64,000 nt of DNA. Source: an uncultured Clostridia bacterium. GTDB taxonomy: Bacteria; Bacillota; Clostridia; Oscillospirales; QAKW01. The translations under genes and the position numbers were made by a program. Under the pieces are notes generated by a model that was not told where the DNA came from, made no database searches, and was given only the letters and a program-made list of their open reading frames with translations. Below, one piece after another: positions 1 through 64,000 of this stretch. Where the stretch lies: assembly GCA_944385895.1 (NCBI GenBank), contig CALWYZ010000010.1, positions 1-64,000 of the forward strand. Reading direction: 5' to 3'. The stretch's first letter is position 1. Every line of letters begins with the position of its first letter.

Positions 1-75
1 TAGTTAAGCTTCGTTGTGCAGACAATACTTGGCTGGCGACGGCCCGGGAAGATATGTTATGCCGACTCCTTTTTG
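1..75 (+). other. Unassigned sequence leading into a terminator
   Basis: The first 75 bases are more G+C-rich than the AT-rich spacer that follows and lead directly into a strong intrinsic terminator. They may be the 3' end of a structured RNA or of a gene whose body lies left of the window. I could not match it to tmRNA, RNase P RNA, SRP RNA or a riboswitch I know, and no convincing coding frame is visible. The short GGC/GCC pairing around 33-55 is weak support for an RNA. Confidence 0.25.
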
Positions 76-107
76 CAGACATCACTTATCTGATGTCTGT
101 TTTTTTA
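76..107 (+). terminator. Rho-independent terminator
   Basis: A perfect 9-bp stem (76-84 with 91-99), 6-nt loop, then an eight-T run. It ends the transcript entering from the left and separates it from the SLH-protein gene. Confidence 0.85.
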
Positions 108-131
108 TTGTTTCGATTTTTTAAATTTTTG

Positions 132-160
132 TTGCTTTTTTTTAAAAACAATGTTATATT
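132..160 (+). promoter_or_regulatory. Candidate sigma-A promoter for the SLH-protein gene
   Basis: TTGCTT (132-137), 17-nt spacer, TATATT (155-160). It lies after the upstream terminator and about 75 nt before the start codon. The -35 is imperfect, and the region is so AT-rich that chance matches are likely. Confidence 0.45.
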
Positions 161-234
161 TAATATAAATTGCAATAAAAAACATCTTTAGTTTATTAAA
201 TTTTATTGTATTTGACAAGAATAGGAGGAAATTT

Positions 235-2373
235 ATGTTAGTTTTAAAAAAAATATTTGTATCTTTTTTAGCTTTGATAATGTTTTGTTCATCATTATCG
301 GTATTTGTTTTCTCAGGCTCGGTCAATAGCAATCTTAAATCTGAGAAATCAGAGTCTTTAATTGATTCATCATTGAAATTCAGCGATGTAGTGTCGACTG
401 CCTGGTATAAAGGCTATGTTGATTATGTTGCAACATTCGGTTTAATGAACGGTATGACTCCAAATACTTTTGAACCTAACTATAATTTAAACCGTGCAAT
501 GTTTGTACAGATTTTAGCAAATATGGAGAATGTTATTACCAGTAATACTAACGTTGAAACAGTATTTAATGATGTTCCGTCAGGGAAATGGTATACCTCT
601 GCAGTAAAATGGGCTTATGAGAACGGTATAGTAAACGGAATGACAGATGTTACATTTGAACCGCTTGCTGAAGTACAGCGTCAGCAGATGTGCACTATGC
701 TTGTAAGATATACTCAGTATAAAGGTATAGAATTAAAAAATATTGTTTCAAAGAAAGAGTTTGCAGATAGTAGCAGAATACAGGATTATGCTAAAGAAGC
801 TGTTGCTGTTTGTCAGACAGCAGGTATTGTAGACGGCATGGATGAGGTAAATTTTGCCCCCCGTGACTCAGCGACGCGTGCACAGATTGCCGCAGTACTT
901 TATCGCTTTTGCGAAAGAGATGAAATAGTGGATGTTCCTGATGATAATTCACCGGATGAAGATCAGACCGATATTAATGGTCCGGAATTTTCTAAATATA
1001 GTTTTGATGAAAATCCTCTTATAAATGCTGACGGAAAAGCTAATAAGAGTTTTTTACCATCGTTTGATCTGGACAGCACAGAATTTGTTAAATCTAAATA
1101 TGGCGGTACAACTAAGCTTTCCGATCTTAAGGGAAAGACGCTTACGTTTTTTACAGGAGATAATTACGGCGTATGGTCTTATCAAAAACCAAACGGAGTA
1201 TATGTCGATGAATGGGCCTGGTTTTCAGAGCTCAAAGACAGTCTGGGCCTCAACATCAAATACACCGTAAGACAGCATAAGACAGCAATTGATTCGGCTT
1301 TAACAGCTATGAGTTCAGGTAAAAGCTGTGATATTATTTACACCAACCATGTTGCTTATCCGGCGTCTCTTGGCATTTCTCAATCGCTTGAAAAATATGT
1401 AAACATGGATCGCCTTGATAAATCTCCTGGTATTTGCAGCAGAGCTATGGATCTTGTAAAATGGGGTTCCAAGAGTTATATAATATCACCATTGGGCAAC
1501 GTTGATGTATTATGGTATAACCAGACATTATCACGTGAATTGAATTTGGAAGACCCACATCAGACATGGGAAAGAGGTCAGTGGAATTGGGGTACTTTCT
1601 CCAATTATCTACTTTCAGCACCGCGGGTAATCGATAACGCTCAGAAACTAACAGCATTTGTTCAGTGGCCGAAAAATGCCGCGTATAATTGGCCGTCTAC
1701 AAATGGTATTCAATATATCGACATAGCAACTGATTCCAGCAAACCTTCAATTTTAAATAATTGGTCAAATCCAAAAACATATGAAGCGTGGCAGTTTATA
1801 ACTGATTTAAGCAAATCCATAAATTACAGTACAAAATCTGCCGATCACATAGGTCTATACAGCGGTACGACATTAATGTCATCTACCATGTATACTCAGA
1901 TTTACCGCAATATTGAATATGCCAAACAAATCCAAATAAACTGGGTACCATATCCAAGATCTTCAAATTCTTATGGTGAAGAGGTATGTCAGCTTAAGGG
2001 TCATGCAATGATGATTCCTAAAAAAACTTCTAATCCCGATAATATTTATCCGGCACTTAAGTTTATGGAATTATGGGCAAGCCGTTTCACCGAAAGTATT
2101 TTTGATAATTTAAATACGTTTGAATATTACAATTTTAATTATATGCAGAGAAAGCAATATTTTGATTTTGCAACAAATAATATGGTATTTGCTCTTCCTA
2201 TGAACGATTATATTGAGACAGATATTCGTAATCAAACTTTCTTTTTTGAATGTTTTGAAGAAGACAGTATATATAATCTAAAAACAGAGGCAGACAAAGC
2301 TGCAAAAATGCTAAATACATATATCCTTGACTGTTTGCAATACGGACAAATAATATCTGTTTTTAATTATTAA
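235..2373 (+). CDS. SLH-domain surface protein with solute-binding-like C-terminal region
   Basis: A secreted protein expected to sit on the cell wall. Residues 1-28 form a signal peptide (Lys pair, long hydrophobic core). Three SLH repeats follow at about 49-100, 109-165 and 174-226, each with the FxDV/FADS start and a G(I/L)(M/V)(N/D)GM core; such repeats anchor proteins to pyruvylated wall polysaccharide. An acidic linker (about 230-250) leads to a region of about 420 residues (290-705) that resembles extracellular solute-binding proteins of ABC importers, including the W-E-R-G-Q-W-N-W patch typical of family-1 sugar binders. No permease or ATPase gene is nearby, so transport is inference; it may instead capture substrate at the wall. 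The start has a strong AGGAGGAAA site. Confidence 0.8.
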   Translation: MLVLKKIFVSFLALIMFCSSLSVFVFSGSVNSNLKSEKSESLIDSSLKFSDVVSTAWYKGYVDYVATFGLMNGMTPNTFEPNYNLNRAMFVQILANMENVITSNTNVETVFNDVPSGKWYTSAVKWAYENGIVNGMTDVTFEPLAEVQRQQMCTMLVRYTQYKGIELKNIVSKKEFADSSRIQDYAKEAVAVCQTAGIVDGMDEVNFAPRDSATRAQIAAVLYRFCERDEIVDVPDDNSPDEDQTDINGPEFSKYSFDENPLINADGKANKSFLPSFDLDSTEFVKSKYGGTTKLSDLKGKTLTFFTGDNYGVWSYQKPNGVYVDEWAWFSELKDSLGLNIKYTVRQHKTAIDSALTAMSSGKSCDIIYTNHVAYPASLGISQSLEKYVNMDRLDKSPGICSRAMDLVKWGSKSYIISPLGNVDVLWYNQTLSRELNLEDPHQTWERGQWNWGTFSNYLLSAPRVIDNAQKLTAFVQWPKNAAYNWPSTNGIQYIDIATDSSKPSILNNWSNPKTYEAWQFITDLSKSINYSTKSADHIGLYSGTTLMSSTMYTQIYRNIEYAKQIQINWVPYPRSSNSYGEEVCQLKGHAMMIPKKTSNPDNIYPALKFMELWASRFTESIFDNLNTFEYYNFNYMQRKQYFDFATNNMVFALPMNDYIETDIRNQTFFFECFEEDSIYNLKTEADKAAKMLNTYILDCLQYGQIISVFNY

Positions 2374-2377
2374 AGTA

Positions 2378-2406
2378 TTGACAAAGGTGTGACAAGTGAA
2401 TATACT
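2378..2406 (+). promoter_or_regulatory. Sigma-A promoter for the metallophosphoesterase gene
   Basis: Exact TTGACA (2378-2383), 17-nt spacer and TATACT (2401-2406), starting just after the stop codon of the SLH gene. Transcription would begin near 2413. It overlaps an alternative GTG start at 2389, which therefore cannot be used from this promoter. Confidence 0.8.
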
Positions 2407-2451
2407 TTAAACGAGCTTAGGCTTAATAAATTAATTGTAGAGGTAAGTATT

Positions 2452-3585
2452 ATGGGACTTATCAAAGTTGAAGGCGAGCTTATTCACGACGCAGCTGTAT
2501 TTGTTGCACATGGAGGGTATCAAATAATATTTAATACCCGTGACAAAGGTCTTGCGTGGGTTCAGGTAGGAGATAATATTTACAGCGATGATGATAATGG
2601 AAATATTAACTCCGAAAAAACCGTACATAAGATTTTTGTCGAAAAAGATGAGCTGGACAGCGCAAAAGAATATACTATTCGTTTTGCAAGATGCATAGAC
2701 AGGAAACCGTATTTTGCGGAATCTGGAGAGACATTTGAAAAGACTTATTCATTTAAGCCGATGAACAAAGAGGACAATATCAATATTTATATGATATGCG
2801 ATTCTCATTCCAGAACGGTTGAACCTGCCGAGTCGGGAAAATATTTCGGCGATGATCTTGACGCTCTTATTTTAAACGGCGACATACCAAATCACAGCGG
2901 CAGCATAGAACATTTATTATCTATCTATTATATTACTTCAAAGATCACAGAGGGCAGAGTACCTGTAATATATGCAAGGGGAAATCACGATACGCGAGGA
3001 CGAATGGCGATTGGTTTTGCTGATTACGTTGCGACAGATAACGGAAATCTTTTTTATACTTTTCGTATCGGAAGTATATGGGGAGTTGTTCTTGATTGCG
3101 GTGAGGATAAAAATGATGACCATCCGGAGTATGGAGGTATGGCAAATTTTGATACCTACCGTGCTGCACAGACAAGATTTCTTAAAAATATAATAAAAAA
3201 TAAAGAAAATGAGTATGCAGCAAGCGATGTTAAATATAAAATTGCTATTTGCCATGTCCGCATGGATCTCTATAAGGATGAGTATTTTACCCGTCATTAT
3301 AAAGAGTGGCTTAAAGCTCTTAATGAAATCGGTATAAATGTTATGCTCAACGGTCATGAACACAGGAGAAATTATCTGCCGGCAGGGCGTGATACGGAAA
3401 TAGGCAAAATAGGATATCACACAGTGCTTGGCGGCTCGTTTGAAAGGCGTGACCTGCCGGACGGCAATAAAATTCGTAACATGCATGGTACAGCCTTGAC
3501 ATTCAATAATAATAAAATTGATGTTGTATTTACAGACGGTACTTATCAAAAGCTGGAAGAGCATATTATAGATATTGACAAGTAA
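2452..3585 (+). CDS. Calcineurin-like metallophosphoesterase
   Basis: Predicted dinuclear-metal phosphoesterase. The motif series of the family is complete: D-S-H in MICDSHS, NGD in LILNGDIPNH, GNHD in YARGNHDTRG, a lone His in AICHVRMD, and GHEHxxNY in LNGHEHRRNY. About 100 residues before the first motif look like a beta-sandwich, as in purple acid phosphatases. No signal peptide is visible, so it is probably cytoplasmic. I place the start at ATG 2452 (377 aa), which has AGAGG 7-8 nt upstream; an in-frame GTG at 2389 lies inside the promoter. The substrate is unknown. A terminator follows, so it is probably monocistronic. Confidence 0.8.
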   Translation: MGLIKVEGELIHDAAVFVAHGGYQIIFNTRDKGLAWVQVGDNIYSDDDNGNINSEKTVHKIFVEKDELDSAKEYTIRFARCIDRKPYFAESGETFEKTYSFKPMNKEDNINIYMICDSHSRTVEPAESGKYFGDDLDALILNGDIPNHSGSIEHLLSIYYITSKITEGRVPVIYARGNHDTRGRMAIGFADYVATDNGNLFYTFRIGSIWGVVLDCGEDKNDDHPEYGGMANFDTYRAAQTRFLKNIIKNKENEYAASDVKYKIAICHVRMDLYKDEYFTRHYKEWLKALNEIGINVMLNGHEHRRNYLPAGRDTEIGKIGYHTVLGGSFERRDLPDGNKIRNMHGTALTFNNNKIDVVFTDGTYQKLEEHIIDIDK

Positions 3586-3605
3586 CTTAAATTTTTATAT
3601 AATTT

Positions 3606-3641
3606 CAAGTGGGAAAGCAAAACTTTCCCACTTGTTTTTAA
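3606..3641 (+). terminator. Rho-independent terminator
   Basis: A 12-bp perfect stem (3606-3617 with 3623-3634), 5-nt loop, then a T-rich tail. It closes the metallophosphoesterase transcript and precedes prmA. Confidence 0.85.
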
Positions 3642-3654
3642 TAAGGATGTTGTT

Positions 3655-4596
3655 ATGGATTACAAAATGTCTGTTATCAGTACCACGACGGAGGGTATTG
3701 AGCATGTTTCTAATATATTGATTATCAATGGCATCTCGGGCTTTGAGATTTGTGACAGTAAGGATTTTCAAGAATTTCTTAATTCACGTATGCCGGCATA
3801 TGATTATGTTGACGATGAATTGATGAAGCTTTGCTCTCAACGTTGCTGTGTTAAGTTTTATACTGCTATAAATAATCAGGGCGACGAAATTATATCATCA
3901 GTTGAAAAATCCTTATTGCAGTTAAAACAGATGGATTGTGATAATACATTTGGAACATTGGAACTTAGTGTAACGATAGTCAATGACAGTGAATGGATAG
4001 ATAATTGGAAGAAATTTTATCATCCTATGGAAATAGGAAATAAACTGATTGTAACTCCGGCATGGGAGAATATTGAAACCGATAAAATACTTCTTAAAAT
4101 AGATCCGGGGATGGCATTCGGTACAGGCTCTCATGAAACAACAGCATTGTGTCTTGAACTAATTCAGCAGATTCAGCTTAAAGGTAAAAAACTTATGGAT
4201 GTAGGCTGTGGCAGCGGGATACTGTCTCAGGCCGCGGTACTTTTGGGCGCAGATTTTGCATATGGCTGCGACATTGATCAGGCTGCCGTGCGTGCCGCTA
4301 AGGCTAACGCAAAATTAAACGGCCTGGAAGATAAAACAGCTTACTATAAAGGTGACCTGCTGGAGTTTGCAAGAGAAAAATATGATATTGTGGTAGCAAA
4401 TATAGTTGCGGATATAATAAAAACGCTTGCAGGTGATATACATAAAGTTATGGAACAAGGCGGAATATTTATTGCATCTGGCATTATTTGTGAACGTGAA
4501 CAAGAAGTTGTTGACTGTATCAGAAATAACGGCTTTGATATTCTTGAAATAAAAGAAAGGCGGGGTTGGGCTGCTGTTCTTGCAGTCTTGAGATGA
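3655..4596 (+). CDS. prmA: Ribosomal protein L11 methyltransferase PrmA
   Basis: SAM-dependent methyltransferase that trimethylates lysines of ribosomal protein L11. The 313-aa length fits the family. Diagnostic features are DPGMAFGTGSHETT before the catalytic domain, the SAM-binding motif DVGCGSGILS (motif I), and VANIVADII (motif IV region, NxxA). The N-terminal third is the L11-binding domain. The AAGGA site upstream and the single-base gap to rsmE (stop 4594-4596, next ATG 4598) show a translationally coupled pair; prmA-rsmE is a common pairing in Firmicutes. Confidence 0.95.
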   Translation: MDYKMSVISTTTEGIEHVSNILIINGISGFEICDSKDFQEFLNSRMPAYDYVDDELMKLCSQRCCVKFYTAINNQGDEIISSVEKSLLQLKQMDCDNTFGTLELSVTIVNDSEWIDNWKKFYHPMEIGNKLIVTPAWENIETDKILLKIDPGMAFGTGSHETTALCLELIQQIQLKGKKLMDVGCGSGILSQAAVLLGADFAYGCDIDQAAVRAAKANAKLNGLEDKTAYYKGDLLEFAREKYDIVVANIVADIIKTLAGDIHKVMEQGGIFIASGIICEREQEVVDCIRNNGFDILEIKERRGWAAVLAVLR

Positions 4597-4597
4597 T

Positions 4598-5326
4598 ATG
4601 CAACGCTTTTTCTTTGATGATGAAAAAATAGATTTAAATCGCTTTTCGGTAAGCGGAGAAAAATATAATCATATTATCCGATCTCTCAGAATATCGGTCG
4701 GTGAAAAAGTAGTGTTTTGCGACGGTAATTTTTATGATTATGAATGTGAACTGGTGTCATATGATACGGAACATGCATATTTTGAAATCCAAAAAAAGTA
4801 TGTAAATTGTACGGAGCCTGAATTGAGAATTACAGTATTTCAGTGTCTTCCCAAGGGCGATAAAATGGATGAAATGGTAAAGCGCTGCGTACAGTTTGGC
4901 GTTCATACGATAGTGCCTGTTCTGAGTAGGCGCTGTGTCTCACGTCCGGAACATAAAAGCTCGGTTAAAAAGATAGAGCGTCTTAATAAGATAGCTCGCG
5001 CGTCTGCAATGCAGAGTATGAGAGGGTATATTCCTCAGGTATCTGAAATAATAGGTTTTGAGCAAGCGGTTGAGCAAATGAAAGGCTTTCAAAACAGTTT
5101 TATTTGCTACGAAAATGAAATGAATAACTATTTTAAGATTCCTGATCAAAAAAATGGTGATATTGCGTTTTTAATAGGCCCAGAAGGCGGTCTTGATAAT
5201 TCTGAAGTTGAATATGCAGTAAATAACGATGTGCCGTGTGTCTCTCTCGGAAAAAGAATTTTAAGAACGGAGGATGCCGCTTCATTTCTTATACCTATTT
5301 TGTTATATAATACGAAAAATTTATAA
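4598..5326 (+). CDS. rsmE: 16S rRNA (uracil-1498-N3) methyltransferase RsmE
   Basis: SPOUT-class methyltransferase that modifies U1498 of 16S rRNA. At 242 aa it is the usual size. The N-terminal PUA-like domain begins MQRFFFDDEKI, and the knotted SAM-binding region has the family signature IGPEGGLDNSE and a C-terminal LGKRILRTEDAA. Coupled to prmA one base upstream; no promoter between them. Confidence 0.95.
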   Translation: MQRFFFDDEKIDLNRFSVSGEKYNHIIRSLRISVGEKVVFCDGNFYDYECELVSYDTEHAYFEIQKKYVNCTEPELRITVFQCLPKGDKMDEMVKRCVQFGVHTIVPVLSRRCVSRPEHKSSVKKIERLNKIARASAMQSMRGYIPQVSEIIGFEQAVEQMKGFQNSFICYENEMNNYFKIPDQKNGDIAFLIGPEGGLDNSEVEYAVNNDVPCVSLGKRILRTEDAASFLIPILLYNTKNL

Positions 5327-5374
5327 ATAAATATAAAAGATTGATAATATCGGTCGGAAAATGGGGAATTGCTT

Positions 5375-6133
5375 ATGAGTAACAAAAAATATACTTCCAA
5401 AGAAATAGCATTGAGCAGAGTATCTGTCATGCTTCTTTCTTTAATTTTGCTTTCAGTGCTGACATATCTGTATATTATGCCTTTTAAAAAGCATTTTCTT
5501 CAAATAAATGTTTACTATATGTATATCGAATACGCGGCTATGGCTGTTACTTTTGTAGCGTTTATATGCTCCTGTGTATTTGCGGCAATTAAGCGAAAAA
5601 ATGATTATTCACAAAAAATTATCACGCCTAATTATTTTATGCTGTTGTCATTTATAGCTTTTGCGGCAGCTGTAATTATACCCTTGAGCGCTAATAGAAC
5701 TCTTGCTTCAAAATACGCTGTTATTGTATACCTTTGTATATTTATTGTGTATACTATAAATTATTATATAAGTAAAGCATTTGCTTATACATTCTCTATT
5801 TGTGCGGTTTATTGTATTTTATTTAGTCTTTCAGATGTATTTTTTAATAAAAATGTCACATTTAATGATGCGCCGATTATCAGCTATACTACTTATTTGA
5901 CAGCTTTTTGCGGACTTACTGTATTAGCCATTCTTGTTACCTATTTTGTTTCAAAATCTCATGCAGACATAAAATTATGGCATGTATCTATAATCTCTTT
6001 AATTGCAGACGCATTTATTTTGACCCGTATATTTGTGTTTGAATATATTTCTTTGGCCGCTGTTTTAACACTTATTGCTGCGTTTGTAATATTGATAATA
6101 ATCGAAAAAAATAGGAACAAAATTTCTAAGTAA
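5375..6133 (+). CDS. Polytopic membrane protein of unknown function
   Basis: A 252-aa protein with about seven or eight hydrophobic segments (near residues 15-35, 50-70, 85-105, 112-132, 136-154, 168-188, 205-242) and a basic C-terminus. I do not recognise a family or catalytic motif. The start is taken as ATG 5375, preceded by a GGGGA site; a TTG six bases upstream is less likely. It lies 48 nt after rsmE without a terminator, so it may be read from the prmA transcript. Confidence 0.65.
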   Translation: MSNKKYTSKEIALSRVSVMLLSLILLSVLTYLYIMPFKKHFLQINVYYMYIEYAAMAVTFVAFICSCVFAAIKRKNDYSQKIITPNYFMLLSFIAFAAAVIIPLSANRTLASKYAVIVYLCIFIVYTINYYISKAFAYTFSICAVYCILFSLSDVFFNKNVTFNDAPIISYTTYLTAFCGLTVLAILVTYFVSKSHADIKLWHVSIISLIADAFILTRIFVFEYISLAAVLTLIAAFVILIIIEKNRNKISK

Positions 6134-6167
6134 TTAACATATAAATTTTTAGGTTTACATAAAATAT

Positions 6168-6199
6168 GTTCAAAACTCTGTTGAAAACGTTCAAAACTC
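6168..6199 (+). repeat. 11-bp direct repeat upstream of secG
   Basis: GTTCAAAACTC occurs at 6168-6178 and 6189-6199, start points 21 nt apart (two helical turns), in the spacer before secG. It could be a protein-binding site, but the surrounding sequence is AT-rich and no function is shown. Confidence 0.35.
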
Positions 6200-6301
6200 G
6201 CTTTTTTGTTTTGTAAAGCCGCTTTATTCAAGGGATTTTGCTTTTCAAAACTTTTTAAAAATAATGTTTGTTATAATTATTAAATAAAAAACAAAAATAT
6301 C

Positions 6302-6330
6302 TTGCAATTTGAAGCTATTTATGATAATAT
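6302..6330 (+). promoter_or_regulatory. Candidate promoter for secG
   Basis: TTGCAA (6302-6307), 17-nt spacer, TAATAT (6325-6330). This is the best-spaced pair in the 230-nt spacer upstream of secG, but the -10 is weak. Confidence 0.35.
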
Positions 6331-6365
6331 TAATCTCGGATTATTTGAAAGGTTGTGAATTATAA

Positions 6366-6620
6366 ATGACACTGACTAAAATTATATTAGGTTCTGTTAT
6401 TTTGGTATTATGCGTTGTTACGATAATATGCATCAGTGCACAGCAGGGAAAGAGTAACGGGCTTGGCGCGATGGCCGGTGCCTCTTCTGAAATGGATACA
6501 TTTTTTAATAAAAATAAAAGCCGTACAAAAGATAGTATTCTTGCTAAGATAACAGTCGTGCTTACAATTATTTTGGTTGTTTGCATTCTTGCTATCAATT
6601 ACACAGGAATTACAGGTTAA
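6366..6620 (+). CDS. secG: Preprotein translocase subunit SecG
   Basis: Small subunit of the SecYEG channel. The 84-aa protein has the family layout: N-terminal membrane helix (about 5-25), a loop with the conserved QQGKSNGLGAMAGASSE stretch, and a second helix (about 58-78). In many Firmicutes secG precedes rnr and smpB; here it stands alone and is followed by a shared terminator. Confidence 0.92.
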   Translation: MTLTKIILGSVILVLCVVTIICISAQQGKSNGLGAMAGASSEMDTFFNKNKSRTKDSILAKITVVLTIILVVCILAINYTGITG

Positions 6621-6624
6621 TAAA

Positions 6625-6653
6625 AAATCCTTCGATATTTTCGAAGGATTTTT
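6625..6653. terminator. Bidirectional terminator between secG and the radical SAM gene
   Basis: An 11-bp perfect stem (6625-6635 with 6641-6651), flanked by A-run and T-run, so it can end transcripts from either side of these convergent genes. Confidence 0.85.
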
Positions 6654-7626
6654 ATTCTATTATATAATTTTCTTTATTGATTTTTGGGTCGGGAATAATT
6701 TTAATATCATACCCTTCATTTTTGAATTGAGAAAGGTTGATTTTTGAATTTCCGACTGCGATAGACATAAAATCAGGAGATACTCTGACAATGTACTGTC
6801 TGCTTTTTGAAAGCTCTTTTACGATTGTGTTATAAAACACCCGAGATCTTACAAGTTCGCCAAAAGCAGGGTGAAACGGTCCAGCGACATTATCACTGCT
6901 TGAATGAAGACCCATTTTTAAAATTGTAACATCATTTTGTCGAAAAAGTGAATACAGCTTTGCACAGGTATCTACAGCCTGCTTTAAAGACAGAGGGATA
7001 TATTCACCCGCTTGATACATCTGACATAGTTTGGTCCCTTTAATTACAATAACGGGATAAATTCGCACTTGCTTACAGTTTAACCGGATTATTCTTTCTG
7101 CGGTATACAGGTCCTTCTGTTCTGTGTCACAAGGCAGTCCGCACATCATTTGGAGTCCCAGTTCAAAACCGCTTTCTGATATGAGCACACATGAGTCTTG
7201 CGCGGTTTTTGAAGAATATCCACGTTTAGAAGCAGCTAAGACCTGGTCGTCAAAGCTCTGTATACCAAGCTCTATGGTTTTTACATTGTAGATACTCAGC
7301 GTTTCAAGAATGTCGTTGTTGATGCAATCGGGACGAGTCGATATACGTATACTGTCAAACATATTATCGCCGATAAATTCGTTTGCCGCTTTTAAATAAT
7401 CAATCATAAGATTTTTATCTATTGCGGTAAACGAACCTCCGAAAAAGGCAATTTGTGTGTTGCTGTTGAGCAGTTTTTTATCATCAGCGGCTTTTTCAAG
7501 CAAATTATAAACATCCAGGGGAGTGACAGAACAGTCACTCCCCGTTATTTTATATTGATCACAAAAAATACAATTGAACGGACATCCCAGGTGCGGGATA
7601 AAAATAGAAATATTGGAATGTTTCAC
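6652..7626 (-). CDS. Radical SAM protein of the Elp3-like class, rnc-linked
   Basis: Contains the radical SAM iron-sulfur motif C15-x3-C19-x2-C22 (GCPFNCIFCDQ) and FFGGSFTAID, with an Elp3/HemN-like core of about 230 residues. It lacks the acetyltransferase domain of true Elp3. In Clostridia a protein of this type often follows RNase III; here its start overlaps the rnc stop by 4 nt, so the two are translationally coupled. The reaction is unknown; a role in RNA modification or cofactor chemistry is inference from family and location. Confidence 0.85.
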   Translation of the reverse strand: MKHSNISIFIPHLGCPFNCIFCDQYKITGSDCSVTPLDVYNLLEKAADDKKLLNSNTQIAFFGGSFTAIDKNLMIDYLKAANEFIGDNMFDSIRISTRPDCINNDILETLSIYNVKTIELGIQSFDDQVLAASKRGYSSKTAQDSCVLISESGFELGLQMMCGLPCDTEQKDLYTAERIIRLNCKQVRIYPVIVIKGTKLCQMYQAGEYIPLSLKQAVDTCAKLYSLFRQNDVTILKMGLHSSSDNVAGPFHPAFGELVRSRVFYNTIVKELSKSRQYIVRVSPDFMSIAVGNSKINLSQFKNEGYDIKIIPDPKINKENYIIE

Positions 7627-8318
7627 AATTCCTCTCCCATAAGTTTTAAAGCTTCTTTAGCGGCGTTCTGCTCTGCTTCTTTTTTACTTTTACCGTCTGC
7701 TGTCGCAAGTAAATTACTGTTAAGATATACGCTTACTGTAAAGCTTTTATCATGGTCGGGACCTGTTTCACTGACCACCTGATAGTGAATTATCTCACCC
7801 GGATTTTGCTGTGCAATTTCCTGCAAAGCGGTTTTGTAGTCACGGTTTAAAACATGAGTATACTTGTTGGAATCCAAAGCTCCGTTTAAAAACGGCAGAA
7901 CAAATTTTTTAGCGTTTTCCATGCCGCCGTCCAGATATATTGCAGCAATAAGTGCCTCAAACGCGTCAGACACTGTAGAAGGTCGTTCTCTGCCTCCGCC
8001 AAGGTTTTCGCCATGACCGAGAAGAAGATAACTTCCCAGGTCAATCAATGCTGCATATTCAGCAAGAGCAGTCTCACAAACCAGAGATGATCTCATTTTT
8101 GACATTTCACCTTCCGGTTTGTCCGAATATCTTGAATATAAAAGTTCTGCACAGATAAATCCAAGAACAGAATCGCCAACAAATTCAAGTCTCTCATTTG
8201 AAACAGCACCATTGCTTTTATGTTCATTTGCATAAGAGGAATGGGTTAGGGCAGTTTCTAAAAGCTTTTCTTTTTTGAATTTATAGTTTATTATGTTTTG
8301 GAATTTTGTATAATTCAT
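7623..8318 (-). CDS. rnc: Ribonuclease III
   Basis: Double-strand-specific endoribonuclease for rRNA processing. The signature NERLEFVGDSVLGF lies at residues 41-54 with the metal-binding Glu and Asp, and a C-terminal double-stranded RNA-binding domain (about 155-228) ends with KSKKEAEQNAAKEAL. At 231 aa it is full length. It overlaps acpP by one base upstream and the radical SAM gene by four bases downstream, forming a tight operon. Confidence 0.96.
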   Translation of the reverse strand: MNYTKFQNIINYKFKKEKLLETALTHSSYANEHKSNGAVSNERLEFVGDSVLGFICAELLYSRYSDKPEGEMSKMRSSLVCETALAEYAALIDLGSYLLLGHGENLGGGRERPSTVSDAFEALIAAIYLDGGMENAKKFVLPFLNGALDSNKYTHVLNRDYKTALQEIAQQNPGEIIHYQVVSETGPDHDKSFTVSVYLNSNLLATADGKSKKEAEQNAAKEALKLMGEEL

Positions 8319-8542
8319 TATTTTTGTGATATGTAGTCGAGAAAATCCTTGACAGTTTTAAGATTTTCAATTTCGTTATCATCAATGTCTATATTGAATT
8401 CCTCTTCAATATTCATTACCGCTTCAACAAGATCAAGAGAATCTGCTCCCAGGTCTTCAATGGTAGTTTCTGGGGTTATAGTTTCTTCATCAATCCCTAA
8501 TTGTTCAGAAAGTATTCTTTTAAGCTTATCAAAATCTGACAT
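8318..8542 (-). CDS. acpP: Acyl carrier protein
   Basis: Carries acyl chains in fatty-acid synthesis on a phosphopantetheine attached to Ser35 of the LGADSLDLVE motif. The 74-aa acidic protein is typical. First gene of the acpP-rnc-radical SAM operon, behind its own promoter, with an AAGGAG site. Confidence 0.95.
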   Translation of the reverse strand: MSDFDKLKRILSEQLGIDEETITPETTIEDLGADSLDLVEAVMNIEEEFNIDIDDNEIENLKTVKDFLDYISQK

Positions 8543-8577
8543 GTTTGTGAAATCTCCTTAAACATTTATATAGTATA

Positions 8578-8606
8578 AGTATAAATTATTATTATGATAA
8601 TTGCAA
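8578..8606 (-). promoter_or_regulatory. Promoter for acpP-rnc operon
   Basis: On the minus strand: TTGCAA (8601-8606), 17-nt spacer, TATACT (8578-8583); a second TATACT lies six bases downstream. No terminator is seen after plsX, so acpP may also get readthrough. Confidence 0.65.
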
Positions 8607-8631
8607 TAGAGAAAATGTTATATAACAGCTT

Positions 8632-9627
8632 TCATGAATTGTTTTGTGCAAGTTTGTCACCGATTATATTAATCATCTGACTTTCATGATACGCCATAGC
8701 CTGGCGGATCGCATTTTTTATAGCACGGGCGTCGGAAGATCCGTGTGCTTTTATAACCGGCTTTGAAATTCCCAGCAGCGGTGCACCTCCGTATTCTTTA
8801 TAGTCATATTTGCTTTTAAATGCATTCAATTGCTTTAAAACAAGTACGGCACCTATTTTGGTAATAATATTCTTTTTAAATATATTTTTTATGCCGTTAG
8901 ACATCATTTTACTAACGCCTTCAAAGGTTTTTAAAGCTATGTTGCCTGTAAATCCATCAGTAACAATAACGTCACATCCGCCTAGGGCAATATCCCTGGC
9001 TTCAACGTTTCCTTTAAAGTTCATATCGGAATTCAAAAGCAGTTTATATGTATCCTGCTGAAGCTGTGTTCCCTTATGAGATTCGGTGCCGTTGTTGAGC
9101 AGTCCCACAAGCGGATTCTTTATGTTGTGCATATGTTTCATATATTCACATGCCATAAGGGCGAATTGTTCGAGATATTCAGGCTTGCATACAGCATTGG
9201 CGCCCATATCGGTAAGCATAAGCGGTCCGGTTTCGGTAGGGAATACAAATCCCAAAGCAGCGCGTTTTATTCCATGGATGCGTTTAATTATCATTGTTGC
9301 ACCTACAAGTACGGCGCCGCTGTTTCCTGCTGATACCGCGGCATCACAAACTCCGTCCTTGACAAGTCTGAATGCAACACCCATTGATGAATCTTTTTTG
9401 CTTTTGAGAATAGAAGTAGGTTCGTCGTCCATTGTAAGAACATCAGGAGCATCGACTATTTCAAATGTATCAGACGGTATGCCTTGTTTTTGCATAATAT
9501 GTGTGATTTCGTCTTTTTTGCCTGTAAGAACTATATTTGCTCCCAGTTGGTCAAACGCAAGTTTGCAGCCCTTGATTATTTCTAAAGGTGCATTGTCACC
9601 GCCGTATGCGTCTACCGCTATTTTCAT
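8632..9627 (-). CDS. plsX: Phosphate acyltransferase PlsX
   Basis: Converts acyl-ACP to acyl-phosphate for phospholipid synthesis. It begins [14 protein letters not shown], the family N-terminus, and contains VSAGNSGAVLVGA and VTDGFTGNIALKT, both PlsX hallmarks. Length 331 aa is normal. Its start codon overlaps the trmFO stop by one base, and acpP, its substrate carrier, is next downstream. Confidence 0.96.
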   Translation of the reverse strand: MKIAVDAYGGDNAPLEIIKGCKLAFDQLGANIVLTGKKDEITHIMQKQGIPSDTFEIVDAPDVLTMDDEPTSILKSKKDSSMGVAFRLVKDGVCDAAVSAGNSGAVLVGATMIIKRIHGIKRAALGFVFPTETGPLMLTDMGANAVCKPEYLEQFALMACEYMKHMHNIKNPLVGLLNNGTESHKGTQLQQDTYKLLLNSDMNFKGNVEARDIALGGCDVIVTDGFTGNIALKTFEGVSKMMSNGIKNIFKKNIITKIGAVLVLKQLNAFKSKYDYKEYGGAPLLGISKPVIKAHGSSDARAIKNAIRQAMAYHESQMINIIGDKLAQNNS

Positions 9628-10934
9628 TATAATTCTCCTTTGATTTCATTTATTTTTTCAAGCGCTCTTGCCGATATTGCCTCATATCTTTCGACTTTTG
9701 ATTTTATTCTGATCTCCAACGGTTCTATTATGCCGAAGTTCACGTTCATCGGCTGAAAATTTGAACAGCTGTCTTCACTTATATAATTTGCAAGAGCACC
9801 TGTCGCCGTGGCTTTTGTAAAATCTATCGGTTGCTTATTGTGCATTATGCGAGCCAAATTAATGCCTGCCACAAGGCCTGACGATGCCGATTCGACATAT
9901 CCCTCAACGCCTGTCATCTGGCCTGCAAAGAAAAGGTCATTTCTTTGTTTACAGCTGTAAAATTTGGTGAGCGACTTGGGTGAATCTATAAATGTATTCC
10001 TGTGCATTACCCCATATCTTATAAATTCGGCGTTCTGCAGACCCGGTATCATTGAAAACACACGCTTTTGCTCAGAAAATTTAAGATGTGTCTGAAATCC
10101 GACTATATTATAAAGTGTTCCGGCAAAGTTGTCCTTTCTCAACTGAACGACAGCAAATGATTTTTTGCCTGTTCGTTTGTCAATAATCCCCACGGGCTTT
10201 AACGGTCCGTATAAAAGTGTATCCGGACCTCTTTTTGCCATTACTTCAACAGGCATACATCCCTCAAATACATTTTTGTTTTCAAACCCGTGCAGCTGCA
10301 CGCATTCTGCGTTTGTTAGTGCCTGATGGAAGTTTCTGTATTGTTCTTCCGTCATGGGACAGTTGATATAATCAGGGGTACCTTTGTCGTAACGAGAAGC
10401 AAAAAACGCTGTTTCCATATCAATACTTTCTTTTGTTACAATAGGTGCGGCAGCATCAAAAAAATGCAGATATTTATTTCCCAGAAATTGGCCGATACTT
10501 TCAGATAAATCGTCGCTTGTCAATGGACCTGTTGCGATTATTATATTTTCTGTTTCTGGGATTTTAGTGATTTCTTTGCTTATAAAGGTAATATAGGGAT
10601 GTTTTTTTATAATTTCGGTAACCGAATTTGAAAATGATTTTCTGTCAACCGCAAGGGCACTGCCGGCTGGTACTTTGTTTTTATCAGCACACTGCATTAT
10701 GACTGAGTCCAGTCTTCTCATTTCTTCTTTAAGAAGACCTACGGCGTTGGATAGCGAATCTGAACGCAGGGAATTGGAACAGACAAGCTCTGCAAAATCG
10801 TCGCTGCAGTGAGCAGGGGATTTTTTAACCGGTTTCATGTCAAAAAGCTCTACATAAATACCTCGTTTTGCAAGCTGATATGCCGCTTCGCATCCGGCAA
10901 GCCCGGCTCCTATTACGGTTGCTTTATTGTTCAT
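9627..10934 (-). CDS. trmFO: tRNA (uracil-54-C5) methyltransferase, folate-dependent, TrmFO
   Basis: FAD enzyme that makes ribothymidine 54 in tRNA using methylene-tetrahydrofolate. The FAD site is [19 protein letters not shown] at residues 7-25; the conserved [22 protein letters not shown] and the [17 protein letters not shown] region near the C-terminus are diagnostic. At 435 aa it is full length. It overlaps topA by 11 bases, a usual arrangement in Firmicutes (topA-trmFO). Confidence 0.96.
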
Positions 10935-13032
10935 TTTTTTCTTCCTTATGATCGTCTGTACTGTTAACGGATGCTGATTTACTGCAGTCAGGATTGGGAC
11001 AGTAAATTATTTTTCGCTTGCCGCTTTTTCTGAAAAGATTACTTCCGCATTTTTTGCACTTGGTAGTAAGCGGTTCGTCCCAGGTCATATAATCGCATTT
11101 AGGAAAATTTTCGCATCCGAAATATATTTTTCCTGTCTTAGATTTTTTCTTTAAAATTTTACCGCCGCATTTTGGACATGCCACACCGGTATCAAACACA
11201 ATGGCTTTTGTAAACTTACATTCGGGATAACCGGGGCAGGCCAAAAATTTGCCGAATTTTCCACTTTTGATAACAAGGTTTTTGCCGCAATTCGGGCATA
11301 TTTCCTCAGTCACCTCATCAGGCACTTTAATTCTTGTTTCTTTAAGCTCGGCTTCGGCTTTTGCCAGCGTATCGCTGAAAATGTCATAAAATTGTGATAT
11401 TAACTGCTGCCATTTTATTTTTCCGTCCGAGATCTTATCCAGCTCAGTTTCAAGGTTGGCGGAAAAGTCGTAGTCTATTATTGAGGAAAAATAATCCTTC
11501 ATCAGTTTGGTAGTGACTTGACCAAGCGCTGTCGGCTTTAAAAATTTACCGTCACGCTCAACATAGCCACGTGCAAGTATTGTAGAAATGATAGGCATAA
11601 ACGTAGACGGACGCCCAATCCCGTTTTCATCAAGTGCCTTAGTGAGCGTACCTTCAGTATATCTAGCCGGAGGCTGTGTAAAATTCTGGATTTTTTCCAG
11701 GTCTGTCAGTTTGAGCTTTTCGCCGTTTTCCAACTTGTAAAACTTTTTGTCATTGGATTCTTTGTCAAAATCGTTATATAAAGCTGTAAAGCCATTAAAC
11801 TTTACAGATTGGCAATACGCTTTAAACAGATAGGTCCCGTCTGATATATCAACGGATTGAGTATCGTATTTGGCGTCACTCATCTGACTTGCTATAAAAC
11901 GCTCATAGATAATTTTATAAAGCTTATACTGATCGTTGGAAAGAGAAGCTTTAATTTTTTCCGGAGTAAGATCGATATTTGTCGGTCTGATTGCTTCATG
12001 AGCATCCTGAGCAGTATTTTTTGATTTGTAATAGCGTCTTTTCTGTGGATAGTATTGCTCGCCGAAATTTGAAATAATAAAGTCTTTGGCTGCATTTGCA
12101 GCATCGTCAGATATGCGCAGCGAGTCAGTTCTCATATATGTTATGAGACCGACAAGACCTACGTGCTCGACATTTATTCCTTCATACAGCTCCTGAGCCG
12201 CTTTCATTGTGCGTTTGGTCTGAAAATTAAAGCGCTTGGAGGCTTCCTGCTGAAGTGTTGATGTTGTAAAAGGCGGAGCAGGGCTTTTTTTCTTTTCACC
12301 CAATTTTATCGAAGTAACGGTAAACTCTCCGTTTATACATTTGTTATATATTTCATCAGCAAGCTCTTGATTTGTGATGTCTATGGCTTTTTTTGCAGTA
12401 CCATAGAATTTAGCTGGAATTTTTGAATTTGAGTTGGATTTTTTGAATATTGCGTTTAAATTCCAGTATTCTTCCGGCTTAAAATTATTTATTTCGTTTT
12501 CACGATCTACTATCATGGCAGTTGCTACAGACTGAACGCGTCCAGCAGAAAGACCTTTTTTTACTTTTTTCCAAAGAAAAGGAGATAGCTTGTATCCCAC
12601 TATTCTGTCAAGTACGCGACGAGCCTGCTGAGCGTCTACCAGATCGTAGTCTATATTTCTTGGATGTTTTACAGCTTCCTGAAGCGCATTTTTTGTTATT
12701 TCGTTAAAAACAACACGCTTTGAGTTTTTTTCATTTAATCCCAAGAGTTCATAAAGATGCCATGAAATTGCCTCTCCTTCTCGATCAGGGTCGGTGGCAA
12801 GATACACTGTATCGGCGGCTTTGGCTTCTTTTTTTAAAGATCTTATCAAGTCGCTTTTTCCGCGGATGGTTATATACTTTGGAGTAAAGTTATTTTCCAA
12901 ATCAACTCCAAAGGTACTCTTGGGCAGGTCTCTTACGTGGCCTTTGGATGATACAACTTTATATTTTTTTCCTAAATATTTTTCAATTGTCTGAGCTTTC
13001 GCCGGAGACTCAACAATAAGTAAATTTGACAT
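10924..13032 (-). CDS. topA: DNA topoisomerase I
   Basis: Type IA topoisomerase that relaxes negative supercoils. The TOPRIM domain opens with [17 protein letters not shown] and has [12 protein letters not shown]; the active-site tyrosine is in [14 protein letters not shown]. Three C-terminal zinc-binding modules with CxxC pairs are visible (about residues 570-690). The 702-aa length is standard. It sits 10 bases after dprA and overlaps trmFO. Confidence 0.96.
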
Positions 13033-13042
13033 ATTAAACCTC

Positions 13043-14203
13043 TCAAACTAAAATTTTATACTTGTTTCCGGGACAACTGACAATTGCACCCTTGGCTTCC
13101 AGTGATGATATAATTCCCAGTACCTGAGATACGGGAATATTTGTACGATCGATTATGTAGTCGGCAGTTACCTCCCTATGGCTCATCAGAGCAAAAACCT
13201 TCTGTTCATCCTCATCAAGCTGTTTGATAATGACTCGCTTGAAATCTTCCACTTTTATAAATAGGTCTTCCTCTGATTTTTTAAGTATGTTGATCTGATC
13301 TTTTTCAGAGCATTTTATTAATACGTCTTTATATCTTGGCAGATATGTTTCAAGCACATCCTCATATCCGAAAATAGGCGTTGCGCCGTCTTTGATAAGC
13401 TTATTGGAGCCCTTTGACTGGATCATATCTATATTTGCGGGCACAGCAAATACATCTCTGCCCTGATCCGCGGCATATCCCGCAGTTATAAGCGAGCCGC
13501 TGACCTGGGGTGCTTGTGTTACTATTGTACCCAATGAAACGCCGCTTAATATCCTGTTACGTTCATGGTATGCATATTTGCTGGTTTTCTCGTTTGGAAG
13601 GTGTTCAGATATTACAACACCATTATATCGTATATTTTTAAATTTATACTTATTTGTATAATTAGTTGCGATTAGTCCGTCCGGAAGAACCATTATTACA
13701 CTTCCGTCTGATTTGACAGCGCTTTCCATTGCAAAGGAGTCAATGCCTTTAGCAACACCGCAGGCGATAGTAAAGCCGCATGCAGCAAGCATACCGCTTA
13801 TATATGTTGTGGTTACCTCGCCATAAGTTGTGCAGTCTCTGGTACCGACAATAGTAATGCAAGGCTTAGAAAACGCCTTGGCATAATTGCCGTAGTAAAA
13901 CAGCACGCACGGAGGATTGTCTATTTCACGCAGTAACTTTGGATAATCGTCGTCTTCTATCGTTGTGATTCCTATAGAATTGGATTTGCAAAGACGGTAA
14001 GTCTGATTGACAGACGACAGATCTTTGTCCAAAAGCATACTTTTATCTTTATCAGTCAAGAACTCCAATGAATCAATGTCTTTAACAGTACATGAGTATA
14101 TTGACTGGATATTACCAAGTTTTTTATAAATTTTGTAGGTCTTTAAGCTTCTGTCATTTAATGCAGTTTTAAGCCATATCCATAGAATATGATTTTCATT
14201 CAT
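13043..14203 (-). CDS. dprA: DNA-processing protein DprA
   Basis: Single-strand DNA-binding, RecA-loading protein used in transformation and recombination. The Rossmann-like DprA domain contains IVGTRDCTTYGEVTT and the later GSLITAGYAADQGRDVFAVP; the end of the protein is a winged-helix-like DML1 domain (about 320-386). Full length at 386 aa. Overlaps the rRNA methyltransferase stop by 8 bases. Other competence genes are not in the window. Confidence 0.93.
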   Translation of the reverse strand: MNENHILWIWLKTALNDRSLKTYKIYKKLGNIQSIYSCTVKDIDSLEFLTDKDKSMLLDKDLSSVNQTYRLCKSNSIGITTIEDDDYPKLLREIDNPPCVLFYYGNYAKAFSKPCITIVGTRDCTTYGEVTTTYISGMLAACGFTIACGVAKGIDSFAMESAVKSDGSVIMVLPDGLIATNYTNKYKFKNIRYNGVVISEHLPNEKTSKYAYHERNRILSGVSLGTIVTQAPQVSGSLITAGYAADQGRDVFAVPANIDMIQSKGSNKLIKDGATPIFGYEDVLETYLPRYKDVLIKCSEKDQINILKKSEEDLFIKVEDFKRVIIKQLDEDEQKVFALMSHREVTADYIIDRTNIPVSQVLGIISSLEAKGAIVSCPGNKYKILV

Positions 14204-14969
14204 TGTTCTGTCTTTTATTCTCCCACAATATTATTGAAGCGGCAACAGCCGCATTAAGTGATTCATTTTTGCCGTACATAGGTATATACATACCAAAGCT
14301 GCATACAGGTTTTATGTCGTTTGATATTCCGCTTCCTTCATTACCTATTACAACTACCTTTTTTGAAGATTCACACAGCTTGTCAATGGTTTTGTAGCTT
14401 TTATCAAGTCCTGTTCCTATAATGTCATATCCGAGGTCTTTTTTAAAGCTGAGAAATTCCTTCAGATCTGTTTTAATTAGATTCAGTCTGAATGTGCTGC
14501 CCATTGCGGCACGTAAAGCTTTGGGTGAATATACATCACAGCAGTCTTGGCTCAAAACGACAGCTTTTACGCCAAACGCTTCAGCAGAACGCAGAATTGC
14601 ACCGATATTGGACGGATCTTGTATATTATCCAGAGCCAGTATAAAATCTTCTTTCGTATTTGAAACATTGATATTCTTTTGCTCACAAACAGCTATAAAA
14701 TCCTGCGGGGTTGTAAGTGATGATATTTTTTCAATTACGTTTTGGGTTGATATGAAGATAGTTTTTTTATCAATATTTGACGGAAGCTCAGACAGGTCTG
14801 CTTTATCACTTGCAAAGCAGTACTTTATTTTAAAGTCTTCGTTGACAAGCTCGCGTATTAGCTTTATGCCTTCGGCAATAAACATACCACACTCATGACG
14901 CTGTTTTGCCTGCTTTAACTTAACCACGTTTTTGACTGTTTTATTTTGAGAGCTTGTTATTTTTTCCAT
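14196..14969 (-). CDS. TrmH/SpoU-family RNA 2'-O-methyltransferase
   Basis: SPOUT-class methyltransferase. It has an N-terminal substrate-binding domain (MEKITSSQNKTVKNVVKLK) and three SpoU motifs: ALDNIQDPSNIGAILRSAEA, VVVIGNEGSGIS, and IPMYGKNESLNAAVAASI. The target nucleotide (23S rRNA is likely) cannot be fixed from the motifs. First gene of the block running through dprA, topA, trmFO and plsX; AAGGAG site 6 nt before the ATG. Confidence 0.9.
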   Translation of the reverse strand: MEKITSSQNKTVKNVVKLKQAKQRHECGMFIAEGIKLIRELVNEDFKIKYCFASDKADLSELPSNIDKKTIFISTQNVIEKISSLTTPQDFIAVCEQKNINVSNTKEDFILALDNIQDPSNIGAILRSAEAFGVKAVVLSQDCCDVYSPKALRAAMGSTFRLNLIKTDLKEFLSFKKDLGYDIIGTGLDKSYKTIDKLCESSKKVVVIGNEGSGISNDIKPVCSFGMYIPMYGKNESLNAAVAASIILWENKRQNNE

Positions 14970-15011
14970 ACTACTCCTTCAATCAAAACATTAAATGCTA
15001 AAAACATTCCT

Positions 15012-15039
15012 ATTATAATATATTTTTAAAAAAATACAA
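15012..15039 (-). promoter_or_regulatory. Promoter for the rRNA methyltransferase-dprA-topA block
   Basis: Minus-strand TTGTAT (15034-15039), 16-nt spacer, TATAAT (15012-15017), about 40 nt upstream of the start codon. Confidence 0.55.
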
Positions 15040-15141
15040 GACTTTTTTCTGTTTTGAAAAAACAACGGTAATATTTTGAAGACAAAATAAATATAAATTG
15101 AATAAAGAATATGCCGTAAATATGGCGGAACGGAGATAGCT

Positions 15142-16650
15142 ATGGACTGCAATATAATCAAAAATAATATTTATTCGTGTAAAACGGTTTACGAAAGCTT
15201 TTCTGAGGAAAAAATTGATTTTGATATTGTCATACCTGATTATTGTGCCGAGGCTGTCAAAATACTCAAATGTGAAGTACAGCCTGTAATCAGTTCCAAG
15301 ACAATTGACGGCGACAGGCTTATAATAGAAGGTATATGTACTGTAAATGTTATTTATATCGACCAGCAGACAGGCGCTGTAAAATCAATAATAGAGTCAT
15401 CATCTTTTACACAGACATGTATGCTTAAAGAGCAACTGTCAGCTTACCGTATAAAAATTAAAATGAGAACTTCCAATGTCAGCTGTCGTCTTCAAAACTC
15501 ACGCAGGATCAGCGTTAAGGCAGTTATAGGCATTGCGGCAAAAGTTATGGGGAATGCCCAGACGAATATTATAGAAAGTATAGAAGATTGTGATATCGAA
15601 ACTTTATTTGATAAAATTGAAGCGTGTACATATGTTAACAGCGGTGAAGCTGATGTGAGGATCAGCGGTGAAATGGAACTGTCAATGCCGGTGGTAGATA
15701 TTATCAAATGTGACGGCTGTATAGCAATAAGTGAGCTGAAAGTTATAAATGATAAAGTTATTATAAAAGGAGAAGCAATTATAGACTGCCTGTATACCAC
15801 GGGTGAGACGATAAATGATCTTGAGTCGGCACAAACGATAATCCCATTTAATGAGATTGTTGATGTCGAAGGCGCAGTAGAGGACGAAGTAGGCGAGGCA
15901 GAGTGCGAGATAATCAGCATACGCTGTGATATTGCCGATGAGTCGAATATGATAAACGTAGAAGTAGATGCAAGAGCCGTGGCGTCAGCATACAATCATA
16001 TGCAGATTGAGCTGCTGAGTGACGTTTATTCGCGCTCTTTTGAAATTCAAACACAAACCAGCCAGATTAATATTGAGTCGTTATCTGACAATATAATGTT
16101 TTCGGAATCGATAAAGAACTCCGTGGAACTTGATATGGAAGACGCCAGAATATGCGATGTGGCGTTAAAGCCTGTAATAAAAAATGTATCGTATGGGGAC
16201 GGAACTCTCATAATTGAAGGAGATATAAATGTCTGTATTTATGCTGTTAACCATGAAGAGTACCGATTTACCGATAAGGTAGTGCCGTTTAGTATAGAAA
16301 AGGCATTTATAAAAAGTGATGACACAATGAGGTGTGAAGCGGTTGTTTGTGCAAAGAACGTAAGTTATACGATGCCAAACGATACAACCTTGGAGTTCAA
16401 AGCGGATATGCTTTTCAATGTTCTTGTATTTGCGGAAAATAAATATACCGTTATTGACAATATAGAAAAAAGCGAAGATACCAATACATGCTTTGGATCA
16501 AAAATCATTGTGTATTATGCCGATAAGGGAGAAAGTCTTTGGGATATAGCAAAGAAATATCATACTTCTGTAGATATAATAAAACGAGATAATACACTTG
16601 ACAACAGTATTGTGACCGAGAGTAAAATGCTTTTGATATCAGGAAATTAA
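15142..16650 (+). CDS. DUF3794 (SPOCS)/LysM protein, SipL-like spore coat morphogenesis factor
   Basis: Three SPOCS/DUF3794-type beta-rich units are arranged along the protein (about residues 20-130, 165-270 and 310-420), followed by a C-terminal LysM domain (about 455-500, with YYADKGESLWDIAKKYHTS). This layout is that of SipL, the partner of SpoIVA that links the coat to the forespore surface in clostridia. At 502 aa it is close to SipL. It is transcribed away from the rRNA methyltransferase and ends at a long hairpin. A sigma-E promoter is expected but I could not identify one with confidence. It is the best evidence here for a spore former. Confidence 0.85.
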   Translation: MDCNIIKNNIYSCKTVYESFSEEKIDFDIVIPDYCAEAVKILKCEVQPVISSKTIDGDRLIIEGICTVNVIYIDQQTGAVKSIIESSSFTQTCMLKEQLSAYRIKIKMRTSNVSCRLQNSRRISVKAVIGIAAKVMGNAQTNIIESIEDCDIETLFDKIEACTYVNSGEADVRISGEMELSMPVVDIIKCDGCIAISELKVINDKVIIKGEAIIDCLYTTGETINDLESAQTIIPFNEIVDVEGAVEDEVGEAECEIISIRCDIADESNMINVEVDARAVASAYNHMQIELLSDVYSRSFEIQTQTSQINIESLSDNIMFSESIKNSVELDMEDARICDVALKPVIKNVSYGDGTLIIEGDINVCIYAVNHEEYRFTDKVVPFSIEKAFIKSDDTMRCEAVVCAKNVSYTMPNDTTLEFKADMLFNVLVFAENKYTVIDNIEKSEDTNTCFGSKIIVYYADKGESLWDIAKKYHTSVDIIKRDNTLDNSIVTESKMLLISGN

Positions 16651-16686
16651 TAATAAGCCGTATGCAATGCATACGGCTTATTATTA
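16648..16686. terminator. Bidirectional terminator, 18-bp perfect stem
   Basis: Arms 16648-16665 and 16669-16686 pair perfectly with a 3-nt loop. AT-rich ends serve as U-tracts in both directions between these convergent genes. The right arm includes the stop codon of the GTPase gene. Confidence 0.85.
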
Positions 16687-17625
16687 ATAAAATGTAGCAA
16701 GCTCCTGCTCAGGCGCCAGCGAGAGCTCAAGGCTGTCCGCGTGTAGAACCGGCCCTTTTGACTGATATATTTCATTATATTCAATCTTTATTACCGCTTT
16801 GACATACACCCAGTCTCGTGTCTTGAACTGTTCCTGACCTTCATACAAAAGCACAAGCGCTCCAAAAGAAATATCTTCTGCACAGCATGTCATTATATGT
16901 CTGCCAATGGCATAAGTGTTTGGAGGCATTGCGTTATCTTTTGCAACCATTCCTTTAAACCTGACGGTTTTACCGTTATATTTCGATGTATCCTCCATTA
17001 AATCTCTGTACCAGATTGCAAAATCCTTATCCTCGATTTCAATAATGTCTGCTTCTATATCAAAGGGAAGGGGATCGGCAAATTCGTCATATTCTATTTC
17101 GCCGTCTTTATACTCATATATGATACTGGCGCTTCGGCTGAAGGTACGGACTTCTTTGTGATATTGCATAAGATCGCTATGTTTTTCAACTCTGTTGAAA
17201 ATTACAGTTTCACAGGTTTTCAACTTATCAGCCACAAGGTTTCTCATGTTTGCATTGTATATAAAAAATGTTGAGGCGTCAATAAACAGCATTTCCTGAT
17301 AAATAAGCCAATTTTCAGGCAAATTTTCATAAAGCAGGTTCAGTTCCCACATACCGTTGTATTCTATTAATACCCGCTGCATGCGGTATTTTTTTTGCAG
17401 ATCGAGCATTTTGCCGGCAGTAAGCTCGTCTTTATTCTCTATAGTATGGAAAAAGACACTGTCGGAAGGGAATTTTGAAGGTGTATACTCGACCTCGCCT
17501 TCTTCACATAATATAACCAATGTGCGTTCGCCGTCATAAAATCGCGGGTCTTCAAGAGTCTCTTGAATAAATTTCGTTTTTCCAGCGTCAAGAAAACCGG
17601 TAAAAAGGTAAACAGGCATCTCCAT
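16684..17625 (-). CDS. G3E-type GTPase fused to a DUF1980-like domain
   Basis: N-terminal CobW/G3E P-loop domain: Walker A GFLDAGKT at residues 10-17 and a LVILCEEGEVEY strand. The CxCC metal motif found in its neighbour is absent. The C-terminal 100 residues (about 205-313) resemble DUF1980/TIGR03943 (YcgQ-like) proteins: GRHIMTCCAEDISFGALV, then RDWVYVKAVI and a proline-rich end. Such proteins partner DUF318 permeases and are often linked to zinc control, so a metal-handling role is inferred. It starts 16 nt after the His-rich GTPase and is likely co-transcribed. Confidence 0.75.
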   Translation of the reverse strand: MEMPVYLFTGFLDAGKTKFIQETLEDPRFYDGERTLVILCEEGEVEYTPSKFPSDSVFFHTIENKDELTAGKMLDLQKKYRMQRVLIEYNGMWELNLLYENLPENWLIYQEMLFIDASTFFIYNANMRNLVADKLKTCETVIFNRVEKHSDLMQYHKEVRTFSRSASIIYEYKDGEIEYDEFADPLPFDIEADIIEIEDKDFAIWYRDLMEDTSKYNGKTVRFKGMVAKDNAMPPNTYAIGRHIMTCCAEDISFGALVLLYEGQEQFKTRDWVYVKAVIKIEYNEIYQSKGPVLHADSLELSLAPEQELATFY

Positions 17626-17641
17626 AAACGCGTATTACTCC

Positions 17642-18712
17642 TTAACTAAAGAGCTTTTCAAGCTCTTTTTCATTTATTTTTGCACCTATGACGCAGATTC
17701 TGCCGGTAATATCAGCTTGGCCGTTTCTGATATCAGCTTGACCTGGTACATAATCAAAATGCAGCCAGTCTCCGTTGCTAGAAGGTACGATACCCTTGGC
17801 CCGCAAAATGTCACCGTATAATTTATTATCGTCTAGCGCGCTGAGAATATCAGATAGCTCTGTTTTGCTGAATTTTCTTGATGTCTGTTTTCCCCAGCTT
17901 GTAAATATTTCATCGGCATGATGATGCCCATGGTGCTCGTGACACCCACACTCGCATTCATCATGATGATCGTGTTCATGTTCATGATGGTGCTCATGCT
18001 CATGTTCATGATGGTGCTCGTGACACTCACACTCGCATTCATCATGGTGTTCATGCTCATGTTCATGGTGATGCTCATGCTCATTATGTGAATCTATCAG
18101 AGATTTTATAAAATGTTCGTTGTCGGACTCAATAGCATTTAGAAGCTGTGTTCCGCTGAGCTTGTCCCATGATGTGACAGAAATAACCGCATCGGGATTT
18201 AAAGATTTAATTGTATCTATACATAAACTGATCTTGTCATCAGATAAGCCGTCTGTATGGCTCAGGATGACAGTTTTTGCACTTGTTATCTGATTGTCAA
18301 AGAACTCTCCGAAATTTTTATGATATATTTTAAATCTTGAGGCATCAGCAACTGTTGAAAAGCTGTTGAGCTTTACATTGTCAGACAAAACTGTTTTAAC
18401 CGCTGTTATGACGTCGGAAAGCTTACCTACACCGGACGGCTCTATTATAATTCTGTCAGGAGAATATTCAGAGATCACTTTTTCAAGAGCTTTTGAAAAA
18501 TCTCCGGAAAGAGAACAGCAAATACACCCGCTGTTCATCTCAGTAACGGTAACACCGGCATCTTTCAAAAATCCGCCGTCTATACCTATTTCTCCGAATT
18601 CGTTTTCAATTATAACGATTTTTTCAGTACTCAATGCTTCTGCCAGAATTTTTTTGATCAAAGTTGTTTTGCCTGCTCCCAAAAAACCGGATATAATATC
18701 AATTTTGGTCAT
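17642..18712 (-). CDS. G3E GTPase (CobW/ZNG1-type metallochaperone) with His/Glu/Cys-rich tract
   Basis: Metal-insertion GTPase. Walker A GFLGAGKT spans residues 9-16, and the metal-binding CxCC motif is C63-I-C65-C66. Residues about 210-264 are almost entirely His, Glu, Asp and Cys and are built from a tandem repeat of about 27 codons whose units end DECECxCHEHH; this tract should bind several zinc (or nickel or cobalt) ions. A CobW C-terminal domain (about 270-356) follows. A good promoter precedes it and the DUF1980-fused GTPase follows. The exact client protein is unknown. Confidence 0.88.
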   Translation of the reverse strand: MTKIDIISGFLGAGKTTLIKKILAEALSTEKIVIIENEFGEIGIDGGFLKDAGVTVTEMNSGCICCSLSGDFSKALEKVISEYSPDRIIIEPSGVGKLSDVITAVKTVLSDNVKLNSFSTVADASRFKIYHKNFGEFFDNQITSAKTVILSHTDGLSDDKISLCIDTIKSLNPDAVISVTSWDKLSGTQLLNAIESDNEHFIKSLIDSHNEHEHHHEHEHEHHDECECECHEHHHEHEHEHHHEHEHDHHDECECGCHEHHGHHHADEIFTSWGKQTSRKFSKTELSDILSALDDNKLYGDILRAKGIVPSSNGDWLHFDYVPGQADIRNGQADITGRICVIGAKINEKELEKLFS

Positions 18713-18746
18713 GTTAACACTTCCTATAATTTAGTAATCTTTATTT

Positions 18747-18775
18747 ATTATATCATCTTGTATTTTAAAGTTCAA
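18747..18775 (-). promoter_or_regulatory. Promoter for the GTPase pair
   Basis: Minus-strand TTGAAC (18770-18775), exact 17-nt spacer, TATAAT (18747-18752), 35 nt before the start codon. I looked for a Zur-type palindrome over it and did not find a clear one. Confidence 0.7.
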
Positions 18776-18825
18776 TCATATCCTCAAAGTTTATTTGGAT
18801 TGTACAATGAAAAAATATGTTTCTA

Positions 18826-18854
18826 TTGATTTTAATGTTTTAAGGATATATAAT
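18826..18854 (+). promoter_or_regulatory. Promoter for the SGNH hydrolase gene
   Basis: TTGATT (18826-18831), 17-nt spacer, TATAAT (18849-18854); the start codon follows 32 nt later behind GGGGGTGG. Confidence 0.65.
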
Positions 18855-18886
18855 ACACATAATGATGGTATTTTGGGGGTGGTGAA

Positions 18887-19546
18887 ATGGAAATAAAGCA
18901 AAACTGCAGGGTTTTGTTTTTTGGGGATTCTGTAACGGATGCCGGACGAAACCGTAATACCAGAAGCGATATAATGGTTCAGAAACCTTTTGGAGACGGA
19001 TATGTCGATCTTGTTGCTGGAATGCTGCAGGGCTTTTATCCCGAACTTAACGTACATGTTAAAAATGCGGGTATCAGCGGAAATACTACACGTGATCTTC
19101 TCGAGCGTTTTGAAACTGATGTTGAGGCATTAAAACCTGATATTATTTTTATTATGATTGGTGTCAATGACGCATGGCGTAATTTTGACAGTCCGTATTT
19201 TTTGGAAAATCATATTTCTGTAGATGAATATGATAAAAATATTACCGAACTTGTAAAAAAGTGCAAGCAGGTTACAGACAGTGTTTTTGTCATGACTCCG
19301 TATTTTCTGGATACCAACAAAAAAGATGCTATGCGTATTATGATTGACAGGTTTTGTAAAAGCTGTCGTAATGCTGCAGATAGGGAACAGGCATTTTTTA
19401 TTGATATACAAAAAGCTTTTGATTCAGTAATGGAGCAATGTCATCCGTATGTTTTTTCATGGGACAGAGTTCATCCTGACAGAGCAGCTCAAATGATTAT
19501 TGCAAGAGAAGTTATGCATGCATTAGGATTGCAGCTTGATCGTTAA
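18887..19546 (+). CDS. SGNH/GDSL-family hydrolase
   Basis: Esterase or lipase fold with all four SGNH blocks: GDS nucleophile at residues 13-15 (FFGDSVTDAG), the Gly of NAGISGNTT, Asn of IGVNDAW, and the Asp-x-x-His pair in DRVHPD. No signal peptide, 219 aa, so an intracellular deacetylase or acylhydrolase is likely. Substrate unknown; members of this type often act on acetylated sugars. Stands alone between the GTPases and fucO. Confidence 0.85.
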   Translation: MEIKQNCRVLFFGDSVTDAGRNRNTRSDIMVQKPFGDGYVDLVAGMLQGFYPELNVHVKNAGISGNTTRDLLERFETDVEALKPDIIFIMIGVNDAWRNFDSPYFLENHISVDEYDKNITELVKKCKQVTDSVFVMTPYFLDTNKKDAMRIMIDRFCKSCRNAADREQAFFIDIQKAFDSVMEQCHPYVFSWDRVHPDRAAQMIIAREVMHALGLQLDR

Positions 19547-19642
19547 TTTTTTGTTATAAGAATGTACATAAAAAGTTATTAATCTTATTTTATAATTAAA
19601 TAATATATGGCGTCAGCCAAAAAAATAAAAGGAGATAAAAAC

Positions 19643-20791
19643 ATGAGTAACAGATTTGTACTTAACGAAACTTCATACCACGGCGCCGGAGCAATCAATG
19701 CTATTCCGGATGAAATCAAAGCAAGAGGCTTTAAAAAACCATTGGTAGTGTCAGATCCAGATCTTATAAAATTCGGTGTATCTGCCAAGGTCACAGATAT
19801 TCTGAAAAATGCTGGGATAGCATATGAAATGTTTTCAGATGTAAAGGCAAATCCTACAATAGAAAACGTGCAGGCCGGAGTTGCTGCATTTAAGGCAAGT
19901 AATGCAGACTGTCTTATAGCAATAGGCGGAGGCTCATCAATTGATACAGCAAAAGGTATAGGAATAATCGTAGCTAATCCCGACTTTGCAGATGTAAGAA
20001 GCCTTGAGGGCGTTGCTCCGACTAAAAATCCGTCAGTCCCGATAATTGCCGTACCTACTACTGCGGGAACTGCAGCTGAGGTTACAATAAATTATGTTAT
20101 CACTGATGTTCAAAATAATCGCAAAATGGTGTGCGTTGATGTTCATGACATCCCGGTAGTAGCAGTTGTAGATCCGGATATGATGTCAACAATGCCCAAA
20201 GGTCTTACTGCCGCAACAGGAATGGACGCTCTGACACATGCTATTGAGGGATATATCACAAAGGGTGCATGGGAACTTTCCGATATGTTCCATCTTAAGG
20301 CTATTGAGATAATTTCAAGATCACTCAGAGACGCTGTCGCAAATACTCCTAAAGGCAGAGAGGAAATGGCACTCGGTCAATATATAGCCGGTATGGGCTT
20401 TTCAAATGTCGGCCTTGGTATAGTTCACTCTATGGCACATCCTTTGGGAGCTCTGTACGATACTCCGCATGGTGTGGCTAATGCCATAATACTTCCTACG
20501 GTTATGGAATACAACGCACCGGCAACAGGTGACAAGTATAAATATATTGCCGCTGCAATGGGAGTAGAAGGTACAGAAAATATGAGCCAGGAAGAGTACA
20601 GAAAGGCAGCTGTCGATGCTGTTAAAAAATTGTCTCAGGATGTAGGTATACCTGCGGATCTCAAAGAAATCGTTAAACCTGAGGATGTTGATTTTCTGTC
20701 ACAGTCGGCATTTGATGATGCATGCCGTCCCGGTAATCCGCGTGATACAAGTGTTGCTGAGATAAAAGAGCTTTATCTTTCTCTTATGTAA
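19643..20791 (+). CDS. fucO: Lactaldehyde reductase / 1,2-propanediol oxidoreductase (iron-type ADH)
   Basis: Group III iron-dependent alcohol dehydrogenase. Resemblance to FucO is strong along its length: IGGGSSIDTAKGIGII (NAD site), EVTINYVITD, ATGMDALTHAIEGYI and the metal-binding HSMAHPLGALYDTPHG. It would reduce lactaldehyde from fucose or rhamnose breakdown to 1,2-propanediol. The start is ATG 19643, directly behind AAAAGGAGATAAAA; an in-frame ATG at 19607 has no site. No fucose or rhamnose pathway genes are adjacent. Ends at a strong terminator. Confidence 0.9.
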   Translation: MSNRFVLNETSYHGAGAINAIPDEIKARGFKKPLVVSDPDLIKFGVSAKVTDILKNAGIAYEMFSDVKANPTIENVQAGVAAFKASNADCLIAIGGGSSIDTAKGIGIIVANPDFADVRSLEGVAPTKNPSVPIIAVPTTAGTAAEVTINYVITDVQNNRKMVCVDVHDIPVVAVVDPDMMSTMPKGLTAATGMDALTHAIEGYITKGAWELSDMFHLKAIEIISRSLRDAVANTPKGREEMALGQYIAGMGFSNVGLGIVHSMAHPLGALYDTPHGVANAIILPTVMEYNAPATGDKYKYIAAAMGVEGTENMSQEEYRKAAVDAVKKLSQDVGIPADLKEIVKPEDVDFLSQSAFDDACRPGNPRDTSVAEIKELYLSLM

Positions 20792-20806
20792 ATTAGTTAT
20801 TAAATC

Positions 20807-20838
20807 AGCGGCGGTGAATTCATACCGCCGCTTTTTTA
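20807..20838 (+). terminator. Terminator after fucO whose T-run abuts the next RBS
   Basis: A 9-bp G+C-rich perfect stem (20807-20815 with 20824-20832), 8-nt loop, six Ts. The T-run is followed immediately by AGGAGG of the next gene, leaving no room for a promoter. Confidence 0.85.
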
Positions 20839-20847
20839 GGAGGAATT

Positions 20848-21987
20848 ATGGCTGACAAATGGATTACTTTGTGGGGGAATTCCATTTCCTGTGACAAATT
20901 CAGTCCTTCAAATTATGCGAAAAACATTACTCTCAGATATATCGCAACAACTACAATATCTGGGGAGATAATTCGTCTCAAGTTTTCTAATGTATACGGA
21001 TATGAGGACGTGAAATTGACAAAAGTAACTGTTGGTGTGGTTGATTCAGAAAATACAGTTTCTGATATCAAAACAGTTACGTTTTCAAATAATGAAAGTG
21101 TAGTTATAAATAAAGGTAAATACCTTTACAGTGATCATATCAAATTAAGTATAAAAAGCAGTGATAAAATTGCAGTTTCGATATATTTAGGCGATTACAC
21201 CGATATGCATTCCGCAATTAAAATAACCGGTCCTATTTCAAAGTTTCAATTTACCGTCGGAGACTTTAGCTTGAATCCGGCATTTGACCCCGCATTATCT
21301 GATGTAACAGATGTAGTCTATTTTCTTGAAGATATAGATGTTTTGTCTAAGGCTGAAAATAAGGCTGCTATAATTTTCGGTGACTCAATATCTGCTCAGT
21401 CATGGCCGGAATGGCTTATATTGAGATTGATTGATGAAAAACGAGACGATATTTCAGTTGTCAGACGTGCTGTAAGCGGAAGCAGGGTTTTGAGAGAGTA
21501 TAAAAACTTGTCGCTGATTAGATATGCGCATGCAGGAATAAAAAGATTTGAAGATGATATATGTTCGGTATGTGGTGCAGACAGAGTCTTTGTTTTTCAT
21601 GGTATCAATGATATAATTCATCCATGTGAAGGAGAATCGTTTAGGCCTATTTCTGATTTGCCTACCGCGAAAGAATTAGTGGATGGATACAAACAATATA
21701 TTGAAACAGCGCATAAACACGGTCTGAAAATATATATTGCTACTATTACACCGTTTATGGGCTGCGGTGATCAGGTAGTCGACAGGGAAGATCTGAGACA
21801 AGAGGTCAATGAGTGGATAAAGACTAACACTATAGCTGACGGATATATAGATTTTTCTTCAGCTATATCAGATCCGCTGACCGGAGATAAACTGCTTAAA
21901 AAATATGACAGCGGAGACCATTTACATCCGAGTTTGGAAGGCGGAAAGGCTCTTGCTTTATCTGTGCCTTATGAATATCTGAAATAA
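20848..21987 (+). CDS. Two-domain SGNH hydrolase (probable carbohydrate esterase)
   Basis: An N-terminal beta-rich domain of about 160 residues is followed by an SGNH catalytic domain: IFGDSIS with nucleophile Ser180, AVSGSRV, HGINDII and the catalytic DHLHPS. This layout matches two-domain acetyl-esterases that deacetylate plant polysaccharides, but there is no signal peptide, so it probably acts on imported oligosaccharides. 379 aa. Not closely similar to the 219-aa hydrolase upstream. Expression must come through the fucO terminator or from a promoter inside fucO. Confidence 0.8.
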   Translation: MADKWITLWGNSISCDKFSPSNYAKNITLRYIATTTISGEIIRLKFSNVYGYEDVKLTKVTVGVVDSENTVSDIKTVTFSNNESVVINKGKYLYSDHIKLSIKSSDKIAVSIYLGDYTDMHSAIKITGPISKFQFTVGDFSLNPAFDPALSDVTDVVYFLEDIDVLSKAENKAAIIFGDSISAQSWPEWLILRLIDEKRDDISVVRRAVSGSRVLREYKNLSLIRYAHAGIKRFEDDICSVCGADRVFVFHGINDIIHPCEGESFRPISDLPTAKELVDGYKQYIETAHKHGLKIYIATITPFMGCGDQVVDREDLRQEVNEWIKTNTIADGYIDFSSAISDPLTGDKLLKKYDSGDHLHPSLEGGKALALSVPYEYLK

Positions 21988-22119
21988 TTTTCCCTATTTT
22001 GCTTTTTTAACATTACTGTTGTAAGAGTTTGTGTAAAAAATTATTGTAAAATTAATATAAGGCACAAAATGTAAGCCGTAGTTGAATCTATTATTGAAAT
22101 AAAGAAATTAAATTTTCAC

Positions 22120-22148
22120 TTGACTTTTATCTGAAACTTGTATATTAT
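22120..22148 (+). promoter_or_regulatory. Promoter for tRNA-Leu
   Basis: TTGACT (22120-22125), 17-nt spacer, TATTAT (22143-22148), about 50 nt before the mature tRNA. Confidence 0.6.
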
Positions 22149-22204
22149 ATACGTTGGTAGCTATATTGCAGTCAACATGTTTTTCTGCTTTCAGCTATTT
22201 ATTT

Positions 22205-22291
22205 GCGGATATGGCGGAATTGGCAGACGCGCTAGATTCAGGTTCTAGTCGGGGCAACTCGGTGGAGGTTCAAGTCCTCTTATCCGCACCA
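22205..22291 (+). tRNA. tRNA-Leu (anticodon CAG), CCA encoded
   Basis: Acceptor stem GCGGATA pairs with TATCCGC, and the discriminator A plus CCA end is encoded (22288-22291). Anticodon stem CTAGA/TCTAG encloses loop TTCAGGT, so the anticodon is CAG. The long variable arm and the GGTTCAAGTCC T-arm are typical of a class II leucine tRNA. It marks the left edge of the accessory region; tRNA genes are common integration sites, but I found no second copy of its 3' end in the window. Confidence 0.96.
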
Positions 22292-22299
22292 AACAGTAC

Positions 22300-22350
22300 A
22301 AATCCGAACCCAATACCAATCGGTGAAGGGTTCGGGTTTGTTGTTTTCTT
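22300..22350 (+). terminator. tRNA-Leu terminator
   Basis: A 12-bp stem (22300-22311 with 22328-22339, one G-T pair) followed by a T-rich tail. Confidence 0.75.
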
Positions 22351-22376
22351 AAAAGATGTTAAATAAGTCTTTGTTT

Positions 22377-22411
22377 GTGGCAGTACAGAGTTTGTTGCTC
22401 TGTACTGCCAC
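22377..22411. repeat. 14-bp perfect hairpin before small membrane-protein gene
   Basis: Arms 22377-22390 and 22398-22411 with a 7-nt loop. Lacking a clean T-run, it is a weak terminator at best; it may be an RNA element of the downstream gene, which starts 42 nt later. Confidence 0.6.
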
Positions 22412-22452
22412 TTCTTCGTTTCAATGAATTTCGTACATAAAGGAGATTTGAA

Positions 22453-22617
22453 ATGAAGATTTTTAAAACAGTTGTTTTGATATTATTGATAGTAATAAAT
22501 TTACAGACTGTATATTACGCTTTATTATATAAAGCATCAACAGCAACAGGAGCTTTTCTTATATGTTTAGGTATTACCTTGTTTGTTGCAAGTGATGGTG
22601 GGATAAATCGACACTAA
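22453..22617 (+). CDS. Small membrane protein, 54 aa
   Basis: ATG at 22453 follows a textbook AAAGGAGATTT site. The peptide has two hydrophobic segments (about residues 4-24 and 31-46) separated by a short basic turn, so it should form a membrane hairpin. I recognise no family. It is bracketed by two perfect hairpins (22377-22411 and 22664-22703), so it appears to be a free-standing unit. The first gene of the accessory region after tRNA-Leu. Confidence 0.6.
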   Translation: MKIFKTVVLILLIVINLQTVYYALLYKASTATGAFLICLGITLFVASDGGINRH

Positions 22618-22663
22618 GAGTGATTATTCTAATAAAATTTTTATCTTTACAAATTGAAATCGA

Positions 22664-22703
22664 AATATAAAAGTGGCATCGTGCTTGATGCCACTTTTAT
22701 ATT
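22664..22703. terminator. 17-bp perfect bidirectional hairpin
   Basis: Arms 22664-22680 and 22687-22703, 6-nt loop, with A/T-rich outer stem. It lies between the small membrane-protein gene and the convergent OLD nuclease gene and can serve both. Confidence 0.8.
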
Positions 22704-22744
22704 ACAATACCATTTCCATTACATTGTGAGATATCCTCTCAAAA

Positions 22745-24439
22745 CTACACATCTAAAATTCTTTCTATCTGAGCACAAACATATTTTAGTTTTTCCAAAT
22801 AGCAATCAGGTAATATATCGTTCAAGTTATCTGTTTTTACGATCATATTAGTAATTTTCTCTTTTATTTCTGCTTCAGTCTTATCCCCAAAAGGCTTTGA
22901 TTGTGCATTGAATGATTTTTTCAACCTATCTGACCATTTGTATTTGCAACCCTTAAATTCTTTTACATCTAAATCAACACCATAGTCGTTATAAATTAAA
23001 TCTTTATAAAAGTCTTTCTTAAAAAAATCCTCAAACTCAGATTCCTTATTGTCGCCATATGCATATAAAATTGCGGAATTTTTTTCTTCAACAAGACCTT
23101 TTTGTTTCGCCTCTTCATACGAACTGATTCCACATTTATCGGCGTCAACTATTACAAAATATTTACACATCATAGAAGCATAAAGAGCACATTTATATTT
23201 GAGATTCGTTGCTCCTCCCATATCAGCAAAAGCGACTTTCTTGTTATTTATTGCATTTTTTACCTTTGTACTTAATTTAGAAAAAATATACTCCAAAGAA
23301 GTAGCATCATCAGAACCTTCGACTATAACAACGGTTTCCGATGATATAAGATTATCGGAAAGTTTTATTCCTAATAGTTCCCTTATTTCTTGTATATTAT
23401 TTGCTTTCCTGCCGATTCCGTTGTCAATAATAATATTTGAAGAAATATTCCCTCTGTTAACAAAAGAACCATTGTGTGTTGTGATAATAACTTGGCTCGT
23501 GTTAGATATTTGCTGAATTACACTATTGATCTGGTGTATTGCCTCAGGATGTAAATGTGACTCGGGTTCCTCTATTGCAATAATTCTAGAACCTGTTGCT
23601 TGTTTAGAACTATTTAGCAAAGCTAAGGTTATTAAACTTTTTACACCATCACCTTTATATGAAATATGTGTTTTGGAACCATCATTCACATAAAAATCAA
23701 TATTTCTTCTCAACATTCGTCTAGAGTCATCTATTAATTCTATTTCTGTTTCCTGAATATTTGGCAAAAATATCTTTATCATATCTGAAACGCGTAAATT
23801 GAGTTCGTTCATTAACTCTAATTGTTTCTTATGTACGGTAAGCATTGCTTGATTATATTCTTCATCATCAACTAAAATTTCCAATTCTTGGTTAACAAGT
23901 TCGTTCAATTTATTTAAAGTATCATCTTCTGTTCTAACAGCAGGTATATATTGAAAAACTATATTGTCAACCAAGAAAGAGATAATCTCACGTATTTTAT
24001 TTTTGTATGTTATAGCTCCCTTGCCGCGCTTTTCCAAAACATTAATTTCTATTGAATTTTGTTTGTTGTAAATAATTTCGATAGATAAATCGCCGTTATT
24101 AAATACTCCAACTTTTGAAACAAAGTCTTTGATTTCATCATCATTGAATTTAAATTTTAAAATAAGTTTAGTTGGAGAAAAACTTTTAGAGTCTTTTAAA
24201 ATTATAGGATAGTCTCTCTCATAATCATATTTATATTCTCTAAATTCTTTATAAAGTCTATAACTACGACTATCAGATACCATACTCTTCAATGTAACCA
24301 TCGCTAAATTTATTGCATTTAACACATTTGTTTTTCCTTCGTTATTTTTTCCTAAAATAATACAATAATTTTCTAAAGGAATACTTTTAACGGAAGTAAT
24401 GCTTCTGTAATTTTGTATTGAAATACTAGTTAATTTCAT
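22745..24439 (-). CDS. OLD-family ATPase-TOPRIM nuclease
   Basis: An ABC/SMC-like ATPase joined to a TOPRIM nuclease. Walker A GKNNEGKT is at residues 30-37; the Walker B and signature region EEPESHLHPEA is near residue 289; TOPRIM motifs are VVIVEGSDD (about 370-378) and the VDADKCG acid pair near 430. No UvrD-type helicase (GajB) or other known partner is adjacent, which fits a class 1 OLD protein rather than Gabija. OLD nucleases are frequent in anti-phage defence, and this one faces away from a Fic/R-M operon. Full length at 564 aa. RBS TAGGAGAAAA. Confidence 0.85.
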   Translation of the reverse strand: MKLTSISIQNYRSITSVKSIPLENYCIILGKNNEGKTNVLNAINLAMVTLKSMVSDSRSYRLYKEFREYKYDYERDYPIILKDSKSFSPTKLILKFKFNDDEIKDFVSKVGVFNNGDLSIEIIYNKQNSIEINVLEKRGKGAITYKNKIREIISFLVDNIVFQYIPAVRTEDDTLNKLNELVNQELEILVDDEEYNQAMLTVHKKQLELMNELNLRVSDMIKIFLPNIQETEIELIDDSRRMLRRNIDFYVNDGSKTHISYKGDGVKSLITLALLNSSKQATGSRIIAIEEPESHLHPEAIHQINSVIQQISNTSQVIITTHNGSFVNRGNISSNIIIDNGIGRKANNIQEIRELLGIKLSDNLISSETVVIVEGSDDATSLEYIFSKLSTKVKNAINNKKVAFADMGGATNLKYKCALYASMMCKYFVIVDADKCGISSYEEAKQKGLVEEKNSAILYAYGDNKESEFEDFFKKDFYKDLIYNDYGVDLDVKEFKGCKYKWSDRLKKSFNAQSKPFGDKTEAEIKEKITNMIVKTDNLNDILPDCYLEKLKYVCAQIERILDV

Positions 24440-24674
24440 TTTTTCTCCTATATATTGAAAAATCAGTTAAAACCTTAAAGGAAAACAACAAAATAAACGT
24501 AATTTTACTTATAAGGATAAATTTTACATAATTATAATATCACATTTTTCGACAAAATACAATTTATTAAATATACAAAAATAGAAGAACCTATAAAATC
24601 GGTTTTTTGCTCTAATGGGACTGTTTTTATAACCACGAATGTTCTAATGTTGCTCACAGGTATAATGTTTCCGT

Positions 24675-24729
24675 TATCGGCAAAAACATAAATAAACGTT
24701 ATTTTTGACTAATTGACATTTTGCCGATA
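24675..24729. promoter_or_regulatory. 11-bp inverted repeat overlapping the Fic promoter
   Basis: TATCGGCAAAA (24675-24685) and its exact complement TTTTGCCGATA (24719-24729). The right arm occupies most of the -35/-10 spacer of the Fic promoter and the left arm lies upstream, so a repressor bound to both would block transcription. The regulator is unknown; the Fic protein's own N-terminal helix-turn-helix is a candidate. Confidence 0.55.
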
Positions 24730-24741
24730 TTGTGATATACT
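24713..24741 (+). promoter_or_regulatory. Strong sigma-A promoter for the Fic/R-M operon
   Basis: Exact TTGACA (24713-24718), 17-nt spacer, TATACT (24736-24741). The Fic gene starts 28 nt later with GGAGG. No terminator is seen until 33,632, so it probably serves the genes up to 33,491. Confidence 0.8.
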
Positions 24742-24768
24742 ATTAACAGTAAATTTGGAGGTCTGTAT

Positions 24769-25665
24769 ATGAAATATTTATCCGTTAAAGAGGTTGCTTT
24801 ACTTTGGAATACATCCGAGCGTAGCGTTCGCAATTATTGTGCCGCAGGTCGTGTCCCTGGCGCTTTCCTTACAGGCAAAACATGGAACATACCCGAAAAT
24901 GCTGAGAAGCCCGAAAGGAGCAATAAAAGCAAACCGGCTCCGCAGACTTTGCTTGATATTTTAAAAGAGGAAAAGCGCAGTCAGACCCACGGCGGAATTT
25001 ATCATAAAATACAGATCGAGCTGACCTATAACTCCAACCACATCGAAGGCAGTCGTCTCACCCACGATCAGACACGCTATATCTTTGAAACCAATACCAT
25101 CGGCATAACTGATGAGGGCGTGCGTGTTGATGATATTATAGAAACTGCTACCCACTTCCGCTGTATCGATGAAATTATTGAAAGTGCAAAATCGCAGCTC
25201 AGCGAAAAATTTATTAAACATCTGCATTTCATCCTCAAGACCGGTACAAGCGATGCAAAAAAGGATTGGTTTGCTGTTGGCGATTATAAAAAACTGCCTA
25301 ACGAGGTTGGCGGTATGGAAACCACCCTACCCGAAGATGTGTCGGCTGAAATAAAAAAACTCCTTGCCGATTATAACAGCAAAGAAAATATAACACTTGA
25401 AGACATAATCGAGTTCCATGTGCAGTTTGAGCGCATCCACCCGTTCCAAGATGGTAACGGTCGTGTTGGTAGACTCATTATGTTTAAGGAATGCTTAAAA
25501 CACGGTATTGTACCGTTTATCATAGAAGATAAAATCAAAATGTTCTACTATCGCGGACTGAAGGAATGGAATCAGGACAAAGGTTATCTTACCGACACCT
25601 GCCTTTCTGCTCAGGATACGTTTAAAACTTATTTAGATTATTTTAGAATTCCTTATAAAAAGTAA
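24769..25665 (+). CDS. Fic-domain protein with N-terminal helix-turn-helix
   Basis: Probable protein AMPylase or other nucleotide transferase. The catalytic motif H224-PFQDGNGR is intact. An N-terminal inhibitory helix is present as S89-NHI-E93-G94, fitting the (S/T)xxxE(G/N) motif of class II Fic proteins, in which the Glu blocks ATP until released. Residues 1-48 form an excisionase-like helix-turn-helix (VKEVALLWNTSERSVRNYC), suggesting DNA binding and possibly self-regulation. First gene of a long operon with a 2TM protein and a type IIL R-M enzyme. Target unknown. Confidence 0.85.
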   Translation: MKYLSVKEVALLWNTSERSVRNYCAAGRVPGAFLTGKTWNIPENAEKPERSNKSKPAPQTLLDILKEEKRSQTHGGIYHKIQIELTYNSNHIEGSRLTHDQTRYIFETNTIGITDEGVRVDDIIETATHFRCIDEIIESAKSQLSEKFIKHLHFILKTGTSDAKKDWFAVGDYKKLPNEVGGMETTLPEDVSAEIKKLLADYNSKENITLEDIIEFHVQFERIHPFQDGNGRVGRLIMFKECLKHGIVPFIIEDKIKMFYYRGLKEWNQDKGYLTDTCLSAQDTFKTYLDYFRIPYKK

Positions 25666-25676
25666 TAGGAGAAAAT

Positions 25677-26621
25677 ATGAAAGCAAAAAAGTGGTTAACA
25701 ATTATAACGTTAGTTGTTACGTTAGTGGCGATGATAGTTGCGTTGTATGCGAAGTGCAAAAAGTGTGACCTCGCCTATGATTTTTCTATGGCAATTTTCG
25801 GCAGTGCCTTATTAGGGTTTATTATGTCACTAACTGAATATTTCACGGAACGTCGAAAGGCTATGGAAGATTTTTTAAGGGCATCATATAAGGTTTACTC
25901 AAAGTTAAGGAAAATCAAATATATTGACACTGATGAACCGCGCGACCTCATTATTGATTGCATCGCAGAAGAACAACGCAATGCTTATTGCTGTGGTTTA
26001 GAAGGCGAAACTGCAAAAGCGATGGGAATGATTGTCGATTATACAAAACGCGATGAGTATATCGCATGGATGGAAGCAAATGAGGTAATGTCATTTTCTG
26101 AAGATGATGACATCCAGGCCATATTGATTCAAATGTATAATCAACGTATTGAGGATTATAAAAAATTGTTTCTGTCCCGAATCGATATGTATTTGGAAAT
26201 TTCCAAGACAGATTTGGAAGATCTATCAAATGCTTATGGCAATTTGGATTTTCTTTTCGGTAATAAGACTATTCGACAAACAGCTTATGATTCCATTTAT
26301 CAAAAGTTACAGAATTGGCGCAACAAACTGTTAAGCGAATCGTACCATTTCGGTTTATTAAAAGAAGGTAAAGGAAATTTTGCCATATGTGTTCGTAAAC
26401 TGTTTGAACTAAATGATATGTTTTTTGAAGCCAAATCCGAACACACAAAAAGTGAAATTCATACAGTTGTATACCAGCATTTGTTTGATGATATGTCGGA
26501 TAGAATAGAGGAGTTTCGTTGTTCAACATATTTTAAAAAAGATGTTACATACGAAAAAAAGATTCCCATATTATCGAAGATCAAAAGAAAAAATACTTCG
26601 GCAACAAATGAGGGAGCCTAA
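25677..26621 (+). CDS. Two-TM membrane protein of unknown function in R-M operon
   Basis: Two membrane helices (about residues 7-25 and 36-54) form an N-terminal hairpin; the remaining 260 residues are charged, mostly helical and cytoplasmic by the positive-inside rule (YFTERRKAM after helix 2). I do not recognise the soluble part. It lies 11 nt after fic and 14 nt before the R-M gene, so all three are one operon. The shape resembles membrane effectors of some defence systems, but that is inference only. Confidence 0.6.
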   Translation: MKAKKWLTIITLVVTLVAMIVALYAKCKKCDLAYDFSMAIFGSALLGFIMSLTEYFTERRKAMEDFLRASYKVYSKLRKIKYIDTDEPRDLIIDCIAEEQRNAYCCGLEGETAKAMGMIVDYTKRDEYIAWMEANEVMSFSEDDDIQAILIQMYNQRIEDYKKLFLSRIDMYLEISKTDLEDLSNAYGNLDFLFGNKTIRQTAYDSIYQKLQNWRNKLLSESYHFGLLKEGKGNFAICVRKLFELNDMFFEAKSEHTKSEIHTVVYQHLFDDMSDRIEEFRCSTYFKKDVTYEKKIPILSKIKRKNTSATNEGA

Positions 26622-26635
26622 CATAGGAGGATAAT

Positions 26636-29398
26636 ATGAAAGATACAGAACGACGAGCAGCGGCGAAAGCCTTTGCTGAATATTGGAAAGACAGAGGATA
26701 TGAAAAGGGCGAAAGCCAACCGTTTTGGCTCTCGCTACTTCGTGATGTCTTGGGCGTAGAAGCACCCGAAAAGTTTATTACCTTTGAGGAACAGGTGCGC
26801 CTTGACCACACAAGCTTTATTGACGGATTTATTCCGGCAACTCATGTGCTTATTGAGCAGAAAGGTCGTAATAAAGATCTACGTAAGCCTATTAAACAGT
26901 CAGACGGAACATTACTCACCCCGTTCCAACAGGCACAGCGTTATTCTGCTGTTCTTCCGTATTCACAGCGCCCTCGCTGGATCATCACCTGCAATTTTGA
27001 GGAATTTCTTGTTTATGATATGGAAAAGCCTAATGGTGAGCCGGAGCAGATTTTTGTAAAAGACCTTGCTAAAGAGTATTATCGACTTATGTTCCTTGTG
27101 GATACCGGCGATGATAATATTCGTCGTGAAATGGAGGTTTCCATTCAGGCAGGTAACTTGGTCGGCATACTGTATGATGAAATCTTAAAACAGTATCACG
27201 ACCCCGAAAATGAGGAATCTCTTAAAAGCCTTAACAAACTCATCGTTCGCCTTGTTTTCTGTCTCTATGCAGAAGATGCCGGTATATTCGGCGGACATTC
27301 CAAATTCCATAATTATATTAAGTCTTTCTCTGCCCGTGATATGCGAAAGGCTTTGATTGAGCTTTTCAAAATTCTTGATACAAAGCCCGATGAACGCGAT
27401 CCGTATGAGGACGAGCAGCTGAGCTCCTTCCCGTATGTAAACGGTGGATTGTTTTCGGATGAAAATATTGAGATTCCGCAAATGAACGATGAAATCCGTG
27501 ATTTACTTCTCCGTAATGCGAGCGAGGATTTCGACTGGAGTGACATCAGCCCCACCATCTTTGGTGCCGTATTTGAAAGCACATTGAATCCTGAAACACG
27601 CCGTAGCGGTGGTATGCACTATACCTCTATCGAAAACATACATAAAGTTATTGACCCGCTGTTCCTTGATGAATTGCGTGAAGAATTGGAAGAAATTAAA
27701 GCGATTAAGGTTGCTAAGACAAGAGAAAGCAAAATTAATGACTTTCGTGAAAAACTCGGTAGCCTTACCTTTTTTGATCCTGCTTGTGGTTCGGGCAACT
27801 TCTTAACCGAAACCTATATTTCTCTGCGTCGTTTGGAGAACGAAGCGATTGAGGTTATTACACAAGGACAGATGCTCCTTGATTTTACCGGTATTATCAA
27901 AGTATCCATCGGTCAATTTTATGGTATTGAAATCAACGATTTTGCCGTTACAGTTGCTAAAACTGCCCTTTGGATTGCCGAAAGCCAAATGATGAAAGAA
28001 ACAGAGGTTATTGCACACATTAACCTTGATTTTCTGCCGCTCAAATCCTATGCCAACATCGTAGAAGGAAACGCCCTCCGTACCGATTGGAAAACTGTTG
28101 TGCCGAAGGACAAGCTCAATTATATAATGGGTAATCCGCCTTTTGTGGGGGCTCGCCTTATGACCAAAGAACAAAAGGATGATGTTGTCTCTGTTTTCGG
28201 CGTCAAGTGGAAAAATGCGGGTAATCTTGACTATGTTTCTTGTTGGTACAAAAAAGCTACTGATTTAATGGAGGGTACAAATATCCGTACCGCCTTGGTA
28301 TCAACAAACTCAGTTTCACAAGGCGAAAGCGTTGCAATTCTGTGGAAACCTCTTTTTGAAGATGGTGTGCATATTGATTTTGCTCACCGCACATTCCGTT
28401 GGGATAGCGAAGCAAGTATTAAGGCTCACGTGCATTGTGTTATTATCGGCTTTAGCATTGCTCCGTTTTATAAATCTAAAGTCATATTTTCTGCAGAGCG
28501 ACCTTTAATAGTAGATAACATTAATGCGTATTTAATAGATGCACCAGATGTCTTTATCGAAAGTGTGAAAAAAACTGTTTGTGATGTCCCTCAACTTGTG
28601 TTTGGCAGCATGCCTAATGATAATGGCTTTTTGAGTAATTATTCTCAAGAAGAGCGAGATGCAATTGTAGCAGAATATCCCGAATCTGAAATAGTGTTCA
28701 AACAATTTGTTGGTGCAACGGAATTTATTAACAATAAGATTCGTTGGTGTATGTGGTTAAAAGGAGTATCTCCAAACATTATTCGTAACACACCTCCTAT
28801 TGCAAAAGCAGTTGCATCTGTAAAAGAAATGCGTGAACAAAGCAATCGTGAAGCAACAAAGAAGTTGGCAGAAACCCCAACTCTTTTTGGAGAAATACGA
28901 CAACCTAGCGCGGATTATATTGTTATTCCTCGAGTCTCCTCTGAAAGAAGAAAATATATTCCTATTGGCTTTTTGAATGCCGATTATATCGCTTCCGATG
29001 CAGTTCAAATCTTACCGGATGCAAATATGTTTCACTTTGGAGTTCTGACCTCCAATGTGCATATGGCTTGGATGAGGGCTGTTTGCGGTAGATTGAAAAG
29101 CGATTACAGATATTCTGTAAATATCGTTTATAACAATTTCCCCTGGCCGACTCCTACCGATGAACAAAAGGCAGCCATTGAAAAAACTGCGCAGGCAATT
29201 CTTGATGCTCGCGCCCTCTATCCCGATTGTTCACTTGCCGATCTCTATGACGAGGTTGCTATGCCACCCGAACTACGCAAGGCTCACCAAGCCAACGACC
29301 GCGCCGTGATGCAGGCGTATGGCTTTGATGTGAAGACTATGACGGAAAGCAGTTGTGTAGCAGAACTTATGAAGATGTATCAGGAGTTAACGAAGTAA
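26636..29398 (+). CDS. MmeI-like type IIL restriction-modification enzyme
   Basis: Single polypeptide with nuclease and DNA methyltransferase. The N-terminal nuclease site is D63-x10-E74-Q-K76, a PD-(D/E)xK pattern close to that of MmeI. The methyltransferase has SAM motif D381-PACGSGNF and catalytic N500-PPF, which indicates adenine-N6 methylation. A helical spacer lies between, and a target-recognition domain plus C-terminal domain follow (about 620-920). At 920 aa it matches MmeI/YeeA proteins. Such enzymes cut at a fixed distance from their site and methylate one strand. The recognition sequence cannot be read from the protein here. Start ATG has AGGAGG. Confidence 0.88.
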   Translation: MKDTERRAAAKAFAEYWKDRGYEKGESQPFWLSLLRDVLGVEAPEKFITFEEQVRLDHTSFIDGFIPATHVLIEQKGRNKDLRKPIKQSDGTLLTPFQQAQRYSAVLPYSQRPRWIITCNFEEFLVYDMEKPNGEPEQIFVKDLAKEYYRLMFLVDTGDDNIRREMEVSIQAGNLVGILYDEILKQYHDPENEESLKSLNKLIVRLVFCLYAEDAGIFGGHSKFHNYIKSFSARDMRKALIELFKILDTKPDERDPYEDEQLSSFPYVNGGLFSDENIEIPQMNDEIRDLLLRNASEDFDWSDISPTIFGAVFESTLNPETRRSGGMHYTSIENIHKVIDPLFLDELREELEEIKAIKVAKTRESKINDFREKLGSLTFFDPACGSGNFLTETYISLRRLENEAIEVITQGQMLLDFTGIIKVSIGQFYGIEINDFAVTVAKTALWIAESQMMKETEVIAHINLDFLPLKSYANIVEGNALRTDWKTVVPKDKLNYIMGNPPFVGARLMTKEQKDDVVSVFGVKWKNAGNLDYVSCWYKKATDLMEGTNIRTALVSTNSVSQGESVAILWKPLFEDGVHIDFAHRTFRWDSEASIKAHVHCVIIGFSIAPFYKSKVIFSAERPLIVDNINAYLIDAPDVFIESVKKTVCDVPQLVFGSMPNDNGFLSNYSQEERDAIVAEYPESEIVFKQFVGATEFINNKIRWCMWLKGVSPNIIRNTPPIAKAVASVKEMREQSNREATKKLAETPTLFGEIRQPSADYIVIPRVSSERRKYIPIGFLNADYIASDAVQILPDANMFHFGVLTSNVHMAWMRAVCGRLKSDYRYSVNIVYNNFPWPTPTDEQKAAIEKTAQAILDARALYPDCSLADLYDEVAMPPELRKAHQANDRAVMQAYGFDVKTMTESSCVAELMKMYQELTK

Positions 29399-29456
29399 TT
29401 GATGCTAATTCAGATATCGTAAGAAAATTATATGTATTAAAACAGGAGTGAAATCG

Positions 29457-30791
29457 ATGTCGCAAACTGTATACGGAAACTTAGAATTGCATGGTAAAAT
29501 CTTCCCGTTTTTACTTGATGGACATTATGTACATATAGTTCAGCAAGCATTTCAAAATTCCGAGGAATTCATAGAAAAAGATTATTCATCTCTACGAGGA
29601 GTTACATCGGATAATCGCGATATTTTGTTTATAAATTGTCACCTCATTTCAACAGTATTTGATGCTAAAACAATTTTTTCGATTCAGGGCTATGCCATTT
29701 CTGTTGGAAATGTTGGAGAACCTTGTGACTTTTCTTTTGACAGAATGACTTTTTACTCCGAGGCAATAAATACATTTTACTCTCCTCAAAACGCAATTGA
29801 CAAACAGTCAAGTGATCTTGGCTTTTTGGCTGAAGAGTGGAACGGTGCAATGTCTATTGTCTTAAAACCATTTGAGGAAACAAGCATTGCATTTAACTTT
29901 GACGAAGTGACCATTTGCGAATTGAATATAGCGAGATATATCAATATAAAAGATGGTACAGAAAAAATAGGAGATTTAATAACCAGTTTTTCTTATTGCT
30001 TTTCAAATAAACGAATGCCTAACGACATATGCACGTTTTATCTTTATTTATATGATTTTTTGTCATTTGTAAACTATAACAAAAACATTCCTTTTGAGAA
30101 AATTCTTCTTGAAACGAAAGATTTTACAGGCAAATTTTCGCAAGTTGCAAAGGTATTTATTTTTACCAATGCATCTTCATATGACGGAAACACCAGGAAT
30201 ACCATTATTGCCGATGATTTGCCAAAAGAAAAACTTGGATTAATTTTCAAAAAGGTATCTTCCCTTAGAAATAATGATAAAAGGCTATCTCTTTACTATC
30301 CCCCTAACTTTCACGAAAGAAATGTAACAGATCCCAGTAAGTGGTTATCTTTGGCTTTATGTTTTGAGGGGCTCTTTACCGAAATCAATCCTAATTTTAA
30401 GGAAAAAGAAAATGTCAATTTTAAGAATGTCAAATCACTAATTCAAAATACTGCTCAATCAATAGATAAGACAAAGTTAGCAAAAAAGGAGAAAAAATAT
30501 TTTTCGGACTTTGAAAAACACATTGATAGATATGAGGGACTTTTGGAAGAAAAATTCAACTTTGTTTTAAAAAATAATTCAAAAATCCTTAAAACATCCT
30601 CTAACCAAAACTATGGAAAAATTTATGCTGATTATAGAAACAAATTGGCACATGGCACGATAGATCCTTTAGGGGATAATGAAATTGAGGTATACAGATT
30701 ACTAAGAGCGATGATATATATTCTCTTGTTGAATGATATTAAATTAGATGAAAAAATTCTTTCAAAGATTATAAAAAAAGTATTTTTATAA
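29457..30791 (+). CDS. ApeA-like HEPN-domain protein
   Basis: 444-aa protein whose C-terminal region holds the HEPN RNase motif R-x4-H as R394-NKLA-H399 (DYRNKLAHG), with the His-Gly typical of Apea-like HEPN domains. The N-terminal 300 residues are beta-rich and resemble the ApeA N-terminal domain. ApeA is an abortive-infection RNase, so an anti-phage role is likely. The start is ATG 29457, 8 nt after GGAG; an in-frame GTG at 29448 overlaps that site and is rejected. 58 nt after the R-M gene. Confidence 0.7.
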   Translation: MSQTVYGNLELHGKIFPFLLDGHYVHIVQQAFQNSEEFIEKDYSSLRGVTSDNRDILFINCHLISTVFDAKTIFSIQGYAISVGNVGEPCDFSFDRMTFYSEAINTFYSPQNAIDKQSSDLGFLAEEWNGAMSIVLKPFEETSIAFNFDEVTICELNIARYINIKDGTEKIGDLITSFSYCFSNKRMPNDICTFYLYLYDFLSFVNYNKNIPFEKILLETKDFTGKFSQVAKVFIFTNASSYDGNTRNTIIADDLPKEKLGLIFKKVSSLRNNDKRLSLYYPPNFHERNVTDPSKWLSLALCFEGLFTEINPNFKEKENVNFKNVKSLIQNTAQSIDKTKLAKKEKKYFSDFEKHIDRYEGLLEEKFNFVLKNNSKILKTSSNQNYGKIYADYRNKLAHGTIDPLGDNEIEVYRLLRAMIYILLLNDIKLDEKILSKIIKKVFL

Positions 30792-30812
30792 AATCAAACT
30801 GCGGAGTGAAAA

Positions 30813-31178
30813 ATGATACATTTTGATAACAACTTAGTTAAGGAAGCATTCAAAATTGCACACGAAGCGCACGAATTATCTGATGTGGCATACGATCTCA
30901 ACAGAATCGATTCCGTCTTATCAACTACACCAACTTTAGAAAATTTATTTGAAGCACAAAGATTAGATAATGAATTACGTGAAAGATATCCAACTATTGA
31001 TAGAATGCTTGCAATAGCAAATAGTTATCCAATGGCTACGGTCGCTTCGCAAAGCAATACACAAGATTTACCCGAATATGCAAATCTCAAACAGGATTAT
31101 TTCGGTATCTTATGTTATGTTCTTTTGAAAAAGGAAATTACAACTTCAATTGAGCAGTTTATTGAGAAAGGGAATTGA
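30813..31178 (+). CDS. Small hypothetical protein, 121 aa
   Basis: Mostly helical, acidic-to-neutral protein with no motif I recognise and no membrane segment. It starts 21 nt after the HEPN gene behind CGGAGTG. First of a run of small plus-strand genes. Confidence 0.6.
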   Translation: MIHFDNNLVKEAFKIAHEAHELSDVAYDLNRIDSVLSTTPTLENLFEAQRLDNELRERYPTIDRMLAIANSYPMATVASQSNTQDLPEYANLKQDYFGILCYVLLKKEITTSIEQFIEKGN

Positions 31179-31227
31179 ATAGTTTTGATAAAGTGGATAA
31201 TCTATCGTGATAGCATAGGAGAGGTAT

Positions 31228-31659
31228 ATGGATATTAGTGTATTATGGGATAGACTGGCAGGCGGAGTTCAAGAATATGTCGAGAATTATTGCCTCTATA
31301 AGACCAAATCAGAAATTAAGCCGTCATACGAAGTGGACTATGAAATTGATTGCTTAGATGAGTTACAGAAACACACAGCCGTTGATGATTATTGGGTACA
31401 TCAAATTTCCGGTTGTAAACATATCAATGACTTGCCCGTATATTTGCAAGAGCTCATAATACAATACTTGCCTCGTTTTTTTGAAAAATATCCAATGTAT
31501 AAAGATTCCGAGTGTTTGCAAAAGAAAGCTAAGAAATATATCAGCCGTTATTATGATGGGCATTATGATGAAAGTGACCTGACGTTAGAAGAAATAGAAA
31601 AGCAACTTGAAGAAGAAAAGAAAAAAGTTGATCATATGACAGAATGGGAAGCCTTTTAA
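31228..31659 (+). CDS. Small acidic hypothetical protein, 143 aa
   Basis: Acidic, aromatic-rich protein with a charged C-terminal helix (EEIEKQLEEEKKKVDH, likely coiled coil). No recognised family. Its size, acidity and setting resemble polymorphic-toxin immunity proteins, but no toxin is adjacent. RBS GGAGAGG. Confidence 0.6.
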   Translation: MDISVLWDRLAGGVQEYVENYCLYKTKSEIKPSYEVDYEIDCLDELQKHTAVDDYWVHQISGCKHINDLPVYLQELIIQYLPRFFEKYPMYKDSECLQKKAKKYISRYYDGHYDESDLTLEEIEKQLEEEKKKVDHMTEWEAF

Positions 31660-31717
31660 GTAGAATGCTAAATGTTTTACCGAAAGTTGCTTTAAGGATT
31701 GCAGAGGAATATAAAAT

Positions 31718-32068
31718 ATGAAGCTTGATTTTTTAGATAATAGTCTCCCCTTAAAATCAGGGAATTTTGAAACAGCAAGCAACGAAATTGCAAAATTTAG
31801 AAAATATTGTGAATCGTTAGGAAAGAAGCCCAGCCAACTCACGTGCGAAGAACTTCAAGAGTTTTATAAATTAAGTGACCAGTTTAAAAAAGTTAAATAT
31901 GTCGGTGAAAGCGATTCCGTGTGCTTGATCCACGGAAAGATCTATGATTGCATAGGTGAGGAGCACGGCGAATACAGAATAATTGACGAAGAAGGCTATG
32001 ACAAAGACGAAGCGGTACAAGGGTATTTATATCCCAAGCGTTTCTTTGTAGAGGTAAATGATGATTAA
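31718..32068 (+). CDS. Small acidic hypothetical protein with SH3-like C-terminus, 116 aa
   Basis: A helical N-terminal half precedes a beta-rich part (about residues 60-114, from YVGESDSVCLIHGKIYDC to YPKRFFVEV) of the small barrel type seen in many immunity-like proteins. Its TAA stop shares one base with the next ATG, so the two are translationally coupled. Confidence 0.6.
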   Translation: MKLDFLDNSLPLKSGNFETASNEIAKFRKYCESLGKKPSQLTCEELQEFYKLSDQFKKVKYVGESDSVCLIHGKIYDCIGEEHGEYRIIDEEGYDKDEAVQGYLYPKRFFVEVNDD

Positions 32069-32271
32069 TGTATGGGACTATCAAGCAGCAAAAAAAGATT
32101 AGATTAATTGATGTTGATGGCGAAGAATTTATTGGATATGTGGTTGATGTTACAGATGCAGAAGAAGGTGCCGACGAGCCATATCCTGATGACGCAATTA
32201 CTATTAGTATTGTTGGAAGACACATCGAGTTCATGCAGAGTGAAATAATATTTATCGAAATACTCGAATAA
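32068..32271 (+). CDS. Small LSM/SH3-like protein, 67 aa
   Basis: Compact beta-barrel-like sequence (IRLIDVDGEEFIGYVVDVT, then a loop and a strand pair IEFMQSEIIFIEIL), very acidic. Similar small proteins occur near immunity genes in Firmicutes; function unknown. Coupled to the preceding gene through TAATG. Confidence 0.6.
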   Translation: MYGTIKQQKKIRLIDVDGEEFIGYVVDVTDAEEGADEPYPDDAITISIVGRHIEFMQSEIIFIEILE

Positions 32272-32295
32272 AAAGAGCGCGAAAAGAGGTTTTCT

Positions 32296-32898
32296 ATGTT
32301 TGAATTACATGATATTGTTAGAGTAAAAAAAGAATACCCTGAACTATCTTTAACACCCAATAATATCGGAACTATTGTTGATATTCATAATGGTGGCGAG
32401 GCTTATACTGTTGAGTTTATAGATGAAAATTTGGAAACTATAGAAGAAGCTCTCTATAGAGAATTTGCCGAAAGTGAGTTGGAAAAAGCTACAATAATAC
32501 ACGGTTTGGACTTGCCAAACGAAGTTGCAGAAAGAAATTCACTCATAATGTTGAAACAGTTAGGCATTACCAAAGAAGATATAGAGAACTGCGAGATAGA
32601 TGACACAGATTACATATGTAATGATGATAATGTTTTAGAACAACTTATTGCCATTAGAAATATGACAGATGAGGAATTTGATAAGTATCAATGTGAAGTT
32701 CTAAAAAAAGAATATTTACCTTTCATAATTGTTGATGAGAACGAAAATATTATCGGCTTTAAAAGTGATACTCCTATAAATGCAAAGAGGGCCGCTAAAG
32801 AACACATTTTGATGAGCAAGAAGTTTGATGATATAACAAACTGTGAATATTGGGACAATCTAATTGAACAGTTAGGGTTATCTGATATTAAATTATGA
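32296..32898 (+). CDS. DUF4926-like N-terminal domain fused to an acidic domain, 200 aa
   Basis: Residues 1-65 (MFELHDIVRVKKEYPEL...GTIVDIHNGGEAYTVEF) fit the small DUF4926 barrel, thought to be an immunity-type fold. The remaining 135 residues are acidic and unrecognised; they contain a stretch with VDENENIIGFKSD. RBS AAGAGG. Confidence 0.6.
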   Translation: MFELHDIVRVKKEYPELSLTPNNIGTIVDIHNGGEAYTVEFIDENLETIEEALYREFAESELEKATIIHGLDLPNEVAERNSLIMLKQLGITKEDIENCEIDDTDYICNDDNVLEQLIAIRNMTDEEFDKYQCEVLKKEYLPFIIVDENENIIGFKSDTPINAKRAAKEHILMSKKFDDITNCEYWDNLIEQLGLSDIKL

Positions 32899-32942
32899 GA
32901 GAGGTAAAACTCTCGGGCCGGTAATAGGGGGAGGAAATATTT

Positions 32943-33125
32943 TTGTTTAATGACATTTTTAACGAACAAATGACAAGTAATGAAGCAAGAATGGCGTTCT
33001 TTGAGGCTGTTGAAGGAAAAACAAAAGAGGAAGTTGAGCAAATCAAATCTGCATATTTTGAAGTGCTACATAAAATCACCGAAAGAGAAATGCGACTTGC
33101 AGAAGAAGGCTGGTTGATTGATTGA
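32943..33125 (+). CDS. Small helical acidic protein, 60 aa (TTG start)
   Basis: Starts at TTG 32943, 7 nt after a GGGGGAGG site. The peptide is a charged two-helix sequence (NEARMAFFEAVEGKTKEEVEQ) with no known family. The strong RBS supports translation in spite of the rare start codon. Confidence 0.5.
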   Translation: MFNDIFNEQMTSNEARMAFFEAVEGKTKEEVEQIKSAYFEVLHKITEREMRLAEEGWLID

Positions 33126-33152
33126 AAATATACAGTTAAAGAGGTGTGAACA

Positions 33153-33491
33153 TTGAGCAGAGGTATAGGTGGCAACTGTCGTATCGTAGAAGAAGATGAA
33201 CATACTGTAATTTACGAATATGGCGGATATAATCTTAACAAACCGGAATATAGAAATGCCGATTATAATTTTGACGGACTTATCACCATTGATAAAACAG
33301 CTCTTGTAGAACCTGAAATACATACAAAGATCAAACGAATGCAGGGCGGAAAGAAAAAGTCGGTCACCAAAAGAGTTCCAAGAGAAGTTCCCTATATGGA
33401 TCTCATTGAGTCAGGGAAAATTGAGATTCAGAATTGCAGCAACTGCTGGCGAACCTTCTCTCTGGGCAAGGATATGATTGCGTATTATTGA
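33153..33491 (+). CDS. Small hypothetical protein, 112 aa (TTG start)
   Basis: Begins at TTG 33153 behind AGAGGTG. N-terminal half is beta-rich (IVEEDEHTVIYEYGGYNLN), the middle is basic (KRMQGGKKKSVTKRVPREV), and a CxxC-like NCSNCWRTF lies near the end. Proteins of this type occur in mobile regions of Firmicutes; function not known to me. Last gene before a terminator. Confidence 0.55.
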   Translation: MSRGIGGNCRIVEEDEHTVIYEYGGYNLNKPEYRNADYNFDGLITIDKTALVEPEIHTKIKRMQGGKKKSVTKRVPREVPYMDLIESGKIEIQNCSNCWRTFSLGKDMIAYY

Positions 33492-33631
33492 TATTTAAGA
33501 TTTTTGATAAGTATCAGGAAGATGGGGTTTTACCGTCAACCGTTAGTTATAATGTTTGAGGATTGAAATAAATCATATCGTAATTAATGTTTTCTTGAAA
33601 GTCGAAATTAACCTTATTTACATTTATTCCA

Positions 33632-33664
33632 AAGAGTCGCGGTGTCGCGGCTCTTAATTTTTTG
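33632..33664 (+). terminator. Terminator ending the accessory operon
   Basis: A 10-bp stem (33632-33641 with 33646-33655, one G-T pair) and GTGT loop, followed by a T-run. It comes just before the small XRE gene. Confidence 0.8.
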
Positions 33665-33682
33665 TGTAAAAGAGGTTTTTGT

Positions 33683-33916
33683 ATGTTAGACAGAACAGAG
33701 TATGAAAATTATTGGTACGCTTTCCAACAAAAGTTGGACAAAATCTTGGATGAGCGTAATATGACCTACCGAGGACTAAGCATTGAACTTGGTAAATCGC
33801 CGGGATATATTCACGACGTTCTCAGCCGAAGAATTGATCCGTCTACTATATCTTTGTTTGAAATGGCAGCATATTTTGGCTGCTCAATATGGGATTTTTT
33901 AAATATTACCAAGTAA
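33683..33916 (+). CDS. Small XRE-type helix-turn-helix protein, 77 aa
   Basis: Helix-turn-helix of the Cro/C1 kind: MTYRGLSIELGKSPGYIHDVLSRR, then an IDPSTISLFEMAAYF helix. Starts at ATG 33683 with AGAGG 7 nt upstream; a TTG at 33662 is rejected because it sits within the terminator tail. It could be a regulator of the region, as it directly precedes the noncoding block. Confidence 0.7.
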   Translation: MLDRTEYENYWYAFQQKLDKILDERNMTYRGLSIELGKSPGYIHDVLSRRIDPSTISLFEMAAYFGCSIWDFLNITK

Positions 33917-34011
33917 AAGTTGAGGGATGTTGTTTGTCAAACAACACATTGGGCAAATCTATTGACGATAGAGAATCCGCGTGTTAAACTGATTATGTTA
34001 TATTTGAAATA

Positions 34012-34157
34012 AAGCAGGAGTGTATTCAAAAGATAACGAAAATTGCAATGTTCCGAAAGGGTTAATTGCGCTTGTTTGTTATGCTTTGCTCCTGCGCATA
34101 GGGCAAAGGTAAAAGGACTGCAAGTTAGCACTTACCTTTCGAGGTAGGTGCTTTTTT
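34012..34157 (+). ncRNA. Candidate small RNA ending in a strong terminator
   Basis: No gene is seen here, but GCAGGAG near 34014 pairs with CTCCTGC near 34090, ATAAC/GTTAT and TTGCAAT/ATTGC pair inside it, and the stretch ends in an intrinsic terminator (34127-34157). This is the shape of an independent RNA of roughly 145 nt. The 5' end and promoter are unsure, and it could instead be the 3' UTR of the XRE gene. Confidence 0.4.
34127..34157 (+). terminator. Strong intrinsic terminator
   Basis: An 11-bp stem (34127-34137 with 34142-34152, one G-T), TTCG tetraloop, six Ts. It separates the small RNA from the large structured region. Confidence 0.85.
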
Positions 34158-34224
34158 GTTATCTTTTTGCCTTCTTTTTATGTTTTGTTCTCCGGTAAGT
34201 GACGGGTTAAAAGTAATCGCATAA

Positions 34225-35340
34225 AAGAAGGTGGTTTAAAATGATTGTATTTGATGTGGGAAGTCATTTGCGCCAATGCATTGTTGCCTTGGTGCCGATT
34301 CCTGTAGTCTGAGTTCTGCGACAGGCTGTAAATCACTAGCAGAAAACCTTTAAAGTCGGGTTAGACTTTATCAGACGATGCTCTAAGGCTGATTATCCGT
34401 AGGACCAACATATTAGGAAATACGGAACTAAAGAGCTATCACGGTTACGGCAGCGGACAGGGTGATATATAGAAGATAGGCGACACATTTTTAATCGACC
34501 TATTACTTTGCTCGGTTTTATGATTTTCCGCAATAAATCAGAACCCACTTTCACGCGGTGGTCCGAAATATGATAGTAGGAAAAGCCGTGATATGCATAG
34601 CTCTTCACAAAGGCAATGTGAATTAAAGGTTATCAGCATAGGGCGTGTCAACCTATAGTGCGGATAGCAGAGCCGTGACGAAACGGAAATTGTTCGACTG
34701 CGAACCTGCGCACACGGCAGACCGGACGGTACAGTGTGACAAAACCACTTTTGCACAGTGGGCGAAAATGTGAAGTGCAATATACAGATTTGCTTTCACT
34801 TGTGGCAATCTGTGAACGAAAATAAGTGCATAACGAGGGTTTGGGTTCGACCTAAGTTATTGACGAAAATTTATGGAATCCACGACGTTTGAGAGTTTAA
34901 GTCGGTAAATAAAACTGCTCAAGCGGTGGTGCTACCGTCCTTTATGGGAATGGCATACGAAGTTTCCGGGATTTAATCGTTGTTAAAAACAGAATGAAAA
35001 TCCCCGCCGAACGAGTGTTTAGTCTCGGCCGGGCTGAAATGCCTTGCACTCGGCGTAGCGTCAGTAAATAATACAAGGTTATTTACACTCTTGAATATCA
35101 AGAGAACACGCACGGAAAATCTATTAATCTTGCGTTAAAGTGTAAATAGATTAAGCCAAGTACTAACCTTATTTTACAGCAGAATATCGCACAAACAACT
35201 TTCGCTTCGGGATGATTTATGACTGTCTCTTCGAGAGCCGAGATTAGCAGGGCATAATACCCCGCGTCAATAAAGAATCAGTAAGAAATGTAGGTACGCA
35301 CACACCTTTGACAGTGGGTGTATTATGCCCTGCGGACTTT
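34225..35340 (+). ncRNA. Candidate large structured noncoding RNA (about 1.1 kb)
   Basis: No convincing gene on either strand; in 34,621-34,740 the G+C by hand count is 63/120, well above the AT-rich spacers. Complementary segments are dense: 34,431-34,439 with 34,597-34,605 stacked on 34,440-34,444 with 34,586-34,590; 34,784-34,790 with 34,807-34,813; 35,013-35,017 with 35,047-35,051 plus 35,005-35,008 with 35,052-35,055; 35,064-35,071 with 35,079-35,086; 35,088-35,094 with 35,098-35,104; 35,118-35,125 with 35,145-35,152; and 14 perfect pairs 35,247-35,260 with 35,320-35,333. Size, setting next to an integrase and nested helices recall giant RNAs such as GOLLD and ROOL, but I cannot confirm a family. 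Group II intron domain V was not found. Ends are approximate. Confidence 0.55.
34241..34312 (+). CDS. Possible 23-codon leader peptide
   Basis: ATG 34241 to TGA 34312, preceded by AAGAAGGTGG. The peptide (MIVFDVGSHLRQCIVALV...) is hydrophobic. It lies at the 5' side of the structured region and could be a leader peptide, a truncated gene start or chance. Confidence 0.25.
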   Translation: MIVFDVGSHLRQCIVALVPIPVV

Positions 35341-35346
35341 CCTTTT

Positions 35347-35420
35347 AAGAGCCATATAGGGCAATTATAGATTAATATTAGATTGCATTTAACAATGACT
35401 TTAATTTATATATGGCTCTT
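35347..35420. repeat. 12-bp perfect inverted repeat
   Basis: AAGAGCCATATA (35347-35358) and TATATGGCTCTT (35409-35420) enclose 50 AT-rich bases. It follows the last stem of the structured region; no T-run follows, so it is not a standard terminator. It may be the 3' limit of the RNA or a DNA site. Confidence 0.6.
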
Positions 35421-35439
35421 GTATGATTGATGCTTGTCT

Positions 35440-35681
35440 TTTCGATATGCTTGATGATTATAATTTCGATATGATATTTTGAAATTACTATCATTCCCTA
35501 AAAAAGGATTGTGCTGACCGTCCTTTCGAGATTACTTACTTTTCGATATCAGGTCAGCACAATCTGCTGAAAGATTTTTTATGATTCCCGTTTCGAAATG
35601 ATATATGACTTTCATTTCGAAATGAGCAATGAGTTCCTATTTTCATTTTGAAATGCTTTATGACTGTCATTTCGAAATGAG
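35440..35681. repeat. Array of about 36-nt repeats with TTTCGAWATG ends, upstream of integrase
   Basis: Three full units at 35440-35475, 35591-35626 and 35646-35681, plus a shorter variant at 35524-35550. Each unit carries the 10-mer TTTCGAWATG (or a close variant) at both ends with starts 24 nt apart (17 in the short unit). The last two units match at 32 of 36 positions by eye; the first matches the last at 28 of 36. The 10-mer contains the palindrome TTTCGAAA. Position between the RNA candidate and the integrase suggests binding sites for the recombinase, a directionality factor or an initiator. Confidence 0.65.
35507..35564. repeat. 13-bp perfect inverted repeat enclosing two array motifs
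   Basis: GATTGTGCTGACC (35507-35519) and GGTCAGCACAATC (35552-35564). The 32-nt loop holds the short repeat unit (TTTCGAGATT and TTTCGATATC). It could extrude as a cruciform or fold as single-stranded DNA. Confidence 0.7.
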
Positions 35682-35734
35682 GGGGCAAAATTTTCGTACA
35701 CAAAATTATTTTCGTCAGGAGAACCCCGAATATT

Positions 35735-35748
35735 TTATTGACGAAAAT
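35735..35748. repeat. 14-nt repeat TTATTGACGAAAAT, three copies
   Basis: Exact copies at 34857-34870 and 35735-35748, and a 13/14 copy at 37245-37258. An inverted partial copy (ATTTTCGTCA) is at 35709-35718. The second and third copies flank the integrase module. Confidence 0.5.
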
Positions 35749-35783
35749 ACTGTATTTTTTACTATTTTCGTACACAGTTTTTT

Positions 35784-35811
35784 ACGCAAGGCTTGGTCCC
35801 TATCCTTGCGT
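35784..35811 (+). terminator. Hairpin just before the integrase gene
   Basis: An 8-bp perfect stem (ACGCAAGG 35784-35791 with CCTTGCGT 35804-35811), followed by A/T-rich sequence and the integrase RBS. Could be a weak terminator or leader hairpin. Confidence 0.45.
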
Positions 35812-35847
35812 TGAAATAAAATTTTTAGAGAAAGGAGACGGTTTGCT

Positions 35848-36801
35848 ATGTCAGATTCTAATAATATTACAGTGTTAAACCCAGGCTTGTATAAGAACTT
35901 ACTTGCTCAAGTCGAGTCTATCTATAGGCACAGCAACGAGCTTAGTTTTAAAACAAGAGCAAGGTATTATGAAGCGACAAAAAGGTTCTGTAAGTTCTTA
36001 GCCGATAATTTTCGTTTACAAAACTTTAAGAACGTGGAAGACCGACACTTTAAAGCATATGTGGAGCATCTAAAAGAAAACAACTCTGCTGCAACTATTC
36101 AATCCGATCTGTCGGGCATACGGTATTTCCATAGAAAATCCGGTAGTAAAAACAGGCTATCCCCTAATAGCAAGTTAAATCTGCCCAAACGCGCGACGGG
36201 TGTAAAAGACCATTCGCTATTAGATAAAGAGCTTGTCAATATTCGACAGTGGGCTATCCAAACAGGTCGGCAGGATGCGGTAATTGCGATAGACTTTGCC
36301 TGTGAATTTGGTTTGCGACTTGAAGAGATCTGTACCCTAAGAGTTGAATACCTTATGTCTGCCTTAAAGGCCGGACAACTTGTCATAAAAGGCAAAGGCG
36401 GTCAGACAAGGGCCATTGATTTAAGCGCAAATCAACGCAGTATCATTACCGATAATTTGAACTATGCCAGGTGTTCAGGCAAATATCCAAGAGATTATTT
36501 AATCTCAGGTAGCGAAAAGGGCGGCGTACAGCGGGAAAAACGTTCTTTGCAGAATTGGATGAGTTATAACAGAAAATACTTTATGGTAGAAAACCGTGAG
36601 GATTTGAGTGAAGACGGTAAAAAGAAAAGAACGGAAACAATCTCTTGGCACAGTCTGAGACATACCTATGCACAACGCACCTATGAAGAAGCATTAAAAG
36701 AGCGCCCAAAGAAAGCTCGGAAGATTGTTAGCGAAAACTTAGGTCACCACAGGACCGAAGTGACAAGAATTTACTTGGCTGATAAGCCGAAGAAAAAGTA
36801 A
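35848..36801 (+). CDS. Tyrosine recombinase / integrase
   Basis: Site-specific recombinase with all catalytic residues: R157 (GLRLEEIC), K183 (KGKGGQTR), H268 and R271 (WHSLRHTYA), H300 (LGHHRTEV) and Y309 (RIYL). The first 110 residues form a SAM-like core-binding domain. At 317 aa it is full length and likely active. RBS AGAAAGGAGACGG. The repeat array lies immediately upstream. No phage structural, conjugation or replication genes are seen nearby, so what it moves is unclear. Confidence 0.92.
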   Translation: MSDSNNITVLNPGLYKNLLAQVESIYRHSNELSFKTRARYYEATKRFCKFLADNFRLQNFKNVEDRHFKAYVEHLKENNSAATIQSDLSGIRYFHRKSGSKNRLSPNSKLNLPKRATGVKDHSLLDKELVNIRQWAIQTGRQDAVIAIDFACEFGLRLEEICTLRVEYLMSALKAGQLVIKGKGGQTRAIDLSANQRSIITDNLNYARCSGKYPRDYLISGSEKGGVQREKRSLQNWMSYNRKYFMVENREDLSEDGKKKRTETISWHSLRHTYAQRTYEEALKERPKKARKIVSENLGHHRTEVTRIYLADKPKKK

Positions 36802-37037
36802 GCTATTAATTAAAATGATGAAGGAAGAATTTAAATTGACGACAATGTCCTGCTGACTAAACTGACAGGATTGATATATAGGGACAAACAAAGGAAATAA
36901 AGGTCGGGCGATTCAAAAGCCCGAAGTATATGGCGGCGGCAACCTGCCACCGCCTGTAAGGAGAATTTATATGTTATATGTTTCTATGCTTGCCTCCGGC
37001 GGAAAAGGAGGTAATGATATTTAAGGAGGTGTAGCTC
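36802..37037 (+). other. Integrase 3' spacer with hairpins and a 17-codon frame
   Basis: Holds short hairpins (TCGGGC/GCCCGA at 36,904-36,924; GGCGG/CCGCC at 36,932-36,954) and a tiny frame from ATG 36971 to TAA 37024 with an AAGGAG site, whose end overlaps the RBS of the next gene. The tiny frame may couple translation to that gene. No other gene seen. Confidence 0.35.
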
Positions 37038-37202
37038 ATGAGCGATCCTAAGATTGTTTTTAAATCGGATGTTCCCGAAGAAGCGCTTATTTCTTTAGCT
37101 ATGTTCATGATGGAAGAGATGGAGCGTTTTATCGAAAGCGACATTGGAAAAGAAGAGTTTGAAAGATTGATGAGAGAAGCTTCGGAAGACGACGAAGATT
37201 AA
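37038..37202 (+). CDS. Small acidic protein, 54 aa
   Basis: ATG 37038 preceded by AAGGAGGTGTAG, a strong site. The peptide is very acidic with a Met-rich helix (AMFMMEEMERFIES) and ends in Asp/Glu. No family recognised. Located after the integrase, it could be an accessory factor for excision, but excisionases are usually basic, so this is not supported. Confidence 0.6.
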   Translation: MSDPKIVFKSDVPEEALISLAMFMMEEMERFIESDIGKEEFERLMREASEDDED

Positions 37203-37209
37203 CATATAT

Positions 37210-37235
37210 GCGGTACGGCTTTACCGTCGTACCGC
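37210..37235 (+). terminator. Hairpin after the 54-aa gene
   Basis: An 8-bp perfect stem (37210-37217 with 37228-37235); an A/T-rich stretch follows but no clean T-run. Confidence 0.5.
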
Positions 37236-37284
37236 TAAATAAAATTATTAACGAAAATGGAGTGTATAAAAATTGTTTTACGTA

Positions 37285-37320
37285 TTGATTATAAACTGTT
37301 TATGTGTTATAATAAACACA
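37285..37320 (+). promoter_or_regulatory. Promoter with operator-like palindrome before a truncated repressor
   Basis: TTGATT (37285-37290), 17-nt spacer, TATAAT (37308-37313). TGTGTT (37303-37308) and AACACA (37315-37320) form an inverted repeat centred on the -10, as expected for an autoregulated repressor. Confidence 0.65.
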
Positions 37321-37344
37321 AATCATTTGGAGGTGAGTTAGAAT

Positions 37345-37386
37345 ATGAATATTGTAGGAGAAAGACTAAAAGAACTCAGGTTTTAG
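37345..37386 (+). pseudogene. First 12 codons of an XRE-type repressor, truncated
   Basis: Behind GGAGG and a good promoter, the frame reads MNIVGERLKELR, a typical XRE repressor start, then Phe and a stop. The homologous sequence ends at about 37380, where a truncated gene from the other strand begins. Confidence 0.6.
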
Positions 37387-37471
37387 GGTCAAAACCCAAT
37401 TCGTTATTCTTTTTCCAATTCCATTCTGCCATCAGTTCGGCATTATCAATTATATATTTCTTTTCTGCCAT
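37376..37471 (-). pseudogene. 5' fragment of a DUF4379-type zinc-ribbon gene, truncated
   Basis: On the minus strand from ATG 37471 (RBS GCGAGG) the frame gives MAEKKYIIDNAELMAEWNW followed by KKNNELGFDPKT, the expected start of proteins that go on with repeated DUF4379 zinc-ribbon units. It then hits TGA exactly where the XRE fragment's sequence starts (about 37,378-37,381), so both genes were cut at one junction. Confidence 0.55.
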
Positions 37472-37606
37472 AACCTTGGCACCTCGCTTTTTGAATATCA
37501 TTTATAACATTATGCCATAAAATTTTCCAATAGTAAACATGTGCTGTTTTGCAATAAAAACTAATAAGAACGAAGTGATGTTATTTGTTTGTTTAATAAT
37601 TTTGAA

Positions 37607-39139
37607 TCAGTAAAAATAGACAGGAGAATGAAAAAAGTTTATAAAAAGAAAAATCCAAACCCGACAAAGTCGAATTTGGATTTTTGGTGCACCTGAGCAT
37701 TCTATAATCGAACCGTTTACCTCTTTTAGAGTGATGGTTTTGCTTGCTTCCTTGTAATTAAATGTTATGACCAATTTGTCATCGTAAAGATATACGGCGT
37801 TTACAAAAATGTCAATCAGTCTTTGTTTGTGTTCCTTCGTTTCCAAGCTCATGCTCTGAATATGCCTGAGCCATAATACTAAGCCCTCTTTCGTGATTGT
37901 GGGCTTTTTCTTCTCTTCCTTGATGAGCTTTAATTTAATCTCATCTCTTGTCTGCTCCAACTCTATCATTCTTTGTTTTGTGGTTGGAGTTATAATTCCT
38001 TCTTCTATTGCTCTAAGCAAATTGTTAAGTGCGTTCTCTGTTTCACTAAGCCGTTGTTTAAGTAGTTGTATTGCGGGATTTTCTTTCTTTGCATTTCTGA
38101 ACACAATACCTGCGATATCCTCAATAACATTATCATCAATCATCATCTCATGGGTGTGTTTAACAACAATGTCTTCAATCCATTCTTTTTTAACCGTCTT
38201 TTTATCACAAGTGTGTTTGTACTTAGCGTTATTGCATTTGTAATATCGGTGAACTGTACCGTTTCGTGCGGTTCCGCTTTCACCGGTCATATATACACCG
38301 CATTTACCGCAAAACAGTTTTGTTGTCAGTAAGTAATCATCTTCGGCTTTATGCCGCGCTGTTGCTCTCTTATTCTTCGCACGCTCACGTTGCACCTTGT
38401 CGAATAACGCCTGCGGGACTATCCTTGATATACCGTCTTTATTAACAATATCTCGGAACTTGTATTCACCAATATACCGTCGGTTTTTCAGCATATCCGT
38501 TACAATATTAATGGTTATTTTAGTTCCGTGGGAAGTGGTAACACCTTTTGCATTTAGCATTTCCACAATCTCTTTTATTGTTTTACCATCCGCGTATGCT
38601 TGGAAAGCAGCAACCACATACGGTGCTTTAACAGGATCCACCTCAAACATTTGGTCCTTGTTAATAACATAGCCGATAGGGACTGTACCGCCATTAAATT
38701 TACATTTTAGCGCATTCTCGGTCATACCTCGTGTAACTTTTTCGGAAAGTTCAACCGAATAGTATTCTGCATAACCCTCTAACATTGATTCAAGCAATAT
38801 GCCTTCAGCGTTTTGGGATATTGTTTCCGTCGCAGAAACCACTTTAACATTATTCTTTTTTAATGTGTTTTTATAACGAGCCGAATCGTAACGGTTACGG
38901 GCAAATCTGTCGAGTTTCCAAACGATAACCAGATCGAATTTCTGCTTATCGCTATCCTTAATCATCTGTTGGAACGCCGGTCGATTGTCTGTCTTTGCCG
39001 ATAACGCTCGGTCAATATAGGTATCAATAATTGAAATTCCTTGCTTTTCGGCAAAAGCGTAACATCCTCGAAGCTGACCGTCTATACTTTCTTTGCGTTG
39101 ACTGTCCGAGGAATATCTTGCGTAAATAACTCCAATCAT
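37607..39139 (-). CDS. Large serine recombinase
   Basis: Site-specific recombinase with an N-terminal resolvase domain (YARYSSDSQ, catalytic Ser10), a Recombinase domain, a zinc ribbon (FCGKCGVYMTGE...CNN...C) and a long coiled-coil region (about 355-420). Such enzymes integrate and excise prophages and transposons without host factors. Its ATG overlaps the stop of the XRE remnant by 4 nt. The last 30 or so codons run through a perfect terminator hairpin (37,649-37,685), so the C-terminal tail (RLCRVWIFLFINFF...) may be foreign to the original protein. Confidence 0.88.
   Translation of the reverse strand: MIGVIYARYSSDSQRKESIDGQLRGCYAFAEKQGISIIDTYIDRALSAKTDNRPAFQQMIKDSDKQKFDLVIVWKLDRFARNRYDSARYKNTLKKNNVKVVSATETISQNAEGILLESMLEGYAEYYSVELSEKVTRGMTENALKCKFNGGTVPIGYVINKDQMFEVDPVKAPYVVAAFQAYADGKTIKEIVEMLNAKGVTTSHGTKITINIVTDMLKNRRYIGEYKFRDIVNKDGISRIVPQALFDKVQRERAKNKRATARHKAEDDYLLTTKLFCGKCGVYMTGESGTARNGTVHRYYKCNNAKYKHTCDKKTVKKEWIEDIVVKHTHEMMIDDNVIEDIAGIVFRNAKKENPAIQLLKQRLSETENALNNLLRAIEEGIITPTTKQRMIELEQTRDEIKLKLIKEEKKKPTITKEGLVLWLRHIQSMSLETKEHKQRLIDIFVNAVYLYDDKLVITFNYKEASKTITLKEVNGSIIECSGAPKIQIRLCRVWIFLFINFFHSPVYFY
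37649..37685 (-). terminator. Terminator hairpin inside the 3' end of the serine recombinase frame
   Basis: An 11-bp perfect stem (37649-37659 with 37675-37685) with an inner CGAC/GTCG stem; on the minus strand a T-rich tail follows. An 8-bp palindrome GGTGCACC (37686-37693) abuts it. Confidence 0.65.
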
Positions 39140-39534
39140 TCTTCCTTCACCTCCCGAAGCATCTGAGAAATAACCTCTTTCAGCTTTTCATTGAACACAG
39201 TCCCGGGAGTAAAGCACATTGTCATTAGGGCTTCCAGACCGCCATCCTTTTCAAGTGCTGATTTAATTGCCGGGTATTTTTGCATGCCTTGTGGGTTATC
39301 AGTTCTTCCAAAGATATAATCCAAAGATACATTAAAGAAGTCTGCATACCACAGTAATTTTTGGAATGGCGGCTCGGCAACACCCATTTCGTAGCGACCA
39401 ATAGTTGCTTGTGTTGTCTCACATAATTCCGCTAACTGCTTTTGAGAATAACGTGCATTTACCCTGAACTCTTGGAAACAAGAAAATAGTTTGGTGGAAA
39501 TGTCAAATAGGACACGAGTGGCAAACAGCGATAT
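39136..39534 (-). pseudogene. XRE-family regulator lacking a usable start
   Basis: The frame is open from a TAG at 39535-39537 to TGA/TAA at 39136 and encodes a clear helix-turn-helix (ARYSQKQLAELCETTQATIG) followed by RYEMGVAEPPFQKLLWYADF and a typical C-terminal region. No ATG, GTG or TTG lies upstream of the helix-turn-helix in this frame; the first ATG (39387) is inside the domain. The N-terminus seems lost or altered. XRE plus serine recombinase with a 4-nt overlap is a common mobile cassette, so the regulator was probably once intact. Confidence 0.55.
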
Positions 39535-39537
39535 CTA

Positions 39538-40023
39538 ATAGAAGCAAAGGCTCTGGTTGCCCGTATTGTTCAGGCAGATATGCCATTGCAAAAGCTATTT
39601 CCATTTGGTTTTGTAAATCTTTTTTGTTGTTTTATTAGAATAAGAAAAATACTTGCTTGACTATTTCTTCAAAACATTTTACTATGAAGAAGAGCATTTC
39701 TCTGGGAACTTTGTCCGTAGGATTTCCTGCAGCTATTTCTTTATTGCTGGTTTGCTTTTCAATTTTTCACAGCTCTTTTGTTGAGATATGAGGGATGAAA
39801 TGTTATTGCGGCGGCCAAACAATAGGAAATCAGGCTGGCACACAGCTTGGAATTGCGTGCTATTACGAGAACTTTTTTGGATTGATAATGGTCTGTATAG
39901 TCAAAAAGCTATACTAATATACCTTTTTTTAATCGTAATACCGTATTAAGCAGTGTTGTTAATCAAAAAAACTTAAATCTGACGACAGTAACGATTGCTT
40001 ATTTATCAGCAATAAAATAAATA
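39538..40023. other. Spacer between the island and the V-ATPase operon
   Basis: About 490 bases without a supported gene. Two short minus-strand open stretches (about 39,635-39,768 and 39,500-39,615) look protein-like but lack starts and ribosome sites, so they may be decayed coding sequence. I could not identify a clear promoter for the V-ATPase operon or a repeat of the tRNA-Leu end. Confidence 0.3.
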
Positions 40024-40056
40024 ATGGATTATACCGTTGGAAAGGAAGAATTAATT

Positions 40057-40617
40057 GTGGAACTACAAATTCAAGACTTAGTCTGCGCAATAAAAAAGGA
40101 CGGCATTGATGCCGCACAGGCAGAGGCAGACAGTATTATTGCCGAGGCAAAGAAAAAAGCTGCCGATATTATTTTTGAAGCCAAGGAAGACGCTGAGCGT
40201 ATCCGTAAAAAAACAGAAAACGAAATAAATGTTATGAAAGAAAGTGCAAAGATATCAGCAGAGCACGCAAAGCGTGACGCCATACTTTCTTTCAAAAAAA
40301 CGGTGCAGTCTGAGTTTGAAAAGCTGTTGACAACAGACGCTTCAAAAGCTGTGGACGTAAATACACTGGCAAAGCTGATTACAGCAGCTGTAAATGGAGA
40401 GGAGCCTTCAAATTATGTTGCAGAGGTGTCCGAAATTACAGAGGGACTGAAAAGCGAATTGGCAGAAAAGATACGTATGGGACTTGAAATCAAAATAAGT
40501 CCAAACATTCGTGCTGGCTTTCGTTTGGCAGCTAAAGATGGCTCGGGATATTTTGACTGCTCTGACGAGGAGATAGCACAAATGCTGATTCCGTTTTTCC
40601 CTGAGCTTTTAATTTAA
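40057..40617 (+). CDS. V-type ATPase subunit E
   Basis: Peripheral stalk subunit. The N-terminal 90 residues form a long Ala/Lys/Glu-rich coiled coil (AEADSIIAEAKKKAADIIFEA region), and the C-terminal half binds the A3B3 head. I start it at GTG 40057 (186 aa), 8 nt after GGAAGG, giving the usual MELxIQDLV opening; an ATG 33 nt upstream is in frame but lacks a site. First gene of the operon. Confidence 0.88.
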   Translation: MELQIQDLVCAIKKDGIDAAQAEADSIIAEAKKKAADIIFEAKEDAERIRKKTENEINVMKESAKISAEHAKRDAILSFKKTVQSEFEKLLTTDASKAVDVNTLAKLITAAVNGEEPSNYVAEVSEITEGLKSELAEKIRMGLEIKISPNIRAGFRLAAKDGSGYFDCSDEEIAQMLIPFFPELLI

Positions 40618-40631
40618 GGGAGAGATAAAAA

Positions 40632-41162
40632 ATGGCTTCTTACTACTATTTGCTGTCAAGTTTACCTATGCTCAAGGCAGACGGTGAAATGCCATTTGGA
40701 TATAATGATTTTCTCGAAATGTGCAGGTCTGCCGTCAGCGATGCAAAATATGCTGTTTTAAAGAATTTGACCTTGTCCTCAAAAGAAGGCCCTCTTATTA
40801 CGGAATGGACAAAATTTTATACTGTATTAAAACAAGAACTTACCTACCAGCGCAATCAGCGGTTGGGACGACAGGCGCAAATTCCTTCTCAACGAGATGC
40901 AACTGTATCAAAAGCCGCTATTGCTGCTGTAAACAGCCAAAACCCGTTAGATGCCGAGAAAGCATTGATTGCATTTGAATTTGAAAAACTTGATGAAATT
41001 ATCGGAACCCACTATTTTGATGATTATGCGCTTATGGGTTATGCTTTGAAATTAAAGCTTCTGGAACGAAAAAATATCTTTAATCAAAAAAACGGCAAAA
41101 TCGAGCTGGAACGTATTGTTAATGGATTGCAGCAACAAATCATAAGCACTGAACAGGAGTGA
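40632..41162 (+). CDS. DUF2764 protein of V-ATPase operon (V-ATPase C-like)
   Basis: Begins MASYYYLLSSLPMLK, the mark of the DUF2764 family, which replaces recognisable subunit C in V-ATPase operons of spirochaetes, Bacteroidetes and some Clostridia. 176 aa, helical. A coupling role between rotor and head is inferred from its operon position. Spaced 14 nt from subunit E and 4 nt from subunit A. Confidence 0.85.
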   Translation: MASYYYLLSSLPMLKADGEMPFGYNDFLEMCRSAVSDAKYAVLKNLTLSSKEGPLITEWTKFYTVLKQELTYQRNQRLGRQAQIPSQRDATVSKAAIAAVNSQNPLDAEKALIAFEFEKLDEIIGTHYFDDYALMGYALKLKLLERKNIFNQKNGKIELERIVNGLQQQIISTEQE

Positions 41163-41166
41163 AACA

Positions 41167-42897
41167 ATGGATTATATCACAGGAAAAGTAACAGGGGTAA
41201 ACGGTAACCTTGTATCCGTTCATATTGATGGTACTATCCGAAAAAATGAGGTAGGATATATACTTGTAGACAATAAACGGTTAAAGGGTGAAATTATACG
41301 TGTATCCGGAGATACTGCCGATATGCAGATTTATGAAATGACAGTAGGCATAAAGGTCGGCGACAGAGCGGAATTTACCGGAGAGCTTATGAGTGTTGAA
41401 TTAGGCCCCGGACTTCTTACACAAATTTACGACGGGCTTCAAAATCCGCTTCCGGATCTTGCGGAAAAATGCGGGTTCTTTCTTGAACGCGGCGAATATT
41501 TGAATCCTATTCCCGACAAGGAATGGGGATTTACCCCTGTCGTTGCCGTTGGAGACATTGTTCGTCCGGGCGATACGATAGGAACCGTTCCGGAGGGATT
41601 GTTTACACACTGCATTATGGTGCCTTTTGGATTTTCTGATGAAGATTGGACGGTAATATCAATCGTACCAAAAGGAACATATAACGTACGCGATAACATC
41701 GCTGTAATACAGGACGGCAAAGGAGTGGAAAAAACACTCTCTATGGTTTTCTCCTGGCCTATTAAAAAGCCTGTTACCTGCTATGACCAGAGACTTCGTC
41801 CGGATGAAACTCTTATTACAAAAATACGGTGTATAGATACCTTTCTCCCCATAGCAAAGGGAGGCACATTCTGTGTTCCGGGGCCATTCGGTGCTGGGAA
41901 GACGGTACTTCAGCATATGGAAGCCAAAAATGCTGATGTTGATATTGTAATCATTGCCGCTTGCGGAGAGCGGGCAGGCGAAGTAGTTGAAGTACTTAAG
42001 GAATTTCCCGAATTAGTAGATCCGAGAACCGGAAGGTCGCTTATGGAAAGAACTATCATAATCTGCAATACCTCTTCAATGCCTGTTGCAGCGCGTGAGG
42101 CTTCTGTGTATACTGGCATAACGCTTGCTGAATATTATCGGCAAATGGGACTTTCTGTTTTGATGCTTGCGGATTCTACGTCACGCTGGGCTCAGGCAAT
42201 GCGTGAGATGAGCGGACGTCTTGAGGAAATTCCCGGTGATGAAGCATTCCCAGCTTATCTTGAATCTGTAATTGCATCATTTTACGAACGTGCGGGAAAG
42301 GTACGTTTGCGAAACGGAAAAATAGCTTCTGTTACAATAGGAGGTACGGTATCTCCTGCAGGCGGCAACTTTGAGGAGCCCGTGACTCAGGCAACGCTTA
42401 AAGTCGTGGGCGCATTCCATGGCTTATCCCGTGAGCGCTCTGACGCAAGAAAATATCCTGCAATACATCCGATAGAATCATGGTCCAAATACGCAGGTAT
42501 AGCAGAAAAAGAAAAGGTAGATAAAGCCAGAAATATATTGATCAGAAGTACTGAAATCAATCAAATGATGAAAGTTGTGGGCGAAGAGGGTATCTCTGAT
42601 GAGGACTATATAACATACCAAAAGGGAGAGCTTTTGGATTCTGCCTATCTTCAGCAGGATTCTTTTGACCCTATCGATGCTGCTTGCGAGCCTGAGCGTC
42701 AGATTCGGGAGTTTGATGTTATGTACCAAATCATTATGCGCTCCTATACTTTGGAAAGTAAAAATGATATTCGTGTGTTTTTTAATGAGCTGCGCCAGTT
42801 GCTGCTTGACTGGCATACAATAGAATTTAATACAGAACAATTTGATATGCAGGAGAAACAAATCAAAGAATTCTATATGTCAAAATCTTGCGAATAG
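41167..42897 (+). CDS. V-type ATPase catalytic subunit A
   Basis: Catalytic ATP-binding subunit. Walker A is GPFGAGKT at residues 239-246; the [17 protein letters not shown] and [20 protein letters not shown] segments are diagnostic for A subunits, and the non-homologous insert of V/A-type A subunits is present (about 110-190). Full length at 576 aa. Confidence 0.96.
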
Positions 42898-42907
42898 GAG
42901 ATTTGAT

Positions 42908-44203
42908 ATGCAAAAAGTTTATACAAAAATCGAATCAATAGTCGGTAATGTTATTTCGGTCAGAGCAACGGGTGTACGCAACGGTGATTTGGCACTTGTC
43001 GGCAAAAGTTATGCAAATGTAATCAAGCTTGATCATGATCTTGTATTTTTACAGGTATTTGCAGGTACACAGGGCATCAGCACAACAGATACTGTAAGAT
43101 TTCTGGGTAAACCGATGATGGTTTCTTATTCGGATCATCTTTTGGGTCGTGTTTTCACAGGATCGGGCGTACCGAAAGATAATGGTCCCGCACTTACCGA
43201 AAACATGATACCGATAGGCGGTCCTTCAGTTAATCCAGCTCGAAGAATTGTGCCGAAAAAAATGATACGGACAGGTATTCCGATGATTGACGTCTTTAAC
43301 ACGCTTGTTGAAAGTCAGAAGTTGCCGATATTCTCTGTATCGGGCGAGCCTTATAATGAACTGCTCGCACGGATTGCAATGCAGGCAGAGGTTGACGTGA
43401 TTGTATTGGGAGGAATGGGACTCAAATATGATGACTATCTGTTCTTCCGTGAAACTCTTGAAAAGAGCGGTGCTATGGGGCATACTGTTATGTTTATTCA
43501 CACAGCGGCAGATCCTACCGTTGAATGTATCCTTGTTCCCGATATGGCTCTTGCAGTTGCAGAGCGTTTTGCCTTAGACGGAAAACGGGTGCTTGTCTTG
43601 CTTACAGATATGACAAACTTCGCAGATGCACAAAAGGAAGCTGCTATTACAATGGAGCAGGTTCCTTCAAACCGTGGATATCCCGGAGACTTGTACAGCT
43701 GTCTTGCTTCACGATATGAAAAAGCAGTTGACTTTGATGGCTTGGGGTCTGTAACTATTCTAAGTGTTACAACAATGCCCGGAGACGACGTTACTCATCC
43801 GGTTCCGGATAACACGGGTTATATTACAGAAGGGCAGTATTACCTCAAAGGCGGAAGAATCGAGCCGTTTGGTTCACTGTCGCGTTTAAAGCAAAACGTA
43901 AATGGTACGACAAGAAGCGATCATCGTGCATTGATGGACGGCATGATCAAGCTGTACAGTGCATATAAAGAAACTCTCGAAAAGAAATCCATGGGATTCT
44001 TAATGAGCGACTGGGATGAAAAACTTCTCAAGTATGGTAAATTATTTGAATCTGAGCTTATGGATCTTCGTGTGAACATTTCTTTGGAAGAAGCACTGGA
44101 TTTGGGCTGGAAAATACTTGCTGAATGTTTTGAACCCAATGAAACAGGACTTAAGACCAACTTGATACAAGAGAGATGGCCTAAAGAACTGAATCAATCG
44201 TAA
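42908..44203 (+). CDS. V-type ATPase subunit B
   Basis: Non-catalytic nucleotide-site subunit; the Walker A position reads [14 protein letters not shown] rather than a P-loop, as in B subunits. Also shows [15 protein letters not shown] and [22 protein letters not shown]. The start is ATG 42908, 6 nt after AGGAG, giving 431 aa; an in-frame ATG at 42842 lies inside the A gene. Confidence 0.95.
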
Positions 44204-44218
44204 TGGGCGGGTAAAGTT

Positions 44219-44836
44219 ATGGCGTCTGTAAAATTAACAAAGAACGAACTTAAAAAGCAAAAGGATCAGTTAAAACAGTTTGAACGATATCTTCCGACAT
44301 TACAGCTTAAAAAGCAGCAGCTTCAAATGGTTATTATGAAAACTGTCGCCGAATCGGAGAATATAGAAAAAGAATATCTTTCCATGATCGATGGACTTGA
44401 TGATTGGGTAGCGGTTTTTGCAGAGAATACGCTTTTCTCTGATGAAAGAAAAATTGAAAATCTGGTAATACCGGATAAGATTATATACACACAAGACAAT
44501 ATTGCAGGAGTTACCGTTCCGGTATTCAAGCAACTTACTTTTAAAGATATTTCATATGATGTGGCGGATTACCCTCTTTGGGTGGATGAGGCACTTGTAC
44601 GTATGCGAGAAATATCAAGACTCAATGTGCTGCTGAAGACATTGAAAAAACAGGTTGAATTGTTAAGCCGCGAACTGAGATTCACCTCTCAAAGAGTTAA
44701 TTTGTTTGAAAAGGTCAAAATACCAGAGGCAAAAGAAAATATACGGAAAATCGATATTTATCTGGGAGATCAGCAAACAAGTGCGGTTGTTCGCGGAAAA
44801 ATCGCAAAGAAGAAAAGACAGGGGGTTAACGTATGA
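44219..44836 (+). CDS. V-type ATPase subunit D
   Basis: Central rotor shaft. Two long coiled-coil helices at the N- and C-termini (LTKNELKKQKDQLKQFERY and the ELLSRELRFTSQRVNLFE region) are typical. 205 aa. Overlaps the subunit I gene by four bases. Confidence 0.93.
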   Translation: MASVKLTKNELKKQKDQLKQFERYLPTLQLKKQQLQMVIMKTVAESENIEKEYLSMIDGLDDWVAVFAENTLFSDERKIENLVIPDKIIYTQDNIAGVTVPVFKQLTFKDISYDVADYPLWVDEALVRMREISRLNVLLKTLKKQVELLSRELRFTSQRVNLFEKVKIPEAKENIRKIDIYLGDQQTSAVVRGKIAKKKRQGVNV

Positions 44837-46659
44837 TTGAAAAAATGAAAACCGTCTGTATTGTAGCTCAGGATACTCACAGAGAAGAACTGCTTAACAC
44901 ACTTAGAGATCTCGGAATACTGCATATTGCCGAAAAAAATTCTGCAGATTCAAAACTGCTGGAACGCTTGTCTGTCCTTTCACATCTGATGCAGGAACTG
45001 AAAGACTATGTAAAAGAGAGTAAAAAAGAAAATGAACTACTCTCAGATGAGCAGTTTGAAAAAATGAGCCAAAGTGCTGTCATTGCGCTTGAAAGAAAGA
45101 GTGCGCTGAAAGACAGTCTTAACGCATTGCTTCTTGAGATAGAAAGAATAAATATGTGGGGTGATTTTGATCCGCAAAGCATAAAAGATCTTCCTAATAA
45201 TTTTGATCTGCATTTCTACAGTATTGATAAAAAAGGATACATGTCGATCAAAGAAGATGAAAACATAAAATTCATTTGTATTGCACCTGTGAAAAAAATG
45301 AAAACCGTTGCTGTTTTCGGAAGACTTGACCCCGCTGTTGGCGCAGTTGAGTTTAATCTTCCTGAAAAAGGTCTTTCTGAATTAAAAGAAGAAGCAGAAA
45401 AATGCAAAAGGGAGATTTCGGAATGTGAAAATATAATAACAGAAGCGGCGAGACATCTGAAAAGCTACTCCCGGCAATTACTGAATACACAAAATGCCGT
45501 AGAATATTCTTCGGCGGACAGATCTCTTGAAACGGATAGCGGACTTGTGTGGATAACAGGCTACATCCCCGCAGCTGAAAAGGAAAAGTTTTCTGATGCT
45601 GCAAAAGAACATGGCTGGGCATGGCTTATAAACGATGTGGAAGAGGATGATGCAAATGTCCCCACAAAGATACGCTACAATAAGATTACACGGCTTATAA
45701 AGCCTTTGTTTGACATCTTGGGAACGGTTCCGGGATATAGAGAGTATGATATTTCATTTTGGTTTCTGGCATTTTTTGCTTTGTTTTTTGCAATGATAAT
45801 CGGCGATGCAGGTTATGGCGTGCTCTTTCTGATCTGCACAGCCGTTATCAACATTAAGATGAAAAAGATAACAAATATAACGCTTCTTCTTTACCTGCTA
45901 TCTTCCGCAACTGTTATTTGGGGTGCGCTGACAGGTACTTGGTTCGGTCTTGAGGGAGCAATGAAAATACCGTTTTTAAAGGCTCTTGTTATTCCCGCAT
46001 TTGCAAATTATCCCGAATATTTCGGTATTACAGCGACGGACGCTCAGAACAATGTGATGAAGTTTTGCTTCAGTATAGGAGTTATCCAGCTGGCGCTTGC
46101 GTGTATTATGAACATAAAACGAAAAATCGGCCAGAAAAATCTCAGCTGGATTTCGGACCTTGGTTGGCTGTTTGCAATCAGTGCGTTGTATTTTGTGGTG
46201 TTATATCTTGTCATTGGTCAACAGATTAACCTGGGTATTGTTGGTGCAATCGTTGGTCTTGGATTCCTGTTGGTTGTATTTTTCGGTGGGATGGATCCCA
46301 AAAAGACTTTTTCACAAGGGTTCAAAGCAGGTTTAGGAAACACGTTTACGGTATTTTTGGACACTATATCAGCGTTCGGTAATGTTATGAGTTATATAAG
46401 ACTCTTTGCAGTCGGTATGGCATCTTTAGCGATTGCGCAAAGCTTCAACAATATGGCATCGGGGTTCAGCGGAGCACTTGTTATTGTCGGAGCCGTGATT
46501 ATGATAATAGGACATATTTTGAATATCGTAATGGGATTTTTGTCTGTTGTTGTACACGGCGTCCGTCTTAATCTTTTAGAGTTTTCCGGACAGCTGGGCA
46601 TGGAGTGGTCAGGTATAGCTTACAATCCATTCCGCAAATTCAAAAAAACAAAAAAATAA
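44833..46659 (+). CDS. V-type ATPase subunit I (a-subunit, membrane stator)
   Basis: N-terminal cytoplasmic stator arm (about 1-310), then seven or eight membrane helices (about 315-590) with the VMSYIRLFAVGMASLAIA segment that carries the essential Arg, and GDAGYG before it. At 608 aa it is on the short side but complete. It forms the half-channels for H+ or Na+. Confidence 0.93.
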   Translation: MIEKMKTVCIVAQDTHREELLNTLRDLGILHIAEKNSADSKLLERLSVLSHLMQELKDYVKESKKENELLSDEQFEKMSQSAVIALERKSALKDSLNALLLEIERINMWGDFDPQSIKDLPNNFDLHFYSIDKKGYMSIKEDENIKFICIAPVKKMKTVAVFGRLDPAVGAVEFNLPEKGLSELKEEAEKCKREISECENIITEAARHLKSYSRQLLNTQNAVEYSSADRSLETDSGLVWITGYIPAAEKEKFSDAAKEHGWAWLINDVEEDDANVPTKIRYNKITRLIKPLFDILGTVPGYREYDISFWFLAFFALFFAMIIGDAGYGVLFLICTAVINIKMKKITNITLLLYLLSSATVIWGALTGTWFGLEGAMKIPFLKALVIPAFANYPEYFGITATDAQNNVMKFCFSIGVIQLALACIMNIKRKIGQKNLSWISDLGWLFAISALYFVVLYLVIGQQINLGIVGAIVGLGFLLVVFFGGMDPKKTFSQGFKAGLGNTFTVFLDTISAFGNVMSYIRLFAVGMASLAIAQSFNNMASGFSGALVIVGAVIMIIGHILNIVMGFLSVVVHGVRLNLLEFSGQLGMEWSGIAYNPFRKFKKTKK

Positions 46660-46680
46660 TTTATTTTTAAGGAGGCAATT

Positions 46681-47118
46681 ATGGAAATTCAATATATTGG
46701 TATGGCATGTGCTTTAGGGCTCTCTGCTATAGGTTCAGCTTTTGGTGCGGGTTACGCCGCAATGTCTTCAGTCGGTGCGTGGAAAAAATGTTATGCAAAC
46801 GGAAAACCCGCACCATTCATGATGGTTGCTTTTTCAGGCGCTCCGCTTACTCAAACGATTTACGGCTTTTTGCTTATGAACTTTATCCGCAGTGCGTTCG
46901 AGTCGGGAACAGCTTCCGCTACATTGTGTATGTTTGTTGGTCTGCTTGCAGGTCTTGCGATTGGACTGTCTGCTCTGTTCCAAGGCAAAGTTGCTGCCGC
47001 TTCTGCAGATGCTCTCGGAGAGACAGGCAAGGGTACAGCAAACTACTTTATCGTTATCGGTATCGTTGAAACAGTTGCGTTGTTCACATTGGTATTTGGA
47101 CTTCTTTTATTGCAGTAA
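46681..47118 (+). CDS. V-type ATPase subunit K (c-ring proteolipid)
   Basis: Four membrane helices (two hairpins) in 145 aa. The ion-binding Glu is in IGIVETVALFTLV (second hairpin); the first hairpin has Gln in LTQTIYGF at the matching place, so one ion site per subunit is expected. AAGGAGG precedes the ATG. Last gene of the operon. Whether it moves H+ or Na+ cannot be settled by eye. Confidence 0.93.
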   Translation: MEIQYIGMACALGLSAIGSAFGAGYAAMSSVGAWKKCYANGKPAPFMMVAFSGAPLTQTIYGFLLMNFIRSAFESGTASATLCMFVGLLAGLAIGLSALFQGKVAAASADALGETGKGTANYFIVIGIVETVALFTLVFGLLLLQ

Positions 47119-47235
47119 TTATGGTGGCCAAGGCAATATTGCACTGAGATTTTCACTGTTGTTTATGCACTGTATAGATTTACTCGTTGCAACAGTAATT
47201 AAATGAAATATACTAAGTCAAATATAAATTTAAAT

Positions 47236-47272
47236 TGGGCGGCAACAGGCTAATAAAGCCTGTTGCCGCCCA
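47236..47272 (+). terminator. 16-bp perfect hairpin after V-ATPase operon
   Basis: Arms 47236-47251 and 47257-47272 with a 5-nt loop, G+C-rich stem. The tail is only weakly T-rich (CCATTTAATT), but it is the first strong hairpin after subunit K. The rest of the 346-nt spacer shows nothing clear. Confidence 0.7.
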
Positions 47273-47464
47273 CCATTTAATTAAATAAATGAAAGTAAAA
47301 AGATGACCGGATAAAAATATTTATTTGATAAGACAGAAGAATATTTCGCAATTTTTTGTCTACCAACAGCAAAAAACATTGTGGTATTATTTTTATTTTC
47401 TTTTTAAATACTGGTTACAAATTTTAGCGCATATTTATTCCTATGCTGAAAATATAGGGACAAC

Positions 47465-48289
47465 TTAAAGGTCTTTGTTTGGAGAGTGTCCAAAAAACTT
47501 TTTATATGCACGATAGAAAGCCGAATAGTCATGGAAACCGCATTGCTGTGCCGCAACAGTCGCCTGTGTGCCTTTTTTTATGTTATTTTTTGCAGCTATA
47601 AGCCGTTTTATCATAATGTATTCCCAAACGGAAGAACCGGTGGCGTTTTTAAACACTCTGCTAAATTGTGATACGCTCATAAAAAAATATTCGCTCAATG
47701 ACCCCAACGTTAAATCATCAAATAAGTGCAGATTAACATAATTAAGGATTTTTTGTGTAAGTTTTTCCTCATCGGTATTTTTTAGCTCAAATTGTTTTGA
47801 TAAAAAAGCGCTTGAAATAGTGCTTAGCAAAGTAAATAATCGTATTTTTATTTCTATTTTTTTCTGCATATCCGATATACCGGTATTACACATATTTTGC
47901 AATAATTCTAAAGGCTGCTCCAACTTAAAATCAGCTGGTAAAAACAGATTGCCCTTGCCCAGAGGATGGTCGTAAAACGGTTTTAGCAGAGTGTGTGACG
48001 GATCTATACCGCTAATGATATCAGGCAGAAAATGCAGAGAAAATCTCTCGTAGGTTTTATCAGACAGAATTTTTATCATATGCGATTCTGATGGGCGCAT
48101 TATCAGGATACATCCCGGTATAAGAGGATATTCTGTTCCCTCTACAAGGTATACGGCATCGCCTCCGATATAACAGTATATCTCAAGCTGTTCATGTAGA
48201 TGCATCTTGAAAGAAGTATCCTTTGGCTTTTCATCAATCGAATGATGAAAGTATATTTCTTCATCTTTATATGAAAACCTATGATTCAT
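47465..48289 (-). CDS. AraC-family transcriptional regulator of the hexuronate cluster
   Basis: N-terminal cupin-type sensing domain (HHSIDEKPKDTSFKMHLHEQ, then YLVEGTEYPLIPGCILIM) and a C-terminal double helix-turn-helix (about 180-270, with LGSLSEYFFMSVSQFSRVFK and AAQQCGFHDYSAFYRAYKKFFG). I choose ATG 48289 (274 aa) with AAAGTGG upstream; an ATG at 48334 has no site and would extend the protein by 15. It is divergent from uxaC, so it likely controls the hexuronate genes, with a uronate or intermediate as signal. Confidence 0.85.
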   Translation of the reverse strand: MNHRFSYKDEEIYFHHSIDEKPKDTSFKMHLHEQLEIYCYIGGDAVYLVEGTEYPLIPGCILIMRPSESHMIKILSDKTYERFSLHFLPDIISGIDPSHTLLKPFYDHPLGKGNLFLPADFKLEQPLELLQNMCNTGISDMQKKIEIKIRLFTLLSTISSAFLSKQFELKNTDEEKLTQKILNYVNLHLFDDLTLGSLSEYFFMSVSQFSRVFKNATGSSVWEYIMIKRLIAAKNNIKKGTQATVAAQQCGFHDYSAFYRAYKKFFGHSPNKDL

Positions 48290-48361
48290 TTTTATTCCAC
48301 TTTCGGTTGTTCTTGTATAAATCAATTTTAACATATTATGATAAGATTTACAATGTTTGAG

Positions 48362-48392
48362 AACAAATTTACAATGGAATTGTAAATTTGTT
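48362..48392. promoter_or_regulatory. 14-bp perfect palindrome in the regulator/uxaC spacer
   Basis: AACAAATTTACAAT (48362-48375) and ATTGTAAATTTGTT (48379-48392) with a 3-nt centre; an extra half-site TTTACAAT lies at 48347-48354. A TATAAT at 48408-48413 follows, without a good -35, fitting an activator-dependent promoter for uxaC. Probable operator of the AraC protein. Confidence 0.65.
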
Positions 48393-48435
48393 TGATATAT
48401 AATCAGTTATAATAATTGGAAAGGTTTGGGCTGAT

Positions 48436-49797
48436 ATGAAAGAGCGATATTTGCTTTCAACGCCGGCTGCGGCAAAATTATATAACAAAATCAAAGATTG
48501 TCCTATATATGATTATCATTGCCATTTATCGGCACGGGAAATAACAGAGGACATAACATTTGATAATATAGGAGAGTTATGGCTTGGCGCTGACCATTAT
48601 AAATGGCGTCTTATGCGTGCCGCAGGCATTGATGAAAATTTGATTACCGGCAATGCCGGATGGAGGGAAAAATTTATTGCCTATGCCGGTGTAATATCCA
48701 AGGCTGCCGGCAACCCGCTTTATCACTGGTCACATATGGAATTGAGCAGATATTTTAATATAGATACCACTATATCAGAAGAATCTGCAAATGCAATCTG
48801 GGAAGAGGCAAACGAGACTATAAAAAAGTCTAAGCTCTCGCCGAAAAAGCTTATACGGATGTCAAATGTAAAATACATAGCAACGACTGATGATATCACA
48901 GATAGCTTGAAATACCATTCAATGCTGCAAAGTCAGTCGGATTTTGATACGGTTGTAGCGCCGTCGATGAGATTTGATAAGCTGCTTTTAATTAACAGAG
49001 ACGATTATGCTCAGTATATCCGTACTCTCTCAGAACAGACCAAAATATATATTTCAAATATTGACCAGCTGCAATCAGCCGTATCGGAAAAAGTAAAATA
49101 TTTTATTAAGCATAACTGCAAGTTTGCGGATATCGGAATACCTTTCTTCCCTGACGTTACAGATGATGAAAAGGCTGCTTCCAAAGCATTTGAAGATGCA
49201 CTTGAAGGTAAAACTGCCAGTTCATCGGATTATTCAGCGTTTTTGCGTAAAATGCTTTTATTTATTGGAAAAGAGTGTAGGCAGAATAATATAATTTTGC
49301 AGTTGCATCTTGCGGTTTTACGTAATACAAATACGGAATTGTTTATAAAATTGGGTCCTGATTGCGGCGCGGACTGCATCGGTGATGTGATAGAGGGCAG
49401 TAAAATAGCATCATTACTGGATGCAATGAACTCGAACGCAGGGCTTCCGTTTGTTGTTTTATATACGTTAAATCCTTCAATGACCTCTCAGCTTGCTGCT
49501 ATTGCCGGAAGCTTTCAAAACGTAAGACTTGGGGCAGCATGGTGGTTTGCCGATCACAAAAGAGGTATAGCTGAGGTAATCAATACAATTGCAGAAATAG
49601 GATATATTGACGGCTTCCTCGGCATGCTCACTGACAGCCGAAGCTTTTTATCATATACAAGACATGATTATTTCCGCAGAATTTTAGCAAGTATCTTATC
49701 AGACTGGACAGAAAGCGGGGAATTCTCGGGAAATACACTGCAGCTGGCTGAAGATATTTGTTATAAAAATATAAAACAACTGATATTTGATAAATAA
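48436..49797 (+). CDS. uxaC: Glucuronate (uronate) isomerase UxaC
   Basis: Converts D-glucuronate to D-fructuronate (and galacturonate to tagaturonate). Metal-site and family motifs: YDYHCHLSAREI near the N-terminus, QLHLAVLRNTN, and the C-terminal WWFADHKRGI and TDSRSFLSYTRHDYFRRIL. 453 aa, normal size. First gene of the catabolic operon. Confidence 0.94.
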   Translation: MKERYLLSTPAAAKLYNKIKDCPIYDYHCHLSAREITEDITFDNIGELWLGADHYKWRLMRAAGIDENLITGNAGWREKFIAYAGVISKAAGNPLYHWSHMELSRYFNIDTTISEESANAIWEEANETIKKSKLSPKKLIRMSNVKYIATTDDITDSLKYHSMLQSQSDFDTVVAPSMRFDKLLLINRDDYAQYIRTLSEQTKIYISNIDQLQSAVSEKVKYFIKHNCKFADIGIPFFPDVTDDEKAASKAFEDALEGKTASSSDYSAFLRKMLLFIGKECRQNNIILQLHLAVLRNTNTELFIKLGPDCGADCIGDVIEGSKIASLLDAMNSNAGLPFVVLYTLNPSMTSQLAAIAGSFQNVRLGAAWWFADHKRGIAEVINTIAEIGYIDGFLGMLTDSRSFLSYTRHDYFRRILASILSDWTESGEFSGNTLQLAEDICYKNIKQLIFDK

Positions 49798-49812
49798 AGG
49801 AGTAATAAACAC

Positions 49813-50856
49813 GTGAAATTAACATTTCGTTGGTATGGTCAAAATGATCCCATAACGCTTGAAAAGATACGGCAGATTCCCAATATGTACGGAATAGTAT
49901 CTGCTGTTTATGATGTTCCTGCCGGATCGGTGTGGAGCATGGAAAGTATTATGCGGGTAAAAACACAGGCACTTAACAATGGACTTGAATTTGATGTGGT
50001 TGAAAGTGTACCCGTTCCTGAAGAAATTAAGTATGGCGGACCTAATGCTAAAGAACTCACTGATGTTTATTGCGAAAATATCAGAAGACTTGGCAAAGCC
50101 GGGGTTAAATGTATTTGCTATAACTTCATGCCTGTTTTTGATTGGCTGAGAAGTGAATTGGCACATAAACAGGCGGACGGTGCAAATGCTCTTGCCTATG
50201 ATGAAAAAACTGTTTTGGCAATGGATCCGCTTAAGAGCGAACTGTCGCTGCCAGGCTGGGACGAAAGCTACACAAGAGAGCAGCTGGGCGGGCTTATTAT
50301 GAAGTATAAAAGTATTTCTGAAGAAAAGCTGTGGGCTAATCTTGAAACCTTTCTTAAACAGATTATTCCGGTGGCGGAAAGCAATGATATTTCAATGGCG
50401 ATTCATCCGGACGATCCGCCTTGGGGAATATTCGGGCTGCCGCGTATTATAACAACTGAACGTAATCTTGAACGACTATTAAACCTGGTTGACAGTCCGT
50501 CAAACGGTATAACCTTATGTACCGGGTCTTTGGGTGCATTGCCGGAAAATGATTTGCCTAAAATAGCAAAACGTTTTGCTAAAAGAATACCTTTTGCTCA
50601 CTTACGTAATATTTTGCGTACAGGCAACAGGCAGTTTCAGGAGGTCGCACACCCTACATCTTGCGGATCGCTTGATATGTATGGCATTGTAAAAAGTCTT
50701 GTAGAGGGTGGTTTTGACGGTTATGTCCGTCCGGATCACGGAAGAATGATTTGGGGTGAAGACGGTCGCTATGGCTATGGTTTATATGACAGAGCACTGG
50801 GTGCTGCATATATTAACGGTTTATTTGAAGCAATTGAGAAAGATATGGGTGAATAA
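49813..50856 (+). CDS. uxuA: Mannonate dehydratase UxuA
   Basis: Dehydrates D-mannonate to 2-keto-3-deoxygluconate. Starts at GTG with AGGAG 10 nt upstream, reading MKLTFRWYGQNDP, the family opening; CYNFMPVFDW, IHPDDPPW and the metal His/Asp of RPDHGRMIWGE are present. 347 aa. Between uxaC and the SDR gene. Confidence 0.94.
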   Translation: MKLTFRWYGQNDPITLEKIRQIPNMYGIVSAVYDVPAGSVWSMESIMRVKTQALNNGLEFDVVESVPVPEEIKYGGPNAKELTDVYCENIRRLGKAGVKCICYNFMPVFDWLRSELAHKQADGANALAYDEKTVLAMDPLKSELSLPGWDESYTREQLGGLIMKYKSISEEKLWANLETFLKQIIPVAESNDISMAIHPDDPPWGIFGLPRIITTERNLERLLNLVDSPSNGITLCTGSLGALPENDLPKIAKRFAKRIPFAHLRNILRTGNRQFQEVAHPTSCGSLDMYGIVKSLVEGGFDGYVRPDHGRMIWGEDGRYGYGLYDRALGAAYINGLFEAIEKDMGE

Positions 50857-50858
50857 GA

Positions 50859-51683
50859 ATGAATGATACAATAGTTATAACTGGTGCCGGAGGAGTTTTA
50901 TGCTCGGTATTTGCAAAAGAGCTTGCCAAAAACGGTGCTCCGGTTGCTCTTCTTGACTTGAATCTTGAAGCGGCTGAAAAGGTCGCACAAGATATACGCT
51001 CTGATAACGGAACAGCAAAAGCATATAAAGCTAATGTGCTTGATAAACAAAACCTTCAGCAGATTCATGACGAAATTGTCCGTGATTTCGGTAAATGTAA
51101 AATATTGATAAATGGTGCAGGAGGAAATAATCCCAAGGCTACTACAGAACATGAAGTATTTGAAAACGGAGATGAGACGGCAGAGGAGTTTAAGACGTTT
51201 TTTAATCTTGAACAAGAAGGCTTTGACTTTGTTTTCAGATTAAATATCATGGGTACTTTGCTGCCAACACAGGTATTTTCAAAAGACATGCTCGGACAAA
51301 CAGGCTGCTGTATAGTTAATATTTCATCAATGAACGCTTACAGACCCCTGACTAAAATACCTGCTTACAGTGCTGCAAAATCAGCAGTATCCAACTTTAC
51401 ACAATGGCTTGCGGTACATTTTGCTCAGCAGGGAATTCGTGTTAATGCTATAGCTCCCGGATTTTTTGTAACTAATCAAAATAAGAACCTGCTTTTTGAC
51501 CAGAATGGAAATCCTACTGCCAGAACCGATAAAATTATAAATGCTACTCCGATGAAGAGATTCGGAGAGCCGGAGGAACTGCTTGGAGCGCTTAAATGGC
51601 TGACAAACGAAAAAGAATCCGGATTTGTCACAGGAATTGTTGTTCCGGTTGACGGCGGATTTTCTGCCTATTCAGGAGTTTAA
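50859..51683 (+). CDS. SDR-family oxidoreductase, probable fructuronate reductase
   Basis: Classical short-chain dehydrogenase: NAD site TGAGGVL, Ser in NISSMN, and YSAAKS catalytic Tyr-Lys. In this position it most likely reduces D-fructuronate to D-mannonate, replacing the polyol-dehydrogenase-type UxuB of enterobacteria (compare YjmF of Bacillus). 274 aa; begins 2 nt after uxuA. Substrate is inferred from context. Confidence 0.82.
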   Translation: MNDTIVITGAGGVLCSVFAKELAKNGAPVALLDLNLEAAEKVAQDIRSDNGTAKAYKANVLDKQNLQQIHDEIVRDFGKCKILINGAGGNNPKATTEHEVFENGDETAEEFKTFFNLEQEGFDFVFRLNIMGTLLPTQVFSKDMLGQTGCCIVNISSMNAYRPLTKIPAYSAAKSAVSNFTQWLAVHFAQQGIRVNAIAPGFFVTNQNKNLLFDQNGNPTARTDKIINATPMKRFGEPEELLGALKWLTNEKESGFVTGIVVPVDGGFSAYSGV

Positions 51684-51714
51684 ATAATAATTCTTATACA
51701 GGAGATAAAATACT

Positions 51715-52350
51715 ATGGCTTTTTTGACAAAAGAAGAAGTTTTATTTAAAATTAGAGATAATGCAATAGTTGCCGTGGTACGCGGTAATACGCCTGAAAA
51801 GGCTGAAGAGATCGTTAACAGCTGTATTGATGGCGGAATCAATATTATCGAGCTTACCTTTACAGTACCATATGCGCACAGAATAATCGAAAAAATATCC
51901 CAAAAATACGGTGACAATATTTTGCTTGGAGCCGGTACGGTCCTGGATGCTCCTACAGCCAGAATCGCAATGCTGTCCGGTGCGCAATTCATTGTATCGC
52001 CGCATTTTGATCCTGAAGTTACACGTATTTGCAATAGATATCGTGTTGCAAATATGGCAGGTATTCTGACAGTAAAAGAAGCAATACAGGCAATGGAAGC
52101 GGGAGTTGATATTTTAAAACTATTCCCAGGGGATTTGTTTGGACCTGCGTTTATTAAAGATATAAAAGGACCTCTGCCTTATGCTCAGATTATGCCGACA
52201 GGCGGTGTAAGTATTGAGAATGCAGGACAGTGGATAAAGGCGGGTGCAGTTGCCGTAGGAGTAGGCAGTAATTTGATGAAAGGCGATGTTTATAAAAATG
52301 CAGCCGCTTTAATAAGAGAGATAAACAAATCAAAAAGTGAGAGGGGATAA
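51715..52350 (+). CDS. eda: KDPG aldolase
   Basis: Cleaves 2-keto-3-deoxy-6-phosphogluconate to pyruvate and glyceraldehyde-3-phosphate. Class I aldolase motifs: VVRGNTPEKAEEI with the catalytic Glu, GAGTVLD, and the Schiff-base Lys in ILKLFPGDLFGP. 211 aa. Overlapping RBS/start with kdgK downstream. Confidence 0.92.
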   Translation: MAFLTKEEVLFKIRDNAIVAVVRGNTPEKAEEIVNSCIDGGINIIELTFTVPYAHRIIEKISQKYGDNILLGAGTVLDAPTARIAMLSGAQFIVSPHFDPEVTRICNRYRVANMAGILTVKEAIQAMEAGVDILKLFPGDLFGPAFIKDIKGPLPYAQIMPTGGVSIENAGQWIKAGAVAVGVGSNLMKGDVYKNAAALIREINKSKSERG

Positions 52351-52351
52351 C

Positions 52352-53368
52352 ATGATAGTAACATTCGGAGAAATAATGATGAGGCTGGCGCCTACCGGAT
52401 ATTTACGCCTTAACCAGACGTCTCAGCTTGAAATGACATTTGGCGGAGGCGAAGCAAATGTTGCTGTGTCTTTGGCTAATTATAATAAAAATGCACGTTT
52501 TGTTACCGGCTTGCCTGACAACGATATCGGCTTAGCTTGCATAGGACAGCTTCGCAAATGGAATGTGGATACATCTGAAATAATAGTAAATCCCGGAAGA
52601 ATGGGAATTTATTATTGTGAAAAAGGCGCGTCCCAGCGTCCTTCCAAGGTTATTTATGATCGTGCAGGGTCTGCTTTTGCAAAACTTAAAAGCAGTGATT
52701 TTGATTGGAGTAAAATATTAAAAGGTGCAAAGTGGTTTCACTTTACAGGTATAACTCCTGCATTGAGCGATGGTATAGCCGATGCAACATTGGAAGCGTG
52801 CCGTCAGGCTGAACAAATGAACATTCCTGTTTCATGCGATCTTAATTATCGTAAAAAACTTTGGAGCAAAGAAAAAGCCAACAAAGTAATGAGTGGCTTG
52901 ATGCCTTATGTAGACGTACTTATAGCAAATGAAGAAGACGCAAATGATGTATTTGGTATAAAGGCCGGCAATACAGATGTAACAGCAGGTAAGCTGTGTT
53001 TTGAAAGCTACCGTGACGTAGCAAAGCAGATTGACGACCGTTTCGGAATCAAAAAAATAGCTGTAACGCTCAGAGAATCTGTTTCTGCTTCTAATAATCT
53101 GTGGTCGGCTATGTTATATGATAACGGAGATTTGTATTCATCTAAAAAATATAATATACAAATAGTCGATCGTGTCGGAGGCGGAGACAGCTTTGCAGCA
53201 GGGCTTATTTACGGCATCACAGAGGGCTATGACTGCCAGCGCGCATTAGAATTTGCTACAGCAGCATCCTGTCTGAAGCATTCGATTGAAGGGGATTTTA
53301 ATGACGTATCCGTATCTGAGGTAGAAGCATTGGCAAACGGCGACGGATCCGGCAGAGTACAAAGATAA
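52352..53368 (+). CDS. kdgK: 2-keto-3-deoxygluconate kinase
   Basis: PfkB-family sugar kinase: MIVTFGEIMMRLAP start, GGGEANVAVSLAN, and the C-terminal ATP/anion-hole motif VGGGDSFAAGLIYG. Phosphorylates KDG to KDPG. I start at ATG 52352 with GAGGGG upstream (338 aa); an in-frame GTG at 52337 overlaps that site. Confidence 0.92.
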   Translation: MIVTFGEIMMRLAPTGYLRLNQTSQLEMTFGGGEANVAVSLANYNKNARFVTGLPDNDIGLACIGQLRKWNVDTSEIIVNPGRMGIYYCEKGASQRPSKVIYDRAGSAFAKLKSSDFDWSKILKGAKWFHFTGITPALSDGIADATLEACRQAEQMNIPVSCDLNYRKKLWSKEKANKVMSGLMPYVDVLIANEEDANDVFGIKAGNTDVTAGKLCFESYRDVAKQIDDRFGIKKIAVTLRESVSASNNLWSAMLYDNGDLYSSKKYNIQIVDRVGGGDSFAAGLIYGITEGYDCQRALEFATAASCLKHSIEGDFNDVSVSEVEALANGDGSGRVQR

Positions 53369-53393
53369 ATTCAAAAAGGAAAAGGGTGATGAT

Positions 53394-54233
53394 ATGTTGG
53401 ATTTTAAATTATCGGCATTTGCAGATGAGGCGTCAAGTAAGCTGAGTGAACAAATTAATGCTATGCAGAAACACGATATTTCTTTATTGGAAATACGCGG
53501 AGTTGACGGAGAAAACATTTCCAAAATTACTCTTGCAAAAGCCAGAGAAATAAAAAATCAGTTAAAAGATGCAGGAATACAGGTCTGGTCACTGGGTTCT
53601 CCTTACGGTAAAATAGGTATCGATGATGATTTTCAGCCGCATTTGGATCAATTTAAGCATGGGCTTGAGCTTGCGTATGAGCTTGAAACAAAGCATATAC
53701 GGCTGTTCAGCTTTTATAAGTCAAAGGATAAGCAGCCCGAGGAATATCGCGACGAGGTTATGAGACGATTGGAACAGTTTGTCGCTGCAGCAAAGGGCAG
53801 CAATATCATACTTTGTCATGAAAATGAAAAAGGTATTTATGGTGATGTCGCCAAGCGCTGCGTAGAGATACATGAAACATTTCCTGAAATAAAGGCGGTA
53901 TTTGATCCAGCTAATTTTGTTCAGTGCAAGCAGGATACAAAGGCTGCTTGGAATATGCTTTCAAAATATGTGGAGTATATGCATATAAAGGATGCGTTGG
54001 AAAGCGGAAAGGTTGTGCCTGCAGGGCACGGTATAGGTAATTTGCCGTTTTTACTGTCTCAGTACAAGGGTACCGTACTTTCGTTAGAGCCGCACCTTAC
54101 TGTATTTAAAGGTCTGTCAGAACTGGAGGAAAATGAAAACAGAACTGTCATACCCGAATATCAGTACCGTTCTGCAGGTGAAGCATTTGATACAGCAGTA
54201 GATGCTTTAAAGATGCTTATATCAAAAGACTGA
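53394..54233 (+). CDS. Sugar phosphate isomerase/epimerase-like TIM-barrel protein
   Basis: AP-endonuclease-2-type TIM barrel (xylose-isomerase-like fold): SAFADEASSKLSEQ, ENEKGIYGD and VFDPANFVQC with HIKDA supply probable metal ligands (Glu, Asp, His). 279 aa. Part of the operon; the sugar it acts on is not known. Confidence 0.78.
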   Translation: MLDFKLSAFADEASSKLSEQINAMQKHDISLLEIRGVDGENISKITLAKAREIKNQLKDAGIQVWSLGSPYGKIGIDDDFQPHLDQFKHGLELAYELETKHIRLFSFYKSKDKQPEEYRDEVMRRLEQFVAAAKGSNIILCHENEKGIYGDVAKRCVEIHETFPEIKAVFDPANFVQCKQDTKAAWNMLSKYVEYMHIKDALESGKVVPAGHGIGNLPFLLSQYKGTVLSLEPHLTVFKGLSELEENENRTVIPEYQYRSAGEAFDTAVDALKMLISKD

Positions 54234-54250
54234 AAGCGGAGGCAAAAGAT

Positions 54251-55012
54251 ATGATAATTGGAGCGCAGTTGTATACTTTGCGAAATTATTGCAAAACCCT
54301 TGAGGATTTTGCTTTGACTATGAAAAGGACAGCGGATATTGGCTATACTACAGTCCAGGTTTCCGGCACCTGCTCATATCAGCCTGAGTGGCTTGCTCAA
54401 CAGTTAAAGAAAAACGGTCTTAAATGTGTAATTACGCACTATAATCCGGATCGTATTGCTGAAGATACCGATACGGTTATATCGGAACATGATGTATTTG
54501 ATTGTAAATATATAGGTCTGGGAAGTGTGCCGTGGAAAATAAAAGAAGATGAAGATTATAATAAATTTGTAAAGAAATTCAAACCTGCAGCAAAAAAAAT
54601 TGCCGAGTCAGGTAAGTATTTTATGTATCATAATCATCAGTTTGAGTTTTCAAAATCCGCAGACAATAAATTGTATCTTCAAAAAATGTCTGAGGATTTT
54701 GAACCTGATATTATGGGTTTTACACTTGATACATATTGGATTCAGTTTGCCGGCGGCGATCCGGCGGAGTGGATCGAAAAATTCAGCGGACGTGTGCCAT
54801 GTATTCATTTAAAGGATATGGAGTGCGAAAACAGTGCTCAAAAAATGGCTCCTGTGGGGGATGGAAACATCAACTTTAAACGTGTGCTTTATGCCGCACA
54901 AAATGCCAACACGGAGTATCTGCTTGTTGAACAGGATGACTGCTATGGTAAAGACCCGTTTGAATGTTTAAAAAGAAGTTATCAATACCTGATCGCGCAG
55001 GGATTAAAATAA
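54251..55012 (+). CDS. Sugar phosphate isomerase/epimerase-like TIM-barrel protein
   Basis: Second member of the same fold family, only distantly similar to its neighbour. Features: IGAQLYTLRNYCKTLEDF start, YHNHQFEF, TLDTYWIQFAGGDP, and CIHLKDME; the C-terminal glutamate is in EYLLVEQDD. 253 aa. Likely metal-dependent isomerase or keto-inositol/keto-sugar dehydratase; substrate unknown. Confidence 0.8.
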   Translation: MIIGAQLYTLRNYCKTLEDFALTMKRTADIGYTTVQVSGTCSYQPEWLAQQLKKNGLKCVITHYNPDRIAEDTDTVISEHDVFDCKYIGLGSVPWKIKEDEDYNKFVKKFKPAAKKIAESGKYFMYHNHQFEFSKSADNKLYLQKMSEDFEPDIMGFTLDTYWIQFAGGDPAEWIEKFSGRVPCIHLKDMECENSAQKMAPVGDGNINFKRVLYAAQNANTEYLLVEQDDCYGKDPFECLKRSYQYLIAQGLK

Positions 55013-55030
55013 TTTTACGAGGGCTTTAAT

Positions 55031-56197
55031 ATGAAACAAGTAAAAATCGGAATTATCGGTATCGGTAATATGGGATCAAATCATTTGAGAAATATCGAAG
55101 GCGGAAAATGTCCAGAAATACAGGTAGTGGCAGTTGCTGATATCAATCCTAAAAGACTTGAATGGGCTAAAAAAGAATACGGTGAAAAAATAACGCTGTT
55201 TGATGATGCTCTAAAAATGTTGGACAGCGGACTTATTGAGGCAGCTATAGTTGCTGTACCGCATTATGATCACCCTAAGTACGCAATCGAGTGCTTAAAA
55301 CGTGACATTCATGTTATGGTTGAAAAACCGGCCGGTGTTTATACAAAGCAGGTCAGAGAAATGAATGAATTTGCCAAAAAATCCAAAGCAAAATTTGGTT
55401 TGATGTTCAATCAACGTACAAGCGATGTTTACAGAAAAATGCGTGAATTGGTAAAAAGCTCAGATTTGGGTCAAATCCGTCGTACCAGCTGGATAATAAC
55501 AAATTGGTATCGTCCACAGGCGTATTATGATTCAGGCTCATGGAGAGCAACTTGGAGCGGAGAAGGCGGCGGAGTTCTTCTTAACCAGTGCCCGCACAAC
55601 TTAGACCTGTGGCAGTGGATATGCGGAATGCCCGTAAAGGTATCTACAAAAATGCATTTTGGCAAGTGGCATGATATTGAGGTCGAGGACGATGTTACGA
55701 CGTACGTAGAATATGAAAACGGTGCCACAGGGACATTTATAACGTCAACCGGAGACGTGCCGGGCACAAACCGATTTGAAATAACTTTGGATAAAGGAAA
55801 GCTCGTTGCGGAAAATAATAAACTGTATCTTTGGGAACTCGATGTGCCAGAACCTGAATTTTCAAAAATCAATAAAATTCCGTTTGGTCATCCACAATCG
55901 GCAAAGGCTGAGGTTGAGACAGACGGCAAATATGAACAGCATCCGGGAGTTTTAAATGCATTTGCAGCTGCAATTCTAAGAGATGAGCCGCTGATTGCTT
56001 CCGGAGAAGAAGGCATCTACGGTTTAACTCTGTCAAATGCTATGCACTTATCTGCATGGCTCGGTAAGGAAATAACCTTGCCATTTGATGAAGATTTGTT
56101 TTATAATGAACTCCAGAAAAGAATAAAGCAGTCACATAGAAAAGGAAATATAATTGAAAATATTGCTGATACGTCTTCAACTTTTGAAGGCATTTAA
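55031..56197 (+). CDS. Gfo/Idh/MocA-family NAD(P)-dependent oxidoreductase
   Basis: N-terminal Rossmann fold with IGIIGIGNMGSNHLRNIEGG, EKPAGVYTKQV containing the catalytic-lysine region, then the C-terminal alpha/beta domain (GGGVLLNQCPHNLDLWQWI). 388 aa. Very similar to the next gene, so a tandem duplication. Oxidises or reduces a sugar or sugar acid. Confidence 0.85.
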   Translation: MKQVKIGIIGIGNMGSNHLRNIEGGKCPEIQVVAVADINPKRLEWAKKEYGEKITLFDDALKMLDSGLIEAAIVAVPHYDHPKYAIECLKRDIHVMVEKPAGVYTKQVREMNEFAKKSKAKFGLMFNQRTSDVYRKMRELVKSSDLGQIRRTSWIITNWYRPQAYYDSGSWRATWSGEGGGVLLNQCPHNLDLWQWICGMPVKVSTKMHFGKWHDIEVEDDVTTYVEYENGATGTFITSTGDVPGTNRFEITLDKGKLVAENNKLYLWELDVPEPEFSKINKIPFGHPQSAKAEVETDGKYEQHPGVLNAFAAAILRDEPLIASGEEGIYGLTLSNAMHLSAWLGKEITLPFDEDLFYNELQKRIKQSHRKGNIIENIADTSSTFEGI

Positions 56198-56220
56198 CAA
56201 ATACGCGGAGGCAGGGAATA

Positions 56221-57393
56221 ATGGAATACATCAGAGTAGGTATTATCGGTGTCGGAAATATTGGCAGTGCGCACCTGAATTGGATCGTTGATAATCCTGA
56301 CTGCGGCATGAAAATCACGGCACTATGTGATATTGACCCGATAAAGCAAAGAGCACTTCGGACAAAGTATTCAGACATACATGTTTTTTCCGACTATCAT
56401 CAACTACTTAAAAGCCGGATTACCGATGCAGTGATTATTTCTACTCCACACTATTTGCATCCTATAATAGCGATAGACGCGTTTTGCAATGATCAGCATG
56501 TACTTATTGAAAAACCGGCAGGTGTGTACACCGAAAAAGTACGTGAGATGAACAAAATAGCAAAGGACAGTAAAAAAGTCTTTTCTATAATGTTTAACCA
56601 GCGTACCAATCCTCTTTTTTTACGAGCGAGGGAAATTGTGCAAAGCGGACAGCTGGGAACAGCAAAAAGATTTGTATGGATAATTACTAATTGGTATCGC
56701 ACACAGGCATATTATGATTCTGCGTCTTGGCGTGCGTCTTGGAACGGAGAAGGCGGGGGAGTATTGCTAAACCAGGCTCCTCATAATTTGGATATCTGGC
56801 AATGGATATTTGGTATGCCAAACAAGATTTTTTCTGTATGTTCAACAGGTAAATATCATAATATTAATGTTGAAGACGATGTTGTAATTCAAGCAGAGTA
56901 TAAAAACGGAGCATCAGCTACTTTTATAACCTCTACCGGAGAAACTCCGGGTACCAACCGCCTGGAAATCAGCGGAGATTTGGGAAAGATAGTGTTGGAA
57001 AAGAATAAACTTTGCTGGTGGAAACTGAGAAAACCTGAACGAGAATTTTGTTTTACAGAGAAAAATGCTTTTTATCGTCCCGATACAGTTTACGAAGAAA
57101 TTACATCATCTCAGCCCTCAGGGCATTTTGTTATTCTTAAAAATTTTGCTGATGCGATTTTGAACAATACCCCTCTAATTGCACCCGGAATTGAAGGGTT
57201 GAATTCACTTATAATTTCAAATGCCGCATATTTATCTACATGGACAAACGGATGGATAACATTGCCGTTTGACGAAAAACTTTTTGAAAAATATTTAAAA
57301 GATCAATGTAATAAAGAAAATAATCTGAATAAAACTTCAAACAATATCTTTTTAAACAAAGGCTATGATGAACGCTGGCAGGTTCAATGGTAA
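56221..57393 (+). CDS. Gfo/Idh/MocA-family oxidoreductase, paralogue of preceding gene
   Basis: Same layout as its neighbour: VGIIGVGNIGSAHLNWI, EKPAGVYTEKVREMNK, and GGGVLLNQAPHNLDIWQWI. 390 aa. The shared segments, including an almost identical ITNWYRxQAYYDS block, show duplication; the C-terminal halves differ, so substrates may differ. Last gene of the operon before a strong terminator. Confidence 0.85.
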   Translation: MEYIRVGIIGVGNIGSAHLNWIVDNPDCGMKITALCDIDPIKQRALRTKYSDIHVFSDYHQLLKSRITDAVIISTPHYLHPIIAIDAFCNDQHVLIEKPAGVYTEKVREMNKIAKDSKKVFSIMFNQRTNPLFLRAREIVQSGQLGTAKRFVWIITNWYRTQAYYDSASWRASWNGEGGGVLLNQAPHNLDIWQWIFGMPNKIFSVCSTGKYHNINVEDDVVIQAEYKNGASATFITSTGETPGTNRLEISGDLGKIVLEKNKLCWWKLRKPEREFCFTEKNAFYRPDTVYEEITSSQPSGHFVILKNFADAILNNTPLIAPGIEGLNSLIISNAAYLSTWTNGWITLPFDEKLFEKYLKDQCNKENNLNKTSNNIFLNKGYDERWQVQW

Positions 57394-57395
57394 AA

Positions 57396-57429
57396 ATAAG
57401 CCCTTCCGATAATATTCGGAAGGGCTTAT
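57396..57429. terminator. Bidirectional terminator after the hexuronate operon
   Basis: A 14-bp perfect stem (57396-57409 with 57416-57429), 6-nt loop; A/T tails on both sides serve this operon and the convergent HAD gene. Confidence 0.85.
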
Positions 57430-57459
57430 ATAATTTTAAATGTGTAGCTTTGAAAAATA

Positions 57460-58104
57460 TCAGGTATCAATATATTTAAGCAAATCCGATGGTGTTGTCA
57501 GTATACCGTCAGCATCGCTGAATTTGCTGTCGCCGTAAAATCCCCAGGATGCGCCCAAAGCCAGAGCACCTGAGTTCTTGCCTGTTTTAATATCGATATC
57601 ACTGTCGCCGCAGTATATGCATTGGTCTGCAGTAATGGAAAACTTATCTGCAATTTTGTAAACCATATATGGATCAGGTTTTGTAGGTATGTTTTCGCGT
57701 TGACCGTATACCAAATCAAATTTGTCTTTAAAAAAAGCATCACAGGCGTTTACAACTATCAGATGCGGCTTATTTGAGAGTACAGCAATTTTTATATTAC
57801 GTTCTATAAGAATATCTATCAGTTCTCTAATCCCGCTGTAAGGTTTGATGCCGTGAAGACCGTTTTTGTTATATATGTCAATATAATATTCGTAGAACTG
57901 GGTAAAAATTGACGGATCACCATTGACGTATTTGAATATTCTTTCTATCAAAACTTTTGCTCCCTGGCCGACAAATTCAGGAAAAACATCAGTTGGCAGC
58001 TGCTTCATGCCAAAATGTGAAAGAGCAAGATTGCCACAGTAAGCTATTGAATCAAGTGTATTTAAAAGAGTTCCGTCCAAATCAAAAATAACAGCTTTTT
58101 TCAA
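57460..58104 (-). CDS. HAD-family hydrolase, phosphoglycolate phosphatase-like
   Basis: HAD motifs: DLDGTLLNTL (nucleophile Asp), VLSNKPH (motif II Ser/Thr region), a Lys in TKPDP, and GDSDIDIKTG (motif IV). A helical cap sits between motifs I and II (about 15-80). 214 aa. Phosphoglycolate phosphatase or pyrophosphatase activity is typical of this subgroup; the exact substrate is unknown. Confidence 0.85.
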   Translation of the reverse strand: MKKAVIFDLDGTLLNTLDSIAYCGNLALSHFGMKQLPTDVFPEFVGQGAKVLIERIFKYVNGDPSIFTQFYEYYIDIYNKNGLHGIKPYSGIRELIDILIERNIKIAVLSNKPHLIVVNACDAFFKDKFDLVYGQRENIPTKPDPYMVYKIADKFSITADQCIYCGDSDIDIKTGKNSGALALGASWGFYGDSKFSDADGILTTPSDLLKYIDT

Positions 58105-58164
58105 GTTATCACCATAATTTTTTTAAAAATTATATCATTAATGATTGTTGTTGTCAATTTATGA

Positions 58165-58193
58165 TTGAAAACGTATGCATTTTTTGTTATAAT
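58165..58193 (+). promoter_or_regulatory. Promoter for uvrC-rsmD-coaD
   Basis: TTGAAA (58165-58170), 17-nt spacer, TATAAT (58188-58193), 26 nt before the GTG start of uvrC. Confidence 0.75.
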
Positions 58194-58219
58194 ATTTTTA
58201 TATTTACGGAGGTGTTGCT

Positions 58220-60019
58220 GTGAACAATAAAATACAGAACAAGCTTGCAGTTCTCACTTCTGATCCCGGCGTTTATATCATGAAAAACGCAAACGATGAT
58301 ATTATTTATGTCGGTAAGGCAAAAAATTTAAAAAACAGGGTAAGCCAATATTTTGTGGCAAATTCTCAGCATTCACCTAAAGTGCTCAGGATGGTGTCAA
58401 ATATAGATCATTTTGAGTATATTGTGACAGACTCAGAGCTGGAAGCGCTGATTTTGGAGAATAACCTAATAAAGCAGCATAAGCCTAAATATAATATTTT
58501 GCTAAAAGACGACAAAACATATCCGTTTATCGCATTGAATAAAAATTCTGATTATCCGCGATTTACTTTATCAAGAAAGCGTTCAGACCCGTCTTTTCGC
58601 TATTTCGGTCCGTTTCAGTCGTCAAAATCTGTGTGGGACATAATACGGACTATAAATGCTGTGTTTGGGTTATACGGCTGCAATCATGTGTTTCCGCGAG
58701 ATTTTAATAAATTTAGACCATGCCTTAATTATCATATAGGCAAATGCGTCGGCATTTGTACAGGGAAAATAAGTTCCGCAGAGTATAAGGAAAATGTAAG
58801 TCAGGCTGTTGCATTTCTTAACGGTGACTATAAAAAGGTATTGTCTGATCTTGAGTCTGAAATGCTGTGCTGCAGCAAGGATTTAAATTTTGAAAAGGCT
58901 GCAGTATTGCGTGATCGGATAGACAGTATAAAAAGACTTGAGTCCAAACAGATCATTGTATTGTCTCCGGATGTAAACCGTGATATTATAGCACATTCTG
59001 AGCTGGAGGATGAAATATGCTTTTCGGTAATGCATATAAGACAGGGAAAGCTTCTCTTTCAGGATACAGTTTTTATCAGCGATTCATCTGATGATATAAT
59101 CGGTGTGTTTATAGAAAGGTATTATCAGCAAAAGGACATAATACCCAAGGAAATAGCAGTGGAACATATGCCTAAGTCTCATCAGCTGCTGTCACAGTGG
59201 CTATCATCTCAGCGCGGAAGTTTGGTCAAGCTTTTTGAAGCAAAGAAAGGTGAAAGCGCAAGACTAATAGAAATGTGTCGAAAAAATGCTTTAGAAAAGT
59301 TGGCAGAAAAGCGTTCCAACGGTGTCAGATCAAATAAACTTATGGGTCAGATTGCCCAGATGCTGGGAATTTCAAAAATCCCATCAAGAATAGAAATGTA
59401 TGATATATCTCACTTTGGTGGTGACAGTACAGTCGGAGGCATGGTGGTATGGGAAAACGGCCGCTTCAGAAAAAGCGAATATAAAAAATTCAAGTTCGAT
59501 GATGCTGTACAGGATGATTATAAGCATACTTATGAAATGATAGAACGCAGGTTAAAACGGCTTGACAGCGGTTCTGAAGGCTTTAATAAAGCTCCGGATA
59601 TAATTTTTCTGGATGGCGGAGCGGGACATTTAAATGCGGTTTATGAGCTTGTCTCAAAAAGAAATATAAATATTTTTGGTTTGGTAAAGGACAGAAAGCA
59701 TCGTACTCGCGCATGCGTAAGTATAAAAGGAGAGGTGGATTTACGGGTAAATCCGGCAGTATTCAAGTTTTTTACTAATCTGCAGGATGAGGTGCATAGG
59801 TATGCAATATCTTATATGCAGAAAAAGAAAAGCGGACAAATGTTTTCTTCTGAACTTATGTCTGTTCCAGGTGTAGGCAAAGCTCGTTATAAATCATTAA
59901 TGGACCATTTTAAGACTATTGATAATTTAAAAAACGCCGGTGTCGAAGAAATCTCAAAAATAAACGGGGTATCAAATGAACTTGCCGAAAAAATTTACAA
60001 TAGCCTCAGGGAGGTCTAA
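58220..60019 (+). CDS. uvrC: UvrABC excinuclease subunit C
   Basis: Makes both incisions in nucleotide excision repair. GIY-YIG domain (GVYIMKNANDDIIYVGKAKNL) at the N-terminus, a UVR motif (FEKAAVLRDRIDSIKRLE), the RNase H-like C-terminal nuclease (YDISHFGGDSTVGGMVV), and two helix-hairpin-helix motifs at the end. 599 aa, complete. Starts at GTG with GGAGGTG. Confidence 0.96.
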   Translation: MNNKIQNKLAVLTSDPGVYIMKNANDDIIYVGKAKNLKNRVSQYFVANSQHSPKVLRMVSNIDHFEYIVTDSELEALILENNLIKQHKPKYNILLKDDKTYPFIALNKNSDYPRFTLSRKRSDPSFRYFGPFQSSKSVWDIIRTINAVFGLYGCNHVFPRDFNKFRPCLNYHIGKCVGICTGKISSAEYKENVSQAVAFLNGDYKKVLSDLESEMLCCSKDLNFEKAAVLRDRIDSIKRLESKQIIVLSPDVNRDIIAHSELEDEICFSVMHIRQGKLLFQDTVFISDSSDDIIGVFIERYYQQKDIIPKEIAVEHMPKSHQLLSQWLSSQRGSLVKLFEAKKGESARLIEMCRKNALEKLAEKRSNGVRSNKLMGQIAQMLGISKIPSRIEMYDISHFGGDSTVGGMVVWENGRFRKSEYKKFKFDDAVQDDYKHTYEMIERRLKRLDSGSEGFNKAPDIIFLDGGAGHLNAVYELVSKRNINIFGLVKDRKHRTRACVSIKGEVDLRVNPAVFKFFTNLQDEVHRYAISYMQKKKSGQMFSSELMSVPGVGKARYKSLMDHFKTIDNLKNAGVEEISKINGVSNELAEKIYNSLREV

Positions 60020-60021
60020 AA

Positions 60022-60579
60022 ATGATGAGAATTATTTCCGGAATAAGGCGCGGGAAAAAACTGCTTACTCTTTCCGGTGATACCACACGTCCTACACTTG
60101 AACGTGTAAAACAGGCATTTTTTAATGCAATTCAATTTGAAATAAGCGATAAAACAGTTCTGGATCTATTCTCGGGAAGCGGCCAGTTGGGACTTGAGGC
60201 TATTTCTAGAGGTGCTCGGTTTTGCTTTTTTAATGATTACTCGCAGCAGGCATGTAAAATCATTGAAAAGAATATCAAAGCATGCGGATTTGAACAATTA
60301 TGTCAGCTTACTTGCAAAACATATTCGGATTGTGTTAAAATGATTAGGCTAAAGGGGCAAAAGGTATCGCTTGTATTTTTGGATCCGCCTTACGGCAGAA
60401 ATTTAATACCTGATGCCTTGGAGCTTATGTGTAAAAATGATATACTTGACACTTCTTGTATTGTAGTGTGTGAAAGTGCAAAGTCAGATGTTATCCTCAA
60501 TCGTAACTTTAAAATCAGGCAGGAGTATTTTTATTCGGATATCAAAATAACTATTCTCGAACGGAGAAATGATATATGA
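60022..60579 (+). CDS. rsmD: 16S rRNA (guanine-966-N2) methyltransferase RsmD
   Basis: SAM motif VLDLFSGSGQLGLEAISRGA and catalytic LDPPYG (N/D-PPY) are present; opens with MRIISGIRRGKKL, the family start. 185 aa. Begins 2 nt after uvrC and overlaps coaD by 4 nt; rsmD-coaD is a widely conserved pair. Confidence 0.95.
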   Translation: MMRIISGIRRGKKLLTLSGDTTRPTLERVKQAFFNAIQFEISDKTVLDLFSGSGQLGLEAISRGARFCFFNDYSQQACKIIEKNIKACGFEQLCQLTCKTYSDCVKMIRLKGQKVSLVFLDPPYGRNLIPDALELMCKNDILDTSCIVVCESAKSDVILNRNFKIRQEYFYSDIKITILERRNDI

Positions 60580-61067
60580 AGCAAAAAAACGCAATTTATC
60601 CCGGATCTTTTGATCCTATTACAAAAGGGCATATGGATATTATAAAACGTTCCGCTAAGATGTTTGATAAGCTATATGTTGCGGTACTTACAAACTCTTC
60701 TAAAAGTTGTTGCTTTACTATTGAAGAGAGAATGGAAATGATGCGAAAGTGTACATCTGACATGCAAAATGTGGAGGTTTGTACCTTTTCGGGACTGTTG
60801 GCCGAGTATGCAAAAAAGATCGACGTAGTAACAAGTATAAGGGGACTGCGTGCCGTGACGGATTTTGAATATGAATTTCAGATGGCACTGACAAATAAAA
60901 AAATAAATAAGGAACTTGAAACAATATTTTTAACAACCAATTCAAAATATATGTATTTGTCTTCAAGTATAGTAAAAGAAATTGCGCGCAACGGCGGTGA
61001 TATCAGTGATTTTGTGCCGAGCGTTGTGCTGGATGATATAAAAAACAGACTGCAGAGAAAGGATTAA
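60576..61067 (+). CDS. coaD: Phosphopantetheine adenylyltransferase
   Basis: Fourth step of coenzyme A synthesis. YPGSFDPITKGHMDIIKR carries the (T/H)xGH nucleotidyl-transferase site; SIRGLRAVTDFEYE and LSSSIVKEIA (ISSTxVR-like) complete the signature. 163 aa. Coupled to rsmD by a 4-nt overlap. Confidence 0.96.
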   Translation: MKQKNAIYPGSFDPITKGHMDIIKRSAKMFDKLYVAVLTNSSKSCCFTIEERMEMMRKCTSDMQNVEVCTFSGLLAEYAKKIDVVTSIRGLRAVTDFEYEFQMALTNKKINKELETIFLTTNSKYMYLSSSIVKEIARNGGDISDFVPSVVLDDIKNRLQRKD

Positions 61068-61071
61068 TATT

Positions 61072-61524
61072 ATGGATTTTGAAGAAATACTTAACGCACT
61101 GGAAGATTTAGTAGAGAATTCATGGACTCTTCCCATGTCCGGCGGACGTACAGTTGTTGACAGTTCGCAAATTTTGGAGTTTGTTAAAGAAATGCGCTTA
61201 AATCTCCCCGAAGAAATAAAAAAATCAAAGCGTATAATCAAGGAACGCGATGATATAATCAGTCGTGCTCGCATGGAGTCGGAAGGAATTATAAATGCAG
61301 CACAGACACAGGCAAAGAAAATGCTTTCTCAGGAAGAAGTATATAAAAACGCTCAAATCAGAGCAAACGAGATAGTCGCTAACGCTCAGAGTGCTGCAAA
61401 GGAACTCAGAAGCGCTACAGTGGAGTATTGTGACAATGTACTTAAAAAGACAGAAGAAACACTCAGAAAAGGTTATGAAAGTGTATCTGAAACAAGAAAG
61501 AATATAAGAAAGTCCGAAAAATAA
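61072..61524 (+). CDS. Coiled-coil protein, DivIVA/ATP-synthase-b-like
   Basis: A 150-aa protein, nearly all helical, with a long central coiled coil rich in Ala, Glu and Lys (IINAAQTQAKKMLSQEE, IRANEIVANAQSAAKELR). Similar proteins follow coaD in many Clostridia; function not established. Its TAA shares one base with the next gene's ATG. Confidence 0.7.
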   Translation: MDFEEILNALEDLVENSWTLPMSGGRTVVDSSQILEFVKEMRLNLPEEIKKSKRIIKERDDIISRARMESEGIINAAQTQAKKMLSQEEVYKNAQIRANEIVANAQSAAKELRSATVEYCDNVLKKTEETLRKGYESVSETRKNIRKSEK

Positions 61525-62261
61525 TGTCTGAAAAAATAAAAAACCGTGTGCACATGCTGGATATTTTAAGAGGCGGTGCAGTATTGGGTATGGTGTTGCA
61601 TCATGGTCTGGTTTCATATGAGATAATCTTTTCATCTAGCATTGATTTGCTATATACAGAAGCGTTTTATATACTTCAGCTGTTGTTTGTAGCAGTGTTT
61701 TTGCTGGTATCCGGTATTTGTACTAATTACAGCAGCAGTGTACTTAAAAGAGGTATTATTGTCTTTTCAGCCGCGCTTTTGGTATCTTTTGCTACATGTA
61801 TAATTTTACCCGCAATTGGATTTACAGGCTTGAATATATATTTTGGTATACTACATATGTTCGGTCTTTCAATGATATTGTACGCGTTGCTGAGAAAGTT
61901 TTTTGAAAAAATCAACCCGATCGCAGGTATTATAATTTTCAGTTTACTGTTTATTGCTTATTATATTTATTATCGCACGGGTCCTGTAAGTTCCTCATAT
62001 TTCCTTATGATTTTCGGAATTTTGCCTGAAAGTATCAAAAGCTATGGTGATTATTATCCGCTGCTTCCGTATTTCTTTCTGTTTATAGTTGGAACTTATA
62101 TAGGAAAATATATAAAAAGAGGCGATTTTCCGGCATGGTTTTATAATGCCAGGTTTGTACCCCTTGAAATTTGCGGCAGATATTCTTTATGGGTATATAT
62201 TCTGCATCAGCCGATTATTTTCGGAATCTTATATATTGTATGGGCGCTTATGAATATATAA
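61524..62261 (+). CDS. DUF1624-type acyltransferase-like membrane protein
   Basis: About seven membrane helices; the N-terminal MLDILRGGAVLGMVLHHGL matches the heparan-alpha-glucosaminide N-acetyltransferase-like (DUF1624) family start, including the Arg-Gly and His. It may transfer acyl groups across the membrane to a surface sugar; this is a family inference. 245 aa; coupled to the coiled-coil gene. Confidence 0.75.
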   Translation: MSEKIKNRVHMLDILRGGAVLGMVLHHGLVSYEIIFSSSIDLLYTEAFYILQLLFVAVFLLVSGICTNYSSSVLKRGIIVFSAALLVSFATCIILPAIGFTGLNIYFGILHMFGLSMILYALLRKFFEKINPIAGIIIFSLLFIAYYIYYRTGPVSSSYFLMIFGILPESIKSYGDYYPLLPYFFLFIVGTYIGKYIKRGDFPAWFYNARFVPLEICGRYSLWVYILHQPIIFGILYIVWALMNI

Positions 62262-62262
62262 T

Positions 62263-62300
62263 AAAATGCTGCAGCATTTGCCTGCAGCATTTTATTTTTT
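62263..62300. terminator. Bidirectional terminator
   Basis: A 12-bp perfect stem (62263-62274 with 62282-62293), 7-nt loop, then a T-rich tail. The right arm holds the stop codon of the convergent EamA transporter. Confidence 0.85.
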
Positions 62301-63152
62301 TATATCAAATTCACTTGCCATTGCAGATGCGATTATCAATAGCGCTCCTAAAGCTCCTGATAAACCTATGTTTTCTTTTAATATTATTGTAGAGAGCAGA
62401 ATTGCAGCAGCAGGATCTATATAGCTTAGAATGGCGACAGTTTGAGGCGGAAGGCTTTTAATGGAATTAAAATAAAGTACATATGCAATTCCTGTATGCA
62501 AAATGCCTATCAGAATTAGTACTGACACAGATGTAAAGCTTATTTGAGATATACTTGAACTTTCTGAAATTATAAAATACGGAACAATTATGATTGCTGC
62601 TATAAGCAATTGGCAAATCGTTTTTTCTAACGCGGTTATATCTTTTAAAAACTTATTTATAATGATAACTGATGTATAAAATACGGCAGCACCCGTGCCA
62701 AGTAAAATGCCTTTGATACTGCCAAATGAAAAGCTCGGCGAAAATATCCCGGAAATACATGCCATTCCTATAAGAGCACCTGTTATACAAATTATTTTTT
62801 TCAGTGTCAGCTTTTCTCTTAATATGACGGATGAGACAATTATCAAGAAAATCGGAGCAAAATAATAGCAGAGGGTTGCCACCGCAACGGAAGTATATCT
62901 ATATGCCTCAAACAGCAAAACCCAGTTAATTCCTATTGCCGCTCCGGAAAGCAGTAATAGCAGCCAATTTTTTCTGATTGCCGCAAAAGATATTTTCTTT
63001 TTTGAAACCAGAGAAAATATCAGTAAAAACAATACACCTACAAAGCCTCTGCACATGGCAATAAAACCTGAAGGAAGAGAAACAAGCCGTACAAACAGAC
63101 CTATTGTTGAAAAAATAAGCATTGAAAATACAAGTTGAATTTTATCGGTCAT
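62292..63152 (-). CDS. EamA/DMT-family transporter
   Basis: Drug/metabolite transporter with ten predicted membrane helices in two EamA repeats (about residues 5-135 and 147-280). Both repeats have the typical YxxxP-like end of the fourth/ninth helix (LCYYFAPIFL and LSYIDPAAAIL). 286 aa. The substrate is not predictable. Overlaps the U32 peptidase stop by one base. Confidence 0.88.
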   Translation of the reverse strand: MTDKIQLVFSMLIFSTIGLFVRLVSLPSGFIAMCRGFVGVLFLLIFSLVSKKKISFAAIRKNWLLLLLSGAAIGINWVLLFEAYRYTSVAVATLCYYFAPIFLIIVSSVILREKLTLKKIICITGALIGMACISGIFSPSFSFGSIKGILLGTGAAVFYTSVIIINKFLKDITALEKTICQLLIAAIIIVPYFIISESSSISQISFTSVSVLILIGILHTGIAYVLYFNSIKSLPPQTVAILSYIDPAAAILLSTIILKENIGLSGALGALLIIASAMASEFDIKK

Positions 63153-64000
63153 TACAAGACTTCCTTATAGTTTAAGCCGCGTGTATATTGTTTGTTGAAA
63201 ATTTTACCATACTTTACTAAACGGTAAATATCAATACATTCAGACGGCTGTTCGTTTGTAAAATATAGTGTGACAAATGCAGCGCTTTTGATCTGATCAA
63301 GCTTATCTCCCATGTATATTGGCTGTGGATTTAATAGCTGTGAATATACTTTGTTATGACAAATCAGGGGCATTTTATTTCCATACCTGTCAGTTATAAA
63401 ATTTTTTCCGTCACAGTTGCCGCAGCCGTTTTCGGTACGGGCCGGACATGCTCTGAATGTCATAAGCGGCATCTTGCCGTAGGCAATCAGTCCGCATGGG
63501 ATAGGTTTTTCAAGAGCGTCAAATCTTGAAGCAGTACATTCAAAAGAAATTTCCGCCATATCAACACCAATATCTGTGTACTCTTTTAGCGCAAGACTGT
63601 TTGTTATATTCAATCCAAATCCCGCCATGATTTTAAATCCGTTTTTTTTGGCATATTCAAAACCGTAAATGTTTGAAATGTACAGAGTATCAATGCCGTA
63701 TGATTTAAGTAAAGCAAGCTTACTGTCTATAGATTTTTCATTATACATTATCGGCGGAAGCTGAGCAATAATTTTATGCTTGTACTTTTTACATATTTCC
63801 GCATTATCAGCAAGCTTTTCATAGTCAATGATCATCTTATCCGGATATTCAAAAATTTGATTTATATTTTCAAATCGTGCAAAAATCAATTTATCAGAAA
63901 CAGCATATATTTTTTTAACCTGAGGTCTAAAATTTTTTTCGATCACTGTATATGGATGCGGTTGACTTCTTATTATCAGCAGTTTTTCCAGAGAAGATCT
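63152..64000 (-). CDS. U32-family peptidase, C-terminal part (partial at window edge)
   Basis: The frame is open to the right edge of the window with no start there; a GTG at 63946 would be an internal codon. The sequence matches the C-terminal region of U32 (collagenase-like) peptidases: TLYISNIYGFEYAKKNG, then GLIAYGKMPLMTFRACPART with the Cys-rich CGNCDGKNFITDRYGN. These enzymes often act in tRNA modification or peptide degradation. Only about 282 codons are visible; the N-terminal half must lie to the right. Confidence 0.82.
   Translation of the reverse strand, partial: RSSLEKLLIIRSQPHPYTVIEKNFRPQVKKIYAVSDKLIFARFENINQIFEYPDKMIIDYEKLADNAEICKKYKHKIIAQLPPIMYNEKSIDSKLALLKSYGIDTLYISNIYGFEYAKKNGFKIMAGFGLNITNSLALKEYTDIGVDMAEISFECTASRFDALEKPIPCGLIAYGKMPLMTFRACPARTENGCGNCDGKNFITDRYGNKMPLICHNKVYSQLLNPQPIYMGDKLDQIKSAAFVTLYFTNEQPSECIDIYRLVKYGKIFNKQYTRGLNYKEVL

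What the first reader, a model, noticed from the sequence alone, without database searches (positions are those of the whole stretch)
34225..35340. Candidate giant structured noncoding RNA in a mobile island
About 1.1 kb without a gene, locally about 52% G+C in an AT-rich setting, with at least nine separate complementary pairs of 5-14 bp, several of them long-range (34,431/34,605; 35,247/35,333). Stems and positions are seen directly. Size, nested helices and closeness to an integrase recall GOLLD and ROOL RNAs, but I cannot place it in a family, so it may be new. A leader-like 23-codon frame lies at its 5' side.
Basis: partly seen in the sequence, partly recalled or inferred. Interest (0 to 1): 0.8.

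Follow-up and report, generated by a model that had tools for sequence, protein, structure and literature searches.

The report
Giant RNA paired with a recombinase
This stretch is part of a previously uncatalogued, very large folded RNA (about 1.5-2 kb) that gut Clostridia carry in mobile DNA islands, almost always directly upstream of one kind of DNA-recombining enzyme, which suggests that RNA and enzyme work together.

Summary
The finding is real and larger than reported. Window 34225-35340 is the core of a structured noncoding transcript that probably runs from a promoter near 33962 to about 35580-35690: attenuator-like leader, SD-like start, a folded core of about 1 kb, and a tail of hairpin modules separated by 24-nt repeats. 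No Rfam family matches. I found about 20 homologues in herbivore-gut Oscillospirales, plus more distant ones. Covariance models trained only on the near set find core or tail modules upstream of tyrosine recombinases 33-44% identical to the window's (E down to 3e-10, correct strand) and nothing in control loci. Covariation is strong: core 98.5% of cells paired with 39 two-sided changes, against 89.9% and 10 in shuffles (0/500); module B 22 against 5 (0/500). Indels break reading frame. In 17 of 18 untruncated loci with the downstream side assembled, a XerC-like tyrosine recombinase follows; in distant loci a terminator-type hairpin separates RNA from gene, so the RNA is probably trans-acting, not a leader. 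Function is inferred: most likely a partner of the recombinase. Corrections: G+C is 43%, not 52%; one of two named stems fails; the 23-codon frame is not conserved.

The parts
33662..33916 (+). small XRE/Cro-type helix-turn-helix gene (~80 aa), conserved upstream of the RNA in 9 loci
   Evidence: Pfam HTH_3/HTH_26 just under cutoff; conserved neighbour
33962..33990 (+). promoter-like site of the RNA, TTGACG-17-TAAACT
   Evidence: perfect TTGACA-17-TATAAT at the same place in L089, L082, L091
34028..34167 (+). leader hairpin domain with terminator-type hairpin 34127-34152 (attenuator-like); outer stem AAAAGATAAC/GTTATCTTTT is replaced by other pairs in L013
34225..34243 (+). SD-like sequence (AAGAAGGTGG) with ATG; SD-like part conserved in 21 of 22 copies, frame not conserved
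34225..35200 (+). folded core of the RNA
   Evidence: alignments and consensus folds
34880..34897 (+). invariant core segment CCACGACGTTTGAGAGTT, used to fetch homologues
34960..35064 (+). central domain modelled as R1; found by covariance model in L135, L137, L138
35064..35104 (+). two hairpins, GTAAATAATACAAGGTTATTTAC and CTCTTGAATATCAAGAG, with compensatory changes across copies
35118..35152 (+). stem AATCTATT/AATAGATT, replaced by other pairs in type II
35230..35241 (+). junction where modules A and B are missing in the window compared with L013, L079, L089 and others (deletion)
35246..35333 (+). tail module C, long hairpin with conserved loop AGAATCAGTAAGAAA; modelled with B as R2
35347..35420 (+). 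tail module D, hairpin AAGAGCCATATA/TATATGGCTCTT
35440..35680 (+). tail repeats of about 24 nt (ATGACTGTCATTTCGAAATGATAT type; sites at 35440, 35464, 35591, 35615, 35646, 35670)
35507..35580 (+). tail module F, hairpin GATTGTGCTGACC/GGTCAGCACAATC followed by a T run; possible 3' end of the RNA
35690..35771 (+). ATTTTCGT/ACGAAAAT motifs and promoter-like site 35738-35765 of the recombinase gene
35848..36801 (+). XerC/IntI-like tyrosine recombinase, constant neighbour of the RNA, catalytic residues intact

Best explanation
The stretch is the core of a new class of giant structured noncoding RNA, about 1.5-2 kb, transcribed from its own promoter through an attenuator-like leader. It has a folded core and a tail of hairpin modules separated by 24-nt repeats, and ends before the promoter of an adjacent XerC-like tyrosine recombinase. 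Shown here: conservation, covariation on the + strand, modular anatomy, and genetic coupling to the recombinase across proteins only 33-44% identical to the window's. Inferred: that it is transcribed, that it acts in trans, and that it works with the recombinase as a ribonucleoprotein or architectural partner which controls or directs the recombinase's DNA rearrangements in the mobile island. I put about 0.95 on 'conserved structured RNA', 0.8 on 'RNA separate from the recombinase mRNA', and 0.45 on 'direct functional partner of the recombinase'.
For: No Rfam match. About 20 homologues. Consensus-fold z -6.8 to -9.4; + strand better than - strand. Core domain 98.5% of cells paired and 39 two-sided changes vs 89.9 +/- 0.7% and 10.3 +/- 3.2. 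Module B 22 vs 5.2 +/- 1.8. Models built only from near copies hit upstream of diverged recombinases: R1 in L137 1.1e-8, L138 1.3e-8, L135 1.2e-3; R2 in L137, L117, L138, L135, L134 at 3e-10 to 1.5e-6 with no hit in six control recombinase loci. Terminator-type hairpin between RNA and recombinase in L135 and L138, seen by eye in L137, L117, L134. Recombinase next to the RNA in 17 of 18 assessable loci.
Against: No transcript, binding or activity data. One recombinase of the family (L136) lacks the RNA, and one RNA (L015, truncated) lacks the recombinase. Linkage could reflect travelling together in islands. Homologues are few and mostly from MAGs.
Confidence: 0.6

Rival explanations
1. Ornate RNA particle of the GOLLD/ROOL sort: the RNA folds and multimerises on its own for the benefit of the mobile element, and the recombinase is merely its usual neighbour.
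For: Size, ornate fold, mobile setting, rumen and herbivore-gut origin. GOLLD and ROOL form RNA-only cages (PMC12286853).
Against: GOLLD and ROOL lie in phages and prophages near tRNA islands; this RNA has no phage copy and is tied to one recombinase family over deep divergence.
Confidence: 0.25
2. Folded single-stranded DNA rather than RNA: the hairpin modules are integron attC-like or replication/transfer sites that the recombinase acts on as ssDNA.
For: The recombinase model's best structural match is an integron integrase (PDB 2a3v), though Xer, Cre and lambda Int follow closely. Hairpins are flanked by repeats. Modules can be lost (window lacks A+B; L095 lacks all).
Against: Sigma70-type promoters and terminator-type hairpins bound the unit; an SD-like start; a large conserved core that no cassette array has; fixed module order and no gene cassettes; close copies of the repeat occur only at this locus in the genome.
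Confidence: 0.12
3. A very long 5' leader that regulates the recombinase in cis.
For: Same strand, directly upstream; attenuator-like leader; hairpin before the recombinase start codon.
Against: Terminator-type hairpin plus separate promoter-like site before the recombinase; an opposite-strand gene lies in between in L014 and L082.
Confidence: 0.08
4. Decayed protein gene or unrecognised small ORFs.
For: SD plus ATG at the 5' edge; overlapping antisense ORFs of 60-190 aa in some copies.
Against: Frame-breaking indels throughout, strong conservation with covariation, and the ORFs vary in start, end and length.
Confidence: 0.02

Closest known systems
GOLLD and ROOL RNAs
   Same: Giant ornate noncoding RNAs carried by mobile elements of Gram-positive and rumen bacteria, function unknown (PMC12286853)
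   Different: No sequence/structure match in Rfam; longer and modular with a repeat tail; not in phages; constant tyrosine recombinase neighbour
OLE RNA
   Same: Ornate large RNA of Gram-positive anaerobes and extremophiles that works in a ribonucleoprotein (PMC9723947)
   Different: About 600 nt; no Rfam match; different genomic setting
Integron (IntI and attC sites)
   Same: XerC/IntI-like recombinase beside an array of hairpins separated by repeats; nearest fold is IntI on folded DNA
   Different: No gene cassettes, fixed module order, large folded core RNA, promoters and terminator-type hairpins around the unit
STAXI motif
   Same: Structured motif repeated in tandem near XerDC-type integrases, possibly ssDNA (PMC2864571)
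   Different: STAXI is a small pseudoknot repeat of enterobacteria; no match here
HEARO/omega RNA and IS110 bridge RNA (from own knowledge)
   Same: Noncoding RNA encoded next to the enzyme of a mobile element and working with it
   Different: Those are short guides for nuclease or DEDD enzymes; here a giant RNA beside a tyrosine recombinase, and guiding is not shown

Membership tests
GOLLD / ROOL / OLE (Rfam) | match to the family covariance model | tested here: not met
   no hit at gathering score, and none to these families at E up to 10 in 33500-35900; none in 14 homologous or related loci
GOLLD / ROOL / OLE (Rfam) | homo-oligomeric particle | not testable with these tools
   needs cryo-EM or mass photometry
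Group I / group II intron | intron core in Rfam, reverse transcriptase or homing endonuclease, flanking exons | tested here: not met
   no Rfam hit; no such ORF in the unit
Integron | gene cassettes separated by attC sites, variable order | tested here: not met
   module order constant, no genes between modules
Integron | recombinase acts on folded ssDNA hairpins | not testable with these tools
   fold similarity only
STAXI motif | Rfam match | tested here: not met
Conserved structured RNA | covariation beyond chance in homologues | tested here: met
Conserved structured RNA | a stable transcript from this strand | not testable with these tools
   no expression data held
Cis-regulatory leader of the recombinase | co-transcription with the downstream gene | tested here: inconclusive
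   terminator-type hairpins and separate promoter-like sites argue against; no transcript data

The most novel reading that the evidence does not exclude
A tyrosine recombinase that works with a dedicated giant RNA: the 1.5-2 kb RNA forms a ribonucleoprotein with the XerC-like enzyme and scaffolds, licenses or guides its DNA recombination, a pairing not described for tyrosine recombinases in anything I found.
Probability: 0.35. Interest if true: 0.95.

Novelty: new variant of a known kind. Interest (0 to 1): 0.8.

Why it matters
Few bacterial RNAs other than rRNA reach this size with conserved structure, and the roles of GOLLD and ROOL are unknown. This class has what they lack: a constant protein neighbour that co-occurs over deep divergence. 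That makes the question of what giant ornate RNAs do for mobile elements testable with one protein-RNA pair. If the recombinase needs the RNA, it would be an unexpected RNA-dependent form of a very well studied enzyme family.

Tried and rejected
Rfam in gathering and relaxed modes: nothing; the FinP hits in L135/L138 are the terminator-type hairpin before the recombinase. Phage and plasmid collections by DNA and by recombinase protein: no RNA homologue; plasmid recombinases at 35% identity or less. Viral contigs: 55 hits to a loose pattern were chance (nhmmer); the exact pattern and the recombinases gave none. Class-wide recombinase search at E 1e-45: none (no positive control in that sample, so absence is weak evidence). 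Hits in Bacteroidales L080 and Verrucomicrobia L097 are chance (not found by nhmmer). Base-pairing between RNA and element ends in L086: nothing longer than 10 nt. Shared operator between RNA and recombinase promoters: CATTTTCGTCA in L014 (4/300 shuffles) and ATTTTCGTCA in L083 (22/300), nothing convincing in L135, and the script then stopped with an error, so this is not claimed. My recollection of a separate 'xerDC' RNA motif could not be confirmed; the paper found describes STAXI. Shuffling cassettes: rejected because module order is fixed. Alignment A7 mixes both strands of the palindromic module B and was not used for pair counts.

Full report
WHAT WAS CLAIMED AND WHAT IS THERE. The stretch has no gene, and its + strand folds more stably than dinucleotide shuffles (z -4.3; the 35100-35599 window z -6.1). 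G+C is 43%, not 52%. Of the two stems named, 35247/35333 is real and conserved. The outer half of 34431/34605 carries a mismatch in the other type I copies. The 23-codon frame is not conserved, although the SD-like sequence before it is (21 of 22 copies).

HOMOLOGUES. Whole-genome searches in the same order found copies in G245, G181 and G314, plus truncated tails in G008 and G093. One exact pattern from the invariant core, scanned against 84,980 species genomes, brought about 19 true copies, nearly all in ruminant and other herbivore-gut Clostridia/Oscillospiraceae MAGs; a few records bear other labels (L082, L083, L087, L098) and some of these may be mis-binned. They fall into type I (window-like) and type II, about 70-75% alike where alignable. 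About 1-2% of genomes sampled in the order carry it (8 of 394; 3 of 246). No phage, plasmid or viral-contig copy was found.

STRUCTURE AND STRAND. Consensus folds beat column-shuffled alignments by z -6.8 (A4), -9.4 (A3) and -6.9 (A2). The + strand gives clearly lower consensus energies than the - strand in all three. RNAalifold found two-sided compensatory changes in 20 of 125 pairs (A3) and 13 of 165 (A2). On a 23-sequence alignment of the central domain, 98.5% of cells pair (shuffles 89.9 +/- 0.7), with 39 two-sided changes (10.3 +/- 3.2) and 0 of 500 shuffles as high; sliding the partners by 1-3 columns drops pairing to 36-50%. That alignment was fitted to the model, which leans towards the structure, but the helices were predicted from the near set alone. 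Indels are mostly not multiples of three, so it is not a protein gene.

FULL ANATOMY. The near copies share a layout: a small XRE-type gene (9 loci); a sigma70-type promoter, perfect TTGACA-17-TATAAT in L089, L082 and L091, TTGACG-17-TAAACT at 33962-33990 in the window; a leader whose sequence varies but which recurrently holds a terminator-type hairpin; an SD-like start; the core; and then a tail. The tail alternates a ~24-nt repeat (AUGACUGUCAUUUCGAAAUGAUAU) with hairpin modules A, B, C and others in constant order. The window lacks modules A and B, apparently by deletion at 35230-35241. In this genome close copies of the repeat occur only here.

DEEP CONSERVATION WITH A TYROSINE RECOMBINASE. 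Downstream lies a XerC/IntI-like recombinase with a complete active site (AlphaFold2 model pLDDT 89, nearest folds IntI, XerA, XerH, Cre and lambda Int). Searching the order with the most diverged copy found further family members, and their upstream DNA was read. Five loci (L117, L134, L135, L137, L138), whose proteins are 33-44% identical to the window's, have the same kind of long noncoding region. A covariance model from near-set cores alone finds it in L137 (1.1e-8), L138 (1.3e-8) and L135 (1.2e-3), and a model from near-set tail modules B+C finds it in L137, L117, L138, L135 and L134 (3e-10 to 1.5e-6), all on the coding strand upstream of the recombinase, with nothing in L136 and L139-L143. 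In L117 much of the module B stem is replaced by other pairs while the loop GGAC..GUCA stays. Across 10 subfamily representatives this module has 22 two-sided changes against 5.2 +/- 1.8 in shuffles. L117 shares its 5' half with type I but has a different 3' half, so the RNA is mosaic.

TRANSCRIPTION UNIT. In L135 and L138 a 13-bp G+C-rich hairpin with a U run stands between tail and recombinase, and similar ones are seen by eye in L137, L117 and L134. The recombinase has its own promoter-like site (L135: TTGACA-17-TATATT; window 35738-35765). In L014 and L082 an opposite-strand gene lies between them. The RNA is therefore probably a separate, trans-acting product. Counting loci whose downstream side is assembled, 17 of 18 have the recombinase or its remnant next; the exception is L015, whose RNA is cut short. 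Conversely, 5 of 6 family members with E <= 1e-45 and at least 1 kb of upstream sequence have the RNA (with 67, 82, 88); the exception is L136.

MOBILE CONTEXT. The RNA-recombinase pair is not itself the integration module. In G880 it lies inside an 18.95-kb element bounded by 23-bp direct repeats at tRNA-Gln (G880:C3 70078 and 89028), next to a separate xis and Tn916-type integrase. In the window and L085 a CcrB-like serine recombinase lies in the corresponding place. G880 has three copies of the tyrosine recombinase. So the pair travels as cargo or as an accessory control module.

MECHANISM. Shown: a conserved structured RNA of the + strand, modular, linked to a recombinase family. Inferred: it is transcribed, acts in trans, and works with the recombinase. 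I favour an RNA-protein or architectural role in which core and repeated tail elements bind the recombinase, and perhaps the XRE protein, and control its DNA transactions. The repeats look like multiple binding sites, but this is inference. A GOLLD/ROOL-like particle, an ssDNA/integron-like array and a cis leader are the rivals, in that order.

KNOWN OR NEW. No Rfam 15 family matches, and the open literature searched does not describe it. That search covers only open-licence papers, so absence is not proof. It works most like a giant ornate RNA of a mobile element, but it is not a member of GOLLD, ROOL or OLE.

Noticed in passing
L141:3900-5380 and the matching part of L142: Another long noncoding stretch with strong predicted folding (z -8.0) upstream of a more distant tyrosine recombinase (34% identical to the window's), with GGTAAGCAG repeats; two genomes 92% alike show 2 compensatory, 27 one-sided and 0 broken pairs. 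Possibly a second class of the same kind.
   Followed up: partly
window 37607-39139 (-) and 37345-37386: CcrB-like serine recombinase lies inverted compared with L085, and the XRE gene that precedes it in L085 is cut short in the window, suggesting an inversion or insertion.
   Followed up: partly
window 36971-37024; same in L081, L083, L085, L086: Conserved mini-frame (M..NLPASGRNGGNEI type) after the tyrosine recombinase, following another SD-like, structured leader (GGGACTGATATATA); precedes xis/int or the serine recombinase operon.
   Followed up: no
L014:3107-4180 (-), L082 (opposite-strand gene before the recombinase), L136 upstream of the recombinase: An XRE-HTH plus TPR gene is inserted on the opposite strand between RNA tail and recombinase, flanked by ATTTTCGT motifs; in L136 the RNA is gone.
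   Followed up: partly
window 22205-30791: Island next to tRNA-Leu with defence-like genes: AAA ATPase weakly like MAD3/PtuA, Fic, MmeI-type restriction-modification, Apea-like HEPN.
   Followed up: no
G880 contig C3, 70078-89050 (L118, L086, L119): 18.95-kb integrative element at tRNA-Gln with 23-bp direct repeats, very large surface-protein genes, and the RNA-recombinase pair at its integrase end; no conjugation genes seen in the parts read.
   Followed up: partly
L081 and L086 leaders (L086 about 4145-4300): The RNA leader of these copies holds an arginine-rich frame of about 53 codons (MTNEKCRSKRRCLPSLLQG...) before the terminator-type hairpin.
   Followed up: no
L015, L016, L017; L082 recombinase; L095: Decayed copies: RNA or tail truncated and fused to serine recombinase C-terminal fragments; an in-frame stop in the L082 tyrosine recombinase; L095 lacks all tail modules and most of its recombinase.
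   Followed up: partly
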